NCBI RefSeq assembly: GCF_023078835.1
Contig: NZ_CP090898.1
Span: 2,110,045 to 2,174,044, forward strand
Direction of reading: 5' to 3'
DNA length: 64,000 nt
DNA from: Synechococcus sp. NB0720_010
GTDB lineage: Bacteria > Cyanobacteriota > Cyanobacteriia > PCC-6307 > Cyanobiaceae
In this document: positions 1 to 64,000 of the stretch, in pieces
Layout: the number at the start of each line of letters is the position of its first letter
Position numbering within the stretch: position 1 is the first letter of the stretch
Position numbers and translations under genes: made by a program
Notes under the pieces: generated by a model
Told to the model about the DNA's origin: nothing
What the model saw: the letters and a program-made list of their open reading frames with translations, nothing else
Databases searched by the model: none

Positions 1-143
1 TTGAAGGCCATAAAAACGATTTTCTTCAGGATTACCGCCTTGCGCTTTTGGATGTGATGGCCCATTTGTGTGAGATGTACCGGCGTTCCATTCCCCCGGA
101 TCTCCCCTTGGCGGAACCACCGCCTGGTGAGGCCGTTGGTTAG
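1..143 (+). CDS. kaiA: Circadian clock protein KaiA, C-terminal fragment (gene enters from left edge)
   Basis: Open from the left edge (frame beginning at base 3) to a TAG at 141-143. The last 46 residues match the helical C-terminal end of KaiA, with the recognisable segment [19 protein letters not shown]. In the known clock, this helical-bundle domain binds the C-terminal tail of KaiC and stimulates KaiC autophosphorylation. It lies just upstream of kaiB and kaiC in the classical kaiABC order. The presence of kaiA argues against Prochlorococcus, which has lost it. The N-terminal part is outside the window, so nothing can be said about its length. Confidence 0.93.
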
Positions 144-166
144 TTCTTATTCGTTCCATTTGTCTT

Positions 167-173
167 AAGGAGG
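167..173 (+). promoter_or_regulatory. Strong Shine-Dalgarno of kaiB
   Basis: AAGGAGG lies 8 bases before the ATG at 182. It decides the kaiB start against an in-frame GTG at 173, which lies inside this motif. Confidence 0.8.
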
Positions 174-181
174 TGATTCCG

Positions 182-529
182 ATGAGTCCACGCAAGACCT
201 ACATCCTGAAGCTCTATGTGGCTGGAAACACGCCCAACTCGATGCGCGCATTGAAGACCCTGCGGAATATCCTTGATACGGAATTTCAGGGTGTGTATGC
301 CCTGAAAGTGATTGATGTTCTGAAAAACCCTCAGCTCGCTGAAGAAGACAAGATCCTGGCGACGCCCACCCTCGCCAAGATCCTTCCGCCACCGGTGCGT
401 CGAATCATTGGTGATCTCTCAGACCGGGAGAGGGTTTTGATTGGTTTGGATCTCTTGTTTGAGGAGCTCAGCGATGAGGCCTTGTCCGAGTCCTTGTTGG
501 ACCAGGATGCGGTGGGTGATCTTGTGTGA
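182..529 (+). CDS. kaiB: Circadian clock protein KaiB
   Basis: A 115-residue KaiB. KaiB is a fold-switching thioredoxin-like protein that binds the KaiC CI ring, sequesters KaiA and recruits output kinases. The start [18 protein letters not shown] and the segments [20 protein letters not shown] and [17 protein letters not shown] are typical of the family. The C-terminal tail is slightly longer and acidic, as in other cyanobacterial KaiB proteins. It starts 38 bases after kaiA and ends 77 bases before kaiC. The gap to kaiC contains a small hairpin (CGGCT/AGCCG near 566-580) that could tune the relative expression of the two genes; that role is inference. Confidence 0.96.
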
Positions 530-606
530 AAACCAACGTTTCCTTCACAAGAGCGGCTGTCATAGCCGTGAAAACGAACTAGATTTCTGACAGGACCATC
601 CTCCCC

Positions 607-2148
607 ATGCAGGACCCCAGCCCACAGTCCAATCATCTCGCCTCGGTCCAGAAGCTGCCGACGGGGATTGAGGGGTTTGACGACGTTTGCCAGGGCGGTC
701 TCCCCATTGGTCGCTCCACCCTGATCAGTGGGACATCGGGTACGGGAAAAACCGTGTTCTCGCTGAACTTTCTCTATAACGGCATTCGTCAGTTTGACGA
801 GCCCGGGATTTTCGTCACCTTTGAAGAGTCGCCGCTCGATATTCTCCGCAATGCGGCCAGCTTTGGCTGGAATCTTCAGGAAATGGTGGAGCAGGACAAG
901 CTGTTCCTGTTGGATGCCTCCCCTGATCCGGAAGGGCAAGATGTCGCTGGCAGCTTCGATCTGTCAGGTCTGATCGAGCGAATTAACTACGCGATCCGTA
1001 AGTACAAAGCCCGGCGTGTGGCGATCGATTCGATCACGGCCGTTTTTCAGCAGTACGACGCGGTCTCGGTCGTGCGCCGGGAGATCTTCCGCTTGATTGC
1101 CCGCCTGAAGGAGATCGGCGTCACCACGGTGATGACCACCGAGCGGATTGATGAATACGGTCCCATCGCCCGCTACGGGGTGGAGGAATTCGTCAGCGAC
1201 AACGTGGTGATCCTCCGCAATGTCTTGGAGGGGGAGCGCCGCCGGCGGACGGTGGAAATCCTCAAGTTGCGCGGTACCACCCATATGAAGGGGGAGTTCC
1301 CCTTCACCATGGGCTCCCACGGCATCAGCATCTTCCCGCTGGGGGCCATGCGCCTGACCCAGCGCAGCTCCAATGTCCGCGTGAGCTCGGGTGTCCCCCG
1401 CCTCGATGAGATGTGCGGCGGCGGCTTCTTCAAGGATTCGATCATCCTGGCCACCGGTGCGACAGGGACGGGTAAGACCCTGCTGGTCAGCAAGTTTGTG
1501 GAGAACGCCTGCGCCAACAAGGAGCGGGCCATCCTCTTTGCCTATGAGGAGTCCAGGGCCCAGCTGCTGCGCAATGCCACCAGTTGGGGGTTGGATTTCG
1601 AGGAGATGGAGCGCCAGGGACTGCTCAAAATTATTTGTGCCTATCCCGAATCAACGGGCCTAGAGGATCACCTCCAAATCATCAAGACCGAAATCAGCCA
1701 GTTCAAGCCATCGCGGATGGCGATCGACTCCCTCTCGGCCCTGGCGCGGGGCGTGAGTCATAACGCCTTCCGTCAGTTTGTGATCGGCGTGACCGGTTAC
1801 GCCAAGCAGGAAGAAATCGCGGGCTTCTTTACGAATACCTCCGAAGAATTCATGGGGAGTCACTCGATTACTGACTCCCATATCTCGACGATTACCGACA
1901 CGATCCTGCTGCTTCAGTACGTCGAGATCCGTGGTGAGATGGCCCGCGCTCTGAACGTCTTCAAGATGCGCGGTTCCTGGCACGACAAGGGAATCCGTGA
2001 ATACATCATTACGAGCAATGGCCCTGAAATTAAGGACTCCTTCTCGAACTTTGAGCGGATTATTAGTGGTGTGCCGCACCGCATTGACCACGATGAGCGC
2101 AGCGAGCTCTCACGCATCGTGAAGGGGGTTGGCGAGGGCCAGTTCTAG
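607..2148 (+). CDS. kaiC: Circadian clock ATPase/autokinase KaiC
   Basis: This 513-residue, two-domain RecA-like protein is the core of the cyanobacterial clock. The CI domain has Walker A GTSGTGKT (residues 42-49). The CII domain has GATGTGKT. The CII autophosphorylation block reads ITDSHISTITDTI, so the sites matching S431/T432 of Synechococcus elongatus are S427/T428, and T422 matches T426. The C-terminal segment NFERIISGVPHRIDHDERSELSRIV carries the A-loop and tail that KaiA grips. All catalytic parts look intact, so a working hexameric oscillator is expected. The stop codon overlaps the stop of the convergent histidine kinase gene by 4 bases. Confidence 0.98.
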   Translation: MQDPSPQSNHLASVQKLPTGIEGFDDVCQGGLPIGRSTLISGTSGTGKTVFSLNFLYNGIRQFDEPGIFVTFEESPLDILRNAASFGWNLQEMVEQDKLFLLDASPDPEGQDVAGSFDLSGLIERINYAIRKYKARRVAIDSITAVFQQYDAVSVVRREIFRLIARLKEIGVTTVMTTERIDEYGPIARYGVEEFVSDNVVILRNVLEGERRRRTVEILKLRGTTHMKGEFPFTMGSHGISIFPLGAMRLTQRSSNVRVSSGVPRLDEMCGGGFFKDSIILATGATGTGKTLLVSKFVENACANKERAILFAYEESRAQLLRNATSWGLDFEEMERQGLLKIICAYPESTGLEDHLQIIKTEISQFKPSRMAIDSLSALARGVSHNAFRQFVIGVTGYAKQEEIAGFFTNTSEEFMGSHSITDSHISTITDTILLLQYVEIRGEMARALNVFKMRGSWHDKGIREYIITSNGPEIKDSFSNFERIISGVPHRIDHDERSELSRIVKGVGEGQF

Positions 2149-4157
2149 ATCCCGTCACCCAAATTGCTGGTGCTTCGCCGTTCGGCCTGCAGGCGCAGTT
2201 CCGTGTCGTCAGCGTCTTCGAGGGGCAGGTCAAACCAGAAGGTGGTGCCCACATTGAGTTCGCTCACCATGCGAACGGTGGCACCGTGCTTCTCCAGGAT
2301 GCCCCGCACGATGGAGAGTCCTAGACCAGTTCCCACTTCGGTGTGAACAGCGTTCTCGACCCGGTAGAAGCGATCGAAGATCTTCTCCTGGTCTTCTCGG
2401 GAGATGCCTGAACCGGTATCGGAGATTTCCACCCGTAACTTCGGCAGCGGCGCGGTCAGCTCGCAGGCGGGGTTATCCGGGTTGGCTGCGGTGCTGGGAT
2501 CAATCGTGCAGATGTCAGGCCAGGGGTAGGCCCGCAGGCTCAGGCGGCCCCCGGCGGCAGTGAACTTCAGGCCGTTGCCCACCAGGTTGTCGAGCACCTG
2601 CAGCAGCAGGTCCCAGTTGCCGCGAACCCGGGGCAGCTCGTCGATGACATGAAGGTCGAGCTCGACGCCTTTTTCCTTGGCGTTCAGCTTGTAGTTGCGC
2701 AGGGTTTGCTCCATCGCCGGACCCAGCTCCACCGCTTCCATCGACCAGGCCCGATCGCTCTCCAATCGGGAGAGATCGAGGACGTCATTGACGAGGCGGG
2801 TGAGGCGATCGGTCTCGGCGTTGGCGATCGCCAGAAAGTCCTTCCGGTCCTCCTCGCTGAGCTGCTCGCCCATGTCGTGGAGGGTCTCGACGTAGCTCTT
2901 GATGTTGAAGAGCGGCGTGCGCAGCTCATGGGAGACGTTGCTGATGAAACGGCTCTGGGCGGCGTTGAGTTCCACCTCGCGGGTGAGGTCCTGGACGGTG
3001 ACGGCGATGCCCTTCAGGGTTTCGCCGCTGGCATCGCGCACGGACTGCAGAACGATGCGCAGGGTGCGCGGCGGTTCACCAAAGCTGCAGCGCACATCGC
3101 TGCTCTCCTTGTCGTTCTCCAGCAGGCTCTCAAGGGGGGTCTGCAACTCGAGGTTCAGTCCCTCCGGCAGTTCGTCCATCAGGCGCGTGCCCTCCAGATT
3201 GCGGCCCTCCCAGCGGAACAGGCGCCTGGCGGTGGGGTTAACCAGCACCACCCGCCCTTCGGAATCCAGCAGCAAGGCCCCATCGGCCATGGTCGCGATC
3301 AGCGATTGCTGCTTCACCTGGGCGGCGGTGAGCTCTTCGATGTTGGCCTCGTTGTAGGCCTCGAGCTGGGAGGCCATGTCGTTGAAGCCGTCCAGCAGTT
3401 CCCCCAGTTCACCGCCAACGGGTAGGGCAATGCGCGCCTCGAAGTCCCCCCCTGCGATGGAGCGCACCCCCCGCAGCAGCTCCTTCACCGGCTGGGTGAT
3501 GGTCAGGGCGTTGAAGACGGCCCCCAGGATCACCAAGATCCAGATCGAGATGAACACCGCCACCGTCACCTCGCGGCTCAGGGCGGCACTGGCCAGGGCG
3601 GCTTCGTTGGGGTTGATCCCCAGAGCCAGCACACCCATGTAGCGGCCATCGGCCACCAGGGGCACGAAGACATCGGTGACCTGGCCATCGGGGGTCAGGT
3701 GTTGCCGGATCAGAGGGTTTTGGGGACGTTTGGAGAGTTCGGCGGGCAGTTCCAACTTGCGGCTGAGCAGCAGCTCACTGCTGCCGGTGGTGCCGCTGAT
3801 GGGGATCCCCAGGTAGATGATCCCCTCGGGATCGGCGAAGAAGATGTAGCGAAGGCTGCGGCTGGATTTCCAGAAGCGTTCGGCGACGGCCGCCAGCTCC
3901 CGGTCGTTGCCCTGGGCCACCAGGGGTGTGACGTTGGCCGACAGCAGCAGGCCCAGGTCGCGGGCAAAGCGGGTGTCGCTCATGCGCACATCCGCCTGGA
4001 TGCCGTTGAGCGCAAAGAAGGTGATGGCCGTCATCACCAGGCTGACCACCAGGGTGGCGGCCGCCAGCAGCTTGGTTTGGAGGCTGAATTCCGCCCACCA
4101 GCGCACCAGGCTCTGCCACCAGCGGCGAGGGGCAAGCGGTGTGGAGCTGCTGGTCAA
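2145..4157 (-). CDS. nblS: NblS/Hik33-type membrane sensor histidine kinase
   Basis: A 670-residue sensor kinase. Order of parts: a transmembrane helix around residues 28-50, an extracytoplasmic sensor region, a second helix around 197-220, HAMP (about 221-275), PAS (about 285-395), a HisKA domain with the phosphoacceptor His410 in SHELRTPL, and an HATPase domain with the N box (DNLVGNGLKF), SDTGSG and GTGLGLSIV. The architecture matches NblS (Hik33/DspA), the essential cyanobacterial kinase that senses high light and nutrient stress and signals to RpaB. Its location between kaiC and purD supports that assignment from memory of picocyanobacterial gene order. It is transcribed towards kaiC. 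The subfamily name rests on architecture and context, so some doubt remains. Confidence 0.85.
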   Translation of the reverse strand: MTSSSTPLAPRRWWQSLVRWWAEFSLQTKLLAAATLVVSLVMTAITFFALNGIQADVRMSDTRFARDLGLLLSANVTPLVAQGNDRELAAVAERFWKSSRSLRYIFFADPEGIIYLGIPISGTTGSSELLLSRKLELPAELSKRPQNPLIRQHLTPDGQVTDVFVPLVADGRYMGVLALGINPNEAALASAALSREVTVAVFISIWILVILGAVFNALTITQPVKELLRGVRSIAGGDFEARIALPVGGELGELLDGFNDMASQLEAYNEANIEELTAAQVKQQSLIATMADGALLLDSEGRVVLVNPTARRLFRWEGRNLEGTRLMDELPEGLNLELQTPLESLLENDKESSDVRCSFGEPPRTLRIVLQSVRDASGETLKGIAVTVQDLTREVELNAAQSRFISNVSHELRTPLFNIKSYVETLHDMGEQLSEEDRKDFLAIANAETDRLTRLVNDVLDLSRLESDRAWSMEAVELGPAMEQTLRNYKLNAKEKGVELDLHVIDELPRVRGNWDLLLQVLDNLVGNGLKFTAAGGRLSLRAYPWPDICTIDPSTAANPDNPACELTAPLPKLRVEISDTGSGISREDQEKIFDRFYRVENAVHTEVGTGLGLSIVRGILEKHGATVRMVSELNVGTTFWFDLPLEDADDTELRLQAERRSTSNLGDGI

Positions 4158-4181
4158 GGTGCTGGGATCGGCGGCGGAAGC

Positions 4182-5474
4182 TTAGTGGCTGCGGACCTGG
4201 TGGCCGATGTCGCGGCGATAGGTCATGCCCTCAAAGTGCACCTGCTGGAGGCCCTCGTAGGCCTTGGCGAAGGCGGCGTCAAAGTCGCTTGCTTGGGCCA
4301 CCATCGCCAGCACCCGGCCCCCGTTGGTGTGGCAGACCCCGGCTTCATCCCGGCGAGTTCCAGCATGGAACAGCTGTAGATCGGCGCCGTTCTCCACGGA
4401 GCTCGAGATGGGGTCTCCCTTGCGGATCTCCCCGGGATAGCCCTGGGCTGCGGCAATCACGCAGGCGCTGCACTGGTCATGGATGGTCAGGCTCGGGGCG
4501 GTCTCAAGTTGGCCGGTGGCGCAGGCCATAAGGACCGCCGCAAACTCCGGACCCATCAGGGGCATCAGGGTCTCGCATTCGGGGTCCCCGAAGCGGCAGT
4601 TGAACTCGATCACGCTCGGACCGGTTTCGGTGAGCATGAGGCCCGCATAGATCACCCCCCGGTAGCTGATCCCCCGGGCCTGCAGGGCCGCCAGGGTGGG
4701 ATCAAGCACCAGTCGTTTGACCTCCTCGAGACCGGCTTGATCCAGCAGTGGGGCCGGGGCATAGGCCCCCATGCCGCCGGTGTTGGGGCCCACATCCCCT
4801 TCGCCAATGCGTTTGTGGTCCTGGGCGGGGGGCAGCAGCACCATGCGCTGGCCGTCACTGAGGGCAAAGACCGAGACCTCGGGGCCGTGGGTGCGCTCCT
4901 CCAGCACCAGGGAGGCTTCGCCTCCAAACCGTCCAGCAAAGATCTCTTCAATCGCGGCGCGGGCTTCGTCCACGCTCTCGGCCACGGTCACCCCCTTGCC
5001 GGCGGCCAGTCCGTCAGCCTTCACCACAAGGGGCTCGCCCTGGGCGTCGAGAGCACGGAGGGCTTCGTCTCGGCTGTTGGCTTTCCAGTAGCCCGCCGTG
5101 GGGATGCCGGCCTCCACCATCAGCGCCTTGGCCCACTGTTTACTGGCCTCCAGCTGGGCGCCATCCGCTCCAGGGCCGAAGACGGCAAAGCCAGCCTGGC
5201 GCAGGCGGTCGCCGAGGCCCGCGGCCAGGGGGGCTTCGGGACCCACCACGACCAGGTCAATCCTTTCGTCTTGGCAGGTCTTCAGCAGGGCGTCCTGATC
5301 GCCCTCGCTGATGGCCAGCTGGATGCAGCCCTCGAGTTCAGCGGTGCCGCCGTTGCCTGGGGCCACCCAGACCTGCTGGACGCCAGCGCTGCGGGCCAGG
5401 GCCCAGGCCAGGGCGTTCTCCCGTCCGCCTCCTCCGACGACCAGCACGTGTTGCGGGGCAGCGGGCGCGGTCAT
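4182..5474 (-). CDS. purD: Phosphoribosylamine-glycine ligase (GAR synthetase)
   Basis: PurD joins glycine to phosphoribosylamine with ATP in the second step of purine synthesis. The protein begins with a Rossmann-like block HVLVVGGGGRENALAWALA and has the ATP-grasp elements VKADGLAAGKGV and EFNCRFGDPECE. With the ATG at 5474 it has 430 residues, the usual size. An in-frame GTG at 5510 would add 12 residues and is the alternative start. It lies 24 bases upstream of nblS on the same strand and is divergent from the gene at 5554. purC, another purine gene, follows about 1 kb away on the other strand. Confidence 0.95.
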   Translation of the reverse strand: MTAPAAPQHVLVVGGGGRENALAWALARSAGVQQVWVAPGNGGTAELEGCIQLAISEGDQDALLKTCQDERIDLVVVGPEAPLAAGLGDRLRQAGFAVFGPGADGAQLEASKQWAKALMVEAGIPTAGYWKANSRDEALRALDAQGEPLVVKADGLAAGKGVTVAESVDEARAAIEEIFAGRFGGEASLVLEERTHGPEVSVFALSDGQRMVLLPPAQDHKRIGEGDVGPNTGGMGAYAPAPLLDQAGLEEVKRLVLDPTLAALQARGISYRGVIYAGLMLTETGPSVIEFNCRFGDPECETLMPLMGPEFAAVLMACATGQLETAPSLTIHDQCSACVIAAAQGYPGEIRKGDPISSSVENGADLQLFHAGTRRDEAGVCHTNGGRVLAMVAQASDFDAAFAKAYEGLQQVHFEGMTYRRDIGHQVRSH

Positions 5475-5553
5475 GGAGGGCAGGAGGCGGGTGGTTTGTT
5501 CGGTGATCACAGCGGTGAGCTCCCCTAGGTTGTCCCCCAGAAGACCGCTGCCG

Positions 5554-6600
5554 GTGCCTTTCCTTCTTTACTCGCCGGTGGGGGCGCGCCGGCGGCAGCC
5601 GTGGGCTTGGGGCTTGGCGCTGCTTCCCTTGGTGCTGTCTGCGGCCCTGCCCGCCGAGGCCAAGTTGCCCTTCATTGGCGATCTGTTTCGCGGTCAGCCG
5701 AAGCCCAAGGTCCAGGGACCCTCGGCCCCAGAACTCGAAGGGAGCACCCCGGAAGCGGAGTTTCAGGAGCTACTGAAAACCGGGGACCTACGGGCCCTCA
5801 ACCTGGCCTGCCAGGAGGCCGCCAGCTTTGACTTCGTGACCCGGTTGCAGTTGCTCCAGCAGCGGTTGTTGACCGTGGCTCCGCCGCCCCAGCCCTTCCC
5901 GGTGGTGTTGGTGAATGCCAATGCTCTGCTCAGCTGCCGGGCCCCCGATGCGGCCCTGGAGGTGCTGAACCGCTTTGGTCCGGCTCCCGGTCTCGAGCGC
6001 GAGCAGTGGTTGGTCCAGCGCTGGCGCGCCGCCATGGCTGGTTTGCATCACGACTTGGCGGCGCGCCTGTTGGAGCAGTTGACCGCGGCTGATCCCGAGC
6101 GCCTGGAGACCCTGGCCCTTCCTGTCCGGGTGAATGAGGACGGCACCGTGCTGACGCGGCCTGCCCTGGATCTCTACGTCGAACACCTGATCGTTCTGGA
6201 GCGCCACCAGGAGGCGGCGGCGCTGCTCTTGGCCGGACGACGACCGGGTCAGGTGGCGGCGGAGCGCCTCAGCCAAGCGGTCGCTCTGCTTGCGCAACTG
6301 CCCTTGGCCGAACGCGATCAGCTGATGGAGCGCGCCCTGGATCAGGCGGCGGCGGCCCAGGCCTGGGGCCTGGCCATCGCCTTGCTGGAGCAGCAGCGCG
6401 TCTTGATCGAATCCGAGTCCGGCGCGGTGGCGGAGCGCTCCCGCGCCCGCCTGAGCCGTCTGAGCCAGCGCCTGGATGATGCCTACAGCGAGTGGGCGAT
6501 CACCCGGCAAGATTCAGGACAAAGCGCCAGGGCCGACGCATTGCAGCAGCAGTTGCGTTCCCCCCGCGATCCCGGAGGCCACGCCGCACCGCAACCATGA
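5554..6600 (+). CDS. Secreted hypothetical protein, alpha-helical, cyanobacterial
   Basis: About 348 residues from the chosen GTG. That start is preferred because the upstream part of the open frame is antisense to purD. The N-terminus is a signal-peptide-like stretch ([18 protein letters not shown]), so the protein should reach the periplasm or thylakoid lumen. The rest is rich in Leu, Ala, Gln and Arg, predicted helical, with repeat-like helical pairs resembling TPR-style solenoids but no clear signature. It overlaps purC by 4 bases (ATGA), so the two are probably cotranslated. I do not recognise a family function. A GTG at 5578 is another possible start. Confidence 0.7.
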
Positions 6601-7346
6601 CCGCTTACACCCTCGGATCTCTCCTCTACGAAGGCAAGGCCAAGCGCGTCTTCCAGACCGATCAAACCGATTTGGTGGCGGTTGAGTACAAGGACGACGC
6701 CACCGCCTTCAACGCCCTCAAAAAGGCCCAGCTGGCGGGCAAGGGGTTGATGAACTGCCAGATCTCGGCGCGGCTGTTCGAGTTGCTCGAGCGGGAGGGG
6801 ATAGCCACCCACTACCTCTCCCTGCAGGAACCCAACTGGATGTTGGTGAAGCCGGTTCAGATCGTTCCGGTGGAAGTGGTGGTGCGCAACATCGCCTTTG
6901 GCTCGCTGTGCAAACAGATGCCGATCGAGCCCGGCACCCCCTTGGATCCGCCGCTGCTGGATCTCTATTACAAGGACGACGCCTACGGCGATCCCCTGCT
7001 GACCGATGCGCGACTGGAGCGTCTGGGGGTGCTGACGGCACCCCAGCGCCAGGAATTGGAGCGTCTGGCCATGGCCGTCAACGCGGTGCTGCGTCGCTTT
7101 TTTGCCGAGATCGCCCTGGAGCTGGTGGACTTCAAGATCGAACTGGGTTTCACCACCGACGGTCAGCTGGTGGTGGCCGATGAAATCAGTCCCGATACCT
7201 GCCGTCTCTGGGACAGGAACGTCAGCGGCGATGCCCAGGAGCGGATCTTGGACAAAGATCGCTTCCGTCAGGATCTCGGCGGTGTGGTCGAGGCCTACGG
7301 GGAGGTTCTCAAACGGGTCCAAGCCGCCTGTCCAGAACCCCGCTGA
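6597..7346 (+). CDS. purC: Phosphoribosylaminoimidazole-succinocarboxamide synthase (SAICAR synthase)
   Basis: PurC condenses CAIR with aspartate in purine synthesis. The 249-residue product starts [19 protein letters not shown] and has the family blocks [25 protein letters not shown] and [13 protein letters not shown]. The ATG at 6597 overlaps the stop of the preceding gene. Translations starting upstream would run antisense-like sequence and are not used. Length is normal for a bacterial PurC. Confidence 0.97.
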
Positions 7347-7396
7347 GCCAAGTAGGTTCGGCGGCATTTGCGGTTCGCCGCTCCAGTCCCCGTTCC

Positions 7397-9658
7397 ATGG
7401 CTGCAACCCGCAACGGCAAGAACCACGCATGGAGCCTGGGGCTGGCACTGACGTTGCCCCTGGTCGCTGGGGTTGGCCCGGTCTGGGCCCAGGACAAGAG
7501 TCCGGAACCAGAGGACCCTGCACCGGTAGACCAGCCTGCGTCTGAGACCCCCAGTTCCAGACCATCACTTGCCCCCAGCACCAGTGATTCCTTGGCGCCA
7601 GCGGCTCCCGCTGAGCCTCAGGTGTTGATCAGTGAGGTGGTGGTCCAGGGGGCTGAGGGGCATCCGGAGCAGGAGCGGATGGAGATCGCGGTGTACGACG
7701 CGATGGCCACCCGCCCCGGCAGTCGCGTCACCCGCGCTCAATTGCAGACGGATCTGTCCGCGATCTACGCCAGCGGTTGGTTCTCCGACGTCCGGATTCA
7801 GCCGGTGGATAGCCCCCTGGGCGTCCGGCTCGTGGTCACGGTCGTGCCGAACCCGGTGCTCACCAAGGTGGACCTTGAGGGCGTTAGCGAGACCACCAAG
7901 CTTCCGGACAACCTCATCCCCGACATCTTTGCCGCGGACTACGGCAAGACCCTGAATCTCAACGCCCTGCAGGCCCGCATCGCTGAGCTCCAGAAGTGGT
8001 ACGCCGATCAGGGCTATTCCCTCGCTCGGGTCACCGGTCCAACCCGCGTCAGCCCCGCGGGTGTGGTGCAGCTGCTGGTGCGTGAGGGCACCGTGGCGGG
8101 CGTCGAAGTGCAGTTCCTCAACAAGGAGGGCGACAGCACCAACGACAAGGGTCAGCCGATCCGCGGCAAAACCAAGACCTGGGTGGTCACCCGAGAGATT
8201 TCGATCAAGGCCGGCGACACCTTCAACCGCCGCCAACTGGAAGACGACATCAAGCGTCTCTATGGCACCGGTCTCTTCGGTGATGTGAAGGTGACCCTGC
8301 GCCCGGTCGCGGGTGAGCCCGGTGCCGTCACGATTGTTCTGGGTGTGGTGGAGCAGTCCACCGGCTCCCTCTCGGGCGGTATCGGCTATAGCCAGAGCCA
8401 GGGCATCTTTGGTCAGATCCAGCTTCAGGACAGCAACCTCTTCGGTCGCGCCTGGGATTTGGCCCTGAACGTCACCTATGGCCAGTTCGGTGGATTGGCG
8501 GATGTGTCCTTCACCGACCCCTGGATCAAAGGCGATAAGTACCGCACGGCCTTCCGCACCAAGGTCTTCCTGAGCCGGGAAGTCCCCCAGGTGTTCCAGA
8601 GCCAGCAGAACGGCAACTTCTACACCGTTTCTGACGTCTCCCAAGGCTTCTTCAACGCCCCGAGCACGGCCCTGGCCTACCAGAGCAACTCGACGGTCTT
8701 CACTGGTCCCTATGCCTCGCCGACGGCAGCCAAGGCTGCGAATCCCCAGCTCGGCGACAACAACAACTGGTTCCAGCTCGACGGCAATGCCGTGGCGATC
8801 CAGCGGATTGGTGGCACGGCCTCCTTGGCCCGCCCCCTGAACGGCGGTGACCCCTACAAGAAGGCCCCCTGGAATGTTGTCGTTGGCCTAAACGCCCAGC
8901 AGGTCAAGCCGATCAACTTTGCGGGGGAGGCGATGCCCTACGCCACGGCCTCCAACAATTTCAGCGGTAATGGCACCACCACGGTCAGCAACGTGATCTG
9001 TGTGGCCTACAACTGCGAAAACGGCGCGACGACGAACCAGTTGGTGGGCCTGCGCCTGGCGGCTTCGATGAACACGCTCAATGACCCGCGGAACCCCACC
9101 CAGGGCAACTTCCTGAGCGTTGGCACCGAGCAGTTCGTCTCCGTCGGTCAGGACTCCCCGACCTTCAACCGTCTTCGGGCCAGCGCCACCCACTACATCC
9201 CGGTGAACTGGCTGAAGTTCTACAAGGGCTGCCGTCCCAAGCCTGGGCAGAAGGAAGACTGCAAACAGGCCTTGGCTTTCCAGGCTTCGGTGGGTACCAA
9301 CCTCGGCAACATGCCCGTCTACGAGGCTTTCTGCTTGGGTGGCTCCAACTCCGTTCGCGGTTACTACGACTGCGACCTGGGCGTGGGTAAGAGCTTCGGT
9401 GAGGCGACGGTGGAATACCGCTTCCCGATCTTCAGCATCATCAGTGGCGAGATCTTCGTGGATGCCGGCAGCACCTTTGGCAGCCAGGCCAATGTCCCAG
9501 GGAATCCCGGGACGCTGCTTGATAAGCCCGGTGATGGTGTCTCCCCGGGTGTCGGCGTGATCGTCACCACCCCGGTCGGCCCCCTGCGTTTGGAGGTGGC
9601 CAGCCAGGACTTCACCGACGAATGGCGCTTCAACCTCGGTGTGGGTTGGAAGTTCTGA
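7397..9658 (+). CDS. bamA: Omp85/BamA outer membrane assembly protein
   Basis: A 753-residue Omp85 protein with a signal peptide (LTLPLVAGVGPVWA), a Pro/Ser-rich linker, three POTRA-like domains over roughly residues 80-330 and a C-terminal 16-strand barrel (surface antigen domain) ending in WKF, the aromatic C-terminus typical of outer membrane proteins. BamA inserts beta-barrel proteins; cyanobacterial members are relatives of chloroplast Toc75. The barrel segment VYEAFCLGGSNSVRGY contains the conserved RGY motif of strand/loop 6. It leads directly into lpxC, the classical bamA-lpx cluster of Gram-negative bacteria. Confidence 0.95.
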   Translation: MAATRNGKNHAWSLGLALTLPLVAGVGPVWAQDKSPEPEDPAPVDQPASETPSSRPSLAPSTSDSLAPAAPAEPQVLISEVVVQGAEGHPEQERMEIAVYDAMATRPGSRVTRAQLQTDLSAIYASGWFSDVRIQPVDSPLGVRLVVTVVPNPVLTKVDLEGVSETTKLPDNLIPDIFAADYGKTLNLNALQARIAELQKWYADQGYSLARVTGPTRVSPAGVVQLLVREGTVAGVEVQFLNKEGDSTNDKGQPIRGKTKTWVVTREISIKAGDTFNRRQLEDDIKRLYGTGLFGDVKVTLRPVAGEPGAVTIVLGVVEQSTGSLSGGIGYSQSQGIFGQIQLQDSNLFGRAWDLALNVTYGQFGGLADVSFTDPWIKGDKYRTAFRTKVFLSREVPQVFQSQQNGNFYTVSDVSQGFFNAPSTALAYQSNSTVFTGPYASPTAAKAANPQLGDNNNWFQLDGNAVAIQRIGGTASLARPLNGGDPYKKAPWNVVVGLNAQQVKPINFAGEAMPYATASNNFSGNGTTTVSNVICVAYNCENGATTNQLVGLRLAASMNTLNDPRNPTQGNFLSVGTEQFVSVGQDSPTFNRLRASATHYIPVNWLKFYKGCRPKPGQKEDCKQALAFQASVGTNLGNMPVYEAFCLGGSNSVRGYYDCDLGVGKSFGEATVEYRFPIFSIISGEIFVDAGSTFGSQANVPGNPGTLLDKPGDGVSPGVGVIVTTPVGPLRLEVASQDFTDEWRFNLGVGWKF

Positions 9659-9668
9659 GGCGGCTCCT

Positions 9669-10511
9669 GTGACCCTTTGGCCCAGCGATTACAGCCAAGC
9701 GTGGACCCTGGCTCAGCCCGTGGAGCGCTCCGGTGTGGGCCTCCACAGCGGTGTTCAAGCCAGGGTTCGTCTGGAGCCTGCGGAGCAGCCGGGTTTTTAC
9801 GTGGGTTGGCTCAACGCCCCTGAGCGTCCCCACGTCCGATTGCAGCCCTCCCAGGTCTGCGAAACCCAGCTCTGCACCGCCCTGCAGCTGGGTGAGCAGC
9901 GTCTCGCCACCGTGGAGCATCTGCTGGCTGCCCTGGCCGGTGTCGGGGTGACCTCGGCGCTGATCCTGGTGGATGGCGAGGAGATCCCCCTGCTGGATGG
10001 CTCGGCCCAGCCCTGGGTTGAGGCCTTGGCAGAGGCCGGCCTGCGCTGCCTCGGTCCCCGTCCTGAGGCTGCACCTCTGGCCGCACCGATCACCCTGCAG
10101 CAGGGCCAAAGTTTTGCCACGGCGCTCCCGAGTGATCGCCTGCGCTTGGGGGCAGCCATCGAGTTCCCCCATCCCGCCATTGGCCGTCAGCTGTTCAACC
10201 TCGAACTCACCCCCCAGGCCTTCGTCGAGGAGATCGCCCCGGCCCGCACCTTCGGCTTCAAAGACCAGGTGGATCAGCTGCGGGCTGCGGGCTTGATTCA
10301 GGGCGGTGCATTGGATAACGCCCTGGTGTGCGACGGGGAGGGTTGGCTGAATCCCCCGCTGCGCTTTGCCGACGAGCCCGTGCGCCATAAGCTGCTTGAC
10401 CTATTGGGCGATCTCGCCTTAGCGGGACTGCCTTTGGCCCAAGTGTTTGCCTTCCGTGGCTCCCACGGACTGCACACCGCCTTGGCCGCCGCTCTGGTTT
10501 CTTCTCGCTGA
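9669..10511 (+). CDS. lpxC: UDP-3-O-acyl-N-acetylglucosamine deacetylase
   Basis: LpxC is the zinc enzyme of the committed step of lipid A synthesis. The expected elements are present: [11 protein letters not shown] at the start, the zinc His in [27 protein letters not shown], a second zinc ligand set in [12 protein letters not shown], and the catalytic His in SHGLHTAL. The GTG at 9669 lies 10 bases after the bamA stop and gives 280 residues. An ATG at 9639 would overlap bamA and add residues without family similarity. It is followed by fabZ with a 5-base gap. Confidence 0.95.
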
Positions 10512-10516
10512 GTTCC

Positions 10517-10975
10517 TTGTCTTCATCCGCCACCCCTTCCGCCCCAGTTCTGACCAGCGAGCAGATCCAGGGGCTGCTGCCCCACCGCTATCCCTTCGCC
10601 CTGGTGGACCGGGTGATCGAGCATGAGCCGGGCAAGCGGGCGGTGGCGATCAAGAACGTCACCTTCAACGAGCCTCAGTTCCAGGGTCATTTCCCCGGTC
10701 GCCCGCTGATGCCAGGCGTGTTGATCGTCGAGGCCATGGCCCAAGTGGGGGGCTTGATCGTCACCCAGATGCCGGATCTCCCGAAGGGGTTGTTTGTCTT
10801 CGCAGGGATTGATGGCGTGCGCTTCCGCCGTCCGGTGGTGCCGGGTGATCAGTTGGTGATGACTTGCGAACTGCTGTCGCTCAAGCGACAACGGTTCGGG
10901 AAGGTCAAGGCGGAGGCCACGGTGGACGGACAGCTGGTCTGCTCCGGCGAATTGATGTTCTCCCTGGTCGACTGA
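10517..10975 (+). CDS. fabZ: 3-hydroxyacyl-ACP dehydratase FabZ
   Basis: FabZ dehydrates 3-hydroxyacyl-ACP in fatty acid elongation and draws on the same hydroxyacyl-ACP pool used by LpxA. The 152-residue protein has [14 protein letters not shown], the catalytic His in [11 protein letters not shown] and the catalytic Glu in [10 protein letters not shown]. The start is TTG at 10517, five bases after lpxC. The next gene, lpxA, begins 9 bases downstream. Placement between lpxC and lpxA is the usual order in cyanobacteria. Confidence 0.96.
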
Positions 10976-10984
10976 ATTCCCCCC

Positions 10985-11818
10985 ATGACTCAGGCCGTTA
11001 TGAACGGGGACAGCACCCGAATCCATCCCACCGCCGTGGTGGATCCCAAGGCCCAGATCGATGCGGGCGTTGAGATCGGCCCCTATGCCGTGGTCGGTCC
11101 CGAGGTGTCGATCGGCTCAGGAACGCGCATTGGCCCCCATGTGGTGCTCGACGGTCGCGTCAGCATCGGCAAGGGCAACCGCATCTTCCCGGGGGCCTCG
11201 ATTGGCGCTGAGCCCCAGGACCTCAAATACAACGGTGCACCCACCGAGGTCGTGATTGGCGATGACAACGCCATCCGCGAATGCGTGACCATCAACCGTG
11301 CCACCCATGAGGGAGAGCAGACCCGCATCGGTGATGGCAATTTGCTGATGGCTTACAGCCACCTGGGTCACAACTGCGACCTGGGGAATCGCATCGTGAT
11401 CGCCAACGGCGTCGCCGTGGCCGGCCATGTGGTGATCGGTGACCGCGCCGTGATTGGAGGCGTGCTGGGCATCCATCAGTTCGTCCACATCGGCACGATG
11501 GCGATGGTGGGTGGGATGAGCCGGATCGACCGCGATGTTCCGCCCTTCGCGATCGTTGAGGGCCACCCCGGTCGCCTGCGGGGCTTGAACCGGATTGGCT
11601 TGAAGCGCAGTGGTCTGAGCGAGCTGGATGGCGGCGCACAAACCAAGCAACTGCAGCAGGTCTGGGCCCAGCTCTATCGCGGTGATGTGGTGCTGGCTGA
11701 GGCGATCAAGGGCGTGCGTGAGCAGAGCCTGTTTCCCCCCGCCGAAACCCTGGTGAGCTTCCTGGAGGCCTCGATTGGCCCCGGTCGCCGAGGTCCCCTG
11801 CCCGCCGGGCGTTCATGA
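10985..11818 (+). CDS. lpxA: UDP-N-acetylglucosamine O-acyltransferase
   Basis: LpxA transfers the 3-hydroxyacyl chain to UDP-GlcNAc in the first step of lipid A synthesis. The 277-residue protein is a left-handed beta helix with many hexapeptide repeats (for example [20 protein letters not shown]) followed by a helical C-terminus. The family block [17 protein letters not shown] and the His of [13 protein letters not shown] match the catalytic region. The stop overlaps the start of lpxB (ATGA). A later ATG at 11000 is possible. Confidence 0.96.
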
Positions 11819-13005
11819 GGCGACTGCTGATTAGCACCGGCGAAGTATCCGGTGATCTGCAGGGCGGCCTGTTGGTCAAGGCCCTGCGGGAGGAAGCCCA
11901 GGCCCGTGGTCTTGAGCTGGAGCTCTTCGCCCTCGGCGGTGAGCGCATGGCCCAGGCCGGTGCAACGCTCCTTGCGAACACGATGGCGATGGGCGCCATT
12001 GGCCTCTGGGAGGCTCTCCCCTTGGTCTTGCCCACCCTGCAGGTGCAGCGCCGGGTCAATGCCTGGTTGCGTCAGTCCCCCCCCGACGGCTTGGTGCTGA
12101 TCGATTACATGGGGGCCAATGTCAACTTGGGCCTCAAGGTCAAGCGGCTGCTGCCGAAGATCCCGATCCTCTATTACATCGCTCCCCAGGAGTGGGCCTT
12201 TCGCGTTGGCGAGGGGGGGACGACCCGGCTGATCGGCTTCACCGATCGGATCCTGGCGATCTTTCCAGAGGAGGCCCGCTTCTACGGCTCCCGCGGGGCC
12301 GATGTCACTTGGGTGGGGCACCCCCTGATCGACACCTTGACCCAGCTGCCCAGTCGTGAGGCGGCCCGCACTCAGTTGGGCTTGAAGCCGGATCAACGCC
12401 TGTTGCTGCTGCTCCCTGCCTCGCGCCAGCAGGAGTTGCGCTACCTGCTGCCGGACTTAGCCCAGGCGGCCGCTGAGTTGCAGCGGCGCTGCCCGGGGCT
12501 GCAGGTGGTGGTGCCGGCGGGTCAGGCCAGTTTTGAGCCGGTCCTGAAGGAGGTCTTGACCCAGGCTGGAGTGCAGGCCCGCGTGATTCCGGCGGCGGAA
12601 GCCGATGCCCTGCGTCCGGTCCTCTGTGCGGCAGCGGATCTCGCCATCAATAAATCCGGCACCGTCAACTTGGAGTTGGCCCTGCGGGGGGTGCCCCAGG
12701 TGGTGGCCTACCGGGTCAGCCGACCAACGGCTTGGGTGGCCAAGCAGATCCTGCGCTTCAAGGTCGATCACATCTCACCGGTCAATCTGGTGGTGGGTGA
12801 GCGCCTGGTCCCGGAGCTTCTGCAGGACGACCTCACCCCCGAGTCTGTGGTGGAAGCAGCCCTGCCGCTGCTGGAGGATCCGTCCGCCCGGGAGCGGGTT
12901 GCGCAGGGCTATCGCCGCTTGCGTGAGCTCCTTGGGGAACAGGGCGTCACCCGTCGGGCGGCCGCGGCGATCCTGGATGCCCTGCCAGGGGGGAGTGCGG
13001 CATGA
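11815..13005 (+). CDS. lpxB: Lipid-A-disaccharide synthase
   Basis: LpxB, a GT19 family enzyme, joins UDP-diacylglucosamine and lipid X. The 396-residue protein begins with [14 protein letters not shown] and contains [13 protein letters not shown], the GT19 block, and [21 protein letters not shown]. It overlaps lpxA by 4 bases and is itself overlapped by msrA by 4 bases. lpxD, lpxH and lpxK do not occur in the window, so the pathway is completed elsewhere. Confidence 0.96.
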
Positions 13006-13637
13006 TCCGGCGCCTCTTGTCCGCCTGCTTGGCCATCGGCCTGCTGCTGCTAGGTCCCTGTGCCTCCGTGCTGGCCGCCACGGAAGAGGCGGTCCTCGCT
13101 GGTGGCTGTTTCTGGTGTCTGGAGCACGACCTGGAGGACCTGCCGGGGGTGATCGATGCCGAGAGCGGCTACAGCGGTGGCCATCTGGACAACCCCAGCT
13201 ACGGGCAGGTCAGCTCTGGCGGCACCGGGCACCAAGAGGTGGTGCGCGTCCGCTTTGATCCCCAGACCATCAGCTACCCCACCCTGCTGCGGTCCTACTG
13301 GCGCAATATCGACCCCCTCGATGGTGGCGGGCAGTTCTGTGACCGCGGCGGGTCCTACAAACCGGTGATCTTCACCGAGGGCGAGCAGCAGCTCAGTCAA
13401 GCCAAGGCCAGCCTTCAGGCTGCAGCCAAGGAGCTGGGTAAGCCCGCCTCAGCGATCAAGGTGCAGATCAAGCCCCTCAAGCGGTTCTGGCCCGCCGAGG
13501 GTTATCACCAGAATTACGCAGTCAACAACGCGATCAAATACAACTACTACCGCTGGGCCTGCGGCCGGGATCGCCGCTTGGATCAGGTCTGGGGATCAAA
13601 GGCCCGTAGCGATGCTCCCTGGGTGACTGGACGCTGA
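13002..13637 (+). CDS. msrA: Peptide methionine-S-sulfoxide reductase MsrA, exported
   Basis: MsrA reduces methionine-S-sulfoxide in oxidised proteins. The catalytic motif GCFWCLEH has Cys36 and Cys39, and the family blocks [37 protein letters not shown] and [11 protein letters not shown] follow. An N-terminal signal-like segment ([22 protein letters not shown]) precedes it, so this copy probably acts in the periplasm or thylakoid lumen; that is inferred from the segment. It is the last gene of the forward lpx run, starting inside the lpxB stop codon. Confidence 0.93.
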
Positions 13638-13662
13638 CCGGAAAGCTGAGGAAAAGCTAAAG

Positions 13663-13691
13663 AGCCGATTGCGCAAAATTCGGTTTTTTCG
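13663..13691 (+). terminator. Possible weak terminator after msrA
   Basis: A short CCGA/TCGG stem with an 11-base loop is followed by TTTTTT (13684-13689), 28 bases after the msrA stop. The stem is short, so this is only a candidate end of the long forward run. Confidence 0.35.
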
Positions 13692-13769
13692 AGTGCTGAT
13701 CCGGTTTTTACGCCTTTTTCCTCCCGGCCGCCCGAATTACCCTTACCTTGTCTCGACTGCAGGTTTTGT

Positions 13770-13964
13770 ATGTATCTGCTGACGATTCGCGATGGTCTCG
13801 TGACACGTCATATCGGCCCTTACGCCACTCCGAAGCAGGCTTCGGACGATCTCGATCGCCTGTTGAAGCTCTTTGGTGATCGGGCTCGCTGGCAAATCCA
13901 CGCCCTGGAAGAGCCGGCTTCCCTTCTTGGGGCGTCCAGCGCTTCAGCCGCCGCCGCTGCCTAG
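13770..13964 (+). CDS. Small conserved cyanobacterial protein of unknown function
   Basis: A 64-residue protein starting MYLLTIRDGLVTRHIGPYATP, with a compact beta-alpha-like N-terminal half and an Ala/Ser-rich tail. It looks like a real small gene because of its ATG, GC-rich codon use and convergent 4-base overlap with the next reverse gene. I know of no function. The 130 bases upstream are unusually rich in A/T for this genome and could hold a promoter, but I cannot pick out clear boxes. Confidence 0.65.
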   Translation: MYLLTIRDGLVTRHIGPYATPKQASDDLDRLLKLFGDRARWQIHALEEPASLLGASSASAAAAA

Positions 13965-14203
13965 CGGCGCGGTTGGTTCTGTCCTGGGTAGCCCCGCAGC
14001 AGTCCGCTTTCCACCATCAGTCCGACGGCGGCCACGATGGCCACGAGGCTGAGGGTTCCGTACCAGAACCAGGGGCCGTGGGGCTGTCCCAGGGCTTGGA
14101 GTGTCCGCCGCTGGACGGCCTCGCCAAAGAGACAGAGTCCCGCCGGCAAGAGCAGGACGCCCAGCTGGGCTTTGACGTACCACCGAAGTTTGGGCACCGC
14201 CAC
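13961..14203 (-). CDS. Small membrane protein, two predicted transmembrane helices
   Basis: An 80-residue protein with two hydrophobic stretches (QLGVLLLPAGLCLFGEAV and WYGTLSLVAIVAAVGLMV) and a charged C-terminus. This pattern is common in conserved picocyanobacterial hypothetical proteins. It overlaps the preceding forward gene tail to tail by 4 bases and lies 19 bases downstream of pepA on the same strand. Function unknown. Confidence 0.65.
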   Translation of the reverse strand: MAVPKLRWYVKAQLGVLLLPAGLCLFGEAVQRRTLQALGQPHGPWFWYGTLSLVAIVAAVGLMVESGLLRGYPGQNQPRR

Positions 14204-14222
14204 GCTGCAGGTCTGCCTGAGC

Positions 14223-15725
14223 CTAGGCGGCTCCCCCGGCCAGGACCCAATTCACCAGGGTGCGAACGCCAAATCCAGTGGCACCGGCGGGATCCAAGCC
14301 CCGTCCCTTGTCGCTCCAAACCGTGCCGGCGATATCCATGTGGGCCCAGGGGATGTCCTTGTTGACGAAGTCCTGCAGGAAGAGGGCCGCCGTGATCGAG
14401 CCACCGGGGCGCGGGCCGGTGTTCTTCATGTCGGCCAGGCCGCTCTTGAGGCCAGCGCGGTAGGAGGCCCGCAGGGGCATGCGCCAGAGGTTCTCGCCGC
14501 CGTCTTCGCCGGCCTGCACTAGGGCCTGGGCCAGGGTGTCGCTGGGGGACCAGAGGCCGGCGATCTCGTCGCCCAAGGCGATCACGCAGGCGCCCGTCAG
14601 GGTGGCCAGGTCCACCACCGCGTCAGGCTCCAGCTTGCAGGCGTAGACCAGGGCGTCGGCCAGGGTCAGGCGACCTTCGGCATCGGTGTTGTTGATCTCG
14701 ATCGTTTTGCCGTTGGAGGCGGTGACGATCGCTCCGGGGTGGATCGCTCCGCCGCTGATCATGTTTTCGCAGGCGGCCACCAGCATGTGGACCTCGATGC
14801 CGGCCGGTTTGAGTTCCGCGATGGCTCGCATGGCGCCCAGCACCGCAGCGCTGCCCCCCATGTCGAACTTCATCATGTCGATCTGGGAGCCGGCGGTTTT
14901 GAGGTTGTAACCGCCGGAATCGAAGGTCAGGCCCTTGCCGACGAGTACCAATCGCCGCTTGATCTCCCCATCGGGGACATAGGTCAGGTGGATGAACTTC
15001 GGTGGCAGGTCCGAGCCCTGGGCCACGGCCAAGTAGGAGCCCATGCCCAGGGCTTCACAGTCGCTGCGCTCCAGCACCTTGAGCTGCAGGCCGAAGTCGC
15101 GGGCCATGTCCGTGGCGGTCTGCGCGAGGGCGGCTGGGGTGACCACATTCGGAGGTGCTGCCACCAGTTCGCGGGCCAGCTCGACGCCGCTGCAGAGCGC
15201 TTGGCTGCTCGAGGCGGCGCCTTGGCAGGCGCTCAGCTCAGCTGCGGGTAGGCCCAGCAGCTCCACCTGGGCGGGTTGCTTAGCGGGTTCGGCTTCGCCT
15301 TTGAAGCGCTGGTCCTTAAAGAGGCTCAGCCGCACGGCCTCAGCCATGGCTGAGGCGGCAGCGATCGGGGCCAGGCCCTCGAGCGGCAGGGCGAGCCCCA
15401 GGCTGCTGGCGCCACTGGCGTTGGCTGCTTTGGCGCCCATGGCCGCGGCGTGGCGCAGCTGCTCGAGGTTGAAGTCCGCGGCGGCCCCAAGGCCCACCAC
15501 CACCAGGGTGCTGGGCTGTTGATCCAGCAGCTCCACCACCAGGCTCTCGCCCGGCTTGGCTTTGAAACGGCGCCGCTCCATGCGCGCCAGCAGGGCTTCG
15601 CCAAAGCGGCTCTTCAGCAGCTCACGGCTGCCCTCTCCGGGGGCATCGCTGAAGAGACCCACCACCAGGGCCTCCCCCGTCCAATCGCGGGCGGTGGCAC
15701 TGCTGCAGCGGATCTCCATGGCCAT
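14223..15725 (-). CDS. pepA: Leucyl aminopeptidase (M17)
   Basis: A cytosolic hexameric dizinc aminopeptidase that trims N-terminal residues from peptides. The 500-residue protein carries the M17 signature NTDAEGRLTLADALVYA and the metal/catalytic block LVGKGLTFDSGGYNLK, which supplies the catalytic Lys and the metal-binding Asp. The N-terminal 170 residues form the regulatory domain. It is the upstream member of a reverse pair with the small membrane protein gene. A 31-base gap separates it from the next gene upstream. Confidence 0.95.
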   Translation of the reverse strand: MAMEIRCSSATARDWTGEALVVGLFSDAPGEGSRELLKSRFGEALLARMERRRFKAKPGESLVVELLDQQPSTLVVVGLGAAADFNLEQLRHAAAMGAKAANASGASSLGLALPLEGLAPIAAASAMAEAVRLSLFKDQRFKGEAEPAKQPAQVELLGLPAAELSACQGAASSSQALCSGVELARELVAAPPNVVTPAALAQTATDMARDFGLQLKVLERSDCEALGMGSYLAVAQGSDLPPKFIHLTYVPDGEIKRRLVLVGKGLTFDSGGYNLKTAGSQIDMMKFDMGGSAAVLGAMRAIAELKPAGIEVHMLVAACENMISGGAIHPGAIVTASNGKTIEINNTDAEGRLTLADALVYACKLEPDAVVDLATLTGACVIALGDEIAGLWSPSDTLAQALVQAGEDGGENLWRMPLRASYRAGLKSGLADMKNTGPRPGGSITAALFLQDFVNKDIPWAHMDIAGTVWSDKGRGLDPAGATGFGVRTLVNWVLAGGAA

Positions 15726-15756
15726 CTCGAGCTCAATGGGCGCGATGGTAGGGCGA

Positions 15757-16359
15757 TCAGCCCGGCTCGGCCGTGAAGGGGGTGGCCCAGCGGCCGCGGG
15801 TTTCCTTGTTAAACGGAGGCAGCCAGTGTCGAATCAAGGCTTGCTCCAGGGCTTGCCGTGCCCGCCGTTCGCTGGGGGCGTCGTGCCAGAAGCGGATGCT
15901 CAGCTGGCTCTGGAGGTTGGCCTGCTGCAGCGCCTCGCCATAGGCCGCTAGGTAGCCCTTGCAGTCGTGTTCGCCTTTCCAGCGCCGATCGGCCTGTTTG
16001 GTCTCCCCCACATAAAGGAGGAGTGCCCCCTCCAGGTGGGGCGGCCGGTCCACGACGAAATACAGGGCCGCACCATCGGGTTGGCGTTCGGGCCATCGCC
16101 AGAACTGCAGATGTTGTGGGGCCAGCTGCAGCGGATCGAGGCGTTGCACAGCCGCCGCACCGAGGCTGCCGCCTCCGAACAGATCCATCTGACCTGGGGG
16201 CAGCTGGCTGCCGCTGGCCACCGCCTCAAAGCGGGGGCTCTGGTAATCCAGTAGACGCTGCTGCCAGGCGATCAGCTGATGCTCCTGCAGGGGTAGGGCC
16301 TCGCCGCTGATCCCGCCACCGACGGGTGTCGCGCCAAACAGTTCGCCTTGCCGTCCCAT
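15757..16359 (-). CDS. GIY-YIG nuclease-like domain protein
   Basis: The C-terminal half (residues about 95-190) has a GIY-YIG fold pattern: an ALYFVVD strand for GIY, LLYVGETKQADRRW for the YIG block with the conserved Arg, then an acidic residue region and IRHWLPPFNKE at the end. The N-terminal half is a poorly conserved helical region. Standalone proteins of this type in cyanobacteria have no established role; DNA repair or RNA cleavage is possible. It sits 4 bases downstream of the HhH protein gene, and both carry DNA-binding-type folds. Confidence 0.75.
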   Translation of the reverse strand: MGRQGELFGATPVGGGISGEALPLQEHQLIAWQQRLLDYQSPRFEAVASGSQLPPGQMDLFGGGSLGAAAVQRLDPLQLAPQHLQFWRWPERQPDGAALYFVVDRPPHLEGALLLYVGETKQADRRWKGEHDCKGYLAAYGEALQQANLQSQLSIRFWHDAPSERRARQALEQALIRHWLPPFNKETRGRWATPFTAEPG

Positions 16360-16363
16360 TCGC

Positions 16364-17032
16364 CTAGGCCGAGCGCGGCAGTTCTGGACCGGCGGAACCT
16401 TGGCCGAAGCGCACCTTCCCGATCAGCTCCTCCACCACCGACGCCGGCAGTTGCAGTCGCTCCTGTAGCTCCGCAAGGTCCTGGAAGGGGGCCCGTTGCC
16501 GCTCGCGCAGCAGCCGTTGGCGCCGCTCCGGGCTCAGTTGGGGCAGTTGGCGCTCGAGCGCCTGGGCCGGGGCGCGGTTGAGGTCGATCAGCAAGGGCGT
16601 CACGGCCGTTGGGGCGCCATCGCCGTACCAGCGGAATTGCAGCAGGGGTTCCCAGCTGGCCACCAGTGCAGCGGGGAGGTCCAACAGGCGCTGGAGGTCG
16701 TCTGGACCGCTGAGTTGCACCCCACCCTGCTGGAGCCGCAGGAGCAGGTCGACTTGATCGCGCGTGATCTGCGGCAGCCGCAACCAGTCGTTGGCGCTGG
16801 CGCGATTGACATCGAGGCGCCAACCCAGGGCCGCCGCGTGCTGGACCTCCTGGGCGTTGGTCAGCCGCAGGTTCGGGTTGTGCTCGAGCTTGAGGGCGAG
16901 GAGGTCTTGCTCGACGCTCTCCTCCAGGGGCTGGGGTTCCGGCGCGGCAGGTTGTTGTGCACGCCGCGGCAATTCTCCCGCCGCCTCCAGCAGTCTCCGG
17001 GCCAGAGGATCCAACCAGTGGCCTCGGCCCAT
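16364..17032 (-). CDS. Helix-hairpin-helix (ComEA-like) DNA-binding protein
   Basis: A 222-residue protein with at least two HhH/SLBB-type repeats: VNRASANDWLRLPQI...LLLRLQQGG around the centre and LNRAPAQALERQLPQLSPERRQRLL...RAPFQDLAELQERLQLP near the C-terminus. In ComEA and related proteins this arrangement binds DNA non-specifically. No signal peptide is seen, so a cytosolic role is likely. The ATG at 17032 is chosen; an in-frame GTG at 17083 would overlap the regulator gene by 19 bases. Confidence 0.75.
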   Translation of the reverse strand: MGRGHWLDPLARRLLEAAGELPRRAQQPAAPEPQPLEESVEQDLLALKLEHNPNLRLTNAQEVQHAAALGWRLDVNRASANDWLRLPQITRDQVDLLLRLQQGGVQLSGPDDLQRLLDLPAALVASWEPLLQFRWYGDGAPTAVTPLLIDLNRAPAQALERQLPQLSPERRQRLLRERQRAPFQDLAELQERLQLPASVVEELIGKVRFGQGSAGPELPRSA

Positions 17033-17064
17033 GGCGGTGTCGGGTGCGGCGGAACCGCCTGACC

Positions 17065-17775
17065 TTAACGAGGGTCTGGCCACTCGACCAAGCCCAGGCG
17101 AATGCCTTGGACCGCGGCCTGAATGCGGCTGTTGGCATTCAGCTTGTGGAAGATGTGCCGGATGTGGTCTTTCACCGTCTCAACCGACAGGTGCAGGCGT
17201 TGACCGATGCCCTGGTTCTCGGTCCCGCCGGCCATCAGTTGAAGGATGTCCACCTCCCTGGGGGTCAGCTGCGCCAAGGGGGTGCCCTGGCCCTCGGCAA
17301 AGGCTTCGAAGTAGCTCTTGCTCAGGTTCCGGTCGAGGTAGAGCCCGCCGCTCTGCATGGCGCGAATCGCGGCCAGAAAGCTGCCGAAACCCAGGTTGCT
17401 CTCCAGGCAGAGCCCATCGCAGTTGGCCTGCAGTGCTTGGTGAATGGCCATCAAGCGCCGGGGCTGGGTGACCACCATCAAGGTGGCGGGCGGCTGGGGC
17501 AGGGCTTTGGCTTGGGCCACCAGGCTGCCGCCGTTGCCCTGCTCGAGCCGGTCAGTGCAGATCAGTACATCCGCCTGCCCCTGCTCCAACCTCTGCAATC
17601 CCTCGTCTTGGGTGGTCACCGCCCCGACGATCTCGGGCCCCGGCTGCAGGGCGGCAATGAAGAGGGTCAGGGCGAGCCGTGAGCCGCTGCAGACCACCAC
17701 GCGGGATTGACTGAGCAGCGCGTTGCCTGCGGCCACGTTGCCCCGCACGGCCGCCAGGGAGGGGGTGTAGTCCAT
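17065..17775 (-). CDS. NarL/LuxR-type transcription factor with degenerate receiver domain
   Basis: The last 65 residues are a clear LuxR-type helix-turn-helix: LTPREVDILQLMAGGTENQGIGQRLHLSVETVKDHIRHIFHKL. The N-terminal 130 residues look like a receiver domain, but the acidic pocket is missing (VVVCSGSRL instead of a DD pair), the phosphoacceptor position is Thr followed by Asp (LICTDRLE), and the conserved Lys position reads LCLESN. It therefore probably works without phosphorylation. ATG at 17775 is preferred over GTG at 17808. Target genes are unknown. Confidence 0.82.
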   Translation of the reverse strand: MDYTPSLAAVRGNVAAGNALLSQSRVVVCSGSRLALTLFIAALQPGPEIVGAVTTQDEGLQRLEQGQADVLICTDRLEQGNGGSLVAQAKALPQPPATLMVVTQPRRLMAIHQALQANCDGLCLESNLGFGSFLAAIRAMQSGGLYLDRNLSKSYFEAFAEGQGTPLAQLTPREVDILQLMAGGTENQGIGQRLHLSVETVKDHIRHIFHKLNANSRIQAAVQGIRLGLVEWPDPR

Positions 17776-17900
17776 CGCGACGCAGGCTGCACTGTTCACT
17801 GTGCGCACGGGCCGCGAACTTGGCAGCCCGTTACGCCTATCCGCACTCGTCAGGGCCGCTCAGGCTCGACACAATCGTTGGGCCCGCCCGGCTCAGCCTG

Positions 17901-18224
17901 ATGGCCTTCTTTGAATCCGAGATCGTTCAAGAAGAAGCCAAGCGCCTGTTTGGCGATTACCAGCAACTGATGCAGCTGGGCGGCGAGTACGGCAAGTTCG
18001 ATCGGGAAGGCAAAAAGCTCTTCATTGAGCGGATGGAGGAGCTAATGGACCGCTACCGCGTGTTCATGAAGCGCTTTGAGCTCTCCGATGACTTCCAGGC
18101 CAAGCTCACGGTTGAGCAGCTACGCACCCAGCTCAGCCAGTTCGGGATGACCCCCGATCAGATGTTTGAGCAGATGCAGCGCACCCTGGATCGAATGAAG
18201 GGGGAGCTGGACGCCGAAAGCTGA
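17901..18224 (+). CDS. DUF1825 family protein
   Basis: A 107-residue helical protein beginning MAFFESEIVQEEAKRLFGDYQQL, characteristic of the DUF1825 family found across cyanobacteria and plants. It is acidic and charged, with a predicted coiled-coil-like C-terminus (GMTPDQMFEQMQRTLDRMK). No function is established. The start at 17901 is preferred over an open-frame start at 17820, since the upstream codons lack family similarity. It precedes tyrS by 42 bases. Confidence 0.85.
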   Translation: MAFFESEIVQEEAKRLFGDYQQLMQLGGEYGKFDREGKKLFIERMEELMDRYRVFMKRFELSDDFQAKLTVEQLRTQLSQFGMTPDQMFEQMQRTLDRMKGELDAES

Positions 18225-18266
18225 TCCCCGTCTGCGTACGATCCGACCCCAGACAGCAGGGCGGAC

Positions 18267-19529
18267 ATGGCCAAGGGCGAGTGGGGACTGCCGCAGTGGT
18301 TGGAGCGCGGTGTCGCTGACCTGTTCCCCACCGGTACGGAAGCCAGTGATGCCGACCAACAGCTGGCCGCCCGCCTCGCTGAGGCCGAGAAGGCCGGCCG
18401 GCCCCTGCGGATCAAGCTCGGCATCGATCCGACCGGCAGTGACATTCACCTGGGCCACTCGATCCTGTTCCGCAAATTGCGGGCCTTCCAGGATGCGGGC
18501 CACACGGCTGTGCTGATTATCGGTGACTTCACCGCCCGCATCGGTGACCCCACGGGCAAAAGTGCCACCCGCGTTCAGCTCACGGCTGAGCAGGTCGAGT
18601 CCAACGCCCGCACCTATCTCCAGCAGCTCGGCCAGGGCCAGGACCCCGCGCGTGCCCTGCTGGATTTCGAGACCCCGGGCCGCCTGGAGGTGCGCTGCAA
18701 CAGCGAATGGCTGGCCTCCCTCGATCTACCCAAGGTGATCGAGCTGCTGGGGATCTCCACCGTCGGCCAGATGCTGGCCAAGGAGGACTTCGCCAACCGC
18801 TACGGCTCCGGTACTCCGATCTCCCTGCACGAATTTCTCTATCCGCTGCTGCAGGGCTATGACTCGGTGGCCGTGCAGGCCGACCTGGAACTGGGGGGGA
18901 CGGACCAGAAGTTCAACGTGGCCATGGGCCGCGACCTGCAGCGCCACTTCGGCCAGCGCACGCAGTTCGGGATGCTCCTGCCGATCCTGGCGGGCCTCGA
19001 CGGCGTTCAGAAGATGAGCAAGAGCCTGGGGAACACCGTCGGTCTGGCCGAAGACCCGCTCTCGATGTACTCCAAGCTCGAGAAGGTGCCCGATGCGGCG
19101 GTCGAGGAGTACCTCACCCTGCTGACCAATCTCGATCTGGCGGCCCTGCCGGATAACCCTCGGGAGCGCCAAAAGGCGATGGCCCTGGAGGTGACGCGCC
19201 AGCGCCACGGCCAGGCGGCGGCTGATCAGGCTCAGGCCGATGCCGGCAAGCTCGTGGGCGGTGCCAAGGGCAGCGGGGCGGCGGACGCCGAGGTTCCCGA
19301 GGCATCCCTGGCAGAGGTGAACTTCCCGGCGAAGGCCTTCTATTTGCTCAGCGCCGTCGGCATCTGCGCCAGCAGCAGTGAGGCGCGCCGCCAAATCCAG
19401 GGCGGTGGGGTCAAGCTCGATGGCGAGAAGCTGGCAGATCCCAACCAGGAATTTGCAGGGCCCGATCAGTTGGCCGGCAAGGTGTTGCAGCTGGGCAAGA
19501 AGACCTTCCGGCGCCTGGTGGCGGGTTAA
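18267..19529 (+). CDS. tyrS: Tyrosyl-tRNA synthetase
   Basis: A class I synthetase of 420 residues. The HIGH-type motif is HLGHS in [15 protein letters not shown]. The KMSKS motif is intact ([10 protein letters not shown]). The C-terminal 70 residues form an S4-like RNA-binding domain ([21 protein letters not shown]). Residues GTDQKFNV belong to the tyrosine-binding region. It charges tRNA-Tyr in the cytosol. The ORF overlaps the end of the convergent carbonic anhydrase gene by 4 bases. Confidence 0.97.
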
Positions 19530-20254
19530 ACCGCGCTGACCCGGCCCGATTGGATGTCAAAGAAGGCTGGCTGGATCTTGACCTTGCCGCTGGCCTGGGC
19601 GTCCGCCAGGACCTGGCTGCGCTTCACCAGCTGCCCGGCGGCGTAGCGGGCGTTGCCCTGAATCGCTTGGGTGAGGTCGTCGTTGGGTTGCAGTGATGCG
19701 CGGATCGGCTGCACCAGGTCCTCCAGCAGCGGTGTGAGCGGTTCCGAGCCCATGGCGGCGGCGACGGCACCGCAGCCGCTGTGGCCCATGACGACGATCA
19801 AGGGCACCTCAAGGGCGGCCACGGCAAATTCCAGGCTGGCGATGCCGTCGTTGAAGGCGCTGTTGCCGGCCACCCGCACCTGGAAGAGCTCGCCTGAGCC
19901 GACGCCAAACATCCACTCCGGTGCCACCCGAGCATCGGCGCAGCTCAGTAGCGCTGCCCAGGGCCGCTGGCCTTGGGCTAAGGCCTGAGGATCGATGTGG
20001 CAGCTGGCATCAAAGATGGCCTGCTTGATCTGAATCCGCTCCTGGGGATTGCTGGCTTGGATGCTGCGTTGCCAGGCCTTGCTGAACACCTTGTTGCGCT
20101 CGAGCATCCAGGTGAAGGTGTCGCCACTGGGGCTGCAGACCTCGAGCTCCTGGCGCAGCTGCTGGGCTTCTTTGCTCCAGCCCTTACCGATGGCGGTGCT
20201 GCCGGCGGCGGCGAGACCCAGGGCCTGCAGGGCATGGCGACGGCTGAGGGGCAT
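19526..20254 (-). CDS. Beta-type carbonic anhydrase with Tat-like signal peptide
   Basis: A 242-residue protein from the ATG at 20254. Zinc ligands and the Asp/Arg dyad are clear: Cys105, Asp107 and Arg109 in SCADARV and His158/Cys161 in GHSGCGAV. It hydrates CO2 to bicarbonate. The N-terminus [21 protein letters not shown] fits a twin-arginine signal (SRR followed by a hydrophobic core), which would place the enzyme outside the cytoplasm, as in some EcaB-like enzymes. An upstream in-frame start at 20278 is possible but adds no family sequence. Not a carboxysomal CsoSCA: no neighbouring carboxysome genes. Confidence 0.88.
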
Positions 20255-20326
20255 TCGAGCGCGGGCGTCTGCCCACAACCTGTGGAGCCCGGGCCCCCTT
20301 GGCTTGATTTGGTTGGCTTTTGTGAC

Positions 20327-20740
20327 CTAGAGGCTGCGCAGCACAGCCAGATCTTCCGCATCCAACGGCGTCGGGATCCCGTGCTCCAGCAGGTCAGCGA
20401 AGCCACCATCGCGGCTGAGCACTGTGATCAGGTAAACCCTGCCTGGGCCTGGGTTCTCCAGGTCGTGGATCGCATCGCCGGGGACGCTGACAAAGTCCCC
20501 ACCACTGGCGGTGATGCTGGATTCACCGACGTGGAACACCACGTTCCCCCGCAGAACGAAGAACAGCTCGGCGGCCTGGTGATGGCTGTGGGCGGGGACC
20601 CGATCGCAGGGGTCATGCACCTCTAGGAACTGCGTGCAGCCGCCGGCTTCCGGCTTGCTGAGCAGGGCCAGCCGGCAGTGGTCATTGCTGCCCAGCCGAA
20701 ACCCCTGGAGTTGCTCGGGATGCAGGATCCGCGGACCCAT
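20327..20740 (-). CDS. Cupin domain protein
   Basis: A 137-residue single-domain cupin. The metal-binding cupin motif is seen as RVPAHSHHQAAELFFVLRG, with the second motif around VPGDAIHDLENPG. These folds often bind a metal and act on small molecules or as sensors; the substrate is not evident. It stands between a carbonic anhydrase gene and pyrF with no clear functional link. Confidence 0.75.
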   Translation of the reverse strand: MGPRILHPEQLQGFRLGSNDHCRLALLSKPEAGGCTQFLEVHDPCDRVPAHSHHQAAELFFVLRGNVVFHVGESSITASGGDFVSVPGDAIHDLENPGPGRVYLITVLSRDGGFADLLEHGIPTPLDAEDLAVLRSL

Positions 20741-20835
20741 GGGCGAGGCAAGGTGCTGATCCCATGCTGGGTGGCTCCTGGAGAACGCGCCAGGACAATT
20801 CGTAGCCTGAGATCTTCATCGAGAGCTGCCTCCCC

Positions 20836-21552
20836 GTGACCAGGCCTGCCGCTGAGCGGATCATCGTTGCCCTCGATGGCATGGCCCCGGATCAGGCCCT
20901 GGCCTTCAGCCGCGGGGTCGAGGGCCTGCGCTGGGTCAAAGTCGGCCTGGAGCTCTTTGTTCAGGCGGGCCCTGAGGTGGTGGCCCAGTTGCGGGAGCAG
21001 GGCCTGCGGGTCTTCCTCGACCTGAAGTTCCACGACATCCCCGCCACCATGGCCGGTGCCTGCCGGCGGGCGGCTGGCCTGGGTGCGGAGCTGATCACGG
21101 TTCATGCCTGCGCCGGTAGTGAAGCCCTGCAGGCAGCCCAGGCCGCCGCTGCTGAGGGCGCCCAAGCCGCTGGACTGGCCGCTCCGACCCTGCTGGCGGT
21201 GACGGTGCTGACCAGTTGGGAGGAGCAGCGGCTGCAGCGGGAATTGGCCATCCGTCAGGACATCGCTGAACGGGTTCCGGCCTTGGCGGCCCTGGCCGCA
21301 GGGGCGGGAATTGGCGGTTGCGTCTGTTCTCCGCTGGAGGCCGCCAGCCTGCGGGCCCAGCACCCAGAACCCTTCGCGCTGGTGACCCCAGGGATTCGCC
21401 CGAAGGGCAGCGCCGCGGGCGATCAGGCCCGGGTGCTGGGTCCCGCTGAGGCCATCGCTGCTGGAGCCTCCCAGCTGGTGATCGGCCGCCCGATCACCAA
21501 GGCTGAGGACCCCACCCTGGCTTTTGCCGCCTGCTGCGCCGAGCTGGCCTAG
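20836..21552 (+). CDS. pyrF: Orotidine-5'-phosphate decarboxylase
   Basis: PyrF converts OMP to UMP, the last step of UMP synthesis. The 238-residue TIM barrel has [16 protein letters not shown], and the catalytic DxKxxD block [12 protein letters not shown]. The end shows VTPGIRP and the phosphate-binding [11 protein letters not shown]. Start GTG at 20836. The 3' end overlaps the convergent glycosyltransferase gene by 4 bases. Confidence 0.96.
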
Positions 21553-22691
21553 GCCACTGCCTGCGCCGCCGGGCTGAGCTCGCCGTAGAGCCGCTCCAGC
21601 TGGTCGATGTTGCGGGTGAGGGTGTAGCGCTCCAGCGCCCGCTGGCGGGCACGCCGGCCCAGTTCTGCACTAAGGACGGGCTGGTCCCGCAGCACCGGCA
21701 GCAGGGTGCGCAGTTGGGTGGTGACCCCTTGGGTGCTGATGACGATGCCGGCCCCGCCCTCGAGCACCTCCCCATCGGCCCCGGCATCGGTGGCGACACA
21801 GGCGGTGCCACTGGCCATGGCCTCCAGCAGTGCCAGGGAGAGCCCCTCCACCAGGGAGGGAAGGAGAAAGACCTCCGCGAGCTGCAGGAGCGCCAGCCGC
21901 ACGGCCTGCTCCGGTTCATGGCCCCACCAGAGGATGCCGGCGTCCTCGCCGTAGTTCTGCATCAGCGATTGGCGCATCGGACCATCGCCCACCACCACGA
22001 GCTTGCAGCCGCTGGGCTGGACCAACTTCCAGGCCCGCAGCAGCGCTTCGACGTTCTTCTCCGTGGCGATTCGCCCCATGTAGAGAAAGACCCGCTGGCC
22101 ACTGAAGCGTTGGCGCAGCTCCTGCAGCCGTTCGGAGGGTGCGGTTGGGTTGCTGGGACTCCAGCGCTGGGGGTCGACCCCGTTGGGGATCACCGCCAGG
22201 CGATCCCTGGGGACCCCGAGTCGCATCAACACATCCGCCTGCAGTTCCGAGAAGACCACCACCCGGTCGTACTTGGCCAGGGATGGGGCGTAGAGCTGAT
22301 AGGTCAGCTGCTGGGTGCCGGCGCTCAGGTTGCGCAGGCTTGCGTCAAAGGGGGGGTGGAAGGTCGCCACCAGCGGCAGGCCCAGCTGCTGGCAGAGATC
22401 CGGCAGCCGGAAATCCAGGGGGGAGAGGGTCAAGCTGGCGTGCACCAGATCCGGTTTCAGCCGCTCCAGCGACTCCCGCAGTTCCCGCTGGGCTCCTGGC
22501 GAGGGGATCGTGTAAACCTGCGACTTGACCAGATAGGGCAGGGCCACGTCCGGGCTCGCCGTTCCTGGACTGTCGAAGTGGATAAAGCTGATCTCGTGGC
22601 CCCGATCCCGTAGGGCCTCGGTGGTGGTCAGGCCGTAGGTGACGTTGCCGCAAAAGGGTGACTTCTTGCCCAACCAGGCGATGTGGGCCAC
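21549..22691 (-). CDS. GT4-family glycosyltransferase
   Basis: A 380-residue GT-B enzyme of family 4. The C-terminal domain shows [30 protein letters not shown] and the donor-binding [23 protein letters not shown] with the conserved Glu residues. The N-terminus [21 protein letters not shown] is unlike SqdX. It may be a glycolipid-forming enzyme such as a galactolipid synthase (DgdA type), but that is only a guess from general resemblance, so no symbol is given. It is followed by pyrF tail to tail and lies 28 bases downstream of the MFS gene. Confidence 0.82.
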
Positions 22692-22719
22692 GCAGCGGCT
22701 ACTCGACCAAGTGCCGAAA

Positions 22720-24069
22720 CTAGCAGCGTTTCCACGGCTGCTCGAGCAGCGCAGCGGCCACCGCCAGCCCCGCCAAGACCCAGAGGACCGGCAGTAGCCC
22801 GTAGCGGCTGACGATTGCGCCGGCGAGCACCAGCGGCAGGCTCAAGGCGATGTTGATCAGGTTGTTCTGCAGGCCAAAGACCTTGCCCCGCATCGATTCC
22901 GGGGTGTCCTCTTGGATGGTGGTTTGGGCGGGGATGGCCAGCAGGGCGGCCCCCACACCGAGCACTGTGCAGAGGGCGAGGGTAAAGCCGAGGCTGCCGC
23001 GCAGTTGGCCGAGCAGCACCAGGCTCCAGGCGATCGTTCCCAGGCCCGCGGAGGCCAGACGGCGGCGGTTGAAGCGATGACCGATCTGGGCGACAGCGAC
23101 GGCGCCCAGGGCGAGGCCGATGCCACTCATGGCCAGCAGGGTTCCGAATTGCGTGGGTCCCAGCTGACGGATGGCGGAGGCCAGGCTGATCGCTAAGACA
23201 TAGAGCGCCGCCAGAAGGCTGTAGAGCAGCACCAGTTGCAGCATCGCGCTGCGGACGGTTGGACGCTGCTTGAGCACCTCCAGGCCTTCGGAGATCTCGC
23301 GCCAGATGTTCTCGTCGTGGCTGCGCTGCGGCGTTTCCTCGACGCGAATCCAAGCGATCGAGAGGGCAGCCAGGCCGTAGCAGAGGGGCAATAGGGCGAA
23401 TTCGCCGTTGGCAATGCCCAGGGCACCCAGGCCATATTTCAGACCCCGCAGGATCGGATCACCCAGGGCAAAGCCGACGATGGTGGCGGCCATGCTCGTG
23501 GCCTGATAGAGCGAGTTGGCCGCCAGCAGCTGACGCGTGGGCACCAGCATCGGGATCGCAGCCTGCTCTGCCGGTGCAAAAAATTGGGTCAGCACCGACT
23601 CCAAAAAGGTGATGACCAGCAGGGCCCAGTAGCCCCAGCTCAGCCCCAGCCAATGGGGTCCATCCAGCAGGCAGAGGGGAGTGAGCAGGGCCAGGCCGGC
23701 ACGGATGCCATTGCTGGCCACCATGACTTCGCGCTTGCGCCAGCGATCAGCCCAGACCCCAGCCACTAAACCCAGGACCATCGCTGGGATGGTGTTGGCC
23801 ACATAAATCCCCGTGGCCAGCAGGGTGATCCACTGGGCCCGGCCCTCGATGCTGAGGTTGAACGCACCGGCGGCCTCCACCAGCGCACCGCCCTCGGGTG
23901 GTGTTGCCCCCGCCCAGTACTGGGCGATGAGGAACACCATCAACACGATGTAGAACTTGTCCGCCAGCTGGCTGAAGATCTGCCCAAGCCAGAGCTTGCG
24001 GAATTCGGGCAGGGCCAAAACCCCCTGGAGCCCTGTGTTGTCACCTGGAGACCGCGGGTCTTCGCTCAC
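22720..24069 (-). CDS. MFS permease
   Basis: About 449 residues with some 10-12 hydrophobic segments. The N-terminal region FRKLWLGQIFSQLADKFYIVLMVFL and the loop VAGVWADRWRKREVMVAS match MFS exporter-like proteins (MFS_3 type). The substrate is unknown; this group includes efflux-type permeases. GTG at 24069 is chosen because the longer open frame overlaps recO. The start lies 5 bases after the recO stop, suggesting co-transcription. Confidence 0.83.
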   Translation of the reverse strand: MSEDPRSPGDNTGLQGVLALPEFRKLWLGQIFSQLADKFYIVLMVFLIAQYWAGATPPEGGALVEAAGAFNLSIEGRAQWITLLATGIYVANTIPAMVLGLVAGVWADRWRKREVMVASNGIRAGLALLTPLCLLDGPHWLGLSWGYWALLVITFLESVLTQFFAPAEQAAIPMLVPTRQLLAANSLYQATSMAATIVGFALGDPILRGLKYGLGALGIANGEFALLPLCYGLAALSIAWIRVEETPQRSHDENIWREISEGLEVLKQRPTVRSAMLQLVLLYSLLAALYVLAISLASAIRQLGPTQFGTLLAMSGIGLALGAVAVAQIGHRFNRRRLASAGLGTIAWSLVLLGQLRGSLGFTLALCTVLGVGAALLAIPAQTTIQEDTPESMRGKVFGLQNNLINIALSLPLVLAGAIVSRYGLLPVLWVLAGLAVAAALLEQPWKRC

Positions 24070-24074
24070 GTTCT

Positions 24075-24884
24075 TCAGGACCTCCCGGCTACCGATGATG
24101 CCCCATCGTCGAAGCACTGCCTCAGCATTCGCCAGGACCGGGCGCTGCGGTTGAGGTGTTCTCGGCACCAGAGCTCCAGCAGCTGCAGCAACCGGAGCCA
24201 GACCGACTCCGGTCCCATCAGCGTTCCATCCCGCTTGCGCGGCAACGCCGGCCGCAGCAGCCGCTGCAACAGGGCCAGCTCGGAGGCGTTCAGCATCATC
24301 TGGGCGCCGGGCACAGCGCCGATCACGAAGCCCTCACTGGGCAGCAGGCTGCAGCGCCAGTCCCAATTCCCCAGGGGCGGATCCAGGGGCTCCCCGCTGC
24401 GGCAGCACTCCGCCAGGGGCAGGGCGTAGCCCCCCAGGGCCAACAGGTGGGTGAGGCCCTGAACACTGATGGCCAGGGCTTCCATGCTGTCTTGCTTCTC
24501 CTTGACCACCAACTCCAGGCGGGCGAGCTGCACCAGCAGGTCCTCTAGTAGACCCTCGATCGCATCGCCACTGGGCACCAGCAGCAGAGCTACCTCGGCC
24601 AATCCCTGGGCGGCGGCCAGGGTCTCCAGCCGCTCCGCCAGGTGGGAGAAGTTGCGCAGCACCCGCAGTTGGCGCACACGCTTCAGGCCGCTTCGGCCCC
24701 CCACCTGCAGGCTGAGGACCGCCAGGGGCACAGCGGCGGCCAGGGAACTCTTGGGCTTGCGGGCGCCGGGGGCCGCCAGTCGGATCAGGCCCTCCTCATT
24801 GCTGAGGACCGTGATCAGACGGTCGCTTTCGCCCAGGGGACTGCTGCGCAGCACCAGCCCCTCAAGCCGTTGCTCTGGGCTCAC
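24075..24884 (-). CDS. recO: DNA repair protein RecO
   Basis: RecO helps load RecA onto SSB-coated gaps with RecR. The 269-residue protein starts with an OB-fold region (LEGLVLRSSPLGESDRLITVLS and GLIRLAAPGARKPKSSLA) and continues with a helical domain. The zinc-binding Cys pattern of some RecO proteins is not obvious. The GTG start overlaps the stop of deoC (GTGA), indicating coupling. Confidence 0.88.
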   Translation of the reverse strand: MSPEQRLEGLVLRSSPLGESDRLITVLSNEEGLIRLAAPGARKPKSSLAAAVPLAVLSLQVGGRSGLKRVRQLRVLRNFSHLAERLETLAAAQGLAEVALLLVPSGDAIEGLLEDLLVQLARLELVVKEKQDSMEALAISVQGLTHLLALGGYALPLAECCRSGEPLDPPLGNWDWRCSLLPSEGFVIGAVPGAQMMLNASELALLQRLLRPALPRKRDGTLMGPESVWLRLLQLLELWCREHLNRSARSWRMLRQCFDDGASSVAGRS

Positions 24885-25552
24885 GCTGACTTGGCCCGCA
24901 GGGCCTCCATCAGGGCCACCCCCCGGCTGGTCCCCAGCCGGCTGGCCCCGGCTTCGACGAGGCCGTAGGCCTGCTCGAGTCCGCTGATGCCACCGGAGGC
25001 TTTGATCGCGGCCCGGCCACGGGCCAGTTGCCGCAGCTGTTTGACCTGCTCAAGGCTGGCCGCCGGGCCAAAGCCGCTGCCGGTCTTGAGCATGCTTGCG
25101 CCGACATCGATGCTGGCCTCGACGGCCCACTCCAGAACCTCGGGCGACAGCCGTCCCACCTCCAGGATCACCTTGAAGGGCAGCCCCAATTCGGCGATCG
25201 GGGCAAGGTCCTCGCAGAACTGACTGCTGTTGCCGTCGGCCAGGGCCCCGAAGTCCGGCACCACATCGAGTTCGTCGGCACCGGCGGCAGCGGCCCATTC
25301 GGCCTCTTGGCGCTTGATCTCGGCGGGAATCGCGCCGAAGGGGAAGCCGATCACACTGATCAGCTTCGGGCCCCGCCCGCCGCTTGGACCGAGCCGCTCC
25401 CTGGCGAGATCCAGCCAGCGGGAGGCCAGGCAGACCCCTGCAAAGCCGAAGTGTTTGGCCTCATCGCAGCAGCGGAGGATGGCCTCCTGGCCCTGGTGGG
25501 GATCCAACAGGGCGTGATCGATCAGGGGAGCGAGATCGGGCAGGTCGCGCAC
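24881..25552 (-). CDS. deoC: Deoxyribose-phosphate aldolase
   Basis: DeoC cleaves 2-deoxyribose-5-phosphate to glyceraldehyde-3-phosphate and acetaldehyde. The 223-residue TIM barrel contains the Schiff-base Lys in MLKTGSGFGP, the second Lys in AIKASGGIS, and LISVIGFPFGAI and ADELDVVPDFG. It is nine bases downstream of the hpf gene and overlaps recO by 4 bases. Confidence 0.94.
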   Translation of the reverse strand: MRDLPDLAPLIDHALLDPHQGQEAILRCCDEAKHFGFAGVCLASRWLDLARERLGPSGGRGPKLISVIGFPFGAIPAEIKRQEAEWAAAAGADELDVVPDFGALADGNSSQFCEDLAPIAELGLPFKVILEVGRLSPEVLEWAVEASIDVGASMLKTGSGFGPAASLEQVKQLRQLARGRAAIKASGGISGLEQAYGLVEAGASRLGTSRGVALMEALRAKSA

Positions 25553-25560
25553 AGTTGCGT

Positions 25561-26148
25561 TCAGTCCTTGGCCTGGATGACGCCAAATCCTCCATGGTTG
25601 CGGCGGTAGACCACCTGCAGCTCATCGCTGCCGGCGTCGCGGAAGAGATAGAAGTCGTGGTCGATCAACTCCAGTTGATGCAGGGCCTCCTCGAGGCTCA
25701 TCGCCGGCATCGAGAAGTACTTGCGGCGCACCCCGCGGCTGGGAAGACCGGCTTCCTTGCCGTCCAGCAGAGATCCGCTGACGCTGTCATCGCCGGCCAT
25801 CTCCACCACGCTGGGGGTCTCGCTGGCGTGGTGGCCATGGCTGTGGTGGTGGTCGCCGTGGCGGTCCTTGTAGCGGCGCAGCTGCCGCGTCAACTTCCCG
25901 GCCACCAGATCGATGCTGGCGTAGAGGTTTTCGCTGCGTTCCTGGGCGCGGATGACGGTGCCGTTGGCGAAGACCGTCACCTCGGCGGTCTGTTGCGGAA
26001 CCCGGGGATTGCGGGCTACCGAGAGATGCACGTCCGCCTCTTTCACCATCCCGTCGAAATGACTGGTCGCGCGCTTGAGCTTCTCTTCGGTGTACTCGCG
26101 GATGGCTGGAGTGACCTCCAGATTGCGGCCATGAATCACGAGCTTCAT
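25561..26148 (-). CDS. hpf: Long-form ribosome hibernation factor (HPF/LrtA)
   Basis: The 195-residue protein has the HPF/RaiA N-terminal domain (MKLVIHGRNLEVTPAIREYTEEKL, then SENLYASIDLVAGKLTRQLRRYKDR), a His-rich linker (HGDHHHSHGHH), and the C-terminal dimerisation domain (FSMPAMSLEEALHQLELIDHDFYLFRDA). Long HPF joins two 70S ribosomes into 100S dimers in the dark or stationary phase. The cyanobacterial gene is called lrtA (light-repressed transcript). It is divergent from lipB, with 47 bases between starts. Confidence 0.94.
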   Translation of the reverse strand: MKLVIHGRNLEVTPAIREYTEEKLKRATSHFDGMVKEADVHLSVARNPRVPQQTAEVTVFANGTVIRAQERSENLYASIDLVAGKLTRQLRRYKDRHGDHHHSHGHHASETPSVVEMAGDDSVSGSLLDGKEAGLPSRGVRRKYFSMPAMSLEEALHQLELIDHDFYLFRDAGSDELQVVYRRNHGGFGVIQAKD

Positions 26149-26195
26149 CCCTTGCCTCCTCGGCGGTGGACCCGCTTAAACGCTAGGAACGGTCA

Positions 26196-26891
26196 GTGAG
26201 TTCAACCACGGCCTCGCCCACCCGCGACGCAATCTGTTTCGAGCCCACCGGCTGCGTTCCCTTCGCGCTGGCCTGGGATTGGCAGCAGCAGTTGCAACGG
26301 CGTCTGCTGGAGGACCCCGATGGGCCGGAGGCAGTGCTGCTGCTGGAGCATGAGCCCTGTTACACCCTCGGTCGCGGGGCCGACCCGGGGTTTCTGGGCT
26401 TTGATCCAGCCGATCCCCCCGCGCCGCTGTTTCGGATCGACCGTGGCGGTGAGGTGACCCACCACTGCCCAGGGCAGTTGGTGCTGTATCCCGTGCTCAA
26501 CCTGCAGCGCCATGGCGCTGATCTGCACCTCTATCTGCGGGAGTTGGAAGGGGTGGTGATCGATCTGTTGGCGGAGCTGGGCCTGGAGGCCGGCCGCCTG
26601 GAGGGGCTCACAGGGGTTTGGCTGGAGGGCCGCAAGCTGGCCGCCATTGGGGTCGGTGCCCGCCGCTGGATCAGCCAGCACGGCTTGGCCTTGAACGTGG
26701 AGGCGGACCTCGCCGGTTTTGCCGAAGTCGTGCCCTGCGGGATTGCGAACCGGGAGGTTGGGCGGCTGGTGGATTGGCGGCCGGAGCTCTCGGCGGCGGC
26801 GCTGCGGCCACGGCTGCTGGAGACCTTCGCGCGTCGCTTTGGTTTGCAGTTGCGAGCCCCAACCCTGCAGGAGCAGCTCCAGGGGTGGTAA
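26196..26891 (+). CDS. lipB: Octanoyl-ACP:protein octanoyltransferase
   Basis: LipB transfers octanoate from ACP to lipoyl domains. The 231-residue protein has [21 protein letters not shown], the catalytic Lys in [13 protein letters not shown], and the catalytic Cys in [11 protein letters not shown]. The start is GTG at 26196. A lipoyl-bearing E2 subunit gene (pdhC) follows 2.5 kb downstream on the same strand, which is a plausible substrate. Neighbouring the acyl-activating enzyme adds to a fatty-acid theme. Confidence 0.95.
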
Positions 26892-26919
26892 GACCGGGGC
26901 CAACTGACTGATATCCCCC

Positions 26920-28836
26920 ATGCCGCTCGCCAAGATCAGCTGGACTGGCAGCCGCCAAGATCAGCGCGCCTTGGCCGAGAGGCACGACTGGAGTGCACTC
27001 CGCGGCCTTGAGCAGCTCTGGGGGCAGCTGGCTGAACGCCACGGCGATGCGCCTGCCCTCGAGGCTCCCCATGCCAAGCCGCCGGAGCAGCTGAGCTTCC
27101 GCGCCCTGCATCAACAGATCGAGCAGGCTGCGGCAGGGTTTGCGGCTCTCGGGGTCCGGCCGGGGGAGGTGGTGGGGTTGTTTTCGGAAAACTGCCCCCG
27201 CTGGCTGGTGGCGGACCAGGGTCTGATGCGTCTGGGGGCTGCGGATGCGGTTCGCGGCAGCGCGGCCCCCGTGGATGAGCTGCGCTACATCGCGGGCGAC
27301 TGCGGCGCGGTGGCGCTGGTGCTGGAGTCCGCAGAGCTGCTGCAGCGTTTGAAGCTCAGCAGTGAGCTCCTCGGGCAGTTGCGCTTTGTGGTGCTGCTGC
27401 AGGGGGACCGCGGTTCGGTGGTGCCGGTGGTTCCCTGCTTCACCTGGGATGAGCTGATGGCCAAGGGGGTGAGCAGCCCCGCTCCTGCCTGGCCTGAAGG
27501 GGGAGAGGAGCGCCTGGCCACCGTGCTCTACACCTCGGGCACCACGGGCCGGCCGAAGGGCGTTCCCCTGAGCCACGCCAACTTGCTGCAGCAGTTGCGC
27601 AGCCTCGGTGTGGCGGTGGCGCCGCGCCCGGGCGATCGGGTCCTGAGCGTTCTGCCGATCTGGCACGCCTATGAGCGCAGCGCGGAGTACTTCCTGCTCT
27701 CCTGCGGCTGCCAGCAGACCTACACGACGCTCAAGCAACTGCGTCCGGATCTGCAGCGGGTTCGCCCCCACTATCTGATCAGTGTTCCCCGGCTCTGGGA
27801 AGCCCTGCTGAGCGGCTTTGAAGATGCCCTGAGCGCCATGCCGGCGAGCCGCGCCAAGCTGCTGCGCTCGGCCCTGAAGGTCAGCCGCTTCCACTGCCTC
27901 TCGAGGCGGGTGGCGGCGGATCGCACCTTGATCCGTGAGCGCAAGCGCCGTCGTCTGACCGCCGCCGCCGGGGCGCTGCTGAGTTGGCCCCTGCATGGGT
28001 TGGCCGAGCAGCTGTTCTGGCCAAAGGTCCGCGCTCAGCTGATCGGAGGGCGCCTGCGCACGGCCATCAGCGGCGGCGGTGCCTTGGCGATCCACGTCGA
28101 TGGTTTCTTTGAGGCCATCGGTATTGAGCTGCTGGTGGGCTACGGCCTGACCGAAACCAGCCCGGTCTTGACCTGCCGTCGCCGCTGGAACAACCGCCGC
28201 GGCAGCTCCGGCCAACCGCTGGCGGGCACCTCCATCAAGATCACCGATCCCGAGACCGGGGCGGTGCTGGCCATCGGCGAGCGGGGCAAGGTCTTGGCCA
28301 AGGGCGCCCAGGTGATGGGCGGCTACCTGGGCAAGCCAGAGGCCACCGCCAAGGTGCTCGATGCCGAGGGCTGGTTTGACACCGGTGACCTGGGCCACCT
28401 GCTTGCCGACGGCACCTTGGTGCTGACCGGCCGCGCCAAGGACACGATCGTCCTGAGCAGCGGCGAGAACATCGAGCCGGGCCCCCTGGAGGAGTGCCTG
28501 GTGGCCTGCTCCCTGGTGGAGCAGGTGATGCTGGTGGGGCAGGACCGCAAGGCCCTGGGCGCCTTGGTGGTGCCGAAGCTGGAGAATCTGGAGGCCTTCG
28601 CGGCCGAGCAGGGGATGTCGGCCGCTGATCCGGCGCTGCTCAAGGCCCTGACCAGCCGCCTGAATCGCCGCCTGCAGTCCCGGGTGGGCGCCCGCCCGGA
28701 TGAACGGCTGGCGGGGGTGGCCCTGGTGGAGGCCTTCAGCATCGACAACGGCTTGCTGACCCAAACCCTCAAGCAAAAGCGCGATCGCATCGCCGATCGC
28801 GATGCCCAAGCGATTGAGGCGATCTACGGGCGCTAG
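26920..28836 (+). CDS. aas: Acyl-ACP/long-chain acyl-CoA synthetase (Aas-type)
   Basis: A 638-residue AMP-forming synthetase. The ATP-binding block LYTSGTTGRPKGVPLSH and the domain blocks YGLTETSP, GWFDTGDLGHL and GRAKDTIVLSSGENIEP are intact. In cyanobacteria the FadD-like enzyme acts as an acyl-ACP synthetase that recycles free fatty acids; that assignment follows from the family in these organisms, since CoA- and ACP-type cannot be told apart by motifs alone. It starts 28 bases after lipB. Confidence 0.88.
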   Translation: MPLAKISWTGSRQDQRALAERHDWSALRGLEQLWGQLAERHGDAPALEAPHAKPPEQLSFRALHQQIEQAAAGFAALGVRPGEVVGLFSENCPRWLVADQGLMRLGAADAVRGSAAPVDELRYIAGDCGAVALVLESAELLQRLKLSSELLGQLRFVVLLQGDRGSVVPVVPCFTWDELMAKGVSSPAPAWPEGGEERLATVLYTSGTTGRPKGVPLSHANLLQQLRSLGVAVAPRPGDRVLSVLPIWHAYERSAEYFLLSCGCQQTYTTLKQLRPDLQRVRPHYLISVPRLWEALLSGFEDALSAMPASRAKLLRSALKVSRFHCLSRRVAADRTLIRERKRRRLTAAAGALLSWPLHGLAEQLFWPKVRAQLIGGRLRTAISGGGALAIHVDGFFEAIGIELLVGYGLTETSPVLTCRRRWNNRRGSSGQPLAGTSIKITDPETGAVLAIGERGKVLAKGAQVMGGYLGKPEATAKVLDAEGWFDTGDLGHLLADGTLVLTGRAKDTIVLSSGENIEPGPLEECLVACSLVEQVMLVGQDRKALGALVVPKLENLEAFAAEQGMSAADPALLKALTSRLNRRLQSRVGARPDERLAGVALVEAFSIDNGLLTQTLKQKRDRIADRDAQAIEAIYGR

Positions 28837-28913
28837 GGCCGGGAACCCGCCCGAGCCGGGCGTTGTCGGCCTCGCTCGCCCCTGACAGGCTGGGCGCCGC
28901 GAATCCCCCTCCC

Positions 28914-29357
28914 ATGGCCGACGGTTCCCTCTCCGTGAAGCGCTCCATCACCGTTCGCGCGGTGGTTACGCCCCGTTGGAAGGAGGACGCCGAGCGCGAG
29001 ATCAGCGCGGCCATCGCCAATAGCGACGCCCAGCTGGGGCAGCTCGAGCAGGAAGGGCAGCAGCTGGTGGACGCGATCCGCAGCCAGAGCGCCAACCCCC
29101 TGGATCCCCGCGTCCAGGAGCAGGTGGGTTCTGTGCAGGAGCAGGTGGCGGCCAAGCGCGCCGAGCTTGAGGAGCAGAAGCGTCAGCTGCTCGAGCAGCA
29201 GCGCCAGGTCCGCGACCTGGAGATGGAGCAGATCGTTGAGCAGGGCCAGCTCGACAGCTTCACCGACGTCAAGGTGGGCGACAACCTCGTGGAGAAGCTC
29301 CAGGTGGCTGTGGTTGTGCGCGATGGGGTGATCGAGTCGATCGAGGGAGCCCTCTGA
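28914..29357 (+). CDS. YlqD-like coiled-coil protein
   Basis: A 147-residue protein with an N-terminal strand-rich segment (VKRSITVRAVVTPRWKEDAE), a long charged coiled coil rich in Glu and Gln (residues about 40-110), and a C-terminal beta segment LQVAVVVRDGVIESIEG. This layout fits the YlqD family found in cyanobacteria and Firmicutes, of unknown function. ATG at 28914 is preferred over an upstream start at 28863. It lies between acyl-ACP synthetase and pdhC. Confidence 0.78.
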   Translation: MADGSLSVKRSITVRAVVTPRWKEDAEREISAAIANSDAQLGQLEQEGQQLVDAIRSQSANPLDPRVQEQVGSVQEQVAAKRAELEEQKRQLLEQQRQVRDLEMEQIVEQGQLDSFTDVKVGDNLVEKLQVAVVVRDGVIESIEGAL

Positions 29358-29425
29358 GTCGCCACTCCGGAGGTCCCTGCCGCTGAGCCGCGTAAAATCC
29401 GCCTCAATTGAGCGGCAGACCTCCG

Positions 29426-30739
29426 TTGGCCACCCACGAAATCTTCATGCCCGCCCTCTCCTCCACCATGACGGAGGGCAAGATCGTGGAATGGCTGAAG
29501 AAGCCAGGTGACAAGGTCGGCCGCGGTGAGTCCGTCCTGGTCGTCGAGTCGGACAAGGCCGACATGGACGTGGAGTCCTTCAACGAGGGCTACCTCGCAG
29601 CGGTGTTGATGCCCGCCGGCAGCACGGCCCCCGTTGGTGAAACCATCGGCCTCGTGGTGGAGACCGAGGCGGAGATCGCCGAGGCCCAGGCCAAGGCCCC
29701 CAGTGCACCAGCCGCCGCTGCCCCCCCCGCTCCGGCACCTACTCCTGCAGCTGCTCCTGCCCCCGCACCCGTTGCTGCAGCCCCGGCACCCGTTGCTGCT
29801 GCCCCCGCTCCAGTGACCAATGGCCGCGTTGTGGCCAGCCCCCGGGCCAAGAAACTGGCCAGCCAGCACGGCGTCGCCCTCGAGACCCTGCGCGGCAGTG
29901 GCCCCCACGGGCGAATCCAGGCCGAGGACGTTGAGCGGGCCCTGGGTCTGACCGTGGCTGTTCCCCGCGTGGCCGAGGGCTCAGCTCCCGCTGCCAGCGG
30001 CAGCGGCAATGGTGCCGCTGCTCCTGCGGCTGCACCGGCGGGCAATGCCTTTGGTCGTCCCGGCGAGAGCGTTGCTTTCAACACCCTGCAGGGTGCGGTC
30101 AACCGCAACATGGTGGCGAGCCTGGCGGTGCCGACCTTCCGGGTCGGCTACACGATCACCACCACCAAGTTGGACGCCTTCTACAAGCAGGTGAAGAGCA
30201 AGGGCGTCACCATGACCGCACTGCTGGCCAAGGCCGTGGGCGTGGTGCTGGCCCGTCACCCCCAGGTGAATGCCGCCACCAGCGCCGATGGCAGCGCCAT
30301 GGTTTACCCCGCTGCGGTGAACGTGGCTGTGGCCGTCGCGATGGAAGACGGTGGCTTGATCACCCCCGTGCTGGCCAACGCCGATAAGACCGATATCCAC
30401 TCCCTGGCCCGCAACTGGGCGGATCTGGTGAGCCGGGCCCGCAGCAAGCAGCTGCAGCCTGAGGAGTACAGCACCGGCACCTTCACCCTTTCCAACCTTG
30501 GGATGTTCGGTGTGGATCGCTTCGACGCGATCCTGCCTCCGGGCACTGGCGCGATCCTGGCGGTGGCCGCCTCCCGTCCCACCGTCGTGGGCGGCAAGGA
30601 CGGCTCGATCCGCGTGGCGAACCAGATGCAGGTGAACCTGACCTGTGATCACCGCGTGATCTACGGCGCCGATGCGGCGGCCTTCCTGAAGGATCTGACC
30701 CAGCTGATCGAGACCAACCCCGAGAGCCTGGCCTTCTGA
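29426..30739 (+). CDS. pdhC: Pyruvate dehydrogenase E2 (dihydrolipoyl acetyltransferase)
   Basis: E2 carries the acetyl group from E1 to CoA. The lipoyl domain starts [20 protein letters not shown] and has the lipoyl Lys44 in [12 protein letters not shown]. An Ala/Pro-rich linker follows (about residues 90-135), then the E3/E1-binding domain ([27 protein letters not shown]) and the catalytic domain with [16 protein letters not shown], where the His of DHR is catalytic. TTG at 29426 is favoured because the family begins at this MATHEIFMP; the TTG at 29408 would add six residues. It is followed immediately by queA. Confidence 0.93.
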
Positions 30740-31830
30740 TCAGCGACGATCAGCTGCTTTCGAGCTACGTCTTCGATCTCCCGGAGACGTTCATCGCCCA
30801 GCGGCCCGTGGAACCGCGCCATGCGGCTCGGTTGCTGGCGCTGGAAGGCCCTGAGGGCTGCAGCCACCAAACGGTTTGGGAGCTGCAGCAGCTGCTGAAA
30901 CCGGGCGACTTGCTGGTGGTCAACAACACCCGGGTGCTGAAGGCGCGCCTTCAGGCCCGCCGGGCCAGCGGCGGCGCGGTGGAGCTCCTGGTGCTGGAGC
31001 CTGTGGAAGGCAGTAATTGGCTCTGTTTGGCCAAGCCAGCCAAGCGCCTGAAGCCGGGCGAGATCCTGCAGATGGAGCATCCCGGTCAACCCCCCCAGCC
31101 CCTGGAGATCGTGGCCATCGACGCCGAGACCGGCGGCCGGGTCGTGCGCTTTCCGGCGGAGTGCACCACCCCAGAAGCGATCGAGGCGCTGCTGGCGCGC
31201 TATGGCGAAATCCCCCTGCCGCCCTACATCCACCAGCACTCCAGCGAGGACGACAGCCGCTACCAGACCCGCTATGCCTCGCGGCCCGGGGCGGTGGCTG
31301 CTCCGACGGCGGGCCTGCACCTCAGTGATGCGCTGCTCGAAGCCCTGGAGGCGCGAGGTGTGCAGCGCACCACCGTGACCCTGCATGTGGGCCTGGGCAC
31401 CTTTCGGCCGGTGGAGACCGAGGACCTGACCCAGCTGGAGCTCCACAGCGAGTGGGTTGAGGTGTCGCCGGCCGCTGTGGAGGCCGTCGCCCAGTGCCGC
31501 GCCCGTGGCGGCCGGGTGATTGCGGTTGGAACCACCTCCGTTCGTAGTCTGGAGGCCGTGGCCCAACTCCATGGGGGCGAGCTCCAGCCCCATGCCGGGC
31601 CGGTGAATCTGGTGATTCAGCCCGGCTATCGCTTTGCGGTGGTGCAGGGACTGCTGACGAATTTCCACCTGCCCAAGAGCTCGCTGCTGCTGCTGGTCAG
31701 TGCCCTGGTCGGTCGCCGCCGCCTGCTGGATCTCTATGAGGAGGCCAAGGCCGAGGGCTATCGCTTCTTCTCCTATGGCGATGCGATGTGGATCGCACCG
31801 GAATCGGTTCTCGAGAGCGCCAGGCCATAA
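30739..31830 (+). CDS. queA: tRNA preQ1-34 S-adenosylmethionine ribosyltransferase-isomerase (QueA)
   Basis: QueA converts preQ1 in tRNA to epoxyqueuosine with SAM as ribose donor. The family blocks [45 protein letters not shown] and the end GDAMWI are present. The first standard start, GTG at 30808, would cut off the conserved N-terminus [20 protein letters not shown]. No ATG, GTG or TTG precedes that segment in frame back to the end of pdhC. The stretch overlapping the pdhC stop reads CTGATC; starting at ATC (30739) gives SDDQLLSSY, so a near-cognate start coupled to the pdhC stop is likely. CTG at 30736 is the alternative. Confidence 0.9.
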
Positions 31831-31858
31831 AAAAAAGCCCCCGCTTGTGCGGGGGCTT
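31831..31858 (-). terminator. Bidirectional terminator between queA and sodB
   Basis: A perfect 10-base-pair GC-rich stem (31835-31844 with 31849-31858, loop TTGT) sits between the converging queA and sodB genes. On the reverse strand it is followed by a run of T residues (complement of the A run 31829-31836), the classic terminator form for sodB. On the forward strand the T tract is poor, so queA may end less efficiently. Confidence 0.85.
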
Positions 31859-31875
31859 GGCTTGGATCGCTCGGA

Positions 31876-32475
31876 TCAAGCGGCGGCCAGGTTGGCGGCC
31901 ACGAAGTCCCAGTTGACCAACTTGTCGAGGTAGGTGCTGATGTAGTCGGGGCGGCGGTTCTGGTAGTCCAGGTAGTAGGCGTGCTCCCAGACATCCATGG
32001 TCAGCAGGGCCTTCTGGCCGTGGGCCAGGGGCAGATCGGCGTTGCCGGTCTTGGTGACCTTCAGGGTGCCGTTGTCGAGCACGAGCCAGGCCCAGCCGCT
32101 ACCGAACTGGGTGGCGCCGGCTGCCTTGAAGGCCTCAACGAACTTCTCGAAGCTGCCGAAGTCAGCGTTGATCTTGTCGAGCAGCGCGCCGCTGGGGGTG
32201 CCGCCACCGTTGGGCTTGATGCACTGCCAGTAGAAGCTGTGGTTCCAGACCTGGGCGGCGTTGTTGAACACACCAGCCTTCCCGGCATCACCGGCCACGG
32301 CAACGATGGTGTCTTCGAGGCTCTTGCCTTCCAGATCGGTGCCAGCCACCAGGTTGTTGAGGTTGGTCACGTAAGCGTTGTGGTGCTTGCCGTGGTGGAA
32401 CTCAAGGGTTTGGCGGGAGATATGGGGCTCGAGGGCGTCGAGGCCGTAGGGCAGCGCGGGCAGCGTATGAGCCAT
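31876..32475 (-). CDS. sodB: Iron superoxide dismutase
   Basis: Converts superoxide to oxygen and hydrogen peroxide in the cytosol. The 199-residue protein from ATG at 32475 has the metal His in [12 protein letters not shown], the second in [11 protein letters not shown], and the Asp/His pair in [12 protein letters not shown]. Signals such as [11 protein letters not shown] and GSGWAWLV are more like Fe-SOD than Mn-SOD, although the metal cannot be proven by sequence. An upstream start at 32499 is less likely. Terminated by the stem-loop at 31831-31858. Confidence 0.94.
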
Positions 32476-32598
32476 GAACGGAAGGATCGTGCTTTTCAAT
32501 GCCCGGCCAAATGCCGGACGGCGGCGGCATCCTAACGATCGTTTGCAGTTTCGACAGTCGCGGGAACCGCACCGCTGGCGCGGCTCCCATGGAACGGA

Positions 32599-33207
32599 TC
32601 AGCCCTTGATCTCGAGCAGTTCCACCTCAAAGATCAAGGTGGCGTTCGGGGGGATCACACCACCGGCACCGCGCTCGCCGTAGGCCAGATCGGGGGGGAT
32701 CACGAGCTTGCGCTTGCCGCCCACCTGCATGCCGGCGACGCCCTCATCCCAGCCCTTGATGACGCGACCGGCGCCGAGGGGGAAGCTGAAGGGACCGCGG
32801 CCGTAGCTGCTGTCGAACTCTTTGCCGTTCTCAAGGGTGCCGCGGTAGTTCACAACCACGAGCTGACCGGAGCTGGCCTCAGGGCCATCACCGATCACCA
32901 GGTCGGTGATGCGCAGACCGCTGGGGGTCATCCGTTCTTTGGCCGCAACCATTTCTCCTCCGAGGGCAGACGCCCCACTGTCGGCGATGACGTCGCTGGC
33001 CATGGTGAAGAGGCTGGGGTTGGGGTCCTCCGGATCGAGCTCGATCTGGCCGCTGAAGCTGGCCTGGACTGGGGCACTGGCCACGGCCTGTTGCACGGCC
33101 GGCTGGCTGGGGGCGGCGTTCACGGTGGAGGGCGCCACGATCTGGCTCACCAGTGCCAGCAAGAGGCAGCCGACGCAAACGGCGGAGCTGATCAGGATGT
33201 CCCGCAT
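32599..33207 (-). CDS. Exported FKBP-type peptidyl-prolyl isomerase
   Basis: A 202-residue protein with a signal peptide or membrane anchor ([28 protein letters not shown]) and a C-terminal FKBP domain from about residue 105: [58 protein letters not shown] and [14 protein letters not shown]. It probably acts as a folding catalyst in the periplasm or thylakoid lumen. It stands alone on the reverse strand between sodB and the coiled-coil gene. Confidence 0.92.
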
Positions 33208-33254
33208 GGCTGGATCAAAGAGGCATCAAGGGCCGATTCTCGCCTAGTCGCCTC

Positions 33255-33596
33255 TCAGTCCGGGATCTCGAGTTGGGATTGCTTTTGCCGGAGCTGCTGC
33301 TCCAGGCGATCGATGCGGCCCCGCAGTTCATCCACCTCCCGCTGGCGGGCCAGGCCCAGGTCCTGCAGTAGGTGGTCCAGGTTGCGCTCGACCTGCCGTT
33401 CGGTCTGTTTCTCCAGCTCGGGGTTCTCGCCGCGAAGGCTGGCGAGAACGTCATCCACCAAGGCGCTGGCCTGGTTTGGATCCAGGCGCCCACTGCTGAC
33501 CCAGGCCTGGGTCACGCTCCGCAGGCGATCGGCCACCAGTGAAGTGGTGCCAAGGCCGCGGAAGAGAAGTTGTTGCAGGGTCCGGCTGGGATCCAT
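33255..33596 (-). CDS. Phasin/PhaF-like coiled-coil protein
   Basis: A 113-residue helical protein. The N-terminal half (LLFRGLGTTSLVADRLRSVTQAWV) is amphipathic and the C-terminal half (QVERNLDHLLQDLGLARQREVDELRGRIDRLEQQLR) is a coiled coil. The pattern resembles the phasin or PhaF/PhaI group, but no polyhydroxyalkanoate genes are nearby. The function is therefore unknown. It marks the left border of the low-GC island. Confidence 0.6.
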   Translation of the reverse strand: MDPSRTLQQLLFRGLGTTSLVADRLRSVTQAWVSSGRLDPNQASALVDDVLASLRGENPELEKQTERQVERNLDHLLQDLGLARQREVDELRGRIDRLEQQLRQKQSQLEIPD

Positions 33597-33989
33597 ATCA
33601 CTTCTTTAGTGGTAAGCGAGCTGAGCTGATCAGAGAGGGTTGGCGCCAGCTCTGCCTTTTGCTGGTCTAGCTGGCCCAGAGTTCAGGCGCCTATGAACAG
33701 TGCGCCTGACCCAAGCACACCAACAGTTTTGAGTATGGCCAGGCTTGTGGTTTATCTGATCGCGTGAGTCATCCTTTTTGCCTGCTGAGTTGATGCTCTG
33801 CTGGAGCGCGGCGTGCTCTTTATGGACCCAGTTTCTTATGCATTGTTCGAATCATTAAGGATCGGGATTGAGAGGCTTCCTTGATACTCGCGATTGGCAG
33901 TACATGCAGAAGATCTGCTGCGTATTTGAGGCTTGATCCCTTGGGTTGCTGAAGGTTAATAGCTTGGTCTAGATGGAGTTGGATTCACG
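33597..33989 (+). other. Intergenic region of lower GC, left edge of the island
   Basis: About 390 bases without a convincing gene. Base composition shifts to clearly higher A/T here. A tiny open frame of 24 codons (33693-33767) is present but has no support as a gene. There is no repeat or integrase recognition site that I can see. Confidence 0.5.
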
Positions 33990-34772
33990 ATGACGGTGCC
34001 AGGGCCTTTCGCTTCGGTCGTTGTCTTGCTTGATGGAGTGAATCTCTTTTTGATGGGCTTTGTTGTGATCTTTCTGATCATCAGTGCTCGCTCTGTTCTG
34101 ATCGCTCTTGTCTCGGGGCTCTTGCTTCGAGATGGTCCCAACTGTTTTGGCCGAGCGAATGCCAACGATCTTCGACTCAGCTTTTCGTCTTCATTGGTCT
34201 TCGCTTGTGTTGGCTCAGTTTCGCTGATCCTGCATGGATCTGGGTACGTACAGCTTTACCATCACGAGTCTGAATGGCAGCTTCCTTTTCAGTTGACAGG
34301 ATTTCTTGGTGTTTTGGCTGTGCAGGATGCCGTCTTCTACTTTGTTCATCGCCTTCTGCATCATCCTGCCCTCTACAGGATTGCGCACCTAGGGCATCAT
34401 CGGTCAAGGCATTATTCAGCCTGGACTTCATTTGCTTTTGACCCAATCGAGTCACTCTTCCACTCTGTTTTTATTGTGGTTGTTGCGATGGCCGTTCCGC
34501 TTCACTTCGTCACACTGTTTGCCCTTCTTGTGACGATGTCTGTTTGGGCTGCTTTGAACCACATGCCGCCGGCTGGATTGCCGGAGGCATTTCCTCATCA
34601 CTGGTTGGGGCGTTGGTTGATTGGCCCTGTTCATCATTCCATTCATCATCAAAAACAGGGCTCTAACTTTGGACTTTATTTCACGTTCTGGGATCTTCTA
34701 TTCGGAACGCAGGATCAGGGCTACGCTCGAAGTGTCTCGCGCGTTGTTAGAAAAGATTCACTGTTGCGTTGA
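33990..34772 (+). CDS. Membrane di-iron hydroxylase/desaturase (sterol desaturase superfamily)
   Basis: A 260-residue integral membrane protein with several hydrophobic segments and the histidine clusters of the fatty acid hydroxylase/sterol desaturase family: H120xxxH124 in VHRLLH, H133xxHH137 in AHLGHH, His191 in LNHMPP and HHSIHH (215-220). These form a non-haem di-iron site that hydroxylates or desaturates lipids or carotenoids. The substrate is not readable from sequence. It converges on the divergent psbA gene across a shared terminator. Codon use is A/T-richer than neighbours, suggesting recent transfer. Confidence 0.85.
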   Translation: MTVPGPFASVVVLLDGVNLFLMGFVVIFLIISARSVLIALVSGLLLRDGPNCFGRANANDLRLSFSSSLVFACVGSVSLILHGSGYVQLYHHESEWQLPFQLTGFLGVLAVQDAVFYFVHRLLHHPALYRIAHLGHHRSRHYSAWTSFAFDPIESLFHSVFIVVVAMAVPLHFVTLFALLVTMSVWAALNHMPPAGLPEAFPHHWLGRWLIGPVHHSIHHQKQGSNFGLYFTFWDLLFGTQDQGYARSVSRVVRKDSLLR

Positions 34773-34780
34773 ATGGCTCA

Positions 34781-34812
34781 AAAAAGGACTGGTGAAATTC
34801 TCGCCAGTCCTC
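34781..34812 (-). terminator. Terminator between hydroxylase and psbA
   Basis: A 7-base-pair stem (GGACTGG 34786-34792 with CCAGTCC 34804-34810, loop of 11) lies between the two converging genes. On the reverse strand it is followed by a T run (complement of the A run 34780-34785), so it should end psbA transcripts. It may work weakly for the hydroxylase, too. Confidence 0.75.
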
Positions 34813-34862
34813 CTTCTCTTGATTGCCTCAGTCAGGGCTTTTGTCTGTTGGATCCGCCATTT

Positions 34863-35927
34863 TTACGTCATGGCTATTTGGAGTGTGCTTGAGACCGCAA
34901 GATCAAGTGGGAAATTGTGCGCATTCCTTTCGTGCATGGCTTCGATGCCAAGATCTGTCCGGTTTAGTACATCAGCCCAGCTGTGAACGACACGACCTTG
35001 AGGATCAAGGATCGATTGATTGAAATTTAGACCATTCAGTCCAAAGGAAAAGCTGGCGATTGCAAGGGACGAGAACCAAATCCCGAGTACTGGCCATGCA
35101 AAGAGAATGGCATGGATACTTCGGCTGTTATTCAATGCTGCATAGGGGAAGACGAGCCGACCGAAGTAGGCGTGAGCTGAGACGATGTTGTAAGTCACCT
35201 CCTTCTGGCCAAAGCGATATCCACGATTAATCGACTCCTGTTCTGTGGTTTCTCGAACCAGGTTGCTTGAGACGAGTGATCCATGAACTGCCGCGAGGAG
35301 TGCCCCCCCAAATGTTCCGGCTACGGCAAGCATGTGAAATGGATGCATTAATACATTGTGTTCAGCTTGGAGGACAAGCATGAAGTTGAATGTGCCCGAT
35401 ATTCCAAGAGGCATTCCCTCTGAAAACGAGCCCTGGCCCATTGGGTAAACCAGAAGTACAGCCATTGCTGCTGACCAAGGTGCTGAAAAGGCAATGGCAA
35501 TCCACGGCCGCATTCCTAGGCGATAGCTCAATTCCCACTGCCGCCCCATGTAGGCCGTGATGGCGATCAGAAAGTGAAAGACAATTAATTGGTACGGTCC
35601 GCCGTTGTAAAGCCACTCATCCAGACTTGCCGCTTCCCAGATCGGATAAAAATGGAGTCCGATGGCATTTGAGCTGGGCACGACTGCGGCGGTAATGATG
35701 TTGTTCCCACTGAGTAGTGATCCTGTGATGGGTTGCCTGACGCCGTCCAGGTCGACACCCGGAGCGCTGAGGAAGGCAATCACAAACGCCGCAGTGGCAG
35801 CGAGGCTCGTTGGAATCATCAAGACCCCAAACCAGCCGATGTAAAGCCTTTGGTTGGTCGAAGTGATCCAGTCTCCAAATGCAGACCAGGTCTGCAGTCC
35901 ATTGCGGTTGGACAAGAATGTTGTCAT
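34863..35927 (-). CDS. psbA: Atypical photosystem II D1 protein
   Basis: This 354-residue D1 homologue aligns with standard D1 without gaps. The start is ATG at 35927, with AAAGGA six bases ahead. Conserved: Tyr161, His118, His198, Fe ligands His215/His272, and Mn4CaO5 ligands Glu189, His332, Glu333, His337, Asp342 and Ala344. Changed: Asp170 to Glu, Glu65 to Gln, Glu130 to Gln, Ser264 to Ala, Phe265 to Leu, Gly80 to Ala, Phe158 to Leu, Thr286 to Ser, and Val at 345, where Ser/Ala normally follows the CtpA cleavage site. Gly80Ala and Phe158Leu are two of the three changes reported for the microaerobic D1'. The gene sits in a low-GC stretch. It is not ChlF, since the ligands remain. Confidence 0.93.
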
Positions 35928-36220
35928 GAAAAGTCCTTTGAGGTTCAGTCCCGCTGCCAGACTTGTGGCACTCAAATGGCCCGGCTATTTCGGGAGCTGG
36001 TGAACGAAGAAAGTGCATTTCAAGGATCTTGATTCCTCAGTGATCTCTGCACCTTCTCCGATAGACCCTGATGCCTTCCCTCTGGGCCTTTGGGTTTCGC
36101 TGTATCTTTGCTTCACTTTGGCTTCAAGCCAATGTCGATCGATCTAAATCTTCTTTTTCTAGATGCAGAACCGCTGCATTTCCTCCTTGGATCTGCAGGT
36201 GTTGGCTTTTCCTTAGCCAG
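35928..36220 (-). other. Upstream region of psbA
   Basis: Nearly 300 bases between the divergent psbA and the next forward gene. It should hold the psbA promoter and probably that of the forward gene. I found no clear -35/-10 pair at good spacing and no known operator. The open frame starting at 36071 runs through it, but its first 50 codons look non-coding. Confidence 0.4.
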
Positions 36221-36517
36221 TTGATTCATAATCCTGAGGTGGATTCACTTCGTCGCCGCAGCATCAGCGAGCTCAGTCTTCGTGACTATTGCCTTTATCG
36301 GGCTATTTGCTCAGAGCTCGAGGTTCTCGAGGACTCCATTCAGATTGATGGTCAATCAGGCGGTCATCTTCTAGAGCTGGCGGTGGCCATGCGTGATCGA
36401 CGTCTCCTTGTCGAGTGGTTGCGTGAATTGGGGTATCCCCCAAGCTCTGATCTCAGCTACAGCGGTATCACTCCAGAGTTGGAAGAGCAGCTGATCACCC
36501 ATGGATCTGATTGGTAG
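36221..36517 (+). CDS. Small hypothetical protein, helical
   Basis: About 98 residues of charged, helical sequence: RRRSISELSLRDYCLYRAI and LLELAVAMRDRRLLVEWLRELGYPP are protein-like, unlike the upstream part of the frame (open from 36071). The start is uncertain: TTG at 36221 or GTG at 36239. No family recognised. It lies on the right side of the low-GC island, divergent from psbA. It might be a PSII-associated or regulatory protein, but there is no evidence for that. Confidence 0.5.
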   Translation: MIHNPEVDSLRRRSISELSLRDYCLYRAICSELEVLEDSIQIDGQSGGHLLELAVAMRDRRLLVEWLRELGYPPSSDLSYSGITPELEEQLITHGSDW

Positions 36518-36682
36518 CTCTTTCGTTTAATTCGCCGCAACTTCTCTGCGCCACTGAACACGTGTCCGTGTAATCACTGAGAGACTGCCCCAAAGCTGAT
36601 GGCAGCTCTCTTTGCGCTGGGCTGTTGTCTTTCGCTGCTTCCAGCCCTGTAGCAGCCAGGACCCTCTATAGGGTCAGTGGCC

Positions 36683-38143
36683 ATGGCAGAGAACCGGCGA
36701 CTGGTCTGGAGCGGAGCCCTCGCGGCTGGTCTGCTGGCCGGTGTGGCGCTCCCCCCCCTGGGATCCCCGCCCCTGCTCTGGCTGGCTCTGGTGCCGCTCT
36801 GGGCCTTTGGTCCTGGGCCGGCGGCCCTCTGGGCTGCTGCTGCGGTCTTGGTCAGCCATCGCTGGCTGCTTTGGTTGCACCCCCTCGATTGGATTGGGGT
36901 GCCCCTGCCCTTGAGCCTGCCGCTTTGTCTGCTGCTCTGGTTGGCCCTCGGACTGCTGGGGGCAGGGTTGGTGGCGCTCTGGCGCGCCCTGGTGGGGCGA
37001 TTGGGCGCTGGCCGTTGGTCTGTGGCGCTTCTTGCCTCGGCCCTTTGGGGCTTGGGTGAGGTCTGGATGGCCAAGGGGCCTCTGTTTTGGCTGGGGCTGG
37101 GGGCGGCCGTTCTGCCGGGTGATCGCGCCCTGGCGGGGCTGGCCCAGTGGATTGGGGCCGGTGGCTTGGCGGCGCTGCAGTTACTGCTGGCCTGGGGGCT
37201 CTGGCGTTTGCTCCTCGGCTGGTGGGAGGGGCGACGCGGGCTTTGGTGTGGCTGGCTGTCCTGGTTGCTGGTGCTCGCCCTGCTCCATGGTCTGGGCTGG
37301 CAGCAGCTGCAGCGCAGCGCCCTAGAGGACCCAGGTGCTCCCTGGCTGTCGGTGCTGGTGCTGCAGCCCGATATCCCCACCCGCGAGAAGTTCAGTTGGG
37401 TTCAGCAGCGGTCTCTGGAGCGGCAGCTGCGCCAGGCCCAGGCCGATGCGGAGGCCCAGGGCGCTGACCTGTTGGTGCTGCCCGAGGGGGCCTTGGCTCT
37501 GGGGCAGGGGCTGCCCACTGCAGCGGGAGTGGAGGTTCTCAGCGGTGGCTTCCGTCAGGAGGAGACCCAGCTGCGCAGCAGTGTTCTGCGCTTTCCCCCT
37601 CAGGCACTGCAGGCGGAGGGGGGGATCGATAAGCACCGCTTGGTGCCGCTAGGGGAATGGGTCCCCGGTGGAGCTCTTCTGCGTTGGGCTGGGTTGTCTG
37701 CGGTCGGTGGGGTCGAGCCGGGAGCGGCCTCGCGTCTGCTGCAGCGCCCCCAGAGGGATCTGGCGGTGGCCATTTGCTACGAGATCGCCGATGGGTCTGG
37801 GTTAATCGCTGCATCCCAGGCGGGGGCTGGCTGGATCCTGGCCAGCGCCAACCTCGACCCCTATCCCCTGCAGTTGCAGCGGCAGTTCCAGGCCCTGTCC
37901 CAGTTGCGGGCGATTGAGGCCAGTCGCTGGCTGGTCAGTGCCGCCAATAGCGGCCCGAGTCTGGTGGTGCAGCCCGATGGGCGGCTGGGGGCCTCCTTGG
38001 CTCCGATGGAGCCAGGAACCCTGTTGGTGCGGCTGCAGGCTCGGGCGAATCAGACCGTCTACGGGCAACTGGGGGAATGGCCGCTGTTTCTGGCGGCGGG
38101 CGCCGGACTCGTCGCAAGTCGGTCTCGCATGAGACAATCTTGA
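36683..38143 (+). CDS. lnt: Apolipoprotein N-acyltransferase
   Basis: Lnt adds the third acyl chain to lipoproteins at the inner membrane. The 486-residue protein has five to six N-terminal transmembrane segments (about residues 8-205), then a nitrilase-like domain with the catalytic triad: Glu in DLLVLPEGAL, Lys in IDKHRLVPLGEW and Cys in AVAICYEIADG. A final hydrophobic segment is near the C-terminus. ATG at 36683 is preferred over GTG two codons upstream. High GC resumes here after the low-GC island. Confidence 0.93.
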   Translation: MAENRRLVWSGALAAGLLAGVALPPLGSPPLLWLALVPLWAFGPGPAALWAAAAVLVSHRWLLWLHPLDWIGVPLPLSLPLCLLLWLALGLLGAGLVALWRALVGRLGAGRWSVALLASALWGLGEVWMAKGPLFWLGLGAAVLPGDRALAGLAQWIGAGGLAALQLLLAWGLWRLLLGWWEGRRGLWCGWLSWLLVLALLHGLGWQQLQRSALEDPGAPWLSVLVLQPDIPTREKFSWVQQRSLERQLRQAQADAEAQGADLLVLPEGALALGQGLPTAAGVEVLSGGFRQEETQLRSSVLRFPPQALQAEGGIDKHRLVPLGEWVPGGALLRWAGLSAVGGVEPGAASRLLQRPQRDLAVAICYEIADGSGLIAASQAGAGWILASANLDPYPLQLQRQFQALSQLRAIEASRWLVSAANSGPSLVVQPDGRLGASLAPMEPGTLLVRLQARANQTVYGQLGEWPLFLAAGAGLVASRSRMRQS

Positions 38144-38162
38144 GACTTGCTTAAGGCGCCTT

Positions 38163-38693
38163 TTGGTTTCCTTCCGCTCTGGTCTGTTGGGTCTGGGCTT
38201 GGCGGCCGCATCGGCGCTGCTGACTCTGCCTGCCAGGGCTGTGGATCCGGCTGATGCGGCGCTGGAGGCGGCCTCTGCCCTGGGGGTCGTGGTGATCCAG
38301 GGGGCGGACTGCGGCGGGCCGCGTCAGCTCGCCACCTACAACATGGGCGCGAACGTCCTCTGTCTCTCCAAGGCCCTTGACCTTGATCCGCAGAAGCGGG
38401 CCAGGGCGATCCAGCACGAGTTGGTCCATGTGGTGCAGGACTGCCTTGATGGTTTGGGTACGCCCACCTCGCTGACCCTGGCGGAGGGATTGCGCTCCAG
38501 CGGTCAGCTCAGTGGAGAACAGGTCAACGGCTTTTTTCTGCAGCATCTGCGCAAGCAGGGCAATTTGAATCACGTCGTGGCTTCAACGGCGCAGTTGCCA
38601 TTGGAAAGTCGTCAACGTGAGTTCGAGGCCTACGCCCTGCAGGCGGATCCGGCGATGGTGGCGCACCTATTGAAGTCCACCTGCACGCTCTAA
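38163..38693 (+). CDS. Exported zincin-like protein with HExxHVxQxC motif (copy 1)
   Basis: A 176-residue protein with a signal peptide (LLGLGLAAASALLTLPARA). It carries HELVHVVQDC, a zinc-metallopeptidase HExxH motif followed by a conserved Cys, and a later EFEAYAL whose Glu could be the third zinc ligand (gluzincin pattern; inference). Cys also occur at ADCGG, VLCLS and STCTL. The second copy at 39359 shares this layout. The start is TTG at 38163. It follows lnt by 19 bases. Substrate unknown; it would act in the periplasm or lumen. Confidence 0.7.
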   Translation: MVSFRSGLLGLGLAAASALLTLPARAVDPADAALEAASALGVVVIQGADCGGPRQLATYNMGANVLCLSKALDLDPQKRARAIQHELVHVVQDCLDGLGTPTSLTLAEGLRSSGQLSGEQVNGFFLQHLRKQGNLNHVVASTAQLPLESRQREFEAYALQADPAMVAHLLKSTCTL

Positions 38694-38808
38694 GTCGTCG
38701 GCTAATCGCGGATTGGAGTTGACTGTCAGGCCACGCAGACAGCGCGGTTAATGGATGCGTCTGTCTAGGTATTCAGCACCAGGTTATTGTGCCTAAATCA
38801 CCAAAAGT

Positions 38809-39048
38809 ATGGCATTTATACCTGGAAGAAATGCCCTGACCAGGGTTAGGACATCAGGAGTTGCCGCCTTTGCTGTGACCGCTTATCCCTGCTGCGCTGC
38901 CTGTAAGAACTTCATCATCGCTGGCGGCATGGGGGTCTGCCGCTGTTGGCGGATGACGATGAGCTTGAAGGACGCCGAGGCTCAGGTGCGATGCCCCTAT
39001 TGGCTTCGCGCGGAGGCGGTTGAAGATCCCTTTGAGACCTTCGATTGA
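38809..39048 (+). CDS. Small Cys-rich hypothetical protein
   Basis: A 79-residue open frame with Cys arranged as YPCCAACKNF, VCRCWRM and VRCPYW, a pattern that suggests metal binding or disulphides. The first 25 residues look less protein-like than the rest, so the true start could be later (an ATG at 38929 would lose the first Cys cluster). It sits between the two HExxH proteins on the same strand. No family recognised. Confidence 0.4.
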   Translation: MAFIPGRNALTRVRTSGVAAFAVTAYPCCAACKNFIIAGGMGVCRCWRMTMSLKDAEAQVRCPYWLRAEAVEDPFETFD

Positions 39049-39358
39049 GTCAGAACTAGATTCAGTGAAGAGCACGTTGGTGTCCTGCGTCACCTTCTGA
39101 GGTCTTGGGTTTGCTCTTGATGGGGCGGTTGGCCGCCCAGAGTTAAGACGCTCTGGACGCAGCTGTGATGCCCGACGTGCTGTCCCTGACGGCGATCCTC
39201 CTGTATCTGACGGCTAAGGGGGTTCATGCCTTTTGGCTCGCTGACTCTCCGCCTGCGCCTGGCTCGGGTCGGGGCTGAAAACCGGAGAGATTCGGCGCGA
39301 ACAACCTCCCACCTTCTCGAAATGGGTCCACTGAGACCAGGGTTGAGAGGGATGGGGT
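39049..39358 (+). other. Intergenic region with hairpin and a possible 36-residue peptide
   Basis: About 310 bases without a firm gene. A strong hairpin (GGGCGG TTGG CCGCCC) lies near 39123-39139 but lacks a T run. A short frame at 39168-39278 encodes MPDVLSLTAILLYLTAKG followed by a polar tail, which might be a small membrane peptide; it is listed as a weak possibility only. Confidence 0.3.
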
Positions 39359-39856
39359 ATGCGGTTCTCCAGGCCCATTCGCTTTGCGGTCCTGTTGGCT
39401 GCGCTGCTCGGGTTTGGATTGCAGGCGTCCCCGGCTCGAGCGGAGCGTCTCAGGTCCATCGCGTTGCTCGCCGGGCTGCTGCGCCGGGCCGGCACCGAGA
39501 CCTTGGTGGCCCGGGATTGCCCCAAGCAGTTGATGGGTGCTTTTGTCTTCGCCCGCAATGCCGTGGTCTTGTGTGCCAACAACCTCAAGGACGATCCGGA
39601 GCGGGTCTGGGAGACCTTGGCCCATGAGTCAGCCCATGTGATGCAGCACTGCCGGCGTCAGCCGATCTTTGAGCGGGATCGTCTGGGCTTGGATTTCTTG
39701 CTGGCAAGCCATCAGTCACCGGAGCTGTTCAAGGCCGTTGGCCAGTACCACCCCAGTCAGCACCGCACGGAAATCGAGGCGCGGATTGTTCAGGGTTTGC
39801 CGGCTGAGGAGGTGATGAATCTCTTTCGCCGCTCCTGCGCGGATCGCCTGCTCTAG
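39359..39856 (+). CDS. Exported zincin-like protein with HExxHVxQxC motif (copy 2)
   Basis: A 165-residue secreted protein (signal FAVLLAALLGFGLQASPARA) that shares its layout with the protein at 38163: DC, then VLCAN, DPE, HESAHVMQHC, then EIEARIV and a C-terminal RRSC. Four Cys and the HExxH motif are in equivalent places, so the two are paralogues. Predicted to bind zinc and act outside the cytoplasm. It overlaps the convergent selO by 4 bases. Confidence 0.72.
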   Translation: MRFSRPIRFAVLLAALLGFGLQASPARAERLRSIALLAGLLRRAGTETLVARDCPKQLMGAFVFARNAVVLCANNLKDDPERVWETLAHESAHVMQHCRRQPIFERDRLGLDFLLASHQSPELFKAVGQYHPSQHRTEIEARIVQGLPAEEVMNLFRRSCADRLL

Positions 39857-41520
39857 GACGAGCAGCTGTAGTGCGACAGCCCGCCGGCATTGAAGAACTC
39901 GCGGGGTTTGAGCCTGTCGTAGGTCGCCGCAAGCTCTGCTGGAGGGGTGGCGTAGGGATCGCGGAAGACCGTCTGGAGTTCTTGGATCAAGCTCAGATCG
40001 CCTTCAGCAGCACGCTCGTAGGCGGGGGCGATGAGCCACTCCCGCCAGGTGATCTGGGGATTGGCCTGGCGCATGGCGGCCCTAGCGGCCTCGGGGTCGC
40101 CCAGCTGTTCGCGCCAACGCTGCAGCCAGGTCGTCCAGCGCTGCTCGAGTTCAGCGTCGATTGGCAGATAGAAGCTGGGTTTGAGCGCCTCCACCTGCTC
40201 CGGGAGTTCAGAGAGGTGGCGGAAAGCCAAGGTGTAATCGGCCCTGGAGCTGGCCAGCAGTTGCAGCAGATCCTTCAGAAGGTCATCGTCGTAGCTCGCT
40301 AGTCCCAGCTTGCGGGTCCACATCGCCTCGAGTTCGCTGCGCATCGCTTCTGAGAAGCCCTCGCGCAGCCCATCGAGCTCAGCCAGCGCCACCGAGTCGT
40401 CCTCCAGCAGTGGCCGCAGGGCAGACCAGAACATCTGGTAGTTGGCCTCTGCGGCTGCCGGTTGGTTGAACAAGCAGAAGTGCTCGCCGCCGCCGGTCCA
40501 GGGCTGGAAGCGGGGATCAAACAGTTCGCAGAAGCCGAAGGGCCCGTAGTCGAGGGTGTAACCGCCGGCGGCGCAGTTGTCGCTATTGAAGTTGCCCTGG
40601 CAGTAGCCCACGCGAATCCAGTTCGCCACCAGGGCCGTCAGCCGTTGGCGGAAGAGCCGGGCCAGCTCCAGCACCTGCTGAGGGAAGGGCAGCGCTGCGT
40701 TGATCTCGGTGCGGTAGTTGCGCTCGATCAGGTGGGCGGTGATCTGCTGCAGCTCCCGCAGGGCCCCGGGGTGGGCGTTGCTGCGCACCCGGCGGGCAAA
40801 GAGCTCCAGCTGGCCCACCCGCAGGAACGACGGTGCCACCCGGGTCGTGATTGCGGCTGGGTTGTCGACCATCACGTCCGGCTCGAAGGAGCGCGATTGC
40901 GGGGAGTACCAGGGCCGCCGCACGCCCTCGGCGCGGGACATGTAGAGGCTGAGGGAGCGGGTGGTGGGTACCCCCAGGGCATGCATGAACTCCTGGGCGA
41001 GGAACTCGCGAACGCTGGAGCGCAGGACGGCCCGGCCATCAGCGCCGCGGCAGTAGGGGGTGGGCCCCCCACCCTTGAGCTGCATCTCCCAGCGTTGGCC
41101 CTGAAAGAGGCCTTCGAAGATTGAGATCGCCCGCCCGTCGCCGTAGCCATTGCCGGTGCCGAAGGGGCACTGCTGGATGTACTCCGTGCCGTAGATCGAG
41201 AGGGCATAGCCCGTGGCCCAGCCATAGGGCCGCATGGCTCCTCGCGCCACCCGGCTGTCACCGGAGAAGAGCCGGCGGAAGTCCTCGTCATGGGCCAGGC
41301 CTTCGCCTAGCCCCAGCTCCGCGAACAGGCTGGCGCTGTGCGCCACGTACTCCGGGGCCGGTAGTGGCTTGGGGGTGACGGGGACGTAGTGCCCTGAACG
41401 GACCTGTCGCGGCAGGTGATCATCCCCATCGCTGCTGGACTCCGGGTCGGCCTGGAGGGTCTCCAGCAGGGAGTAGTCCACCTGCGCCGCAAAGGCCTCA
41501 AAGCTGTCGGTGGTGGTCAT
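39853..41520 (-). CDS. selO: SelO-family protein (YdiU/UPF0061 AMPylase pseudokinase)
   Basis: SelO proteins transfer AMP from ATP to proteins in redox stress responses. The 555-residue protein has GWATGYALSIYG, QLKGGGPTPYCRGADGRAVLRSSVREFLAQE, FLRVGQLELFA, YCQGNFNSDNCAAGGYTLDYGPFGF and the C-terminal TCW-less end FFNAGGLSHYSCSS. ATG at 41520 (MTTTDSF) is chosen; the longer frame runs back through the tRNA gene. It ends overlapping the HExxH gene. Unlike the eukaryotic enzyme there is no selenocysteine; the C-terminus ends CSS. Confidence 0.9.
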   Translation of the reverse strand: MTTTDSFEAFAAQVDYSLLETLQADPESSSDGDDHLPRQVRSGHYVPVTPKPLPAPEYVAHSASLFAELGLGEGLAHDEDFRRLFSGDSRVARGAMRPYGWATGYALSIYGTEYIQQCPFGTGNGYGDGRAISIFEGLFQGQRWEMQLKGGGPTPYCRGADGRAVLRSSVREFLAQEFMHALGVPTTRSLSLYMSRAEGVRRPWYSPQSRSFEPDVMVDNPAAITTRVAPSFLRVGQLELFARRVRSNAHPGALRELQQITAHLIERNYRTEINAALPFPQQVLELARLFRQRLTALVANWIRVGYCQGNFNSDNCAAGGYTLDYGPFGFCELFDPRFQPWTGGGEHFCLFNQPAAAEANYQMFWSALRPLLEDDSVALAELDGLREGFSEAMRSELEAMWTRKLGLASYDDDLLKDLLQLLASSRADYTLAFRHLSELPEQVEALKPSFYLPIDAELEQRWTTWLQRWREQLGDPEAARAAMRQANPQITWREWLIAPAYERAAEGDLSLIQELQTVFRDPYATPPAELAATYDRLKPREFFNAGGLSHYSCSS

Positions 41521-41532
41521 GGGTGTTGGGCA

Positions 41533-41562
41533 CAAAAAAACCCAGGTCAAGCCTGGGCTTTT
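41533..41562 (-). terminator. Terminator downstream of tRNA-Ala
   Basis: A CCCAGG/CCTGGG stem (41541-41546 with 41552-41557, 5-base loop) is followed on the reverse strand by a seven-T tract. It lies just after the tRNA and before the selO start. Confidence 0.75.
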
Positions 41563-41568
41563 GGAAAG

Positions 41569-41641
41569 TGGAGCCAAGGAGACTCGAACTCCTGACCCCC
41601 TGCATGCCATGCAGGTGCTCTACCAGCTGAGCTATGGCCCC
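41569..41641 (-). tRNA. tRNA-Ala (anticodon GGC)
   Basis: The reverse strand folds as a full cloverleaf of 73 nt: acceptor GGGGCCA with TGGCTCC (one G-U pair), D arm GCTC...GAGC, anticodon stem CCTGC/GCAGG with loop ATGGCAT (anticodon GGC at 41606-41608, reading GCC), variable loop, T arm AGGAG TTCGAGT CTCCT, discriminator A. CCA is not encoded. It reads alanine GCC codons, which are frequent in this GC-rich genome. Confidence 0.94.
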
Positions 41642-41661
41642 TTTTGATACCGATGAGCTCA

Positions 41662-41680
41662 CCTGACGCTGGTCGTCAGG
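41662..41680 (-). other. Hairpin between lexA and tRNA-Ala
   Basis: A perfect 7-base-pair inverted repeat, CCTGACG with CGTCAGG, 5-base loop. No T tract on either strand, so it may be a processing or termination aid rather than a classical terminator. Confidence 0.45.
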
Positions 41681-41731
41681 GATGGCCCGGAGGCCGTGCT
41701 TTCGATGCGAAGAGCTTACACCGCAGAGGGT

Positions 41732-42358
41732 CTAAACCTGGCGCCAGACAGCGACGAGCTTCCCTTGGATCGCCACCTGATCGGCATCGATCAGGATCGG
41801 TTCGTAGGCGGGATTAGCGGCCTCTAGGCGCACCTGGCGTCCATCGCGGTGGAAGTGCTTGAGGGTTGTGCCGCTGCCGGGCACCAGGGCGCTGACGATC
41901 GTGCCTTCTCGCAGGCGGCTCGGTTCGCTGACGGGTTCCATCAGGACGACGTCACCGTCGGCGATGTGGGCGTCCACCATCGAGTCCCCGTTGACGGTCA
42001 GGGCGAAGAGCCCGCGGGTGGCCAGCACCGGCTCGAGCTCGAGTCGTTCCTCGACGTCGTCAAAGGTTTCGACCAGGCCGCCGGCGGCCACGGCCCCGAG
42101 TACTGGAATACCGCCCCCGAGGGCGTCGCCCAGGAGCTGCAGGGTTCGGGCCTGGCCCTCTTTCCAGGTGATCCAGCCCTTCTGTTGCAGGTGGCGCAGG
42201 CGACTCTGAATGGGAGCCGGTGAGCGCAGCCCCATGGCCTCCATCATCTGGCGGATGGAGGGGCTATGGCGATGTTCGCCGATGTACTGGGAGAGCCAGT
42301 CGTAGAGCTCTTGCTGGGCAGTGGTCAGGGGCTCAGGCGATCCAGCGGGCACCGGCAA
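41732..42358 (-). CDS. lexA: LexA repressor
   Basis: A 208-residue LexA with an N-terminal winged helix (TTAQQELYDWLSQYIGEHRHSPSIRQMMEAMGL) and a C-terminal S24 peptidase domain. The self-cleavage bond is Ala92-Gly93 in GAVAAGGLVE; the catalytic pair is Ser126 in NGDSMVDAHI and Lys167 in TTLKHFHR. All are intact, so RecA-stimulated self-cleavage is possible; some cyanobacterial LexA proteins have lost these. TTG at 42358 is the start, with a GTG two codons on as the alternative. A candidate LexA box lies just upstream. Confidence 0.93.
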   Translation of the reverse strand: MPVPAGSPEPLTTAQQELYDWLSQYIGEHRHSPSIRQMMEAMGLRSPAPIQSRLRHLQQKGWITWKEGQARTLQLLGDALGGGIPVLGAVAAGGLVETFDDVEERLELEPVLATRGLFALTVNGDSMVDAHIADGDVVLMEPVSEPSRLREGTIVSALVPGSGTTLKHFHRDGRQVRLEAANPAYEPILIDADQVAIQGKLVAVWRQV

Positions 42359-42372
42359 TGCATTTGTTCGTC

Positions 42373-42386
42373 AATACATTTGTACC
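42373..42386 (-). promoter_or_regulatory. Candidate LexA box upstream of lexA
   Basis: On the reverse strand the sequence reads GGTACAAATGTATT, which fits the cyanobacterial LexA consensus RGTACNNNDGTWCB with one mismatch (T for C near the end). It lies 15-28 bases upstream of the lexA start, as expected for autoregulation. Found by eye. Confidence 0.55.
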
Positions 42387-42414
42387 GCTGGTGCTTGGCT
42401 TTGGCAACCGGCTG

Positions 42415-43359
42415 TTACGAGAGCAGGGCTGCCAGCAGGGCCTGCTGCGCGTGCAGGCGGTTCTCCGCTTGATCGAAGATCCGGCTGCTGCTGCCCTCCA
42501 TCGCCCCGGCGCTGATCTCCAGGCCCCGGTAGGCCGGCAGGCAGTGCAGGACGATGGCCTTGGGGTCGGCCTCGGCCACGAGCTCCTCATTGAGGCACCA
42601 GCCGTTAAAGGCCTGTTCCCGTTCTCCCTTCTCCTCTTCCTGGCCCATGGAGGCCCAGACGTCGGTGTAGAGGGCATGGGCGCCGCGCACGGCGGCCACC
42701 GGTTCTTGAATGACCTCGATGCTGCAGCGACCGCCGGCCAGAGCCCGGGACTGCTCGAGGACCGCAGCGCTTGGCTCATAGCCCTTGGGGCAGCCCACGC
42801 GGATGTTCACCCCCAGCAGGGCGCCACAGAGCATCAGGGAGTGGGCGACGTTGTTGCCGTCCCCCACGTAGGAGAGGGTCAGCCCCTCGATCGAACCAAA
42901 GGCCTCCTGCATGGTCAGGAAATCGGCCAGGGCCTGGCAGGGGTGCTCCAGGTCGGTCAGGGCATTGATCACCGGAACCGAGGCCCAGTGCGCATACTCC
43001 GCCAGCTCCTCCTGGGCAAACGTGCGGATCGAGAGGGCGTCGACGTAGCGACTCAGCACCCGGGCGGTGTCGGCCACGGGTTCACCGCGCCCCACCTGGG
43101 AGACCTGGGGGTTGAGGTCGATGGTCTGGCCGCCCAGGCGGGCCATGGCCACGGTGAAGCTCACCCGGGTGCGGGTGGAGGCCTTGCTGAAGATCAGGCC
43201 CAGCACCTTCCCGCCCAGATCAACGCGGGTGCGGCCGGCCTTGAGGTCCGCGGCCAGGTCGAGCAGGGCTCTGGTTTGTTCCGCGCTGATGTCAGCTGAC
43301 GAGAGGAAGTCGCGTCCGCTGAGTTCGGAGAGGGAGGAATAGCCGCTCAGTGCAGCCAT
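42415..43359 (-). CDS. argF: Ornithine carbamoyltransferase
   Basis: ArgF makes citrulline from ornithine and carbamoyl phosphate in arginine synthesis. The 314-residue protein has the carbamoyl-phosphate loop STRTR in FSKASTRTRVSFTVA, the HPCQALADF block, the ornithine-binding DVWASMGQE, and HCLP in IVLHCLPAYRG. It is upstream of lexA on the reverse strand, separated by 56 bases that hold the LexA box, so argF read-through into lexA is possible. Confidence 0.96.
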   Translation of the reverse strand: MAALSGYSSLSELSGRDFLSSADISAEQTRALLDLAADLKAGRTRVDLGGKVLGLIFSKASTRTRVSFTVAMARLGGQTIDLNPQVSQVGRGEPVADTARVLSRYVDALSIRTFAQEELAEYAHWASVPVINALTDLEHPCQALADFLTMQEAFGSIEGLTLSYVGDGNNVAHSLMLCGALLGVNIRVGCPKGYEPSAAVLEQSRALAGGRCSIEVIQEPVAAVRGAHALYTDVWASMGQEEEKGEREQAFNGWCLNEELVAEADPKAIVLHCLPAYRGLEISAGAMEGSSSRIFDQAENRLHAQQALLAALLS

Positions 43360-43420
43360 GGGCCCGTCTTCAAAGACCCCTTATCCGAGATGACGGGCCC
43401 CCGCGTCAACCCCTTGGAGC

Positions 43421-45301
43421 TCAAACGATGGCTTGAGAGTCCTCGGGCATGACGCTGCTGGCGAGCAGATCCTTGAGGTCATCGCCTTCAATCACCTCTT
43501 TTTCGAGGATCTGCTGGGAGATGCTCTCCATCAGCTCACGGTTGTGGTGCAGGATCGAGAGCGCCCGGTCATGGGCGCGGTCCACCAGGGTGCGCACCTC
43601 CTTGTCGATCGCCTGAGCCGTGGCGTCGCTGACGACCCGGCGGGGATTGTTGGCGCCGCCGAGGAAGCGGCTGCCGCCCTGCTTGTCGTAGGCCAGGGGG
43701 CCAAGGATGTCGCTCATCCCGTAGGTGCCGACCATCTGCTCGGCGATGTCGGTGGCCCGCTGCAGGTCGTTGGCCGCACCGGTCGTGACCTCGCCAAAGA
43801 CGATCTCTTCGGCGCTGCGGCCCCCCAGGAGGGTGGCGATCTGACCCTCGAGGTCTTCCTTGGAGTTCAGGAAGCGCTCTTCGGTGGGCAGCTGCAGGGT
43901 GTAGCCCAGGGCCGCCATGCCGCGGGGAACGATCGAGATCTTGGCGACCTTGCTGCCGCCAGGCATCAGGTGGCCGACGATGGCGTGGCCGACCTCGTGA
44001 TATGCCACGACCTTTTTCTCGTCGGGCTGGAGGACGCGGCTCTTCTTCTCAAGGCCAGCGACCACGCGCTCGATCGCCTCGTTGAGGTCACCTTGTTCAA
44101 CGGAGGTCCGCATGGCGCGGGCGGCCAGCAGGGCGCCTTCGTTCACCAGGTTGGCCAGATCCGCACCGGCAAAGCCGCTGGTGGCCTGGGCGATCTTGTC
44201 GAGATCAACCCCTGGGGCGAGCTTCACCTTGCGGGCATAGATGTCGAGGATGGTCTTGCGGCCCGAGAGGTCCGGGCGATCCACCAGCACCTGCCGGTCG
44301 AAGCGGCCGGGGCGCAGCAGGGCGGCGTCCAGGGTCTCGGGTTGGTTGGTGGCGGCCAGGACGATGACGGGCTTGTCCTTGGCGGCGAAGCCATCCATCT
44401 CGGTGAGCAGCTGGTTGAGGGTCTGCTCGCGCTCGTCGTTGCCTCCGACGACGCCCATAGAGCCTGCGCGGCTCTTGCCGATGGCGTCGAGTTCGTCGAT
44501 AAAGATGATGCAGGGCGCTTTTTTCTTCGCCTCCTCAAAAAGGTCCCTAACGCGGGCGGCGCCGGCACCAACGAAGAGTTCGACGAACTCCGAGCCGCTG
44601 ATGATGAAGAAGGGAACGCCCGCTTCACCGGCGACAGCCTTGGACAGCAGGGTCTTACCGGTGCCCGGGGGGCCCACCAGCAGGACGCCCTTGGGAATGC
44701 GTGCGCCGATCGCCGTGTAGCGCTCCGACGACTTCAGGAAGTCGACGATCTCGGTCAGCTCTTGCTTGGCCTCATCGACGCCCGCCACATCGGCAAAGGT
44801 GACCCTGGATTCTTCATCCGGGACGTAGACCTTGGCTTTGCTCTTGGTGAAGCTCAGGGCACCCTGGGCGCCCCCCATGGAGCGGCGGGCGAAGAACTGC
44901 AGCACCAAGATGAAGATCAGGGGCGGCACGATCCAGCTCAGGGCCGTGGTGATGAAGCTGGGCTTCTGGGGCGGAGCGGCGGCGAACTCAACACCGTGCT
45001 CCTCCAGTCGCTTCGGCAGATCCATATCGAAGATCGGCGTGGTGGCGAGCACCGAGGGGGCGTCCTCCTCCGGAGGGGCCTTGAGCTCGTAGCGGATCTG
45101 TTCTTGGGTGATGTAGGCGCGGCGGACGTTGCCGTCGTCCACCTGACTGACGAAGAGGGAGTAGGGAACCCGAGGCACCTGCTGCATGCCCTGGTTGGGC
45201 AGGAAGCTGCTCACCAGCAGCAGCACGCCAAAGCCAATCAGCAGCAGATTGACGATGCCGAAGCGCCGGTTCGGGGGCGTGTCGTCCTTGCGGATAGGCA
45301 T
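43421..45301 (-). CDS. ftsH: ATP-dependent zinc metalloprotease FtsH
   Basis: A 626-residue membrane protease of the AAA/M41 class. Two N-terminal transmembrane helices (residues about 14-34 and 120-138) enclose a small extracytoplasmic domain. The AAA domain has Walker A GPPGTGKT (210-217) and [14 protein letters not shown]. The zinc site is HEVGH at 435-439. In cyanobacteria, FtsH proteases remove damaged D1 and other membrane proteins. Which of the usual four paralogues this is cannot be told without alignment. ATG at 45301 is preferred over a frame opening at 45325. Confidence 0.96.
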
Positions 45302-45384
45302 GCGACGGGTGCGCGTTTGCCCCAAACTAGGGTTGCTGCAAGGCCCCAGTGGGGGGTGAGAACCGAACGGGGGCCGGTCAGACC

Positions 45385-46032
45385 ATGTGCGGTCGTTACT
45401 CCCTGACCTCCCGTCTGGACCAGCTGCTGCCCAGGCTGGGAGGGGGCTTGCCGGACGGTTTGCTGGCGCACTACGCGCCGCGGCCCTTGATTAACCCGGG
45501 GGAGCCGGTGTTGGCCCTACGCCAGGAGCACGGTCAGATCAGTCCGGCCTTAATGCTCTGGGGGCTGCTGCCGGAGTGGAGCAAGGACCCCTTGAACGGG
45601 CCCCGGCCCTTCAATGCTCGATCGGAGACCGTGGCGGAGAAGGCCAGCTTTCGCGGCGCCTGGCGCCATCGGCGCTGCCTGCTGCCGGCCGATGGGTTTT
45701 ACGAGAAGGGGCATCGGCTGGCCCCAAGTGATGGCGGGATCTTTTGGTTGGCGGGTCTCTGGGATCGCTGGATCGGACCGGATGGCAGTGAGGTGGAGAC
45801 CTGCTGCGTGCTGACCACCTCGCCCAATGCCTTGGTGGCTCCGCTGCATGACCGGATGCCGGTGATCGTTCCTGAGGGGTTGGAGGAGGCCTGGATGGAG
45901 CCCCTGGATGGGCCGGGCCTGCGGGCCCTGGAGCCCTTGATGCAGGGCTGGTCGCCGGAGGGTTGGGCGGCTGAGGGGCCGGTCAAACCCAAAGCCAAAG
46001 CCAGCTCGGACCAGTTGCCCCTGTTTGGTTGA
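45385..46032 (+). CDS. SRAP domain protein (HMCES/YedK)
   Basis: A 215-residue HMCES-type protein. After removal of the initiator Met, Cys2 of MCGRYS is the residue that forms a thiazolidine crosslink with abasic sites. The Asn/Glu block FNARSETV and the His of LHDRMPVIV complete the active site. It shields abasic sites in single-stranded DNA. Start at 45385 is dictated by the Cys2 requirement; the upstream frame from 45349 is not used. Divergent from ftsH. Confidence 0.92.
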   Translation: MCGRYSLTSRLDQLLPRLGGGLPDGLLAHYAPRPLINPGEPVLALRQEHGQISPALMLWGLLPEWSKDPLNGPRPFNARSETVAEKASFRGAWRHRRCLLPADGFYEKGHRLAPSDGGIFWLAGLWDRWIGPDGSEVETCCVLTTSPNALVAPLHDRMPVIVPEGLEEAWMEPLDGPGLRALEPLMQGWSPEGWAAEGPVKPKAKASSDQLPLFG

Positions 46033-46047
46033 TCGCCAGACTGGGCC

Positions 46048-46794
46048 ATGGCCCGCAAGAACCAACGCCACCTCGGCTATCGCCTGCTGCTGGCGAACTG
46101 TCTGACGGTGATCGCTTGCTTGATGCTTCCGCTGGGCATGCGGCAGCTGTCGGCCTTGGGTTATCTGTCTTTGCCGTGGGTGCTGAGCTTCAGCTTGGGG
46201 GCACCCCTGGAGTCAGGCCGATGGTCGCTGCAACGCTCCCGGGTCTATCGCCTGCTGGCGCTGCTGACCTTTGCCTCCTCGATGGGTTGGTACTTCACCG
46301 GTGCCAATGCCAACCAGGCGGGCTTCCCGCTGCTGTTTGTCTGGACGCTGCTGGTGGCCTGGAGCTGTGAGCGCCTGATTCGCAACCTCGCGCAGGAGCG
46401 ACTAATTAGCCGGGATGTGTTGATGGGGGCCCTGGCGGGCTACCTGCTGGTGGGTCTGGCGGCGGGGCTGCTGTTTGCCGTACTGGAGTCGCTGGCACCC
46501 GGGAGCTTCTTGAACTCCGTGGCCAAGGATGTCTCCCTGCTGCATGGTTCAGCGGGGCAGGCGGCCCGGATTTTCTCCCTGGATTTTGTCGAGCTCAACT
46601 ACTACGCCTTCATCACCCTGACCACAACGGGGTACGGCGACATCAGTCCGGTGACGCCCCAAAGCCAGATGTTGAGCGTGATGGTGGCGGTCTCCGGGAC
46701 GATTTACTTGGCCCTGGTGATGGGTCTGCTGATCAGCCGCTTCACCGTTCAGGACGTCGAGGAAGAGATCGCCGAAGAGCAAAGCAACGACTAG
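46048..46794 (+). CDS. Potassium channel-like protein
   Basis: A 248-residue membrane protein with about six hydrophobic segments. The selectivity filter is TTTGYGDISP, followed by a final transmembrane helix (VAVSGTIYLALVMGLLISRF) and a short acidic tail. No cytosolic RCK domain is present. It probably conducts K+. Only the TxGYGD filter is diagnostic; other details are predictions. Four-base tail overlap with ribD. Confidence 0.85.
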   Translation: MARKNQRHLGYRLLLANCLTVIACLMLPLGMRQLSALGYLSLPWVLSFSLGAPLESGRWSLQRSRVYRLLALLTFASSMGWYFTGANANQAGFPLLFVWTLLVAWSCERLIRNLAQERLISRDVLMGALAGYLLVGLAAGLLFAVLESLAPGSFLNSVAKDVSLLHGSAGQAARIFSLDFVELNYYAFITLTTTGYGDISPVTPQSQMLSVMVAVSGTIYLALVMGLLISRFTVQDVEEEIAEEQSND

Positions 46795-47873
46795 TGCTGC
46801 AGTTCCAATAGCCAGTCGTTGCCGAGGCGCCGGAGTCGTTGCTGCGGCCATAGCTCCGCCTGGTTGACATCGACCAGCCCCAGCTCGCCAAGGGGGGTGC
46901 GAGCGGCCAGGCCGCCCAGCAGTTTCGGGGCGATCACGCCTGCCAGTTGCTGCACGCAACCCTCGCGCAGCGCTGCGGCGGCCAGTTCCGCTCCGCATTC
47001 CCAGAGGACCTGATTGCAGCCCCGCTGGGCCAGGAGCTCCAGGGCTGCCCGGGGCTGGCACTCCGGCAAGGCCAGGTGCTCTACCCCGAGTCGATCGAGC
47101 TGCTGCTGTTGCTCGGCTGGGGCCTCACTGCCGTGGAGGACCAGGGTGTGGGCCAGGCTTTGATCCCAGAGCTGGGCGTCCTGCGGGAGATCCAGGCTGC
47201 GGCTGAGGACCATCCGCAGCGGCTCCGGGCTGCGCTGGCCGCGGCTGGTCAGCAGGGGGTTGTCGGCTCGGACGGTGCCGCCCCCGACGAGAACCGCGTC
47301 GCATTGGGCCCGTAGCTGATGCACCCAGGCTCGGGCCGGGGGACCGGAGATCCACTGGCTGGCGCCATTGGGCAGGGCGGTGCGGCCATCGAGGCTCATG
47401 GCCCACTTAAGGATTCCCCAGGGGCGCCCGGTTTGCACCCGCTGAATGAAGCTGCGGTTGAGGGCCTGGGCTTCGGCTTCGCAGACCCCGCTGATGACCT
47501 CGATGCCGGCGGCCTGCAGTTGGGCGATGCCGCCGCCAGCCACGCGGGGATCGGGATCGCGCATGGCCACGATGACCCGGCGGACCCCAGCGGCGATCAG
47601 GGCTTCACTGCAGGGGGGTGTGCGGCCGTGGTGGCAGCAGGGCTCCAGGCTGACGACGGCGGTGCCGCCTTGGGCGCGCTCGCCGGCCTGGCGCAGGGCA
47701 TGGACTTCGGCGTGGGGCGTGCCGGCTTGGCGGTGGAAGCCCTCACCCACCAGTGCCCCCTGGCGATCGAGGACGACGCAACCCACTAGAGGGTTGGGGC
47801 TGGTGCGTCCGGCGCCGAGGGCGGCCAGCTGCAGGGCCCGCTGCATCCAGGGCCGCCAGGCGCTGCTGCTCAT
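46791..47873 (-). CDS. ribD: Bifunctional riboflavin biosynthesis deaminase/reductase
   Basis: RibD catalyses two steps of riboflavin synthesis. The N-terminal deaminase has the zinc motif HAEVHAL and EPCCHHGRTPPCSEAL; the C-terminal reductase begins around residue 150 (GRPWGILKWAMSLDGRTA). 360 residues from ATG at 47873, which overlaps the stop of the upstream DUF3122 gene (ATGA). ribF lies 9 kb away in the window. Confidence 0.95.
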   Translation of the reverse strand: MSSSAWRPWMQRALQLAALGAGRTSPNPLVGCVVLDRQGALVGEGFHRQAGTPHAEVHALRQAGERAQGGTAVVSLEPCCHHGRTPPCSEALIAAGVRRVIVAMRDPDPRVAGGGIAQLQAAGIEVISGVCEAEAQALNRSFIQRVQTGRPWGILKWAMSLDGRTALPNGASQWISGPPARAWVHQLRAQCDAVLVGGGTVRADNPLLTSRGQRSPEPLRMVLSRSLDLPQDAQLWDQSLAHTLVLHGSEAPAEQQQQLDRLGVEHLALPECQPRAALELLAQRGCNQVLWECGAELAAAALREGCVQQLAGVIAPKLLGGLAARTPLGELGLVDVNQAELWPQQRLRRLGNDWLLELQH

Positions 47874-48376
47874 CCGGCGTCGCGCCAGCTCGGCAGGCTG
47901 CGCCATTCACCGACCACAAAGGGAGGAACCGGCAGCTCCACAAACACCCCGGGCAGCTCCAGGCGTAGGGGGCGGTTCTGGTGCAGCTCGGCCAGCAGTG
48001 GATTGAGGTCAAATTCGGCCGCGGCATCCCGGCCATCGGCGGCCAACTTGGGGTTGGCGGTGGTGATGTCCTCGAGCTCCCAACTGCCCCGGCCGGAGTG
48101 CACGATCAAGGAGGTGGGGTGATCCAGGCGGACGCGGCCGGGATAGCCGACGATCCGCAGGGTGACGGGGCCGCCCGGGGGACCGGTGCGGTAGGCCACG
48201 GCCTGCCAGCTCTGGTAGTCCAGATCCCGCAGGCTCTCGAGGCTTCGCACGATCTCTGTGCCGTTCTCATCGGGGTGCAGGTGCACCTGGGCGTTGGCGG
48301 GTTGGCCCAATCCCAAGGCGATTACCCCGCCGATCAGCAGGGAGAGGGCAATACGCAGAAGGGAGCCGAACGCCAT
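47870..48376 (-). CDS. DUF3122 family exported protein
   Basis: A 168-residue protein with a signal peptide (LLRIALSLLIGGVIALGLGQPANA) and a beta-rich body: SWQAVAYRTGPPGGPVTLRIVGYPGRV, DHPTSLIVHS and DITTANPKLAADGRDAAAEFDL. This is the layout of DUF3122, a cyanobacterial family of unknown function. It overlaps ribD by 4 bases. Probably lumenal or periplasmic. Confidence 0.75.
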   Translation of the reverse strand: MAFGSLLRIALSLLIGGVIALGLGQPANAQVHLHPDENGTEIVRSLESLRDLDYQSWQAVAYRTGPPGGPVTLRIVGYPGRVRLDHPTSLIVHSGRGSWELEDITTANPKLAADGRDAAAEFDLNPLLAELHQNRPLRLELPGVFVELPVPPFVVGEWRSLPSWRDAG

Positions 48377-48424
48377 AACACCATTGCTCTGAGGCCAGCG
48401 TATGGAACCGAGTTGTGGTTCCGC

Positions 48425-50938
48425 TTAGCCCCGCTCCGCCCCTGGGATCCGCTGCCAGTCGGTGTGGGTGGCCCAGACCCCCCAGATGGCCATGGCCCGC
48501 AGGTAGTGGCAGGCGCGGAAGGTGTTGACGGCCGTGATCGCCTCGGGGGTGCGGAACTGCAGGCCGCCGGAATAGACCTGATTGACCACCGCTGAGGTGA
48601 TCGCCAGGGCGGTCTCGGTCTCGCCCATCAGCCGGAAGTAACTGGCGATGCCGAAGTTGATCCCGGTCCAGACCTCCAGCGGGTGGGTGCCGTTGGGATC
48701 CAGGGGGGTGCCATCGCGGCGCAGGCCATTGGCAACGCCCAGGCTGCCGCCCTCGAACTTCTCGAAACAGGAGTCCTTGACGGCATTGAGGGTGCTGCGG
48801 CTGTTGGCCTCGCTCACCACCGGCTCCAGGCCCAGCAGGCGGGCATAGAAATCGCCGCAGAGCTGATCAGCCATCACCACCGGCGTGCCGCTCTCGGCAT
48901 CGATGTCGTAGTACTCGCCGTTCCAGAGGAGCCTGTCGAAGTTTCCCCGCGCCTGCGCCAGCCAACCACTGAATTCCTGTTGCTCGGCCGAGGTGTCTAG
49001 GCCGGTGCTGAGTTGCAGCTGCTGGGCGATCGCCAGGGCGGCCTCGAGTGCCGCAATCCAGAGGGCGCCGCAGTAGGCGCTGACGCCCTTGAGCGGCCAG
49101 TCATCAAAGGTCTGATCCGGCGCGCCGCCGTTGTCGGGTAGGCCGTCGTTGTTGATGTCGAAGGTCTTGAGATAACGCAGGGCTTCCACCGCGGCCGGCC
49201 AGCAGTCCGCCAGGAAGCGCAGGTCCTCGCCGTTGGGGGCGAGCTTGAAGGTGCGCCAGACCTGCAGCACGTAGTCGCTGGCGAGGTCCTTCCAGAGGTT
49301 GCAGTCCTGGTAGGCCGTGTAGTTCGTGGCATCCCAGGGCTTTTCGTTCGGCGCCCCCAGGTCATGGGGTGTGGCGCCTTTGACCTTGCGGGCGGCTTCC
49401 ACGCGCCCCTTGCCCTGGGTGAAGTACCAGCCGATCGGCCGTGGCGTGGCATCGGCCGCGGGGATGGCCCGGGCAAAGCTGCGCAGCACCGCCTTGTCGA
49501 GCTCCGGCCAGAGCTGCAGCAGTGCCAGGGAGCCATAGAGCCGCACGTCCAGGCTCTCGTACCAGGCGTAGTCCAGGCACTCCAGCACCCCGAATCGGCC
49601 GACGGGGTCTTCGCGGCTGGCGGCACTCCAGAGGCTGCCGCCGCTGCAGAGGTCGTAGAGCTCGTTGAAGAGCGCCATCCGCAGCGGCTCGGGCAGATCA
49701 CTGCGCTCCAGCACCGGTTGCTGCCAGGCCTCGATCTGTTGGCGCCAGCTGCGCCAGTCCCGCAGACCTTCGGCGGCGATGGCGGCGGCGTTCTTGCCGC
49801 TGGCGCCGAAGAAGTCGGTGTAGCGCCGCAGGGCACTGGTGCCGGTGGCGAAGGCCGTGACCGGCAGGTCCCAGCTGATCACCACCGGGATCTCGATGCT
49901 CTGGCCGGGCTCCAGGCGGCAGCGCACCGCCAGGGCCGCGCTGACGGGCTCGGCTGCTCCACTGCGGCGGTTGTTGTTGCTCTCGGGGATCGAGCCATCG
50001 CGGCTGAAGCTGCCCCAGAGCTCCGAGCCGTCGCCCTGGGGATTCCAGCGGCTGCAGCGTTGGATGCTCACGCCGGCTTGCTCCTGCGTCGCGATGCACC
50101 ACTGCCCTTCCCCTTCGGCGACCGGGGAGGAGACATCACCCCCTAGGACGACTCCCTTGAGCGAGCCGTCGTCGATCCAATCGTTGCGATGGCCCTCGCT
50201 CTTGCCGATGGCCGGGGCGTAGTTGTGTTCGGGGCTGCCGTCATCGCGGAAGTGCACCTCTGCCGATGAATCGGTGTTGGTGAACCAGCCGCAGGTGTTG
50301 CGCCAGCTCAGCATCAACGAGAGGTCCAGGGCCTGGCGCGTGGGGTTGCGCAGGGTCCAGACGAAGGTCGCCAACGGGTAGCTGGTCTGCTGGTAGTTGC
50401 CGGGGAGGATCGGGCTGAAGGCCTCGCAGCTGACCTCGGCCTCGAAGACCCCTTGGTAGTGGCTCCAGCTCAGCGGATAGCGCGCGGCGTAGGTGCCGGT
50501 TTGGCGTTGCTCACTGCTGGCGGGATACCAGCTCCAGCTGGAGAGGGGGTCTGCGGCTTCGGGGCGTGAGTCATCCCGGTTGGGCTTCACCGCCAGGGCG
50601 TGGGCCCGTTGCTCTTTCCCGTTGCTTTCAAAGAGCGAGAACTGGCAGTCGGGCAGCACGCCGAACCAGTGCTCGCCGCCATCGAGGTGCCAGAGGTTGA
50701 AGGAGCCATCAGGGGCGCGGCCGATGCAGCCGGCGCCAAAGCCGCCGAGGGGCATCCCATGGTTCGGGCCGTCGTCCAGGTTGCTCGCGTAGCGAACGGT
50801 GTAGGGCGACGCCCAGCCCTGACCGAGGGCTCGGCTCCAGCTTGCGGTGGGGGGGTGCCAGGTGGAGGGGCGTGAGGCGCGACTGAGGCCGGCGCGGCGC
50901 AGCAGGGACTTCAGGGCGGAGAGGCCGAGGCGCGCCAT
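48425..50938 (-). CDS. GH116 (GBA2-type) glucosylceramidase-like protein
   Basis: An 837-residue cytosolic protein. The N-terminal beta domain starts GMPLGGFGAGCIGRAPDGSFNLWHLDGGEHW and the C-terminal (alpha/alpha)6 barrel shows NDGLPDNGGAPDQTFDDWPLKG, with the family's catalytic Asp, and VWTGINFGIASYFRLMGE. Relatives include human GBA2 and beta-glucosidases of thermophiles; these are retaining enzymes. No signal peptide is seen. The natural substrate in a cyanobacterium is unclear; glycolipids are a guess. Confidence 0.88.
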   Translation of the reverse strand: MARLGLSALKSLLRRAGLSRASRPSTWHPPTASWSRALGQGWASPYTVRYASNLDDGPNHGMPLGGFGAGCIGRAPDGSFNLWHLDGGEHWFGVLPDCQFSLFESNGKEQRAHALAVKPNRDDSRPEAADPLSSWSWYPASSEQRQTGTYAARYPLSWSHYQGVFEAEVSCEAFSPILPGNYQQTSYPLATFVWTLRNPTRQALDLSLMLSWRNTCGWFTNTDSSAEVHFRDDGSPEHNYAPAIGKSEGHRNDWIDDGSLKGVVLGGDVSSPVAEGEGQWCIATQEQAGVSIQRCSRWNPQGDGSELWGSFSRDGSIPESNNNRRSGAAEPVSAALAVRCRLEPGQSIEIPVVISWDLPVTAFATGTSALRRYTDFFGASGKNAAAIAAEGLRDWRSWRQQIEAWQQPVLERSDLPEPLRMALFNELYDLCSGGSLWSAASREDPVGRFGVLECLDYAWYESLDVRLYGSLALLQLWPELDKAVLRSFARAIPAADATPRPIGWYFTQGKGRVEAARKVKGATPHDLGAPNEKPWDATNYTAYQDCNLWKDLASDYVLQVWRTFKLAPNGEDLRFLADCWPAAVEALRYLKTFDINNDGLPDNGGAPDQTFDDWPLKGVSAYCGALWIAALEAALAIAQQLQLSTGLDTSAEQQEFSGWLAQARGNFDRLLWNGEYYDIDAESGTPVVMADQLCGDFYARLLGLEPVVSEANSRSTLNAVKDSCFEKFEGGSLGVANGLRRDGTPLDPNGTHPLEVWTGINFGIASYFRLMGETETALAITSAVVNQVYSGGLQFRTPEAITAVNTFRACHYLRAMAIWGVWATHTDWQRIPGAERG

Positions 50939-50965
50939 GGGGCAGCTAATAGTGCCGCCAGCTTG

Positions 50966-51217
50966 TCAGAGTTGAGAGGGGTTGGCCCGTTCGTTGGCCT
51001 CCTGTTCCACCAGGGCATCAAGAGTGGCGGCGGAGCGCACCAAAGCCTGGTAACGCTGCACCACCCGGCGGTTGCGCTCCAGCCAGCCAGCGGGGTTGCC
51101 TTGGGCCACGGCCAGGCTGCCGCTGTTGTCGTCATCCAGCAGGTCCAGGTCGCCCTGTTGCGCGATCAGGGCGACGACCAAGTCATGCAGGCGTTGACGG
51201 CGATCGGAGGGGTTCAT
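50966..51217 (-). CDS. Small hypothetical protein
   Basis: An 83-residue helical, charged protein (MNPSDRRQRLHDLVVAL, DLDLLDDDNSGSLAVAQGN, NRRVVQRYQALVRSAATLDALVEQE). It is divergent from cobL with 22 bases between and lies upstream of the GH116 gene on the same strand. Codon use looks genuine. Unknown function. Confidence 0.55.
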   Translation of the reverse strand: MNPSDRRQRLHDLVVALIAQQGDLDLLDDDNSGSLAVAQGNPAGWLERNRRVVQRYQALVRSAATLDALVEQEANERANPSQL

Positions 51218-51239
51218 CGCTCAGCAGCAGAATGCACCC

Positions 51240-52478
51240 ATGATTGAGGTGATTGGCACCGACGCGGGCGCTCCGGCATCGCTGCCCCTCGACAAGCAGC
51301 AGTTGTTGCGCCAGGCCCCCTTGGTGGCGGCGCCCCTGCGTCTGCATGACGCCCTGACGGCCTGGGACGGCTGGAGTGGTGCGCGGCTGATTGCCAGTGA
51401 CCAGCCCAGCGCCCTACTCGATCAGCTTCAGGGGCAGGGGCAGGCTGTGGTGCTTGCCAGTGGAGACCCCCTCTGGTTTGGCATCGGCCGGCTGCTGATT
51501 CAGGGCCTTGGCGCCGAGCGCTTGCGGTTTCATCCGGCTCCCTGCTCCCTGCAGCTGGCCTTCTCGCGCCTGGCGCGCCCCTGGCAGAACGCCGCTTGGA
51601 TCAGCCTGCACGGCCGTGATCCCGGCGCCTTGGCTGTGCGCCTGCAGCAGCGGCCAGAGGCCCTGGCGGTGCTGACCGACCCCAGCCGCGGTGGGGTCAA
51701 AGAAGTGCGTGAGCTGCTGCGCGCCTCGGGTCTGGAGCAGGCCTATGGCCTCTGGCTCTGTGAGCGGCTTGGGCATCCGGGGGAGCGGGTCCAGCGGCTG
51801 GCCTCCTCGGCTGCGCTGCCCGCTGATCTCGACCCGCTGCATCTGGTGGTGTTGCTGGCGGAGGTCCCGGCACCTACGCCGCCGGAATCCCTGCCCCTAC
51901 TCGGTATTGCAGATGGCGCCTACCTGCAGCACCCCGATCGGCCCGGTCTGATGACCAAGCGGGAGGTGCGCGTTCAGCTCTTGGCCGAGTTGGAGCTGCC
52001 GGCCGCTGGCGTTCTTTGGGATCTCGGCGCTGGAGTGGGCTCCATTGGTCTGGAGGCCTTGCGGCTGCGGCCGGGCCTGCAGCTGTGGGCGCTGGAGCAG
52101 CGCGGCGGCTCGGCGGAGTTGATCCGCGCCAATGCCCAGCGACTGGGGGTGGTTCCCGCGGGTGTGATCGAAGGCCGGGCGCCCGAGGCTCTCTCCGAGT
52201 TACCGGACCCCGACCGCGTCTTAATCGGCGGCGGCGGCCGTGATCGGGCGGCGCTGCTCCAGGCCGTGCTGGATCGGCTGAAGCCCGCTGGCATCGTCGT
52301 GATCCCCCTAGCCACCGTTGAGGCCCTGGCGGAGCTGCGCCCCGTTCTTGAGAGTGCTGGCCTCGCGGTGAGCATCAGTCAGCACCAGGCCTGGCGCGGT
52401 GCGGCCCTGGCCGATGGCACGCGGCTGGCGCCCCTTAATCCGGTGTTGATCCTGCGGGGACAGAAGAAATCGGGGTAA
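51240..52478 (+). CDS. cobL: Precorrin-6Y C5,15-methyltransferase (decarboxylating), CbiE-CbiT fusion
   Basis: A cobalamin (or pseudocobalamin) biosynthesis enzyme. The N-terminal half (MIEVIGTDAGAPA, VLASGDPLWFGIGRLL, LAFSRLARPW) is the CbiE-type methyltransferase and the C-terminal half (LWDLGAGVGSIGLEAL, DRVLIGGGGRD) is the CbiT-type SAM-binding domain with the GxGxG-like loop. The fusion has 412 residues, the usual CobL size. Its end overlaps the convergent DUF192 gene by 44 bases. Confidence 0.93.
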   Translation: MIEVIGTDAGAPASLPLDKQQLLRQAPLVAAPLRLHDALTAWDGWSGARLIASDQPSALLDQLQGQGQAVVLASGDPLWFGIGRLLIQGLGAERLRFHPAPCSLQLAFSRLARPWQNAAWISLHGRDPGALAVRLQQRPEALAVLTDPSRGGVKEVRELLRASGLEQAYGLWLCERLGHPGERVQRLASSAALPADLDPLHLVVLLAEVPAPTPPESLPLLGIADGAYLQHPDRPGLMTKREVRVQLLAELELPAAGVLWDLGAGVGSIGLEALRLRPGLQLWALEQRGGSAELIRANAQRLGVVPAGVIEGRAPEALSELPDPDRVLIGGGGRDRAALLQAVLDRLKPAGIVVIPLATVEALAELRPVLESAGLAVSISQHQAWRGAALADGTRLAPLNPVLILRGQKKSG

Positions 52479-52872
52479 TCACCACGGGCATCCCCACCCG
52501 CAGGCCCAGGCGTTTGGCTTCTCCTGCCCCGAGTTCCACGACCCCATCCCCTGGCTCCATGGGGCCATAGCTGCGGCAGGGCAGGTGCGGGCAGGGAGTC
52601 GTCTCGGGCTCAATGGCGATCACCCGGTTGCCGTTGAGAAAGACCATGTCGAGGGAGGCCGGGGTCTTGTGCATCCAAAAGCGCAGGGGTTGCGGCTTGG
52701 GGAAGGGGAACCACATGCCCCGCAGCGGAGCCAAGGGCGGGCGGCCCTGAAGCCCTCGCCGCTGTTGCTCTTGGCTGCGGGCCACCTCGAGGGCAATGCA
52801 GGGCTGCTTCTCCTCAAGGCACCACTGGGCCTCGATCGGCAGTTGCTGGGGCGGCAGAGCGGGAGTTGGCAT
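52435..52872 (-). CDS. DUF192 family protein
   Basis: A 145-residue protein with the core of DUF192: LEVARSQEQQRRGLQGRPPL, MWFPFPKPQPLRFWMHKTPASLDMVFL and VVELGAGEAKRLGL. The family has no firm function. No clear signal peptide is seen, unlike many members. It overlaps the end of cobL and follows the response regulator gene at 4 bases on the same strand. Confidence 0.85.
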   Translation of the reverse strand: MPTPALPPQQLPIEAQWCLEEKQPCIALEVARSQEQQRRGLQGRPPLAPLRGMWFPFPKPQPLRFWMHKTPASLDMVFLNGNRVIAIEPETTPCPHLPCRSYGPMEPGDGVVELGAGEAKRLGLRVGMPVVITPISSVPAGSTPD

Positions 52873-52876
52873 CGCC

Positions 52877-53545
52877 CTAGCCCAGTTGGGGAGGGCCGTC
52901 GCTGAGGCAGTAGCCCCGGCCGCGCACGGTGTGGATCAGGCGCTTGCCGCCGCCGGTCTCGAGTTTTTGCCGCAGGTAGCGCACGTAGACCTCGATCACG
53001 TTGCTGGCGGCGCCCTGCTGATCCCGCCAGACCGTCGCCAGGATCCGTTCGCGGCTGACCACCTCGCGGGCATGCCGCATCAGCAGCTCCAGCAGGGCGT
53101 ACTCCCGCGCGGTTAGGGCGATGGTTTGGCCATTGCGGCGCACCTCATGGCGGCTGGGGACGATCGAGAGGTCCCCCAGTTGCAGCAGATCCCGCGGCGG
53201 CCGTTGCTTCTCCTGCAATTTCAGATGCACCCGCAGCCGGGTCAGCAGGTCACTGGCGCCCGCGGAGGACAGCCAGAAGTCATCGCCCCCCTCGATCAGC
53301 ACCTGGGAGCGGGCGGGAACACTGTCCTCGACGATGTCCAGCAGCATCGGAAGCGCCCCGAGGTGGGAGCGCAACTCCTGAATCCGCGCTCCCCACTCGG
53401 CCGAGAGCACCACCAGCTCACACCCGCCCTGGCTGGCTTGTTGCAGGCCGCGTTTGCCGATCAGTGGGCTGTACCCCGAGGCGCTCAGACGCTCGGCGAG
53501 GGCCTCGGACGTCTCCCCCAGCAGCAGGACGCAGATGTCGCCCAT
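52877..53545 (-). CDS. OmpR-type response regulator lacking the phosphoacceptor Asp
   Basis: A 222-residue regulator with a winged-helix DNA-binding C-terminus (LTAREYALLELLMRHAREVVSRERILATVW, IEVYVRYLRQKLETGGGKRLIHTVRGRGYCL). The receiver-like N-terminus has lost the phosphoacceptor: the strand reads CELVVLSAEWG, with Ser in place of Asp, and the acidic pair is GE rather than DD. It probably acts without phosphorylation. ATG at 53545 overlaps the stop of the NAD kinase gene by one base. Confidence 0.87.
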   Translation of the reverse strand: MGDICVLLLGETSEALAERLSASGYSPLIGKRGLQQASQGGCELVVLSAEWGARIQELRSHLGALPMLLDIVEDSVPARSQVLIEGGDDFWLSSAGASDLLTRLRVHLKLQEKQRPPRDLLQLGDLSIVPSRHEVRRNGQTIALTAREYALLELLMRHAREVVSRERILATVWRDQQGAASNVIEVYVRYLRQKLETGGGKRLIHTVRGRGYCLSDGPPQLG

Positions 53546-54450
53546 CAAGCGCCGGGCTTGGCCACGTGCGGCAGGCCCCAGCCGAGCTTGTTGCGCAGCA
53601 CCTGGAAAAACTCATGGTCCGCCAGGCGCACAAAGCGCACTGGGTGCTCACTGCGGCGGATCAGGACCCGATCCTCCGGCCAGACGTAGCAACCGGCGCT
53701 GCCGTCCACCACCATCATCAGCCGCTCCGGGGTGGCGGGGAAGACCGTCACCGGCTCCTGATCGCTGAAGACCAGGGCCCGTGAGGCCAGGGAGTGGGGC
53801 GCAATCGGGGTGAGTTGCAGCACCGGGCAGTCGGGGCTGATCACCGGTCCGCCGGCGCTCAGCGCATAGGCGGTGGAGCCCGTCGGGGTGGAGAGGATCA
53901 CGCCATCGGCGGCGATGTCCACCGGGGCATGGCGCCCCACGGCGATCTCGAAATGGCACATCGAGGTGATTGGCTCGCGGTGCAGGGCCATCTCGTTGAG
54001 GCAGAGCAGTTCCCAGCGGCGCTGGTCCCCGCGCATCACGGTCACCACCAAGGTGGTGCGTTCCTCCACCGTCCATTGACCGGCGATCACCTGCTCGAGG
54101 GCCTCCTCGAGCTTGGGCAGGTAAGTCTCAGCCAGGAAGCCCAGGTGGCCGGTGTTGATCGTCAGGATCGGCACGTCGATCGGTGCCGTCATTCGGGTGG
54201 CCGAGAGCACCGTGCCATCGCCCCCCAGCACCATGGCCATGTCCATCCCGGCTTCGAAGTGGGGCGGGACGCAGGCAACGTGGCCCTTGCTGCGCAGGTG
54301 TTGCTCAGGATTGGCGAAACCCACCATTCCGGCGGCACTGCTGGCGCGCAGCACGTCGTAGCCCGCCTGCTTCAGGCGGGCCTCAATCGTGTCGGCGGTG
54401 GACAGGGCAAGGTCCTTGCCGTCGTTAATGATCAGTCCGACGCAGGGCAA
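53545..54450 (-). CDS. nadK: NAD kinase
   Basis: Phosphorylates NAD to NADP. The 301-residue protein has the GGDGT motif in [14 protein letters not shown], the NTGHLGFL block, and [16 protein letters not shown] in the NAD-binding domain. The start is TTG at 54450. Its stop and the ATG of the downstream regulator overlap (TGATG). Cyanobacteria usually have two NAD kinases; the second is not in the window. Confidence 0.95.
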
Positions 54451-54486
54451 GGAGCAGCTCAGGTGGTCCCCCAGAGTTTATGGGGA

Positions 54487-55494
54487 TCAGAACTGTTCGA
54501 GGAAGCGCAGATCGCTCGTAAACAAGCGGCGGATGTCATCAATGCCGTGGCGCACCATGCAGAAGCGCTCCACCCCCAGGCCGGCGGCGAAGCCGCTGTA
54601 GCGCTCGGGGTCGATGCCCATGCCCTGGAGCACGGCGGGGTCGACCATGCCGCAGCCCATCACCTCGAGCCAGCGGCCGCGCCACTGCACATCCACCTCG
54701 GCTGAGGGTTCGGTGAAGGGGAAGTAGCTGGCGCGGAAGCGCACCGGCAGATCGCCGAAGAACTGCTGCAGAAAGGACGTCACCGTGCCGCGCAGATGGC
54801 TGAAGTCCAGTCCCTCATCGATGGCCAGTACCTCCACCTGGTGGAAGACCGGCGAGTGGGTGGCATCCACGGCATCGCGGCGATAGACGCGGCCCGGGGC
54901 AATGATGCGGATCGGCGGGGCGTTGTTCTCCAGGTGGCGGATCTGCACCGGAGAGGTGTGGGTGCGCAGCAGCTGGTGATCGCCCAGATAAAAGGTGTCC
55001 TGCATGTCCCGGGCCGGGTGGTGCTCGGGGATGTTCAGGGCGGTGAAGTTGTAGAAGTCGCTCTCGATTTCAGGCCCTTCTTCCACCTGGTAGCCGAGGC
55101 CCGAGAAGATATCGACGATTTCTTCGATCGTGCTGATCAGGGGGTGGCGGTGCCCCACCGGCGTGAAGCTCGCCGGCATGGTCACGTCCAGGGTCTCGCT
55201 GGCGATGCGCTCGGCCATCGCGGCGCTCTTCACCGCCTGCAGGCGATCGCTCAGCAGGCTCTGCACCTGCTCCTTGAGCACGTTGGCCCGCTGACCGACC
55301 ACCGGCCGCTCATCGCCGGGCAGCTTGCCCATCGCTCCGAGCACCCCGGAGAGCCGACCCTTTTTGCCCAGCAGGCCCACCCGCAGCTCCTCGAGGGCTG
55401 CGGCATCCGCGGCGGCGGCGATCTCTTGGGCAGCCTGGGCCTCCAGCTGATCGAGTTGATCGGTGAGCTGCTGCAGGCTGACGGTGGCGCTCAA
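54487..55494 (-). CDS. pheS: Phenylalanyl-tRNA synthetase alpha subunit
   Basis: A 335-residue class II synthetase subunit. It has an N-terminal coiled coil ([35 protein letters not shown]) that binds tRNA and a catalytic core with [41 protein letters not shown], and the motif 3 block [22 protein letters not shown]. The beta subunit gene is not nearby. It is divergent from surE. Confidence 0.97.
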
Positions 55495-55573
55495 GGATCG
55501 ACTTCAACGAGCGCCGACTTTAGGTAGACGCCTGTTTCAGGCCCCTTAGCCTCAGGCCAGGCGTGAGGGCACT

Positions 55574-56362
55574 GTGCGGATCCTGATCAGTAATGACGAT
55601 GGCGTCTTCGCTGATGGCATCCGTGCCCTGGCGGCTGAGGCCCTGCGGCGCGGTCATCAGGTCACGGTGGTCTGCCCCGATCAGGAGCGCTCCGCTACGG
55701 GCCATGGCCTGACCCTGCAAACCCCCCTGCGGGCCGAGCGGGCCGACGAGCTCTTTGCGGAGGGTGTCACCGCCTGGGCCTGCAGCGGCACCCCCAGCGA
55801 TTGCGTCAAGTTGGGCCTCTTTGCCCTGCTTGAGGAGTGGCCTGACATGGTCCTCTCGGGCATTAACCACGGCCCCAACCTGGGCACCGACACCCTGTAT
55901 TCCGGCACGGTCAGTGCGGCGATGGAGGGAACCATCGAAGGCCTGCCCGCCCTGGCGGTGAGCTGCGCCGATTACAAGTGGCGCGACTTCGAGGCGTCCG
56001 CGCGCATTGCCCTGGATGTGGCCGAGCAGAGCCGCCGCGAGGATTGGGACAAGGGCATGCTCCTCAACCTGAATGTCCCGGCCCTGCCGCTGGAGTCCAT
56101 CGGGCAACTGCGCTGGTGCAGAAAGGCCGTTCGCCGCTACACCGACCAATTCGTCAAGCGCGCTGACCCCCGCGGCCGCACCTACTTCTGGTTGGCCGGT
56201 GAGGTCGCCAATGACCTCGAGGCCGAAGTCGCCGGTCCCAAGGAGTGGCCCATCGATGTGGCCCATGTGGCCGCAGGCGGTGTCTCGCTGACCCCACTGC
56301 AGCCGGAGTTGTTCTGGCGCGGAGACCTCTCAGCCCTCAAGCCGCCTCACTTCGAGCGGTAG
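55574..56362 (+). CDS. surE: 5'-nucleotidase SurE
   Basis: SurE removes phosphate from nucleoside monophosphates. The 262-residue protein starts [19 protein letters not shown], with the metal-binding Asp pair, and contains [26 protein letters not shown] and [25 protein letters not shown]. The start is GTG at 55574. Its end overlaps the convergent DUF3611 gene by 16 bases. Confidence 0.96.
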
Positions 56363-56922
56363 ATCCGCTGCAGGAACCAGAGCGAGAAGATCAGACCGAT
56401 GGTGTGGGCGAAGAGCACCTGGGTGTTGCTCAGCACCGAGAGCATCTCAATGGAGGTGATCGGATAGCCCACCAGGCTGCGGGCGCTGGTGCCCCCCACC
56501 GGAGAGCCAAAAAAGCCGGGGGCCTGCAGCGAGGCCTGGACAAACAGGCTGCCGGCCAGGGACTGATAGCCCACGGAGGCAAAGACCAGCCCGAGCACAT
56601 CCGCCAGCAGGCCGCGTTTGATCAGCTTTCCGGCTTCGCTGCGGCTGGGCTTCGCGCCGCTGCCTAAGGCCCGCCCGAGCCGCACGATCAACCAGCCCTG
56701 CCAGAGGCTGTAGAGCAACACAAAGAAGGACAGGGTCGTCAGGGAGAGGCCCGGTCCTAGACCCAGGGCCCGCTCGGAATTGCGGGCCAGGCTGCCGCCG
56801 ATGTTGTTGAAGAGCAGCACCCCCACGACCACGATCCCCAGGGCGGTTTGCGTCCAGAAGCGGATCCAGGCCATCCGCCTCAGCCCTAGGGAGAGCAGCT
56901 GAAAGTCGAGGCGATCGGCCAT
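56347..56922 (-). CDS. DUF3611 family membrane protein
   Basis: A 191-residue protein with four predicted transmembrane segments ([37 protein letters not shown], and two near the C-terminus). The start [23 protein letters not shown] is typical of DUF3611, a family shared by cyanobacteria and chloroplast-bearing eukaryotes. The function is unknown. ATG at 56952 adds ten residues and is the alternative; the upstream part of the frame, back to 57465, is antisense to ribF. Confidence 0.83.
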
Positions 56923-56958
56923 GGGACGAGGGGGGATGCCCAAACCTGCCATGGGAGA

Positions 56959-57930
56959 ATGCCTCTGGCGAGGCCTCGAGCGCTTTTGGTTGTGATTGCA
57001 GCGCTCGAGCCAGGGCAGGCGAAGGGGCCGACGGCGGTGGCCCTCGGCAGCTTTGACGGTCTGCACCCGGGGCATCGCAGCGTGATCGCGGCCGTCACCG
57101 AACGCGCCGCCCAACGGCATCTGGTGCCGACGGTGGTCAGCTTCTGGCCGCACCCCCGGGAGGTGCTCTTCGCCGAGGCGCGGCTGCGGCTGGATTTGCC
57201 CAGCGAGAAATTGGCCCTGCTGGAGCCCCTGGGGATCGAGCAGTTGGTGCTCGTGCCCTTCACCCGCGAGCTGGCGGCTCTCTCCCCCGAGGCTTTCGTG
57301 CAGCAGGTGCTGCACGAGCAGCTTCAGGCCGGCCTGGTGGTGGTGGGCGCCAACTTCCGCTTTGGCGCAGGCCGCAGCGGCACTACCACAACCCTTCAGC
57401 AGCTCGGCGCTGAACGGGGCATCGAGGTTCAGATCCAACCCCTGCTGGCCGAGGGGGAGGAGCAATTCAGCAGCAGTCGCATCCGACGTGCCCTGGCGGC
57501 GGGAGATCTGCAGGAGGCCACCCGGCTGCTGGGCCGTCCCTATCGCTTTGGGGGCAGCGTGGTCAGCGGCCGCGGCCTAGGACGTCAGCTGGGTTGGCCC
57601 ACGGCCAACCTGCAGGTGGATGGCCGCAAGTTTTTGCCCCTCGAGGGGGTCTATGCCGCTTGGGCCTGGCTCGGTGAGGAACGGCTGGCGGCGGTGATGA
57701 ACCTGGGCCCGCAGCCCACGGTGGATCCCACGGCCCCATCGGCCGTTGAGGTTCATCTGCTCGGCCGGACTCTTGATCTCAACGGCAGGGAGCTGCTGGT
57801 GGAGCCGGTGCAGCTGCTGCGCAGCCAGCAGCGCTTCGAGAACCTCGAGGCCCTGGTCCAGCAGATCCAGCGCGATGCGGAGAGCGCCGCGGCGCTGTTG
57901 GAGTCAGCTGCCGGGGTAGGCGTTAGTTAG
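56959..57930 (+). CDS. ribF: Bifunctional riboflavin kinase/FAD synthetase
   Basis: RibF makes FMN and FAD from riboflavin. The N-terminal nucleotidyltransferase has ALGSFDGLHPGHRSVI and FSSSRIRRALAAGDL (with the ISSTxIR-like block); the C-terminal kinase has GRGLGRQLGWPTANLQV and AVMNLGPQPT. 323 residues. It is divergent from DUF3611 and overlaps a small reverse gene tail to tail by 27 bases. Confidence 0.95.
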   Translation: MPLARPRALLVVIAALEPGQAKGPTAVALGSFDGLHPGHRSVIAAVTERAAQRHLVPTVVSFWPHPREVLFAEARLRLDLPSEKLALLEPLGIEQLVLVPFTRELAALSPEAFVQQVLHEQLQAGLVVVGANFRFGAGRSGTTTTLQQLGAERGIEVQIQPLLAEGEEQFSSSRIRRALAAGDLQEATRLLGRPYRFGGSVVSGRGLGRQLGWPTANLQVDGRKFLPLEGVYAAWAWLGEERLAAVMNLGPQPTVDPTAPSAVEVHLLGRTLDLNGRELLVEPVQLLRSQQRFENLEALVQQIQRDAESAAALLESAAGVGVS

Positions 57931-58026
57931 GCCCCAGCCGATGAAGGCGGCGATCGCCCCCAGCAGCAGAATCCCTGAGATCAGCACCACCATTGGGCTG
58001 TCGGATTCGCCCTGGGCCATCGCCAT
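57904..58026 (-). CDS. Small single-helix membrane peptide
   Basis: A 40-residue peptide: MAMAQGESDSP, a transmembrane stretch VVLISGILLLGAIAAFIGWGL, and TNAYPGS. Size and layout are like small photosystem or NDH-1 subunits, but it does not match PsaM, PetN, PsbM or PetM as I know them. Too short for standard ORF lists. It is convergent with ribF, overlapping by 27 bases, and divergent from thiE. Confidence 0.55.
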   Translation of the reverse strand: MAMAQGESDSPMVVLISGILLLGAIAAFIGWGLTNAYPGS

Positions 58027-58080
58027 TCCTTTTGGTTTGCGCCACAAACCTAAGCAGAGAGTCCTGCCCGTGCAGACGCC

Positions 58081-59148
58081 ATGACCACACCTGAACAGCC
58101 GGCTGCGGTGTTGCGGTTGCTGGACGCCAACCTGGACCGCGCCCGTGAAGGGCTGCGGGTGATCGAGGACTGGTGTCGCTTTGGCCTGGATCGGGCGGAT
58201 CTGGTGGCCCGCAGCAAGGACATGCGCCAACGCCTGGGCCGCTTGCATGACGAGCGCTACAAGCGGGCCCGCGACGCGGCGGGTGATGTGGCGACGGGCA
58301 TGGCGCATCCCGCCCAGCGGGAGCGGGAGCAACCCCAGGCAGTGGTCGCGGCGAACTGCGGCCGGGTGCAGGAAGCCCTGCGGGTCCTGGAGGAATTCGG
58401 CCGTGGCGTGGATGATCGCCTGGCTGAGGAGGCCGCGGCGGTTCGCTATGCCCTCTATGACCTGGAGGTGGATGTGATGCGAGCCAGTGCCGGCGGGCAG
58501 GAGCGGCGGGAGCGGCTGCGGGCGGCGCGGCTCTACCTGGTGACCAGTCCCTCGCCTCGGCTGGAGGCCGTGGTGGAGGCGGCCCTGGAGGGCGGCGTTC
58601 GCCTGGTCCAGTACCGCGCCAAGGACGGAAGCCTGGGTCCCGATGGCCAGCCGATCACCGATGCCGTGCGCCTGCAGCAGGCCCAGGCGCTGCGGCAGCT
58701 CTGCAGTCGCCACGGGGCCCTGTTCCTGGTGAACGACCGCATCGACATCGCCCTGGCGGTGGATGCCGATGGCGTGCATCTGGGCCAGGGGGATCTGCCG
58801 CCGGCCCTGGCGCGGCAGCTGCTGGGGCCGGAGAAGTTGATTGGCCGCAGCACCCATGCCCTGGCGCAGCTGCAGCAGGCCATGCGCGATGGCTGTGATT
58901 ACGTCGGCGTTGGACCAGTGAACGCCACGCCGACCAAGCCCGGCCGTCAGCCGGTGGGATTGGATTACGTCCGCCAGGCCTCTGCGGAGAGCGCCATTCC
59001 CTTCTTTGCGATCGGCGGCATTGAGAAGGACAACCTGCCTTCAGTGCTGGCCACCGGTGCCACCCAGGTGGCCGTCGTGCGGGCGATCACTGAGGCGGCC
59101 GATCCCGCCCAGGCCGCCCGCGAGCTGTTGGAGGTCCTGGGGGAATGA
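58081..59148 (+). CDS. thiE: Thiamine-phosphate synthase with N-terminal extension
   Basis: ThiE joins HMP-PP and thiazole phosphate. The C-terminal 215 residues are the TIM-barrel enzyme (LYLVTSPSP, VRLVQYRAKDGS, FLVNDRIDIALAVDADGVHLGQGDLP, YVGVGPVNATPTKPG). The N-terminal 135 residues, starting LRLLDANLDRAREGLRVIEDW, form the helical domain found in cyanobacterial ThiE proteins. Its stop overlaps the thiS start (ATGA), so the two are coupled. Confidence 0.95.
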   Translation: MTTPEQPAAVLRLLDANLDRAREGLRVIEDWCRFGLDRADLVARSKDMRQRLGRLHDERYKRARDAAGDVATGMAHPAQREREQPQAVVAANCGRVQEALRVLEEFGRGVDDRLAEEAAAVRYALYDLEVDVMRASAGGQERRERLRAARLYLVTSPSPRLEAVVEAALEGGVRLVQYRAKDGSLGPDGQPITDAVRLQQAQALRQLCSRHGALFLVNDRIDIALAVDADGVHLGQGDLPPALARQLLGPEKLIGRSTHALAQLQQAMRDGCDYVGVGPVNATPTKPGRQPVGLDYVRQASAESAIPFFAIGGIEKDNLPSVLATGATQVAVVRAITEAADPAQAARELLEVLGE

Positions 59149-59351
59149 TTGAGATTCGGGTCAACGGCGAAACCACCAGCTGCCCGGAGGGCTTGAACCT
59201 GGTGCAGATGCTGGAACACCTCGGCTACCGCCCCCAACTGGTGGTGGTGGAGTTCAACGGCGAGATCCTGCCTCGCGCCCGCTGGGCTGAGCAGCCGGTT
59301 CGGGAAGCCGATGGTCTGGAGGTGGTCACCATCGTCGGCGGGGGTTCTTAG
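59145..59351 (+). CDS. thiS: Sulfur carrier protein ThiS
   Basis: A 68-residue ubiquitin-like protein (MIEIRVNGETTSCPEGLNL, VVVEFNGEILPRARWAE). ThiS carries sulfur on a C-terminal GG thiocarboxylate for thiazole synthesis. Here the end is IVGGGS, so one extra Ser follows the usual Gly-Gly. Either a protease removes it or the thiocarboxylate is formed in another way. It overlaps thiE by 4 bases, which supports its identity. Confidence 0.9.
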   Translation: MIEIRVNGETTSCPEGLNLVQMLEHLGYRPQLVVVEFNGEILPRARWAEQPVREADGLEVVTIVGGGS

Positions 59352-59375
59352 ATTCCATCGAGCTAGAGCTCTGCC

Positions 59376-60323
59376 GTGGCCGCTTCACGTCCCTCCTCGC
59401 TCGTGAGACGGCTGCTCAGCGGCTTGATGGTTCCAGCCCTGGTGCTCACACTCCTGCTGGCGATGCCTCAGGCCAGCCAGGCAGCCAGTGGCGGTCGCAT
59501 CGGCGGCGGCAGCTTCCGTTCCGCCCCCATGCCACGTAGTTATGGCGGAGGCGGTTATCGCGGCGGCGGCTACCAGCGCGGCTATGGCGGCGGCTTCGGC
59601 TTCCCCTTCGTAGTGCCCTTCTTCTTTGGTGGCGGCGGCCTGTTTGGCTTCCTGATCCTGATGGCCGTAGTCGGTCTTCTGGTGAACGCAGTGCGGGGCG
59701 GCGGTGGCGGCGGCTCCCTGCCGGCGGGCATGCAGGGCGGTGCTATCGATCGCGCGCCAAGCGATGGCCCTGTTTCGATCGCCCAACTGCAGGTCGGTCT
59801 GTTGGCTTCGGCGCGGGAGCTGCAGCAGGACCTGAGACAGCTCGCCGGCAGTGCTGACACCAGCACCAGCAGCGGCCTGCAGCGGGTCCTGCAGGACAGC
59901 ACCTTGGCCTTGCTGCGCCAGCCGGATCTCTGGGTCTATGCCAACGCTGAGGTCGGGCAGGTTCCCTTCCAGGCTGCGGAATCCACCTTCAATCGCCTCT
60001 CGATGACCGAGCGCAGCAAGCTGCGCAGCGAGGTCACCAGCAACGTCTCGGGAACGGTGAGCGCCAATAGCGGTGGACCGGCCGGTGATGCCGATGCCGT
60101 CAGCGACTACATCGCCGTCACACTGCTTGTGGCCAGCCGCAGCCGCCTGACCCTCAAGCCGGGGAATGGCTCCGAGGACTTGCGCGAGACCCTGCGCATC
60201 CTGGGTTCGGTTCCGTCCAGTCAACTGCTGGCTTTGGAAGTGATCTGGCAGCCGGAAGGGGCGGGTGATGTGCTGAGTGCTGATGAGCTGATTACGGCCT
60301 ATCCGCAGCTGAAGCACCTCTGA
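59376..60323 (+). CDS. DUF1517 family membrane/exported protein
   Basis: A 315-residue protein with a signal-like N-terminus (GLMVPALVLTLLLAMPQASQA), a long Gly/Tyr/Arg-rich repeat-like stretch (residues about 38-70), a membrane helix (FGFLILMAVVGLLVNAV) and a conserved C-terminal domain (ISIAQLQVGLLASARELQQDL, VSDYIAVTLLVAS). This matches DUF1517, found in cyanobacteria and chloroplasts, of unknown function. The start is GTG at 59376. It follows thiS by 24 bases. Confidence 0.8.
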   Translation: MAASRPSSLVRRLLSGLMVPALVLTLLLAMPQASQAASGGRIGGGSFRSAPMPRSYGGGGYRGGGYQRGYGGGFGFPFVVPFFFGGGGLFGFLILMAVVGLLVNAVRGGGGGGSLPAGMQGGAIDRAPSDGPVSIAQLQVGLLASARELQQDLRQLAGSADTSTSSGLQRVLQDSTLALLRQPDLWVYANAEVGQVPFQAAESTFNRLSMTERSKLRSEVTSNVSGTVSANSGGPAGDADAVSDYIAVTLLVASRSRLTLKPGNGSEDLRETLRILGSVPSSQLLALEVIWQPEGAGDVLSADELITAYPQLKHL

Positions 60324-60339
60324 TTGGGCTCTGCGGATT

Positions 60340-60358
60340 TCCTCAAGAATTGAGGAAC
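60340..60358 (+). other. Hairpin after DUF1517 gene
   Basis: A perfect 8-base-pair inverted repeat, TTCCTCAA GAA TTGAGGAA, 16 bases after the gene's stop. No T run follows, so it may be a weak terminator, a processing element or a stabiliser. Confidence 0.5.
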
Positions 60359-60421
60359 TAAAGAATCTCTTCGGCTCTTGATCGCCAAAACCCGTTGTTA
60401 AGCAATGGGTTCAATTTGTAG

Positions 60422-60446
60422 GGTCTGAAGACTTCAATTTCAGACC
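60422..60446 (+). promoter_or_regulatory. Inverted repeat directly before the 54-residue ORF
   Basis: GGTCTGAA (60422-60429) and TTCAGACC (60439-60446) form a perfect 8-base-pair stem with a 9-base loop. The right arm touches the GTG start at 60447, which leaves no room for a Shine-Dalgarno. It may be an operator or an RNA hairpin controlling translation. Confidence 0.5.
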
Positions 60447-60611
60447 GTGTCCACCCCGCGCCACACCGCCGAGACCTCCGCCATGAAGTGGCAGGCCAAC
60501 GGTGAATTGGCCGGCGTGGATCTGCAGGCCCTGCTCAGCCGCCTGAACAAGGTGGAGAGCGAAGAGCGGGCCCGCGAGCTGGAGTGGCTGAGCCGCCACG
60601 AGGCGGTCTGA
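60447..60611 (+). CDS. Small hypothetical protein (54 residues)
   Basis: A charged helical protein: MSTPRHTAETSAMKWQANG, LAGVDLQALLSRLNKVESEERARELEWLSRH. Codon use is GC-rich like real genes here. An ATG at 60483 is the alternative start. Too short for the usual ORF cutoff. The promoter-proximal inverted repeat is described separately. Unknown function. Confidence 0.5.
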   Translation: MSTPRHTAETSAMKWQANGELAGVDLQALLSRLNKVESEERARELEWLSRHEAV

Positions 60612-60726
60612 GGGTTGGCGCGGCGTTGCGCCGGGGCCAATCCTGAAGGCCAGCCGCAGATTCGGCCTGGGCTAGTTGCACCCCCTGGGGGTGCTCAGCA
60701 CACTGCGGTGCACCGGCGTTGCGTGA

Positions 60727-60885
60727 ATGGCTCGGCGATCGATGCAGTGGGTGAACACCCCCGTGTTGATGGAGGCCTTGGATCGCTACGAACAGGGGCG
60801 ACTGCCCCGCTCGATGCGTCTCTGGGTGGAGGCGGTGCTGGAGATCGAGCGCCCGCTCAGTGCTCCGCTGCGGCCCCACTGCTGA
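60727..60885 (+). CDS. Small hypothetical protein (52 residues)
   Basis: MARRSMQWVNTPVLMEALD, then RYEQGRLPRSMRLWVEAVLEIERPL. The frame has a stop just before the ATG (60724-60726), so the start is fixed at or after 60727. It ends inside the convergent larB by 29 bases. Composition is protein-like, basic and helical. No family recognised. Confidence 0.45.
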   Translation: MARRSMQWVNTPVLMEALDRYEQGRLPRSMRLWVEAVLEIERPLSAPLRPHC

Positions 60886-61537
60886 GCAGGATCCGCAGGG
60901 CGGCCATGGCCGCGCCATAGCCGTTGTCGATGTTCACCACGCTCAGGCCCGGAGCGCAGCTGGCCAGCATTCCGTGCAGGGCAGCCTGGCCGCCGGCACT
61001 GACGCCGTAGCCAACGCTGACCGGCACTCCGATCACCGGTTGGGGCAGTAGGCCCGCCAAGACTGTGGGTAGGGCGCCTTCCATGCCGGCGCAGGCGATC
61101 AACACCCGGGCCTGGCGCAGCCGCTCCAGTTGATCCAGCAGCCGGTGCAGGCCCGCCACGCCCACATCCAGCACCAGTGCGCAGCTGATGCCATGCCATT
61201 GCAGGGCGAGCTGCGCCTCGGCGGCGACCGGTAGATCGCTGGTGCCGCCGCTGAGGATCAGGACCTCGCCGAGCGCCGGCCGGGCCGCCGCCGGAGCGCC
61301 AAGGCTGAGGCAGCGGGCATCGCTGTGGAACTGCAGCTGCGGGTCATGGGCGAGCAGCGCGGCCACGTCCTGGGCTTTGGCGGGATCGACCCGGGTGGCC
61401 AGGGCCAGCTCGCCGCTGTCCTGTTGCCGCTGCAGGATCGCGGCAATCTGTTCGGCTGTTTTGTGCTCTCCCCAGATCGCCTCGGCCATGCCCAGGCGTT
61501 GGCGGCGTTGCAGATCCAGGCGGGCCTGCTCGCTCAT
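60857..61537 (-). CDS. larB: LarB-family carboxylase (AIR carboxylase-like)
   Basis: LarB carboxylates nicotinic acid adenine dinucleotide for the nickel-pincer cofactor. The 226-residue protein has an N-terminal helical domain (GEHKTAEQIAAILQRQ) and a PurE-like domain: LSGGTSDLPVAAEAQLAL, VLDVGVAGLHRLLDQL, IACAGMEGALPTVLAGL, PVIGVPVSVGYG and NIDNGYGAAMAAL. LarC and LarE are not in the window, so its role here is uncertain. Overlaps the next gene by 4 bases. Confidence 0.88.
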   Translation of the reverse strand: MSEQARLDLQRRQRLGMAEAIWGEHKTAEQIAAILQRQQDSGELALATRVDPAKAQDVAALLAHDPQLQFHSDARCLSLGAPAAARPALGEVLILSGGTSDLPVAAEAQLALQWHGISCALVLDVGVAGLHRLLDQLERLRQARVLIACAGMEGALPTVLAGLLPQPVIGVPVSVGYGVSAGGQAALHGMLASCAPGLSVVNIDNGYGAAMAALRILLSSGAAAEH

Positions 61538-61965
61538 GCCGCGGGGATCAGTTCCCCTTCAAAGACCAAGGGAAAGGGATTGCCCTGGCCTTGGCCCGTG
61601 GCTTCGCGAGCGAGTTGCTCAAAGCGCTCTTGCACCGCCTCCACCTCCGTCTCGGGGATGGCCTTCCACTGCTGCCGGCTGGCCCAACGGATCAGCAGGG
61701 TGCCCTCTTCCCGCTCGCTGTCCCAGAGCAGGTCACGGCCGAGGTACCCGTCCTGCTGCTTGAGCCAGGGCTCCCAGCTGCCCTGCTCGGCCTGCAGCCA
61801 GGCGGCGCGGCCGTCGGCCGGCACTTTGATGCGCAGGTGCTCCACGACGACAACCTCCAGCTGACCGCCCGGCTTCGCGTTGGTGGCGATCGCCACGTCG
61901 GGATGGCCGGCCAGCAGCATCGCCAGGCAGAGCACAAGTGCGGCGACCCTAGCGAGCAGCCTCAT
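61534..61965 (-). CDS. TIGR03792 family exported protein
   Basis: A 143-residue protein with a signal peptide ([21 protein letters not shown]) and a dimeric ferredoxin-like domain: [43 protein letters not shown] and [22 protein letters not shown]. This fits TIGR03792, related to antibiotic biosynthesis monooxygenases. Overlaps larB and ispF by 4 bases each, so the three are probably one operon. Confidence 0.78.
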
Positions 61966-62447
61966 GGCTGTTGCAGCAGCGCCACGGCCTGGCAGGAGAT
62001 CCCCTCCTCGCGGCCCTCGGCACCGAGCTTTTCATTGGTGGTGGCTTTGACGCCCACCTGATCCGGCTCAAGCCCCATGCGCGCCGCGATGGCGCTGCGC
62101 ATGGCGTCGATGTGGGGCTTGAGCTTGGGGCGCTCGGCGATCACGACCGAATCCACGTTGACCACGCGCCAACCCCGCTCGGTCACCAGGGCCACCACCT
62201 GCTCCAGCAGCACCAGGCTGTCGGCTCCTTTCCACTTGGGATCGTCGGGGGGGAAGTACTTGCCGATGTCCCCCAGGGAGAGGGCCCCCAACAGGGCATC
62301 CATGATCGCGTGCACCAACACGTCGGCATCGCTGTGGCCATCGAGCCCCAACCCGTCTGGATGCTCTAGCTGCTGCCCGCCCAGGATCAGCGGCCGACCA
62401 GGCACCAGGCGGTGGATGTCGTAGCCGTTGCCGATCCGCAGCTGCAT
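61962..62447 (-). CDS. ispF: 2-C-methyl-D-erythritol 2,4-cyclodiphosphate synthase
   Basis: IspF makes MEcPP in the MEP isoprenoid pathway. The 161-residue protein starts [20 protein letters not shown] with the zinc ligands Asp and His, [19 protein letters not shown] with the third His, and [11 protein letters not shown]. Ends [25 protein letters not shown] at 62447 is chosen over TTG at 62456. Confidence 0.96.
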
Positions 62448-62499
62448 GGGGCACAAGGGAGATCCGGACGCCGACCCTATCGCCGCCTTTGATCAGAGC

Positions 62500-62889
62500 T
62501 CAGCCCAGCATCTCCACCCCGTCATGGCAGGCGAAGCGTTGATCGAAGCTGAGCACCGGTAGGGCGCCATGGCTGCTCGCTCGGGCCAGCAGCAGGTGAT
62601 CGGCAAAGTCACCTCCCTTCAGAAATCGGCCGAGGGCATCGATGACTCCGTCGACATCGACGACGGCAACGCCACGGGTGCGGACCAGGCGATGCAGCAG
62701 GGCATGGCGCTGGCTTCGCTCGAGGCCATAGCCACGCAGGACCCAGCCCACCTCGGCAAGCACGACATCGGGAATGAAGGCGCCGCCCGCTGCAATGGCA
62801 TCGAGAAACGCTTGTTCGGCCAGAGGGGTCTGAACGGGGTCATCCCCGATCAAGATTCGCACTACAACGTTGGTATCAAGCGTCCGCAC
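62500..62889 (-). CDS. vapC: VapC-type PIN ribonuclease toxin
   Basis: A 129-residue PIN domain protein. Acidic residues that would bind Mg are in MRTLDTNVVVR, VVLAEVGWVLRGY, and GGDFADHLLLARA, with FDQRF near the end. VapC toxins cut specific tRNA or rRNA. The start overlaps the end of the upstream antitoxin by 14 bases, typical of toxin-antitoxin pairs. Confidence 0.85.
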   Translation of the reverse strand: MRTLDTNVVVRILIGDDPVQTPLAEQAFLDAIAAGGAFIPDVVLAEVGWVLRGYGLERSQRHALLHRLVRTRGVAVVDVDGVIDALGRFLKGGDFADHLLLARASSHGALPVLSFDQRFACHDGVEMLG

Positions 62890-63121
62890 GGCCGGCAGCA
62901 GCGGCGATGGCGCGATCCATGTCCTCGAGGGTCATGGATCGCTGGACCGTTGGTCGATCGCGAAAGAGGTCCTCTGGTTCGTAGAGCGAGGGCACCAGGA
63001 TCAGTCGTCCGTTTGGATCAACACTCACCATCAGGCGTGTTCCAGGGGTTAAGCCCAAGGATTCCCGCAGCTGCCGCGGAATGGTCAGCTGGCCCTTTGA
63101 GCTGAGAGTCACGCTGGTCAT
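62876..63121 (-). CDS. vapB: AbrB/SpoVT-type antitoxin (VapB)
   Basis: An 81-residue protein with an N-terminal swapped-hairpin DNA-binding fold (VTLSSKGQLTIPRQLRESLGLTPGTRLMVSVDPNGRLILVP) and a C-terminal tail (RPTVQRSMTLEDMDRAIAAAAG) that should wrap and inhibit the partner toxin. It precedes vapC with overlap and probably represses the pair's promoter. Confidence 0.85.
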   Translation of the reverse strand: MTSVTLSSKGQLTIPRQLRESLGLTPGTRLMVSVDPNGRLILVPSLYEPEDLFRDRPTVQRSMTLEDMDRAIAAAAGRADA

Positions 63122-63145
63122 CCATCCAAGGTAAGGCAGCTGGCC

Positions 63146-63586
63146 TTACTTGGTTGATTGCTGCTGCTCCGGCAGCACCTGCAGGTTGGTGCCGGAGCGC
63201 CCCATCACCAGGACCTGGCTGCCGGGCTGGAGCGCTTGACGGGGTTCAAGGTTCTCGGCTGCCCAGCTCTGGCCGTGCCAGAGAACCCTCCCCTGGTCAC
63301 TGCCGGCCCCGAAGCCGCTGATGACCTCCGCGTATTGGGAGGCTTCGCTCTGGCGAATGGCCCGTTCCCGCTTGCGCGCTGACCAGCGCTGCAGCACGAG
63401 CAGGAGTGCCACCGAGCCCCCCGCAAAGAGCAGCAGCTGCAGTCCCAGGTTCAGGGGCAGCCAGGCGCTGAGTAGGGAGACCAGCAGGGCCGCCAGGGCC
63501 GCGGCGAGCAGGCCATCGAACTCCACCCCGAGCCACTCCAGGGCCAGGAGGACCAGGGCCAGCAGAAACCAGAGCAGCGCGGTCAC
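63146..63586 (-). CDS. NfeD-family membrane protein
   Basis: A short NfeD-like protein with three to four hydrophobic segments at the N-terminus (LLWFLLALVLLALEWLGVEF, LLAAALAALLVSLLSAWL, LQLLLFAGGSVALLLVL) and a C-terminal OB-fold (GRVLWHGQSWAAENLEPRQALQPGSQVLVMGRSGTNLQVLP). Start GTG at 63586 gives 146 residues; TTG at 63643 would overlap the neighbouring start. NfeD partners SPFH proteins, and one begins on the other strand here. Confidence 0.8.
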   Translation of the reverse strand: MTALLWFLLALVLLALEWLGVEFDGLLAAALAALLVSLLSAWLPLNLGLQLLLFAGGSVALLLVLQRWSARKRERAIRQSEASQYAEVISGFGAGSDQGRVLWHGQSWAAENLEPRQALQPGSQVLVMGRSGTNLQVLPEQQQSTK

Positions 63587-63642
63587 GGGGTTGCGATCAG
63601 GCAGCTGCTGCCTAGCTTGAAGCCAACGGATCAATTGGGCCA

Positions 63643-64000
63643 ATGGAAGCGCTGTTTGGCTTGCCGGCCCTGGTGGTGATGGCCTTCCTGGGGCTGAACA
63701 GCATCAAGGTCACCAGCGGCGGCCAGTCCCGACTGGTGGAGCGACTGGGTAAGTACGACCGGCAGCTGCAGCCGGGGCTCTCACTGGTGCTTCCGGTGGT
63801 GGAACGGGTGGTCAGCCATGAGTCGCTGAAGGAGCGGGTGCTGGATATCCCGCCGCAGCAGTGCATTACCCGCGACAACGTCGCCATCGAGGTCGATGCG
63901 GTGGTCTATTGGCAACTGCTGGAGCACGAGCGGGCCTACTACTCGGTCGACAACCTGCAGGCGGCGATGGTGAATCTGGTGCTGACCCAGATCCGCGCCG
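63643..64000 (+). CDS. SPFH/band 7 (stomatin-like) protein, partial at right edge
   Basis: The first 119 residues of a protein with an N-terminal membrane helix (LFGLPALVVMAFLGL) and the start of a band 7 domain: SGGQSRLVERLGKYDRQLQPGLSLVLPVVERVV, VLDIPPQQCITRDNVAIEVDAVVYWQL. Relatives (QmcA/HflC group) form membrane scaffolds with NfeD. The gene runs off the window. Confidence 0.92.
   Translation, partial: MEALFGLPALVVMAFLGLNSIKVTSGGQSRLVERLGKYDRQLQPGLSLVLPVVERVVSHESLKERVLDIPPQQCITRDNVAIEVDAVVYWQLLEHERAYYSVDNLQAAMVNLVLTQIRA

Follow-up and report, generated by a model that had tools for sequence, protein, structure and literature searches.

D1 proteins of photosystem II (PSII) are usually met as packages, in which the full set of Mn ligands accompanies a standard QB niche, or an odd niche accompanies the loss of ligands. 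The window analysed here, a stretch of 64,000 nucleotides from Synechococcus sp. NB0720_010, contains a psbA gene that raises the question of what a D1 of mixed composition is, from which class it descends and what it may do. The initial annotation described a mixture that fits no known D1 class, which is right in substance: no other D1 read carries that set of residues.

The variant psbA gene and its product

The variant psbA is placed on the minus strand at 34863-35927, from the ATG at 35927 to the stop at 34863-34865; the plus-strand reading of the same coordinates gives 15 stops. The frame is intact and encodes a D1 of 354 amino acids. Solved D1 chains of the PDB match it from end to end (residues 1-348 to 1-354), and it scores 630.8 bits against the NCBIfam psbA equivalog, above its cut-off of 596.05 bits. 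The source genome of the window (G000) is one contig of 2,410,448 bases, 99.99% complete. The count of other psbA copies that was proposed with the initial annotation gave four beside the variant (n=5), and psbD is present twice. Three of the four encode mutually identical proteins, 71% identical to the variant D1, and the product of the remaining one is 72% identical. Between the variant and the standard D1 of its own genome 103 aligned positions differ. A gene for the microaerobic form D1' was not found in the psbA set of this genome.

Codon reading confirmed the residues first listed as kept (Tyr161, Glu189, His190, His332, Glu333, His337, Asp342 and Ala344) and those listed as changed (Glu170, Ala264, Leu265, Gln65, Gln130, Ala80, Leu158 and Val345). 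It also revealed that His215 and His252 are retained and that Pro261, Lys242, Ala253, Ile271, Leu211, Val214, Trp151 and Ser286 are further changes, absent from that list. On the minus strand, codon 170 (35418-35420) is GAG, with Glu for Asp, and codon 65 (35733-35735) is CAA, with Gln for Glu. The codons 252-272 of the QB niche (35112-35174) keep His252 and change residues 253, 261, 264, 265 and 271, and the C-terminal ligand and processing region (34893-34934) reads His332, Glu333, His337, Asp342, Leu343 and Ala344, followed by Val345.

The variant was compared with 104 other D1 matches, including three members of the same branch (L009, L010 and L034). Asp170 and Glu65 are each present in 104/104, such that Glu170 and Gln65 are unique to the variant in this set. 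Glu170 is otherwise found only in rogue-type D1 among the proteins read, and Gln65 occurs in no other row of the D1 alignments, which cover the class-genome D1 set and the Glu170 pattern set. Ser264 and Phe265 are each present in 101 of the 104 matches, and the remaining three are the branch members, with Thr264 and Ser265. Other changes are unremarkable alone: Gln130 (51/104), Ala80 (16/104) and Leu158 (15/104) mark classes and are found in many D1s. Val345 was found once more among the 104.

Distribution and surroundings of the branch

The relatives of the variant were searched with a nucleotide pattern encoding P-Y-A-[A/T]-x-[D/N]-N-S-R over 400 family genomes from 59 genera. This Pro261 pattern, like the Glu170 pattern used below, requires exact codons, so that variants may be missed, and it was not designed for rogue niches. 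It matched eight of the 400 genomes; seven of the matches are D1, all in the genus of the window (G000, G002, G008, G013, G016, G017 and G023). In the sole match beyond the genus, G067, no D1 was seen, and on this pattern an extension of the branch to other genera was rejected. The branch is thus present in 7/25 genus genomes, several of which are incomplete drafts, and no member was seen among the 80 genome-contig loci listed. Its hallmark is Pro261, Ala or Thr264, a residue other than Phe at 265 and all the C-terminal ligands.

The closest relative of the variant is the gene of G017 (L008), which is 81% identical and has Ser265, and four further genes of the genus are 74-77% identical. Tight clustering with ordinary D1 proteins that share all the changes, named in the initial annotation as the observation that would speak against a divergent D1, was not seen, the 81% relative being devoid of Glu170, Gln65 and Leu265. 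Glu189, His190, His332, Glu333, His337, Asp342 and Ala344 are retained in 7/7 branch genes. At residue 170, readable in six of them (G023 has only a fragment of the gene), the variant has Glu and the other five have Asp; these five also have Glu65. Consequently, the change common to the branch is on the QB side. The modified oxygen-evolving complex proposed in the initial annotation may therefore apply to the source strain, given its Glu170, and fails for the branch as a whole, since five of the six other members, those readable, have Asp170.

The five branch genes aligned in full have in common Ala80, Gln130, Trp151, Met155, Leu186, Ala212 and Pro261. Ala80 is present in 6/6 readable members and Leu158 in 4/6, with Phe158 in L008 and L010, and Ala286 occurs in one member (L034). 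Among L009, L010 and L034 the dN/dS values are 0.05-0.09, which shows purifying selection in these three; dS is saturated in every pair that involves the variant or L008, and the values cover the three only. A D1' gene coexists with the branch gene in G002 and G008.

The GC content is 0.49-0.54 at 33.5-36.5 kb of the window, and most flanking 500-base intervals have 0.61-0.70 (one has 0.56). This low-GC stretch (33500-36500), in a genome otherwise GC-rich, holds a fatty acid hydroxylase gene (PF04116; 33990-34772, plus strand), the variant psbA and a small ORF, and may be an acquired or an old relocated segment. Cyanophages carry psbA, and the low GC would suit a phage-derived gene. Such an origin is extremely improbable: the 512 phage records that match are all at 60-80% identity (best 72.0% among the matches listed), the best among the 80 viral-contig loci listed reaches 73%, and the viral rows of the 74-row tree described below fall among standard D1.

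Among the further neighbourhoods that were compared, none was seen with the hydroxylase gene next to a branch psbA. The small ORF starts at 36071 on the plus strand, divergent from psbA, and its conserved part (36251-36517) comprises about 90 residues without a Pfam family match. It is divergent from the branch psbA in G000 and in G017 (as P0002), and elsewhere it is not beside psbA. It is present in 10/25 genus genomes; among the 14 with completeness of 90% or more and contamination of 5% or less, it occurs in 6/6 with a branch D1 and in 1/8 without, with a Fisher p of 0.0047 that ignores kinship.

In G002, G008, G013 and G016 the branch psbA and a TspO/MBR gene are divergently oriented (regions L207 8558-10300, L208, L209 and L210); TspO/MBR was called by Pfam for the L207 copy and by similarity for the others. 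A chromate transporter is near the branch psbA in G002, G008, G013 and G023, with no TspO in view in G023. A conserved operon was rejected, given that the genes of G000 and G017 lie elsewhere than beside TspO/MBR. Apart from the arrangement that G000 and G017 have in common, a shared neighbourhood was seen only among close kin. No PSII or low-oxygen gene was seen beside branch psbA among neighbours of which some were given a family search, and no regulator site emerged when the upstream regions of six branch genes were crudely scanned for motifs.

A further possibility is that the gene is a decaying or little-used copy that serves no special purpose in the source strain, its Glu170, Gln65 and other private changes having come about by drift or by errors in sequencing. 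The codons of Glu170 and Gln65 are indeed private to this strain, each one base off the usual codon, the gene is in the low-GC stretch and its terminal branch is fast (0.27 in the 74-row tree). On the other hand, the frame is intact, all ligands except Asp170 are kept together with His215 and His252, the genome is a single contig and the branch is kept in seven of the 25 genus genomes. Pro261 and the loss of Ser264 and Phe265 recur in relatives and are therefore not sequencing errors. This explanation is considered very unlikely.

Relation to the other D1 classes

Microaerobic D1' (group 3) has as type genes Synechocystis psbA1 and Thermosynechococcus psbA2, and is marked by Ala80, Leu158 and Ala286. 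The variant is about 73-75% identical to D1' and shares with it Ala80, Leu158, Leu186, Val192, Ala289, Phe293, Ala330 and the intact Mn ligands. It differs in Pro261, Ala264, Leu265, Ile271 and Lys242, in Glu170 and Gln65, and in Ser286, which replaces the Ala286 of D1' and counts against a D1' reading. With standard D1 (group 4) the identity is about 71%; the Mn ligands, Tyr161, His190, His215, His252 and the processing end are shared, whereas the QB niche and residues 65, 170, 80, 158 and 286 differ, and the variant does not have the standard set of Ser264, Phe265, Asp170 and Glu65. The mark of ChlF (group 1), described as H252Q with changed cluster surroundings (PMC10535343), is absent from the variant, which keeps His252 and the ligands other than 170. 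Engineered QB-niche mutants reported in PMC11645544 (Chlamydomonas F265S/T and Synechococcus 7942 position 264) have residues 264 or 265 altered, as in the variant, but are single changes in a standard D1, whereas the variant is a natural set of changes.

Two further kinds of D1 were encountered. L228 (G433:C41:177932-178999) has intact Mn ligands and an odd QB niche (Gly260, Arg261, Thr264, Thr265) in the standard-D1 part of the tree, and is perhaps a second independent niche change. The D1s L213 and L214 are very divergent (about 52% identity): residue 170 is Ser, the C-terminal ligands usual for D1 are missing, and both fall far from the remaining rows. They are presumably of the Gloeobacter type.

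Rogue/sentinel D1 (group 2) was approached in two ways. A survey of D1s from 69 class genomes, with 40 stretches taken, gave eight rogue-type D1s with Glu170, seven of them with Pro261. In addition, a Glu170 codon pattern matched 39 of 289 class genomes, at 44 places. Among the 29 pattern loci read (28 new ones and L116), 24 are readable Glu170 D1s, one is a fragment and four (L254, L259, L265 and L116) are not D1; the 14 places without a locus comprise four already counted and ten outside the reading. Since four of the 24 repeat members of the earlier eight, 28 Glu170 D1s were read besides the variant. In the family, a common occurrence of Glu170 was rejected, as the pattern matched two of the 400 genomes, one of which (G174) has no D1 there.

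Glu333 is absent in 28/28 of these proteins and Asp342 is present in none; the L261 match ends before residue 342, which is Leu in L220, a second reading of that place. The variant is thus the only Glu170 D1 read in which the other Mn ligands are intact. Pro261 is present in 26/28 and a residue other than Ser264 in 21/28, and on these alignments Glu170 and Pro261, with Ala or Gly264, appear as the marks of rogue/sentinel D1. The variant has in common with this class Glu170, Pro261, non-Ser264, Leu211 and Ala80. It differs in Glu333 and Asp342, and in Glu189, which it keeps and most rogue proteins do not (Glu189 in 2/24 pattern rows). As far as its residues tell, the variant D1 joins a backbone like that of D1', its Mn ligands intact except at 170, to a QB niche and a Glu170 of the rogue type.

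The phylogeny proposed with the initial annotation was run with standard, D1' and rogue rows, and the branch groups with D1' in four trees. Matches shorter than about 280 residues or below 40% identity were left out. Clustering removed near-identical rows, and for the smaller trees further ones were deliberately set aside. The branch genes of G008 and G023 are outside the trees, which contain no confirmed ChlF row. In the first tree (74 rows) the branch has support of 100/98 and joins ten D1' rows, mostly picocyanobacterial, with 92/89, and two further D1' rows with 95/98. The second tree, without columns 170 and 257-272 and without six rows (two long Gloeobacter-type and four viral), groups the branch and D1' with 99/91. 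A third tree with 21 rogue rows gives 98/90 for this grouping, and 100/97 with the two further D1' rows; the rogue D1s stand apart from the branch. The fourth tree, without 170, 211-215 and 244-275, gives 97/90. In all, the branch sits next to the picocyanobacterial D1' rows rather than within them.

Descent of the Glu170 and Pro261 of the variant from an ancestor shared with rogue D1 would make the branch a ligand-complete sister of that class, a relic from before the loss of Mn ligands. The AU tests do not reject a forced grouping of branch and rogue (p 0.185, 0.101, 0.273 and 0.187; for branch and standard, p is 0.0585), and Leu211, Pro261, Val/Leu214 and Ile/Val271 are in common. Nevertheless, this sister relationship is quite unlikely: apart from the four trees, the branch has at 186, 192, 289, 293 and 330 the states of D1', not those of standard or rogue D1, the Glu170 of the variant is absent from the five other readable members, and, of the 59 genera of the family that were searched, one gave branch members. 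At the 51 positions where the majorities of D1' and rogue differ, the branch majority agrees with D1' at 32, with rogue at 12 and with neither at seven.

The rogue-like states tend to fall in one region, which includes the QB site. Among the 32 variant states unseen in D1' and standard rows, ten occur in rogue rows, with 7/12 inside 211-275 and 3/20 outside (Fisher p 0.018, for a region chosen after looking). Over residues 241-280 the variant reaches at most 0.53 identity with rogue rows and 0.70 with D1' rows, and a rogue gene therefore does not look like the source of the niche; a gene conversion of the QB segment from rogue D1 is accordingly unsupported. Descent from D1' with convergence on a rogue-type QB pocket is, on these alignments and trees, quite probable.

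Proposed working and its implications

On the donor side, the high-affinity site for assembly is provided by Asp170, a bridge between Ca and Mn4 (PMC4853684). The reports on engineered D170E conflict, which counts against the reading favoured below: activity near that of the wild type is described in PMC8047818, little effect in PMC10535343, which also cites Mn4+ without O2, partial O2 evolution with perhaps a partially functional cluster in PMC9304363, and an altered Mn redox signal during assembly in PMC4853684. Post-translational conversion of ligand-site residues is also described (PMC9304363). Glu65 and D2-E312 are described as a proton-sharing pair (PMC12569156), and Gln65 should thus disturb one proton step. 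On the acceptor side, the distal oxygen of QB is bound by Ser264 and Phe265, and His252 protonates QB (PMC12096807, PMC10535343). The Chlamydomonas mutants F265S and F265T are reported to have almost no driving force from QA to QB and to grow autotrophically, with a need for strong light (PMC11645544).

The absence of Ser264 and Phe265 from the branch, considered with the behaviour of the F265S/T mutants, leads to the proposal of a water-oxidising, acceptor-throttled PSII. The lineage would have come from microaerobic D1' with the donor side ligand-complete and the D342-L343-A344 processing end retained, and the QB niche would have been rebuilt at positions also changed in rogue/sentinel D1 (211, 214, 253, 261, 264, 265 and 271). 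When the variant D1 is swapped into PSII, the Mn cluster would assemble, with Glu170 in the source strain, and water would be oxidised. The lost Ser264 hydroxyl and Phe265, together with Pro261 and Ile271, would weaken the binding and protonation of QB. With a small driving force from QA to QB, electrons would back up on QA, and the centre would be slow in weak light and altered in herbicide sensitivity. Such a throttled PSII may serve under low oxygen, when the plastoquinone pool is over-reduced or under a similar stress. The effect on QB and the purpose of the variant D1 are what we infer from its residues; that it still oxidises water is somewhat probable.

The same residues may be read as a sentinel-like D1 in the making, an inactive or near-inactive placeholder PSII in which Glu170, Gln65 and the rogue-type niche stop net O2 evolution before the C-terminal ligands are lost. 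All 28 other Glu170 D1s read are of the rogue type, the QB niche of the variant converges on that of rogue D1, and the Cyanothece sentinel D1 is described as a dark placeholder (PMC9640542). A placeholder is rather unlikely, though, for a branch in which Glu333, Asp342, Glu189 and Ala344 are kept in every gene, Asp170 in five of six readable ones, and three members are under purifying selection; D170E alone reportedly does not abolish activity (PMC8047818, PMC9304363).

The best reading is a conditional, D1'-derived and ligand-complete psbA paralogue of one picocyanobacterial genus, with a rogue-type QB pocket gained by convergence, and it is held with about even confidence. The initial proposal of a low-oxygen, stress or dark variant with an altered acceptor side appears plausible because the nearest kin in the trees is D1'. 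Given that D1' is described as the isoform of microaerobic conditions (PMC5061849), this kinship suggests a low-oxygen trigger, a tentative suggestion that is somewhat less probable than otherwise. No earlier description of the branch was found in the literature searched, which left out Cardona 2015, Wegener 2015, Murray 2012 and Sheridan 2020, so that an earlier description is possible.

The branch uncouples the Mn ligands from the QB niche, and therefore the effect of a rogue-type niche on a possibly water-oxidising centre becomes directly testable. It is conceivable, though doubtful, that it represents an additional functional type of D1, giving a natural water-oxidising PSII without redox drive to QB that arose from D1' and converged with rogue D1, and that the source strain adds to it a natural ligand-complete Glu170 D1, with the residue predicted for the ancestral D0. 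Ancestral reconstruction as presented in PMC8047818 favours Glu170 in D0 and claims that Glu170 supports water oxidation, and it is on this claim that the source strain, a natural case of Glu170 with the other ligands in place, bears.
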